Part shown: in pieces, positions 1 through 10,193 of the stretch
Layout of the letters: each line of letters starts with the position of its first letter
Position numbering within the stretch: the first letter of the stretch is position 1
Origin: Pyrodictiaceae archaeon
GTDB lineage: Archaea; Thermoproteota; Thermoprotei_A; Sulfolobales; Pyrodictiaceae
Length of the DNA: 10,193 nucleotides
Direction of reading: 5' to 3'
NCBI GenBank assembly: GCA_027046105.1
Contig: JALTZQ010000204.1
Coordinates: forward strand, 1-10,193
Notes under the pieces: model-generated
Seen by the model: the letters and a program-made list of their open reading frames with translations, nothing else
Database searches by the model: none
Told to the model about the DNA's origin: nothing
Made by a program: the position numbers and the translations under genes

Positions 1-147
1 GGAATGTCAGTGGTTGTTGGACGCCTAGAAATGGTATTAGAAGATACACTAAGAATGGTGGTACTCGGACACAACACTATACGTGGTGCTGCAGGAGCAG
101 CCATACTAGCAGCAGAAATCTACCTCAAACAAGAAGAACTAAAATAG
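1..147 (+). CDS. asd: Aspartate-semialdehyde dehydrogenase, C-terminal end (partial)
   Basis: The reading frame is open from the first base and ends at TAG (145-147), giving the last 48 residues of a protein. The stretch VVLGHNTIRGAAGAAILAAE is the characteristic C-terminal helix region of archaeal/fungal-type aspartate-semialdehyde dehydrogenase, and GMSVVVGRLE just before it is the usual preceding strand. The enzyme reduces aspartyl phosphate to aspartate semialdehyde with NADPH in the cytoplasm, the branch point to threonine, methionine and lysine. The catalytic cysteine and the start lie outside the window, so activity cannot be judged. It is the only gene on the + strand and converges on the accessory stretch to its right. 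The family call rests on a short but well-conserved tail. Confidence 0.85.
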   Translation, partial: GMSVVVGRLEMVLEDTLRMVVLGHNTIRGAAGAAILAAEIYLKQEELK

Positions 148-298
148 GAATCTATATAGCGGAAAAACACACCCTCTAGCACACAAGAGAACAACACTAG
201 AAGCCACATTTAAGCCTAGACCTTGTAGCACTAATACCCGAAATTCCACTTAATTTCCAACACCAGCGACTTAGCCAATATCGATTAGGAGCATATTG

Positions 299-373
299 GA
301 ACCCTATGAGAATTGCTTGGTGGAACCGCGGGGATCGGACCCCAGACCACGGGGCTCCAAACATATGCCAGAA
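299..373 (-). pseudogene. Decayed copy of the tRNA-Pro 3' half plus its 3' flank
   Basis: Bases 299-323 are identical to 1934-1958, which cover 19 bases downstream of the intact tRNA-Pro, its CCA and the start of the acceptor stem. Similarity continues to about 360 through the T arm, variable region and anticodon loop with several substitutions and small indels. The copy keeps a CCA (318-320 on the - strand), a degenerate T arm with a 6-base loop and a TTTGG that would include the TGG anticodon. No matching 5' acceptor strand (GGAACCG) or sound D arm is seen beyond 373, only a faint TGCCA match. It is therefore a non-functional fragment. Weak similarity also extends left of 299 (GATTAG near 283, matching 1919). 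It may be an attachment-site scar or an old duplication. Confidence 0.75.
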
Positions 374-717
374 CTGATTTAGCGAGCATATAGCTGATAT
401 GCCAAGTAAGCGGAGATAATATTCAATTGGTATCATCAGAATAACTATTATCTAAAACCTAGCATGCCACGATACGGCATCTATGTGGACTCTTAGCCAA
501 GGTCACGTATGCATATATCTACAACGTTCCTAGAGATCTCAAGGACATATCTTTCATGGTAATCAAACGCTCTGGGGAAGGGTACTGTATACTTCCTAAG
601 TACTTCTATTCCAATTAGGAATACCATTATATACATGAGTATGGTTCTGAATTTCACGTTAAGGAGGACACGTAGATGTAAGGAGTTTTACCTGTAGAGT
701 ATGTCTATGTAGTTCCA
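374..717. other. AT-rich stretch without a convincing gene; one unrecognised small ORF
   Basis: Nothing recognisable is encoded here. The best candidate is an open frame on the - strand at 493-657 (GTG start, 54 codons; an ATG start at 627 leaves 44). It has a hydrophobic N-terminal stretch (ILMYIMVFLIGIEVL) followed by a charged tail that includes RKYTVPFPRAFDYHERYV. I do not recognise the family, and no clear Shine-Dalgarno or TATA box sets its start. It lies directly downstream of the toxin gene on the same strand and could be a gene remnant. Confidence 0.4.
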
Positions 718-1107
718 CTATGGTGTTGTTTTCTCTATCTTCTCTTTTACGTACTTTAGCGCTTCCTTGAGTGCTTCTTCAATGTTTCCAGGATAATGGT
801 ATGGCTTTACTATATGATCATGTTTTTCGTGAAAGTGATGTGGAAACGTTGATATTTGTCTATGGGTTTCATGAGGCGTATTATCCCATCGATATATGGT
901 ACCATCTATGTGACGCCTCTCCCAATGTATAGCATATCTGTTAGATAGTCTTCGAGAAATCCATACGTCAATAAAGCTTTCATCGATGAGGTATATTCTT
1001 AATTTACCATACACTATCTCTGCATTAACAACTATTTCTGGGTATAAGCTAATAGCAAGCTCTCTAAGCCTTTCAAGCATCTCATCTATACTATCGCTTT
1101 CGTTCAC
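718..1107 (-). CDS. TumE-like toxin (DUF6516 family)
   Basis: The product is a 129-residue basic, histidine-rich protein. The diagnostic block runs from about residue 58 to 96: an HW pair (61-62), RWDNTPH (73-79), and FPHHFH (88-93). This order of HW, R-DN-PH and PHH-H is the conserved core of the DUF6516/TumE toxin family, and the length is normal. Family members are growth-inhibiting partners in type II toxin-antitoxin modules; the cellular target is not established from this sequence. The GTG start at 1107 overlaps the TGA stop of the upstream gene in a GTGA junction, so translation is probably coupled to the presumed antitoxin. The pair sits in the AT-rich zone between tRNA-Pro and its decayed copy, a typical place for mobile toxin-antitoxin modules. 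All core motif residues are present, so it is probably intact. Confidence 0.8.
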   Translation of the reverse strand: MNESDSIDEMLERLRELAISLYPEIVVNAEIVYGKLRIYLIDESFIDVWISRRLSNRYAIHWERRHIDGTIYRWDNTPHETHRQISTFPHHFHEKHDHIVKPYHYPGNIEEALKEALKYVKEKIEKTTP

Positions 1108-1406
1108 TTTCTTGCGCCTCTCAATTCCTCTAAAAGCTTTTTCAACTTCTCCTCACGGTCAAGTAAGTAATCGAGGCGAGTAAGATCTTCAAAGACTTTT
1201 GTTTCCTCTAGTTCTCCTCGTCTAATCTTCTCGTCAAGCTCTTCAATACTCGATACACCATATCGAGCCATAATGAGTTTGGATTCTAACCTAACACGTC
1301 TAAGCTCAGACAAAATATACTGGCGTAATGCCTCTTTTTCTAATACATCCTCTTCAACACCAAGTATCTTGGATACCCTTTTATATAATAGACTAGTCAA
1401 TTCCAA
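1104..1406 (-). CDS. Putative antitoxin partner of the TumE-like protein (TumA-like role)
   Basis: The product is a 100-residue, strongly charged, mostly helical protein. The first 45 residues look like a helical bundle with a possible DNA-binding role. The second half (YGVSSIEELDEKIRRGELEE, then a coiled-coil-like tail of Asp/Glu/Lys/Leu) resembles the C-terminal half of small archaeal proteins encoded next to DUF6516 toxins. Its gene precedes the toxin gene and overlaps it by four bases, the usual antitoxin-toxin order. The start is TTG at 1406; no Shine-Dalgarno is seen, but a TATA-like CTTAAAG centred about 26 nt upstream suggests a leaderless mRNA beginning at or near this TTG. A second TTG at 1400 is also possible. 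The antitoxin role is inferred from position and shape, not from a recognised domain. Confidence 0.7.
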   Translation of the reverse strand: MELTSLLYKRVSKILGVEEDVLEKEALRQYILSELRRVRLESKLIMARYGVSSIEELDEKIRRGELEETKVFEDLTRLDYLLDREEKLKKLLEELRGARK

Positions 1407-1427
1407 ACACCATAGGCTCTAACTATA

Positions 1428-1434
1428 CTTTAAG
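1428..1434 (-). promoter_or_regulatory. TATA-like box for the toxin-antitoxin pair
   Basis: The - strand reads CTTAAAG here, followed by an A/T-rich GTATA. Its centre lies about 26 nt before the TTG at 1406, the usual distance from an archaeal TATA box to the transcription start. This would make the mRNA leaderless, which fits the absence of a Shine-Dalgarno sequence. Confidence 0.45.
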
Positions 1435-1614
1435 ATATCAGGCCTCATAATTCTAACGCCAAAACTCTAAACCCTAACGATGCAATACATCGTAACAATT
1501 CGCTAATGTATAGATAAACTATGAAGAAAACACGAAATTTCTTTCAGAATAACATTAAGCTTCTTCCACTATTACACTTAATTGTTATATTATCCACCTT
1601 ACTTAAGAACCCAC
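1435..1614. other. AT-rich spacer with no recognised gene
   Basis: Both strands are broken by stops. One - strand frame through about 1445-1545 gives a hydrophobic stretch interrupted by stops, which might be debris of a gene that once followed the broken antitoxin at 1615-1768. I could not match it to a PIN-domain toxin or to an integrase. Confidence 0.4.
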
Positions 1615-1768
1615 CTATACCCTCTTTATCCTTGATTTCAATTTCTTGATAAGCTCATAGAATTCTTTGAAAACACAACTATTCGAACCTCCTCACTTTT
1701 CCCTAAGTCTGCTTTATCAGAAAATTCAAAACACTGTTGTCATAGCGAATACGAACAACCTTAACCAT
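1615..1768 (-). pseudogene. Broken AF2212/DUF104-type antitoxin gene (VapB-like)
   Basis: From ATG at 1768 the frame reads MVKVVRIRYDNSVL and then runs into a stop. One frame over, the text resumes as FEFSDKADLGKSEEVRIVV. Joined, this matches the family pattern of a Val-Arg-Tyr N-terminal strand followed by a (V)DL..GEEV.I segment, as in AF2212-like antitoxins. A second shift gives VFKEFYELIKKLKSRIKRV and a stop at 1615-1617. Both shifts correspond to loss of one base, and both fall at runs of four T (GTTTTG and GTTTTC). The joined product would be about 50 residues, a little short for the family. No intact toxin gene follows. It may be a true pseudogene; sequencing under-calls in homopolymers or recoding are alternatives. 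Confidence 0.6.
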
Positions 1769-1815
1769 AGCACTAATCTCCCACTACGTACTACCGTATC
1801 CGACTTCAACGATTG

Positions 1816-1822
1816 TTATATA
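1816..1822 (-). promoter_or_regulatory. Possible TATA box upstream of the broken antitoxin gene
   Basis: The - strand reads TATATAA here, about 50 nt before the ATG at 1768. This is a good match to an archaeal TATA box, though in AT-rich DNA it could occur by chance. Confidence 0.3.
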
Positions 1823-1933
1823 CTATCACCCTGTCATATGCCTAACTGGTATGCCAAAAGATGTTCGCATTTAATACACTAGTCTGAGAATGATGATATA
1901 CCTGGTAGGTTAGAGCCGATTAGAAGTGCATCA

Positions 1934-1958
1934 GAACCCTATGAGAATTGCTTGGTGG
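1934..1958. repeat. 25-bp direct repeat at the tRNA-Pro 3' end (partner at 299-323)
   Basis: The 25 bases are identical to 299-323 in the same orientation. They include the last bases of the acceptor stem, the CCA and 19 bases of downstream flank. Beyond the identical core, similarity continues imperfectly on both sides (into the tRNA body, and for roughly 20 bases of flank). The arrangement resembles the two ends left by tRNA-directed integration, with 1.6 kb between them. Confidence 0.7.
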
Positions 1959-2029
1959 GGCCGCGGGGATTTGAACCCCGGACCACGGGGGCCCAAGCCC
2001 CGCGTCCTGCCAAGCTAGACTACGGCCCC
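1953..2029 (-). tRNA. tRNA-Pro (anticodon TGG)
   Basis: The - strand folds as a complete tRNA. The acceptor stem GGGGCCG (2029-2023) pairs with CGGCCCC (1963-1957), followed by discriminator A (1956) and an encoded CCA (1955-1953). The T arm is CGGGG/TTCAAAT/CCCCG. The anticodon stem is CGGGG/CCCCG around the loop CTTGGGC, so the anticodon is TGG, reading proline codons. No intron is present. It lies 73 bases downstream of the methyltransferase gene on the same strand. Its 3' end and flank are duplicated at 299-373. Confidence 0.95.
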
Positions 2030-2102
2030 TCTTTTGCCTGGAGGATTTTGTGTCTCTCCGTGTTGTTGTGGTTGTTGTTTCTTGTGTGGTGGTTTTTGTG
2101 GT

Positions 2103-3410
2103 TTATCCCCTTCTGGGTGCTAGCTTGGCTATGTAGAATCCTTGTGTTCGATGGATGTGTGGGAATAGTCTCCTTGAATGTTCTGCTATGTCTCCGTACT
2201 TGTTGTAGCCTTTTGTCCCCGGTATTCCTGGGTCGTCCATGAGGTCTGCGTGCTTGGCTAGTATTTCCTCTCCCTCCTCTGGCATTATGCTGCATGTTGC
2301 GTAGACTATTGTGGCGTGGTATGTTAGTGCCTTGGCTAGTAGTGCTGACTGTATTGGTGGGAATTGTTCTAGCCATTCCCTTGTTTCTAGGTGTAGTTTT
2401 ATGGCGGGATCTTTGCCTATTGCACCACTACTACTGCATGGTGCGTCTACTATCACCTTGTTTGGCTCTATGTTTAGGCTTAGTATGGTCGAGTCTGCGT
2501 TGACGAGTTCTACTCTCGACATATCAACGCCGTACAGCTTCATGAGTCTTTTTTGTCTCCGTATCCTTTCCCAGGACAAGTCTACAGCAACTATCCTCGC
2601 ACGGTTCTCCGTCAACTGCATTATTAGTGAGTCCTTTACCCCAGGAGCCGAGGCTAGGTCGAGGATTAGGTCACCAGGTTCTGGTCTAAGGGCTTCAACC
2701 ACTAGAGCTGAAGCTTTGTCTTGGAATACTATTTCTCCACGCCACATCTCCTCTAGGTGGTGTAGTGGCTCCTCGTACTCCACAACTTCTAGCATGTAGG
2801 GTAGATCTGGGTCTCTGCGTATAACGACACCTCGCTCACCAAGACTCTCAACGACACGGTCGATGTCGGTCTTTAAGGTGTTGACTCGTATCCACCAATA
2901 CTCCTCATTAAGCCCACTCAATAGCTTCTCGGCCTCATCATAGCCAATAAGGGATACGAGTTCCTCAACAAACCATCTAGGAAAACTGTACTGGACCGCG
3001 AGGCGGAGAATAGGGTCCTCTACATAATCCAGGATCTCACTTAGCTCTTCAACCCGCTTAGGCATAGTTCTCAGCAGCCGACGACGAAGCCTTGCAACAC
3101 CATCCTCCATCCAGCCAGGCACCAAGCCCGAGCTAGGCCCGAACAAGACAAGCCAGAGGCGAGCGAGCCTCTTGACACCACCTCTGCCACCATAAACCCT
3201 CTTCTCCACGAAACGGAGCGCATAGTAGTCCGAAACCATTCGGCGGCTAACACGAAACAATACTTTAACTGGAACAAGCTGGGCAGCGCGCGAGAACTCC
3301 CTTAACACAACCTGGAATGCACGATCATGACTAATCCTCCTCGACAAAACAACGTACAACACCCTAGCACCGAACTCAATAAGAGCCTCGACCTCTCTCT
3401 CAACCACCAC
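2103..3410 (-). CDS. RsmB/NOP2/Sun-family RNA cytosine-C5 methyltransferase
   Basis: The 435-residue protein transfers a methyl group from S-adenosylmethionine to C5 of cytosine in rRNA or tRNA. A helical N-terminal part (about 1-140) resembles the NusB-like extension of RsmB. A linker has PRWFVEEL (144-151) and WIRVNTLK (173-180). The Rossmann catalytic domain has motif I DLASAPGVKDS (251-261), motif II VDLS (276-279), motif IV DAPCSSSG with Cys325, and motif VI ATCS with the nucleophile Cys373. The canonical motif I (AAPGGKT) is altered, and the usual PEENE after motif VI is PEEGE, but both catalytic cysteines remain, so it is probably active. The start is GTG at 3410 with GGTGGTGTT just upstream; the start is not firmly fixed. 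It lies upstream of tRNA-Pro on the same strand. The RNA target cannot be read from the sequence. Confidence 0.9.
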   Translation of the reverse strand: MVVEREVEALIEFGARVLYVVLSRRISHDRAFQVVLREFSRAAQLVPVKVLFRVSRRMVSDYYALRFVEKRVYGGRGGVKRLARLWLVLFGPSSGLVPGWMEDGVARLRRRLLRTMPKRVEELSEILDYVEDPILRLAVQYSFPRWFVEELVSLIGYDEAEKLLSGLNEEYWWIRVNTLKTDIDRVVESLGERGVVIRRDPDLPYMLEVVEYEEPLHHLEEMWRGEIVFQDKASALVVEALRPEPGDLILDLASAPGVKDSLIMQLTENRARIVAVDLSWERIRRQKRLMKLYGVDMSRVELVNADSTILSLNIEPNKVIVDAPCSSSGAIGKDPAIKLHLETREWLEQFPPIQSALLAKALTYHATIVYATCSIMPEEGEEILAKHADLMDDPGIPGTKGYNKYGDIAEHSRRLFPHIHRTQGFYIAKLAPRRG

Positions 3411-3480
3411 AACACCACCAGTGGATTACTCAGGTTACATTAGTTCCTCAGCAAGTTAGTACTACATACATGGTACATTA

Positions 3481-3562
3481 GCTAAAATAGAGGGTGGATA
3501 AGCAAGGGTTTCTCAGGAAGGAGGTCTTAGTAGCGTGTGTGTTTCTAACTCTCTATTTTAGC
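3481..3562. repeat. 12-bp perfect inverted repeat with a 58-nt loop
   Basis: GCTAAAATAGAG (3481-3492) and CTCTATTTTAGC (3551-3562) are perfect reverse complements. On the - strand transcript the first arm covers the last codons and stop of the small membrane protein gene and the second lies before the methyltransferase gene. An RNA stem closing a 58-nt loop, or a paired protein-binding site, are both possible. The arms also contain CTATTTTAG, which is TATA-like. No T run typical of archaeal termination follows the stem. Confidence 0.7.
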
Positions 3563-3678
3563 ACGTAGTAGGAGGCTGCTATGAATCCTAGCACAATGAC
3601 CCATAGCACTACTATGAATAAGAGTATTTTCTCACGTAGAGTCAGTTCACGTACAATTCTTCCACGAGCGAGGGTCAC
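3553..3678 (-). CDS. Small single-span membrane protein at the end of the transporter operon
   Basis: A 41-codon frame follows the ATPase F gene. The product has a basic N-terminus (LARGRIVRELTLREK), one strong membrane span of about 23 residues (ILLFIVVLWVIVLGFIAASY), and ends shortly after at TAG (3553-3555). By the positive-inside rule the N-terminus should face the cytoplasm. The chosen start is GTG at 3678, because GGTGA (3688-3684) sits 5 nt before it, the same spacing as for the ATPase F gene; an in-frame GTG at 3687 would overlap that site. It begins 12 bases after the ATPase stop, so it is probably co-translated with the transporter genes. I do not recognise a family. An accessory or stabilising subunit is a guess from position only. 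The 3' end lies inside an inverted repeat. Confidence 0.6.
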   Translation of the reverse strand: MTLARGRIVRELTLREKILLFIVVLWVIVLGFIAASYYVLK

Positions 3679-3690
3679 AGTGCTCACCCC

Positions 3691-4701
3691 CTACTTCTTC
3701 GCGTAGAGCCAGCAGGCCACGTATTGGCCTTTCCCAGCATTTACCATAGGTGGTTCTTTTTCGCTACAAATAGGCATTGCGAAGGGGCATCGTGGGTGTA
3801 GTCTACACCCTTTAGGCGGGTTAATAGGTGTTGGTATTTCACCTCGGAGCTCTATCCTCTTCTTCTTTTCACGAGCATAGCGTGGATCTGGTACTGGAAT
3901 ACTCGATATAAGGGCTTGAGTATAGGGGTGGAGAGGGTTAGCGAGTATCGTCTCAACGTGTCCTAATTCCACTATTTTACCCAAATACATTATAGCCATA
4001 TTGTCCCCTACATACCTCGCTGTAGCTAGGTCGTGTGTTATGTAGAGAAATGTCACATTCTTCTTTTCACGGAAGTAGAGTAGTAGATCAAGTATTGATG
4101 CACGAATACTTGCATCCAGCATTGAGACAGGCTCGTCTGCTACAACGAACTCGGGATCTACAACCATGGCCCTAGCTATTGCTACGCGTTGACGTTGTCC
4201 ACCACTTAGCTGGTGAGGGTAACGATAAGCGAATTCCTCTGGTGGTGTCAACTTAACTTCCTCGAGGATCTTGAATACTCTTTCCTCAACTTCTCGGCGA
4301 CTCCTCACAATCTTATTGACTACTAGGGGCTCCGCGATTATATCGATGATTCTCTGGCGTGGATTAAGACTTTCATAGGGATCCTGGAATATCATTTGTA
4401 TTTTGCGCCGTAAACCCATTTTCTTCCACTCACTTCTACGAAGCCTTGAAACCTCTACACCATCATAGATTATCCTTCCCCTTGTTGGCTTCTCAAGCCC
4501 AACTAGTATCTTGCCCGTCGTGGTCTTGCCGCTACCGCTTTCACCAGCTAGTACAAAGATTTCCCTCCTCCGGACACTGAAGCTTATACCATCAACGGCC
4601 TTGACGAAGATTCTTTCACCACGTATTATAGTTTCAAGAATACTCTTACGGACGGGAAACCACTTGTAAAGATCGTTCACTTCTACAAGCATATCCCTCA
4701 C
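3691..4701 (-). CDS. oppF: Oligopeptide-type ABC transporter ATPase (OppF/DppF)
   Basis: The 336-residue cytoplasmic ATPase powers import together with the neighbouring ATPase. Walker A GESGSGKTT is at 53-61, the Q-loop FQDP near 105, the signature LSGGQRQR near 165-172, Walker B VVADEP with D loop SMLD near 186-196, and the switch histidine in ITHD near 223. The C-terminal oligopeptide-type domain carries four cysteines (299, 305, 312, 330) in the pattern GCRLHPRC...C...C, known from related Opp/Dpp ATPases to hold an iron-sulfur cluster. The start is GTG at 4701: GAGGTGAT (4714-4707) lies 5 nt before it and overlaps the stop of the preceding gene, whereas the internal ATG at 4692 has no suitably spaced site. 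Six bases separate it from the upstream ATPase gene, so the two are coupled. The substrate is not determined by this subunit. Confidence 0.93.
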   Translation of the reverse strand: MRDMLVEVNDLYKWFPVRKSILETIIRGERIFVKAVDGISFSVRRREIFVLAGESGSGKTTTGKILVGLEKPTRGRIIYDGVEVSRLRRSEWKKMGLRRKIQMIFQDPYESLNPRQRIIDIIAEPLVVNKIVRSRREVEERVFKILEEVKLTPPEEFAYRYPHQLSGGQRQRVAIARAMVVDPEFVVADEPVSMLDASIRASILDLLLYFREKKNVTFLYITHDLATARYVGDNMAIMYLGKIVELGHVETILANPLHPYTQALISSIPVPDPRYAREKKKRIELRGEIPTPINPPKGCRLHPRCPFAMPICSEKEPPMVNAGKGQYVACWLYAKK

Positions 4702-4707
4702 AACACA

Positions 4708-5691
4708 TCACCTCTCCTCATACGTCTTCTCCTCAAGCCAACACGCGATGAATCTTCGTGGCCCTAGTTTGCGAACTAATGGCTCCTTTTCCCTACACAC
4801 TGGCGTCGCATAGCTGCATCTGGGGTGGAATCGGCAGCCAGGTGGAGGATTACGTAGATCGGGCGGCTCACCGGGTAATGCTACTAGCTTCTTCCTTGGA
4901 CCAATATGGCTTGGTACAGCACCTATCAATCCACGCGTATAGGGGTGTCGAGGCTCATAGAAGATGCTGTCCACGTCGCCGGCTTCAACAATTTTGCCAG
5001 CATACATTACATAGACACGGTCAGCAACTTCAGCAACTAATGGTAGATCATGCGTTATTAGGAGAATTGATATTCCTACTTCACGCTGTATATCCCGGAG
5101 CATATCCATTATCTTAGCTTGCGTCGTTACATCAAGACCCGTCGTGGGCTCATCAGCAATAACAAGGTCTGGTTCAAGCGCAAGAGCCATGGCAATGACG
5201 ACGCGTTGTTTTTGGCCTCCACTAAGCTCGTGTGGATAACTATCTATCCTCTCTGGATCTAGACCCACGAGACGGAAGAGCTCCTTAACCCTTTCGCGAC
5301 CCTCATCAGGCGTCGTGATTGCGCCATGGTAGAGCATTGCCTCTATTATTTGATCTCCTACCCTCATAACTGGGTTAAGTGAGTTCATCGCTCCCTGAAA
5401 TATCATGCTTACCTTTCTCCATCGTATTTTCCTAACCTCCTCCTCACTTAATGCTGTAATATCTATGCTGTCAAGGGTTATTCTTCCACCAACTATTCTG
5501 CCTGGGGGAGGAACGAGCCTCATTATGGCATAGGCTAACGTACTCTTACCACTACCACTTTCACCCACGAGAGCAACCATCTCGCCTTTGTCAACCTCTA
5601 GACTTACGCCATCAACTGCCTTCACTACCCCGGAAGCGGTAAAGTAGTATACCTTTAGATCCTCTACACTAAGTATCATGGAGGACTTCAA
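4708..5691 (-). CDS. oppD: Oligopeptide-type ABC transporter ATPase (OppD/DppD)
   Basis: The 327-residue protein is the second nucleotide-binding subunit. Walker A GESGSGKST is at 43-51, the Q-loop FQGAMNSLNP at 98-107, the signature LSGGQKQR at 156-163, Walker B VIADEPTTGLD at 177-187, and the switch histidine at 214. The C-terminal domain has the ALPGEPP segment (271-277) and four cysteines at 286, 292, 299 and 317, the Opp/Dpp iron-sulfur motif. All catalytic residues are present. The start is taken as TTG at 5691, with GAGGT (5705-5701) 9 nt upstream; ATG at 5679 is the alternative, giving a protein four residues shorter. The gene follows the permease C stop by seven bases. OppD and OppF should form a heterodimer under the BC permease. 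Confidence 0.93.
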   Translation of the reverse strand: MKSSMILSVEDLKVYYFTASGVVKAVDGVSLEVDKGEMVALVGESGSGKSTLAYAIMRLVPPPGRIVGGRITLDSIDITALSEEEVRKIRWRKVSMIFQGAMNSLNPVMRVGDQIIEAMLYHGAITTPDEGRERVKELFRLVGLDPERIDSYPHELSGGQKQRVVIAMALALEPDLVIADEPTTGLDVTTQAKIMDMLRDIQREVGISILLITHDLPLVAEVADRVYVMYAGKIVEAGDVDSIFYEPRHPYTRGLIGAVPSHIGPRKKLVALPGEPPDLRNPPPGCRFHPRCSYATPVCREKEPLVRKLGPRRFIACWLEEKTYEER

Positions 5692-5698
5692 GAGAAGC

Positions 5699-6580
5699 CT
5701 ACCTCTCGCGAAGCCTTGGATTAACGACCTCGTCTAGAGCATAACTTATGAAGACAAAGGCTAATCCTATGCCTATGAGTGCAAGACCTGGTGCAACAAT
5801 GTACATGGGGTTTGTACTTAATAGTGCCCCATAGCGGTCAGCAAAGTATAACATTGTACCCCAACTTATCTGAGTAGGATCACCGAGACCGAGGAAGCTG
5901 AGACCAGCCTCTAGTATTATGGCATTGGTTACAGTTAGCACCATTGTGGCAGTGAGTATAGGCAACACATTCGGTAGTATATGGTGTGTTATAATGAACC
6001 AGTCACTAGCACCTGCTACACGACTTGCTTGTATAAAGAGTCTTTCCTTTAGGGAAAGTGTCTCGCTTCTCACGAGACGGGCAGCGCTAGGCCAAGAGAT
6101 AATGGCTATTACGAGGATAACGTTCCATATACTTGGCCCTAGTATAACTGACAGTACAATGATGAATGGCAAGCCGGGTATTACTAGAAATAGATCAGTT
6201 ATCCTCATCAATATATCATCTATTATGCCGCCGAAATAGCCAGCTGTTATACCAACAGCTGCCCCTATAACCACGGAGAGTATTGAAGCTAGAACACCGA
6301 CAAATAGAGAGATCCTTGCACCGTAGATGACCTGGCTAAGTACATCACGCCCCATTTCATCAGTACCAAAGGGATGTTTGGGGCTTGGGGGCTCAAAGGG
6401 CTCACCAACACTCTCTTTAGGATCGTACGGTGCTATCCATGGTGCGGCTATCGCGATGAACACATAGAAGGCAAGCAGTATTAGCCCAATAATCCCTAAC
6501 TTTATCCTACGGTATACCTTCCAGCCTTCTACTAGCCTATCTATCCAGGTAGGTCTCTCACGCCCAATAATAACTGCCAT
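5699..6580 (-). CDS. dppC: ABC transporter permease of the DppC/OppC type
   Basis: This 293-residue integral membrane subunit has about six spans. A short cytoplasmic N-terminus leads to the first span (28-50). The conserved extracellular block HPFGTDEMGRD is at 69-79, followed by spans in the binding-protein-dependent transport domain. The EAA loop ASRVAGAS (185-192), which contacts the ATPases, is followed by HHILPNVLPI. The family motif LSFLGLGDP (227-235) comes before the last spans. Length and order match DppC/OppC. The start is ATG at 6580 with GAGGT (6595-6591) 10 nt upstream, only two bases after the permease B stop. It pairs with permease B to form the translocation path. The sequence does not show whether peptide or sugar is carried. 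Confidence 0.93.
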   Translation of the reverse strand: MAVIIGRERPTWIDRLVEGWKVYRRIKLGIIGLILLAFYVFIAIAAPWIAPYDPKESVGEPFEPPSPKHPFGTDEMGRDVLSQVIYGARISLFVGVLASILSVVIGAAVGITAGYFGGIIDDILMRITDLFLVIPGLPFIIVLSVILGPSIWNVILVIAIISWPSAARLVRSETLSLKERLFIQASRVAGASDWFIITHHILPNVLPILTATMVLTVTNAIILEAGLSFLGLGDPTQISWGTMLYFADRYGALLSTNPMYIVAPGLALIGIGLAFVFISYALDEVVNPRLRER

Positions 6581-6582
6581 GG

Positions 6583-7560
6583 CTAGTCGTACCTCACTCT
6601 TGGGTCGAGATAAGCATATAGGAGGTCGGTGAGGAAGTTGGCTAGTAGTACAACAAGCGTGATTATGAAGAATAAGCCTTGTAGAACTGGGTAATCGCGG
6701 TATATTGCTGCCTCGTACAATAGTCGGCCTATGCCATCCCAGTTGAATACGCTTTCTGTCAACACAGCACCACTAACAACTGTTGCCATATCGAGGCCTG
6801 CTAGAGTTATGATGGGGAGCATAGCGTTCCGTGCAGCATGCTTCCAGACAACTATCTTTTCCGGCAACCCTTTAGCCATTGCCGTGATAATATAGTCTTC
6901 CCTTATGACACTAACCATAGTGTTCCTCATTACCAGGAAATCTGCACCCAACCGTATCAATGTTATAGCTGTAGCAGGGAGCATCATATGCCATAGATAG
7001 TCGCCCATATACTCTACAATATTGCCATACTCTCTTGCTGGAGTTATTGTACCTCCTAGAGGGAACCAGCGATTATAAACTGCGAAGAGTAGTAGGAATA
7101 TGAGGCCAAGCCAGAATACTGGTATAGTGTAGAGTACCAATGCTGTAACGAGAGAAGCTAAGTCAATAGCCTTGCCACGCCTCCATGCAGCCCAAACACC
7201 AAGTATCATTCCAAGAGCCAATGCCATACCATGGCTAGCCGTTAGCAGCGCTAATGTGTTCAATAGTTTCCTACTAAAGATCAAATCAGCCACTGGCTTA
7301 TTATATATGAAACTAACACCTAGCTCACCGCGAAGCAGGTTAGACATATAGATAACGAACTGTTCATGTATAGGCTTGTTAAGCCCCCACAACTCACGAA
7401 GTCTTTCACGAAGCTCTGCACTAAAGGCAGCCTCCTCAATAAACATGGCTGTAGGGTCTCCAGGCATAAGTCTAAACACGTAGAACATTAAGGCCATGAA
7501 GAGGAATAGCGATACCACTAGCTCAACGCTACGCCTAGCCACATAGCCACGAAGACCCAA
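6583..7560 (-). CDS. dppB: ABC transporter permease of the DppB/OppB type
   Basis: This 325-residue membrane subunit begins with a span (11-30) followed by the family motif RLMPGDP (30-36) and the extracellular LRGELGVS (76-83). Further spans lie at about 100-125, 133-160, 190-210, 247-270 and 293-317. The EAA loop AMAKGLPEK (227-235) binds the ATPases, and the FNWDGIGRL motif (272-280) and a C-terminal LDPRVRY are typical of DppB. The start is TTG at 7560, with GGAGGGG (7578-7572) 11 nt upstream; no ATG is available near the conserved N-terminus. A 161-base gap separates it from the binding-protein gene, much wider than the gaps between the other operon members, which suggests RNA-level control between the two. 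Confidence 0.93.
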   Translation of the reverse strand: MGLRGYVARRSVELVVSLFLFMALMFYVFRLMPGDPTAMFIEEAAFSAELRERLRELWGLNKPIHEQFVIYMSNLLRGELGVSFIYNKPVADLIFSRKLLNTLALLTASHGMALALGMILGVWAAWRRGKAIDLASLVTALVLYTIPVFWLGLIFLLLFAVYNRWFPLGGTITPAREYGNIVEYMGDYLWHMMLPATAITLIRLGADFLVMRNTMVSVIREDYIITAMAKGLPEKIVVWKHAARNAMLPIITLAGLDMATVVSGAVLTESVFNWDGIGRLLYEAAIYRDYPVLQGLFFIITLVVLLANFLTDLLYAYLDPRVRYD

Positions 7561-7571
7561 TGCTCTCTATA

Positions 7572-7578
7572 CCCCTCC
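7572..7578 (-). promoter_or_regulatory. Shine-Dalgarno site deciding the TTG start of permease B
   Basis: GGAGGGG on the - strand lies 11 nt before the TTG at 7560. It is the only strong ribosome-binding match in the gap and supports the unusual start codon. Confidence 0.6.
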
Positions 7579-7676
7579 AACAACCCCTATACGTCAAGAT
7601 TAACCACTCTGTAGTGAAGACAAGCATTCTGAAGCCCCTGGAACTGGGGGATGTGTTAATGAAGCATGAAACTAGG

Positions 7677-7682
7677 AAAAAA
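7677..7682 (-). terminator. T6 run after the binding-protein gene, possible partial terminator
   Basis: The - strand carries six T in a row, about 40 nt after the stop of the binding-protein gene and inside the gap before permease B. Short T runs end transcription in Archaea without a hairpin. A leaky stop here would give more binding-protein mRNA than permease mRNA, which is common for such operons. No strong stem is seen next to it. Confidence 0.35.
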
Positions 7683-7721
7683 TGTGGGTTAGGTTTGGAT
7701 AAGTGCAGCATCGAAATCCCG

Positions 7722-9587
7722 CTATCTTCTCTTGAGCAAGACTATGGCTATTGCTAGCACTATAACTACTATTGCTAAGATTAGAGCCCCTGAGAGGAAT
7801 GGTGGTCCAGCAGCTTCTGCTGGCGCTGTAGGCTTTGGTGACGGTGTTGGTGTTGGGCTTGGTGGCGGCGTTGTTGGTGATGGTATTGGCGATGGCGTTG
7901 TTGGTGTTGCTGTAGGCGTTGGTGATGCTGGTGTTGGTGTTGGTTTCTTCGGTATGGCTTCAAGTACTCCATCGCCATCTATGTCCTTGTACTCGTATTT
8001 GTTGGATCGAGCAAGCATTTCCTTAGCCTTCTCTATATTAGGTTCAATGCTGCCAATCCATGGATACTTTTCTGGGATATGTGGGTTACTGAGTTCACCA
8101 AAGTATGGCGATATGTACCATGTACATGGTTCGCCAAGACCTTGTAATGGGCCCTCGACAACTTCTTTCTTCGGTAGTAGATATGCTATTGCTCTCCTTA
8201 GCCATACGTCGTCGAGTGGTGGTCTTCGCAGGTTGAAGCCAAGATAGTAGAAGGTTATACCACGTTCTAGGTTAAGGTGGAGATTAGGATTCTGCTTGAC
8301 TCTTGGCACAGCACTCGGTGGTATATAGTAAACGTAGAAGTGCGCTTCACCAGCCTCCATGGCTAGGAGGGCTGTATTGAAGTTCTTTATTATCCTGAAG
8401 ACTAGGCGATCCATTTTTGGCATGTTCTTTCGCCAATAGTTTTCGAACTTCACTAACTCGATGTACTCGCCAGTCACTCTCTTACTCCACTTATATGGCC
8501 CGCTCCCTATTAGTGGTGGGTTAGTTGTGTTCCATGGAATGTTCTCCCATACATGCTTAGGTAGGATAGGCATATCAGCTAAGTCGTAGAGGAACCAAGC
8601 ATAGGGCTCCTTGAGGTATACTCTGACAGTGTACTTATCTATAACCTCAGCCTTCTCTACATATTTAGCTATATTGGCTAGTCCAGGCACTTGGTTCTTC
8701 ACTATATAGTTAAAGGTGAATGCCACATCTTCTGCAGTTAAGGGTTTACCGTCATGCCATGTAGCGTTTTGTACTAGGTAGAAGGTCCATACTTTTCCAT
8801 CTTCACTCCACTCATACTTGTAGGCTACCCAGGGTTTTGGCGAATAATTATCGTCCAAGTAGACTAGTGTATCGTAGAGAGCATCCCACACCATGTCTTC
8901 ATAGATTGTTTTCTCGAGTAAGACGTTTTCGGTCTTAAGATCGTCTGCAAGTATTACTATGAAGGTACCACCTTCTTGTCCCTCGAAATAGGCTGTACGC
9001 CAAGTCATTGGGCTTGCATAGCCCCAGTATTCCTTATGCAAGCCCTTAAGGTTCTTGACCCATACTTGTGTTAAGTACCTCGTATATATACCGACCCACG
9101 GCACTTGGTCAGCAAGTATTTCCTGGATCTTCCATAGTATCTCCTTCTGCTTCTCTGGATCCACCGTACTATCAAGCATGTGTGCAAGCTTGTCAAGAGT
9201 CTCATTCCTTATACCTTCAGCATTGTTTCCTCCAGGTCTATCCTCGCTAATCTTCACCATAGATGAGATATACATTGGCATGTTTCTTGCCGTCCATCCG
9301 AGAATGTACATGTCGAAATCATGTTCATCCTGAACTTTAGCTATCTCATAGTTCAGGTCTACTGGTCTAACGTGTATCTTTATGCCAACCTCTGCAGCAT
9401 ATTTGGCCAAGAGTTCTGCCGCACGAATTCTTACAGGATCATACTCTGGTACCAGAACCTCAAACTCTAGCTTGTAGACCTTCTCCTCTTGCGCCATGGC
9501 TGGTGAATGTATATAGAGCGGGGCAAACATCGCTACAAGAAATAACATTATCGTTAATGGGCCTAGAGCCCGGTGCAACGATCCCAC
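7722..9587 (-). CDS. Membrane-anchored SBP_bac_5-type substrate-binding protein, apparently circularly permuted
   Basis: The gene encodes the extracellular receptor of the transporter, 621 residues from GTG at 9587. A signal peptide ends at SPAMA before QEE (about residue 33). Residues 36-202 (LVPEYDPVRIRAAELL, HDFDMYILGW, PGGNN, a helix with DPEKQKEILWKIQEILAD) are what normally forms the C-terminal third of SBP_bac_5 proteins. Residues 206-547 are what normally comes first: GGTFIVILADD, WSEDGKVWTF, WHDGKPLTAEDVAFTF, GSGPYKW, YYLGFNLRRPPL, and the calcium-like DIDGDG before the old junction. A Pro/Thr/Ser stalk (about 548-596) and a membrane span ending KRR anchor it. An upstream ATG (9692) extends the frame, but those residues are not signal-like and a TATA box lies inside. 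Peptide is the family default; several archaeal relatives bind oligosaccharides. Confidence 0.88.
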   Translation of the reverse strand: MGSLHRALGPLTIMLFLVAMFAPLYIHSPAMAQEEKVYKLEFEVLVPEYDPVRIRAAELLAKYAAEVGIKIHVRPVDLNYEIAKVQDEHDFDMYILGWTARNMPMYISSMVKISEDRPGGNNAEGIRNETLDKLAHMLDSTVDPEKQKEILWKIQEILADQVPWVGIYTRYLTQVWVKNLKGLHKEYWGYASPMTWRTAYFEGQEGGTFIVILADDLKTENVLLEKTIYEDMVWDALYDTLVYLDDNYSPKPWVAYKYEWSEDGKVWTFYLVQNATWHDGKPLTAEDVAFTFNYIVKNQVPGLANIAKYVEKAEVIDKYTVRVYLKEPYAWFLYDLADMPILPKHVWENIPWNTTNPPLIGSGPYKWSKRVTGEYIELVKFENYWRKNMPKMDRLVFRIIKNFNTALLAMEAGEAHFYVYYIPPSAVPRVKQNPNLHLNLERGITFYYLGFNLRRPPLDDVWLRRAIAYLLPKKEVVEGPLQGLGEPCTWYISPYFGELSNPHIPEKYPWIGSIEPNIEKAKEMLARSNKYEYKDIDGDGVLEAIPKKPTPTPASPTPTATPTTPSPIPSPTTPPPSPTPTPSPKPTAPAEAAGPPFLSGALILAIVVIVLAIAIVLLKRR

Positions 9588-9630
9588 CAGATACCTTGCA
9601 CCGACTGGGTTAAAAGTGGGCAAACGTGGC

Positions 9631-9640
9631 TTAAAAAGCT
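9631..9640 (-). promoter_or_regulatory. TATA-like box for the transporter operon
   Basis: The - strand reads AGCTTTTTAA followed by GCC. About 26 nt downstream of its centre is position 9609, so transcription would begin about 20 nt before the GTG at 9587, with a GGTG in the short leader. This position lies within the longest open frame and so argues against the ATG at 9692 as the true start. Confidence 0.5.
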
Positions 9641-9713
9641 GACTCGCATTATTAGGAGAAGGATTACAATGAAAAAATTGCCATAACAACATGAATAACG
9701 TTGCCCTAAGAGG

Positions 9714-10193
9714 CTAAAGTGTTTCAGCTCCTATTTTGGCTTCCTTTATACGCTTCTCTGGTACCCCATAGTATCTCCCGTTAAGTGCGTTATCAAGATC
9801 CTCAATGAGGTCTTCGGGATCCTCTAAGCCCACTGAGAGTCTTATGAGCCCATCTGTTATTCCTAGCTTCTTTCTCGTCCCTGGATCTATGTAGCGTGCT
9901 GCTGAGATCGAGGGTATGGTGGCGAGGGTCTCTGTGGCTCCAAGGCTAGGTGTAGGCCTTATTACTTTAAACCTAGACACTATCTTACGTACCTCTTCTA
10001 AGCCTCCATGGATAGTGAATGAGACTACTGCACCATATAGTCGTTTCCGGAATAGCCTTGAAGCCACCTCATGATAAGGGCTACTGGGTAAGCCTGGATA
10101 GTATACCTGCTCGACTCTAGGATGCTCAGATAGGAATTCTGCTATAGCTTGTGCAGTTCTACAAGCTCGTTCAAAGCGTACAACTAGTGTTTT
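9714..10193 (-). CDS. Cystathionine gamma-synthase/gamma-lyase family PLP enzyme, C-terminal part (partial)
   Basis: The frame is open from the right edge of the window to TAG at 9714, giving the last 159 residues. The text KTLVVRFER, then HPRVEQVYYPGLPSSPYHE, then YGAVVSFTI, then SLGATETLATIPS and GITDGLIRLSVGLEDPEDLI follows the Cys/Met metabolism PLP-dependent family in order. Members carry out cystathionine synthesis or cleavage, or related sulfur amino-acid reactions, in the cytoplasm as tetramers. The SLG-ES-type segment reads SLGATET here. The PLP lysine and the residues that separate synthase from lyase lie outside the window, so the exact reaction is open. A tail of about 20 residues (RYYGVPEKRIKEAKIGAETL) extends past the usual end. 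The gene lies upstream of the transporter operon on the same strand, but that operon has its own promoter-like box. Confidence 0.9.
   Translation of the reverse strand, partial: KTLVVRFERACRTAQAIAEFLSEHPRVEQVYYPGLPSSPYHEVASRLFRKRLYGAVVSFTIHGGLEEVRKIVSRFKVIRPTPSLGATETLATIPSISAARYIDPGTRKKLGITDGLIRLSVGLEDPEDLIEDLDNALNGRYYGVPEKRIKEAKIGAETL

What the first reader, a model, noticed from the sequence alone, without database searches (positions are those of the whole stretch)
7722..9587. Naturally circularly permuted Opp/Dpp substrate-binding protein
The order of segments is reversed relative to ordinary SBP_bac_5 proteins. The block with LVPEYDPVRIRAAE, HDFDMYILGW and PGGNN (nt 9482-8982), normally the C-terminal third, comes directly after the signal peptide. 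The block starting GGTFIVILADD and running to DIDGDGVLE (nt 8972-7947), normally the start of the mature protein, follows. The two pieces together make one domain of normal length, and the break is exactly where an ordinary protein would join DGDGVLE to LEFEVLVP. This fits a tandem duplication followed by loss of the outer halves. The original terminus is now an internal joint, and the stalk and anchor leave from a different point of the fold, which may change how the receptor faces the permease. I do not know of a described natural case in this family.
Basis: partly seen in the sequence, partly recalled or inferred. Interest (0 to 1): 0.85.

Follow-up and report, generated by a model that had tools for sequence, protein, structure and literature searches.

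The report
Naturally permuted archaeal nutrient-binding protein
The surface protein that captures nutrients for an archaeal importer has its two halves in swapped order, and related proteins suggest that nature has made such swaps several times in this large family.

Summary
Confirmed. The gene at 7722-9578 (-) encodes an SBP_bac_5 (family 5) solute-binding protein whose C-terminal third precedes the rest of the domain; each block occurs once. Order was checked against PDB sequences and with HMMs built only from ordinary proteins. A 66% identical Desulfurococcales relative has the same order and the same B-C-D-F operon. AlphaFold2 is confident (pLDDT 90.3, pTM 0.82).

It is not a single case. 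Of 324 proteins fetched, 64 rows (63 distinct, the window's included) have this order (CP1) and 51 a second permutation at another loop (CP2). CP1 also occurs in named bacteria and haloarchaea. On a 120-row tree CP1 needs 7 changes, 6 forced by well-supported branches; CP2 is one clade. Of five finished AU tests of one-clade groupings, four reject (one marginally), one does not.

Natural permutants are known in other binding-protein families. For family 5 I found none in nine paper searches, and no solved chain in this order among the 60 of 118 shown. Substrate and effect of the moved tether are unknown.

The parts
7722..9578 (-). gene of the circularly permuted SBP_bac_5 solute-binding protein (618 aa with the TTG start of catalogue entry P0002; the ORF is open up to an ATG at 9692)
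   Evidence: Pfam SBP_bac_5 281.9 bits, 2 stretches
9492..9578 (-). signal peptide, about 29 aa, ending AMA|QEE (read by eye, no predictor run)
   Evidence: sequence; helix 5-17 in the model; QEE at nt 9491
8982..9473 (-). C block: the C-terminal third of an ordinary SBP_bac_5 domain, here N-terminal
   Evidence: C-block HMM 125 bits at residues 76-204 of P0001; phmmer 8efz 335-482; positions
8973..8981 (-). joint GQE between the old C-terminus (..TWRTAYFE) and the old N-terminus (GGTFIVI..); limits judged by eye
   Evidence: comparison with ordinary P0018, which ends ..WTWLKVHRV and begins ..EYGGVLRVAF; positions
7956..8972 (-). N block: the N-terminal two thirds of an ordinary SBP_bac_5 domain, ending in the DGDGVLEA loop
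7794..7955 (-). Pro/Thr-rich stalk starting at the cut loop
   Evidence: sequence; pLDDT under 50 at 560-595 of the model
7728..7793 (-). C-terminal membrane helix (anchor)
   Evidence: helix 596-617 of the model; hydropathy rule
6583..7560 (-). DppB-type permease
   Evidence: Pfam BPD_transp_1 and BPD_transp_1_N
5699..6580 (-). DppC-type permease
   Evidence: Pfam BPD_transp_1 and OppC_N
4708..5691 (-). DppD-type ATPase
   Evidence: Pfam ABC_tran and oligo_HPY
3691..4701 (-). DppF-type ATPase
   Evidence: Pfam ABC_tran and oligo_HPY

Best explanation
The gene encodes a working, membrane-tethered solute-binding protein of the adjacent Dpp/Opp-type importer, whose SBP_bac_5 domain is a natural circular permutant. 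The old termini, which lie together in this fold (recalled), are joined by about three residues. New termini were opened in the loop between the helix that ends the N block and the first strand of the C block (about E. coli DppA residues 369-378). The protein is expected to fold into the usual two-lobed clamshell, bind its solute between the lobes and hand it to the B/C permease. The tether leaves from the cut loop and not from the old C-terminus. It is one member of a large class: the same loop was opened in several lineages, apparently more than once, and a second loop (about DppA 233-240, judged by eye) was opened in a further clade. Shown here: order, single copy, conservation, operon, spread, tree. 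Inferred: folding and function, recurrence as gains and not reversals, and any effect of the tether position. The substrate is not known.
For: Reversed order against solved SBPs and by HMMs built from ordinary proteins. Relatives at 83 to 37% identity (P0003-P0017) have the same order, one of the class on a 395 kb contig (P0122). Locus L001, a Desulfurococcales MAG, carries a 66% identical permuted SBP followed by B, C, D, F (Pfam). Model pLDDT 90.3, pTM 0.82, both blocks mostly above 90. 64 CP1 and 51 CP2 rows of 324. Proteins without a C-terminal helix end at or near the cut, for example WDSDGRLVK (CP1) and NPNYWRLNPTE (CP2). Named organisms with one-piece matches over 93-100% of CP1 protein P0027; annotated importer operons for the two that I opened.
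Against: No experiment. The structural aligners follow chain order, so only the N block (model 199-545) was superposed on solved structures; docking of the C block rests on model confidence and sequence homology. The CP2 model failed (pLDDT 54.5). Ordinary P0206 lies inside one CP1 group and the ordinary P0024 group inside or beside the query's, so some changes could be reversals. One AU test does not reject (p 0.498) and one is marginal (p 0.0415). No tandem intermediate was found.
Confidence: 0.87

Rival explanations
1. Assembly chimera or gene-model artefact: two neighbouring ordinary SBP genes were collapsed or misjoined in a metagenome assembly so that the halves appear swapped.
For: The window has no whole genome held, and many relatives come from metagenomes.
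Against: The same order occurs in many separate assemblies, from 83 down to about 25% identity, and in plasmid records of organisms such as Halalkalicoccus jeotgali B3, Ketogulonicigenium vulgare and Neorhizobium galegae. Signal peptides and natural ends sit at the cut. A chimera would not recur.
Confidence: 0.01
2. The permuted protein is real but no longer an importer receptor: it folds differently, for example as a domain-swapped dimer, or serves as a surface sensor or decoy.
For: The joint is short, and the dipeptide-binding Arg383 of DppA aligns with Pro in the query.
Against: The gene heads a complete B-C-D-F operon in the window and in L001. Arg is not among the eight commonest residues at that column in the 208 ordinary proteins either, so its absence says nothing special. 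The confident model is a monomer prediction. Permuted TpMglB-2 still binds glucose and changes conformation (PMC4990184, passages).
Confidence: 0.1
3. One ancient permutation gave all CP1 proteins, and the ordinary proteins now lying among them are placed there by tree error.
For: The cut lies in one loop in the twelve CP1 proteins whose junctions I printed. Holding the L007 group and P0131 together is not rejected (p-AU 0.498). The 14-row query group is only marginally split (p-AU 0.0415).
Against: All 34 CP1 rows as one clade: log-likelihood 198.85 worse, p-AU 2.2e-63. 18 archaeal C-anchored CP1 rows as one clade: p-AU 0.0154. P0180 held with the bacterial clade: p-AU 0.0066; P0180 also keeps loop residues (DPQGKPIP) on the other side of the cut from the query. 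The groups were partly chosen after seeing trees.
Confidence: 0.1

Closest known systems
SBP_bac_5 / family-5, cluster C solute-binding proteins (DppA, OppA, NikA, AppA)
   Different: Order of the two blocks is reversed; tether at the cut loop; far below the NCBIfam cut-offs for DppA, NikA, Opp4A and GsiB.
TpMglB-2 (Tp0684), proposed 'Type Ic / Cluster Bc' permuted glucose-binding lipoprotein (PMC4990184)
   Same: Natural circular permutant of an ABC-importer binding protein in a tethered receptor; its authors suggest that anchoring may explain the permutation (passages read).
   Different: Type I / cluster B sugar-binding family and another cut; its authors report only 13% identity for the moved part, whereas here both blocks are recognised by sequence.
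Glycine betaine- and molybdate-binding proteins and CysB, permutation family found by CPSARST (PMC2395249)
   Same: Natural circular permutation among periplasmic binding protein folds (passages read).
   Different: Not family 5; the relation was seen by structure at under 24% sequence identity.

Membership tests
SBP_bac_5 (PF00496) | significant match to the family profile | tested here: met
   281.9 bits against a cutoff of 32.4, two stretches
SBP_bac_5 (PF00496) | N block and C block each present once | tested here: met
   one hit per block HMM
SBP_bac_5 (PF00496) | ordinary chain order, N block before C block | tested here: not met
   C 76-204 before N 268-576; reversed against 8efz. So it is filed as a permuted variant, not an ordinary member
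SBP_bac_5 (PF00496) | gene beside Dpp/Opp permease and ATPase genes | tested here: met
   B, C, D, F downstream; same in L001
SBP_bac_5 (PF00496) | two-lobed clamshell fold including the C block | tested here: inconclusive
   confident model, but the chain-order aligners superposed only about 199-545
DppA dipeptide receptor (NF043070) | score above the curated cut-off | tested here: not met
   88.6 bits against 1005
DppA dipeptide receptor | Arg383, which binds the dipeptide (PMC12136057, passages) | tested here: not met
   aligns with Pro in the query by way of P0027; not among the commonest residues in ordinary relatives either
NikA nickel receptor (TIGR02294) | score above the curated cut-off | tested here: not met
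   135.7 bits against 393
TpMglB-2-like Type Ic / Cluster Bc | Type I / cluster B sugar-binding fold with circular permutation | tested here: not met
   sequence family is PF00496; peptide-binding SBPs are described as cluster C in PMC12136057; only the permutation is shared
functional importer receptor | binds a solute and supports uptake | not testable with these tools
   needs biochemistry

The most novel reading that the evidence does not exclude
The SBP_bac_5 fold has been circularly permuted in nature several independent times at one loop, and in a further clade at a second loop, giving two widespread classes of permuted importer receptors in archaea and bacteria that databases annotate as ordinary. 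The permutation moves the membrane tether from the lobe that holds the old termini to the cut loop, which may change how the receptor is presented to its permease.
Probability: 0.6. Interest if true: 0.75.

Novelty: new variant of a known kind. Interest (0 to 1): 0.64.

Why it matters
Many papers on permuted binding proteins concern engineered sensors (listings). Here nature offers a large set of ordinary and permuted receptors of one family, with their operons, including three permuted lineages beside at least six ordinary receptors in a single archaeal genome. That makes testable whether chain order matters for folding, closure and permease docking, and whether tether position drives it. It also warns that chain-order structure aligners superpose only one block of such proteins.

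Tried and rejected
Order counts are not population frequencies: the proteins were listed because they resemble the query or permuted profiles, and only part of each list was seen (120 of 401, 120 of 1955 and 120 of 848 hits).

Fused tandem intermediate (N-C-N-C): sought with an alignment whose first sequence has 777 aa, which allows candidates to about 1360 aa; the longest protein fetched has 777 aa and none has two C blocks. Not found; not excluded. A 1070-aa frame in G001 (L046) had only a weak N-block fragment.

VIA-align and Foldseek align in chain order, so the C block was not superposed. PDB search with the permuted profile: 118 chains matched, 60 shown, each with its best stretch in the N block; the other 58 were not seen.

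Substrate from binding residues: the Arg383 column was readable; the count for the Asp436 column is invalid (the motif used to find it is not in the match columns) and was dropped.

Tests not finished: query group plus bacterial clade as one clade was not repeated, so it remains untested; the bacterial clade plus P0180 test, unfinished, was finished on the 94-row tree.

Own genome search: none held for the window. Literature. Lists were cut (30 of 381; 20 of 38). I read listings only, except passages of PMC4990184, PMC2395249, PMC2861598 (nothing on permutation) and PMC12136057.

Full report
What was claimed.

Check of the observation. The frame 7722-9692 (-) is open throughout; the catalogue's version starts at a TTG and has 618 aa (P0002). 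Against the PDB, residues 261-545 match 27-308 of 8efz while residues 73-225 match 335-482 of the same chain. To be independent of the query's order I built two block HMMs from ordinary proteins only (79 C blocks, 78 N blocks) and searched the proteins fetched by then: the query has one C hit (76-204, 125 bits) and one N hit (268-576, 323 bits), C first. Shuffled versions of all 324 proteins fetched in the end gave no hit with either HMM. The cut lies in the loop that in ordinary proteins reads, for example, DTNGDGVREDENGKPIELEI (P0018); the query ends its domain in DIDGDGVLEA and starts it at KLEFEVL, and the old ends are joined by about three residues (TWRTAYFE-GQE-GGTF). In E. coli DppA numbering, read off the match of permuted relative P0027, the cut falls between 368 and 379, a few residues before Arg383.

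It is not an artefact. Relatives at 83% identity and below show the same order. L001, from a Desulfurococcales MAG, holds a 66% identical permuted gene followed by permeases B and C and ATPases D and F, as in the window; an ordinary SBP gene stands divergently beside it. The whole genome behind L001 (G001) holds three permuted receptors, which fall in three different CP1 groups of the tree (the one on contig 259 is represented there by its close relative P0009), and at least six ordinary ones. The two permuted ones on other contigs lie directly upstream of permease genes too. In a survey of 147 genomes of that order, the listed matches that span the whole permuted profile fell at 14 places in 9 genomes (the list was cut, so this is a lower bound); 11 of these 14 were held as loci and all 11 have the permuted order.

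A class, and a second cut. Over all 324 proteins (the window's translation plus those listed in three searches): 64 rows have the query's order (CP1; P0001 and P0002 are the same protein), 208 the ordinary order, and 51 a second permuted order (CP2) in which the last part of the N block (HMM positions about 161-303) comes first, then the C block, then N positions about 1-161; P0033 has no C-block hit. The script's rule found 47 CP2; four more (P0256, P0264, P0274, P0286) were moved from 'other' after I read their coordinates. P0176, P0234, P0312 and perhaps P0031 look like fragments. Where a source gives a name, CP2 proteins come from archaea called Methanomethylicia, Verstraetearchaeota or Bathyarchaeota and from bacteria called Clostridia, Limnochordia, Firmicutes or Bacillota. 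Their cut lies after '..NPNYWRLNP' and before '..DEIIMPIV', about DppA 233-240 when compared by eye with the alignment. By a simple hydropathy rule 34 of 63 CP1, 31 of 51 CP2 and 67 of 208 ordinary proteins have a C-terminal membrane helix; of the 29 CP1 and 20 CP2 without one, all but fragment P0312 end at or within some tens of residues of the cut (ends read by eye). Such natural ends argue that these are true termini.

Spread in named organisms. tblastn of CP1 protein P0027 against plasmids: 3369 records match; in 119 one place covers at least 80% of the query. Of the 40 rows listed, 32 are one-piece matches over 93-100% of the query, among them Nitratireductor (66% identity), Halalkalicoccus jeotgali (38%), Ketogulonicigenium, Roseomonas, Neorhizobium galegae and Haladaptatus; 8 join two or three pieces and are less certain. 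Most annotated rows read 'ABC transporter substrate-binding protein'. Two were opened: both lie at the head of permease and ATPase genes; in H. jeotgali a creatininase-family and an M20/M25/M40 hydrolase gene follow.

One origin or several. I reordered the block alignments to a common order and built trees. FastTree, 213 rows: CP1 5 changes, 4 forced by starred branches. IQ-TREE, 85, 94 and 120 rows: 5, 6 and 7 changes, of which starred branches force 4, 4 and 6. CP2 is one clade in all four (97/93 in the largest). Five AU tests finished: all 34 CP1 rows as one clade rejected (p 2.2e-63); 18 archaeal C-anchored CP1 rows rejected (p 0.0154); P0180 with the bacterial clade rejected (p 0.0066); the 14-row query group marginal (p 0.0415); the L007 group with P0131 not rejected (p 0.498). 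The groups were partly chosen after seeing trees, and the query group plus the bacterial clade was not tested to the end. Read conservatively this needs at least three changes of order at this loop; some may be reversals. P0180, nested among ordinary proteins (100/98), keeps the loop residues DPQGKPIP at its new N-terminus, whereas the query keeps DGDGVLEA at its C-terminus, which fits separate openings of one loop.

Substrate. Not determined. NCBIfam cut-offs for named receptors are not reached, and DppA's Arg383 is Pro here, but Arg is not among the eight commonest residues at that column in ordinary relatives either.

Novelty. Natural permutation of binding proteins is known; for family 5 none was found in nine paper searches of an open-licence library (two lists cut), nor a solved chain in this order among the 60 of 118 shown. 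Most subscription papers were not searchable. I therefore call it a new variant of a known kind.

Noticed in passing
window 718-1406 (-): Two small genes in line: 1104-1406 (no Pfam match) and 718-1107 with a TumE domain (Pfam 'Toxin TumE', 58.2 bits); may be a toxin-antitoxin pair.
   Followed up: partly
window 2103-3410 (-): RsmB/F-type RNA methyltransferase with a ferredoxin-like domain, downstream of the importer operon.
   Followed up: partly
window 9714-10193 (-): C-terminal part of a Cys/Met metabolism PLP enzyme directly upstream of the permuted receptor.
   Followed up: partly
L001 12-1931 (-) and 2094-3995 (+): An ordinary SBP gene stands divergently beside the permuted one, so both orders share one intergenic region.
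   Followed up: partly
P0012-P0014, P0016, P0017, P0122-P0124: These eight permuted relatives carry Pfam PF01835 (five also PF13620), by eye between the cut and the membrane helix, in place of the low-complexity stalk.
   Followed up: no
L052 12928-15028: In Halalkalicoccus jeotgali B3 the permuted receptor's operon is followed by a creatininase-family and an M20/M25/M40 hydrolase gene, a hint at an amide or peptide-like substrate.
   Followed up: no
P0256, P0264, P0274, P0281, P0286: These CP2 proteins have a stalk that reads like a coiled coil (by eye) between the cut and the membrane helix.
   Followed up: no
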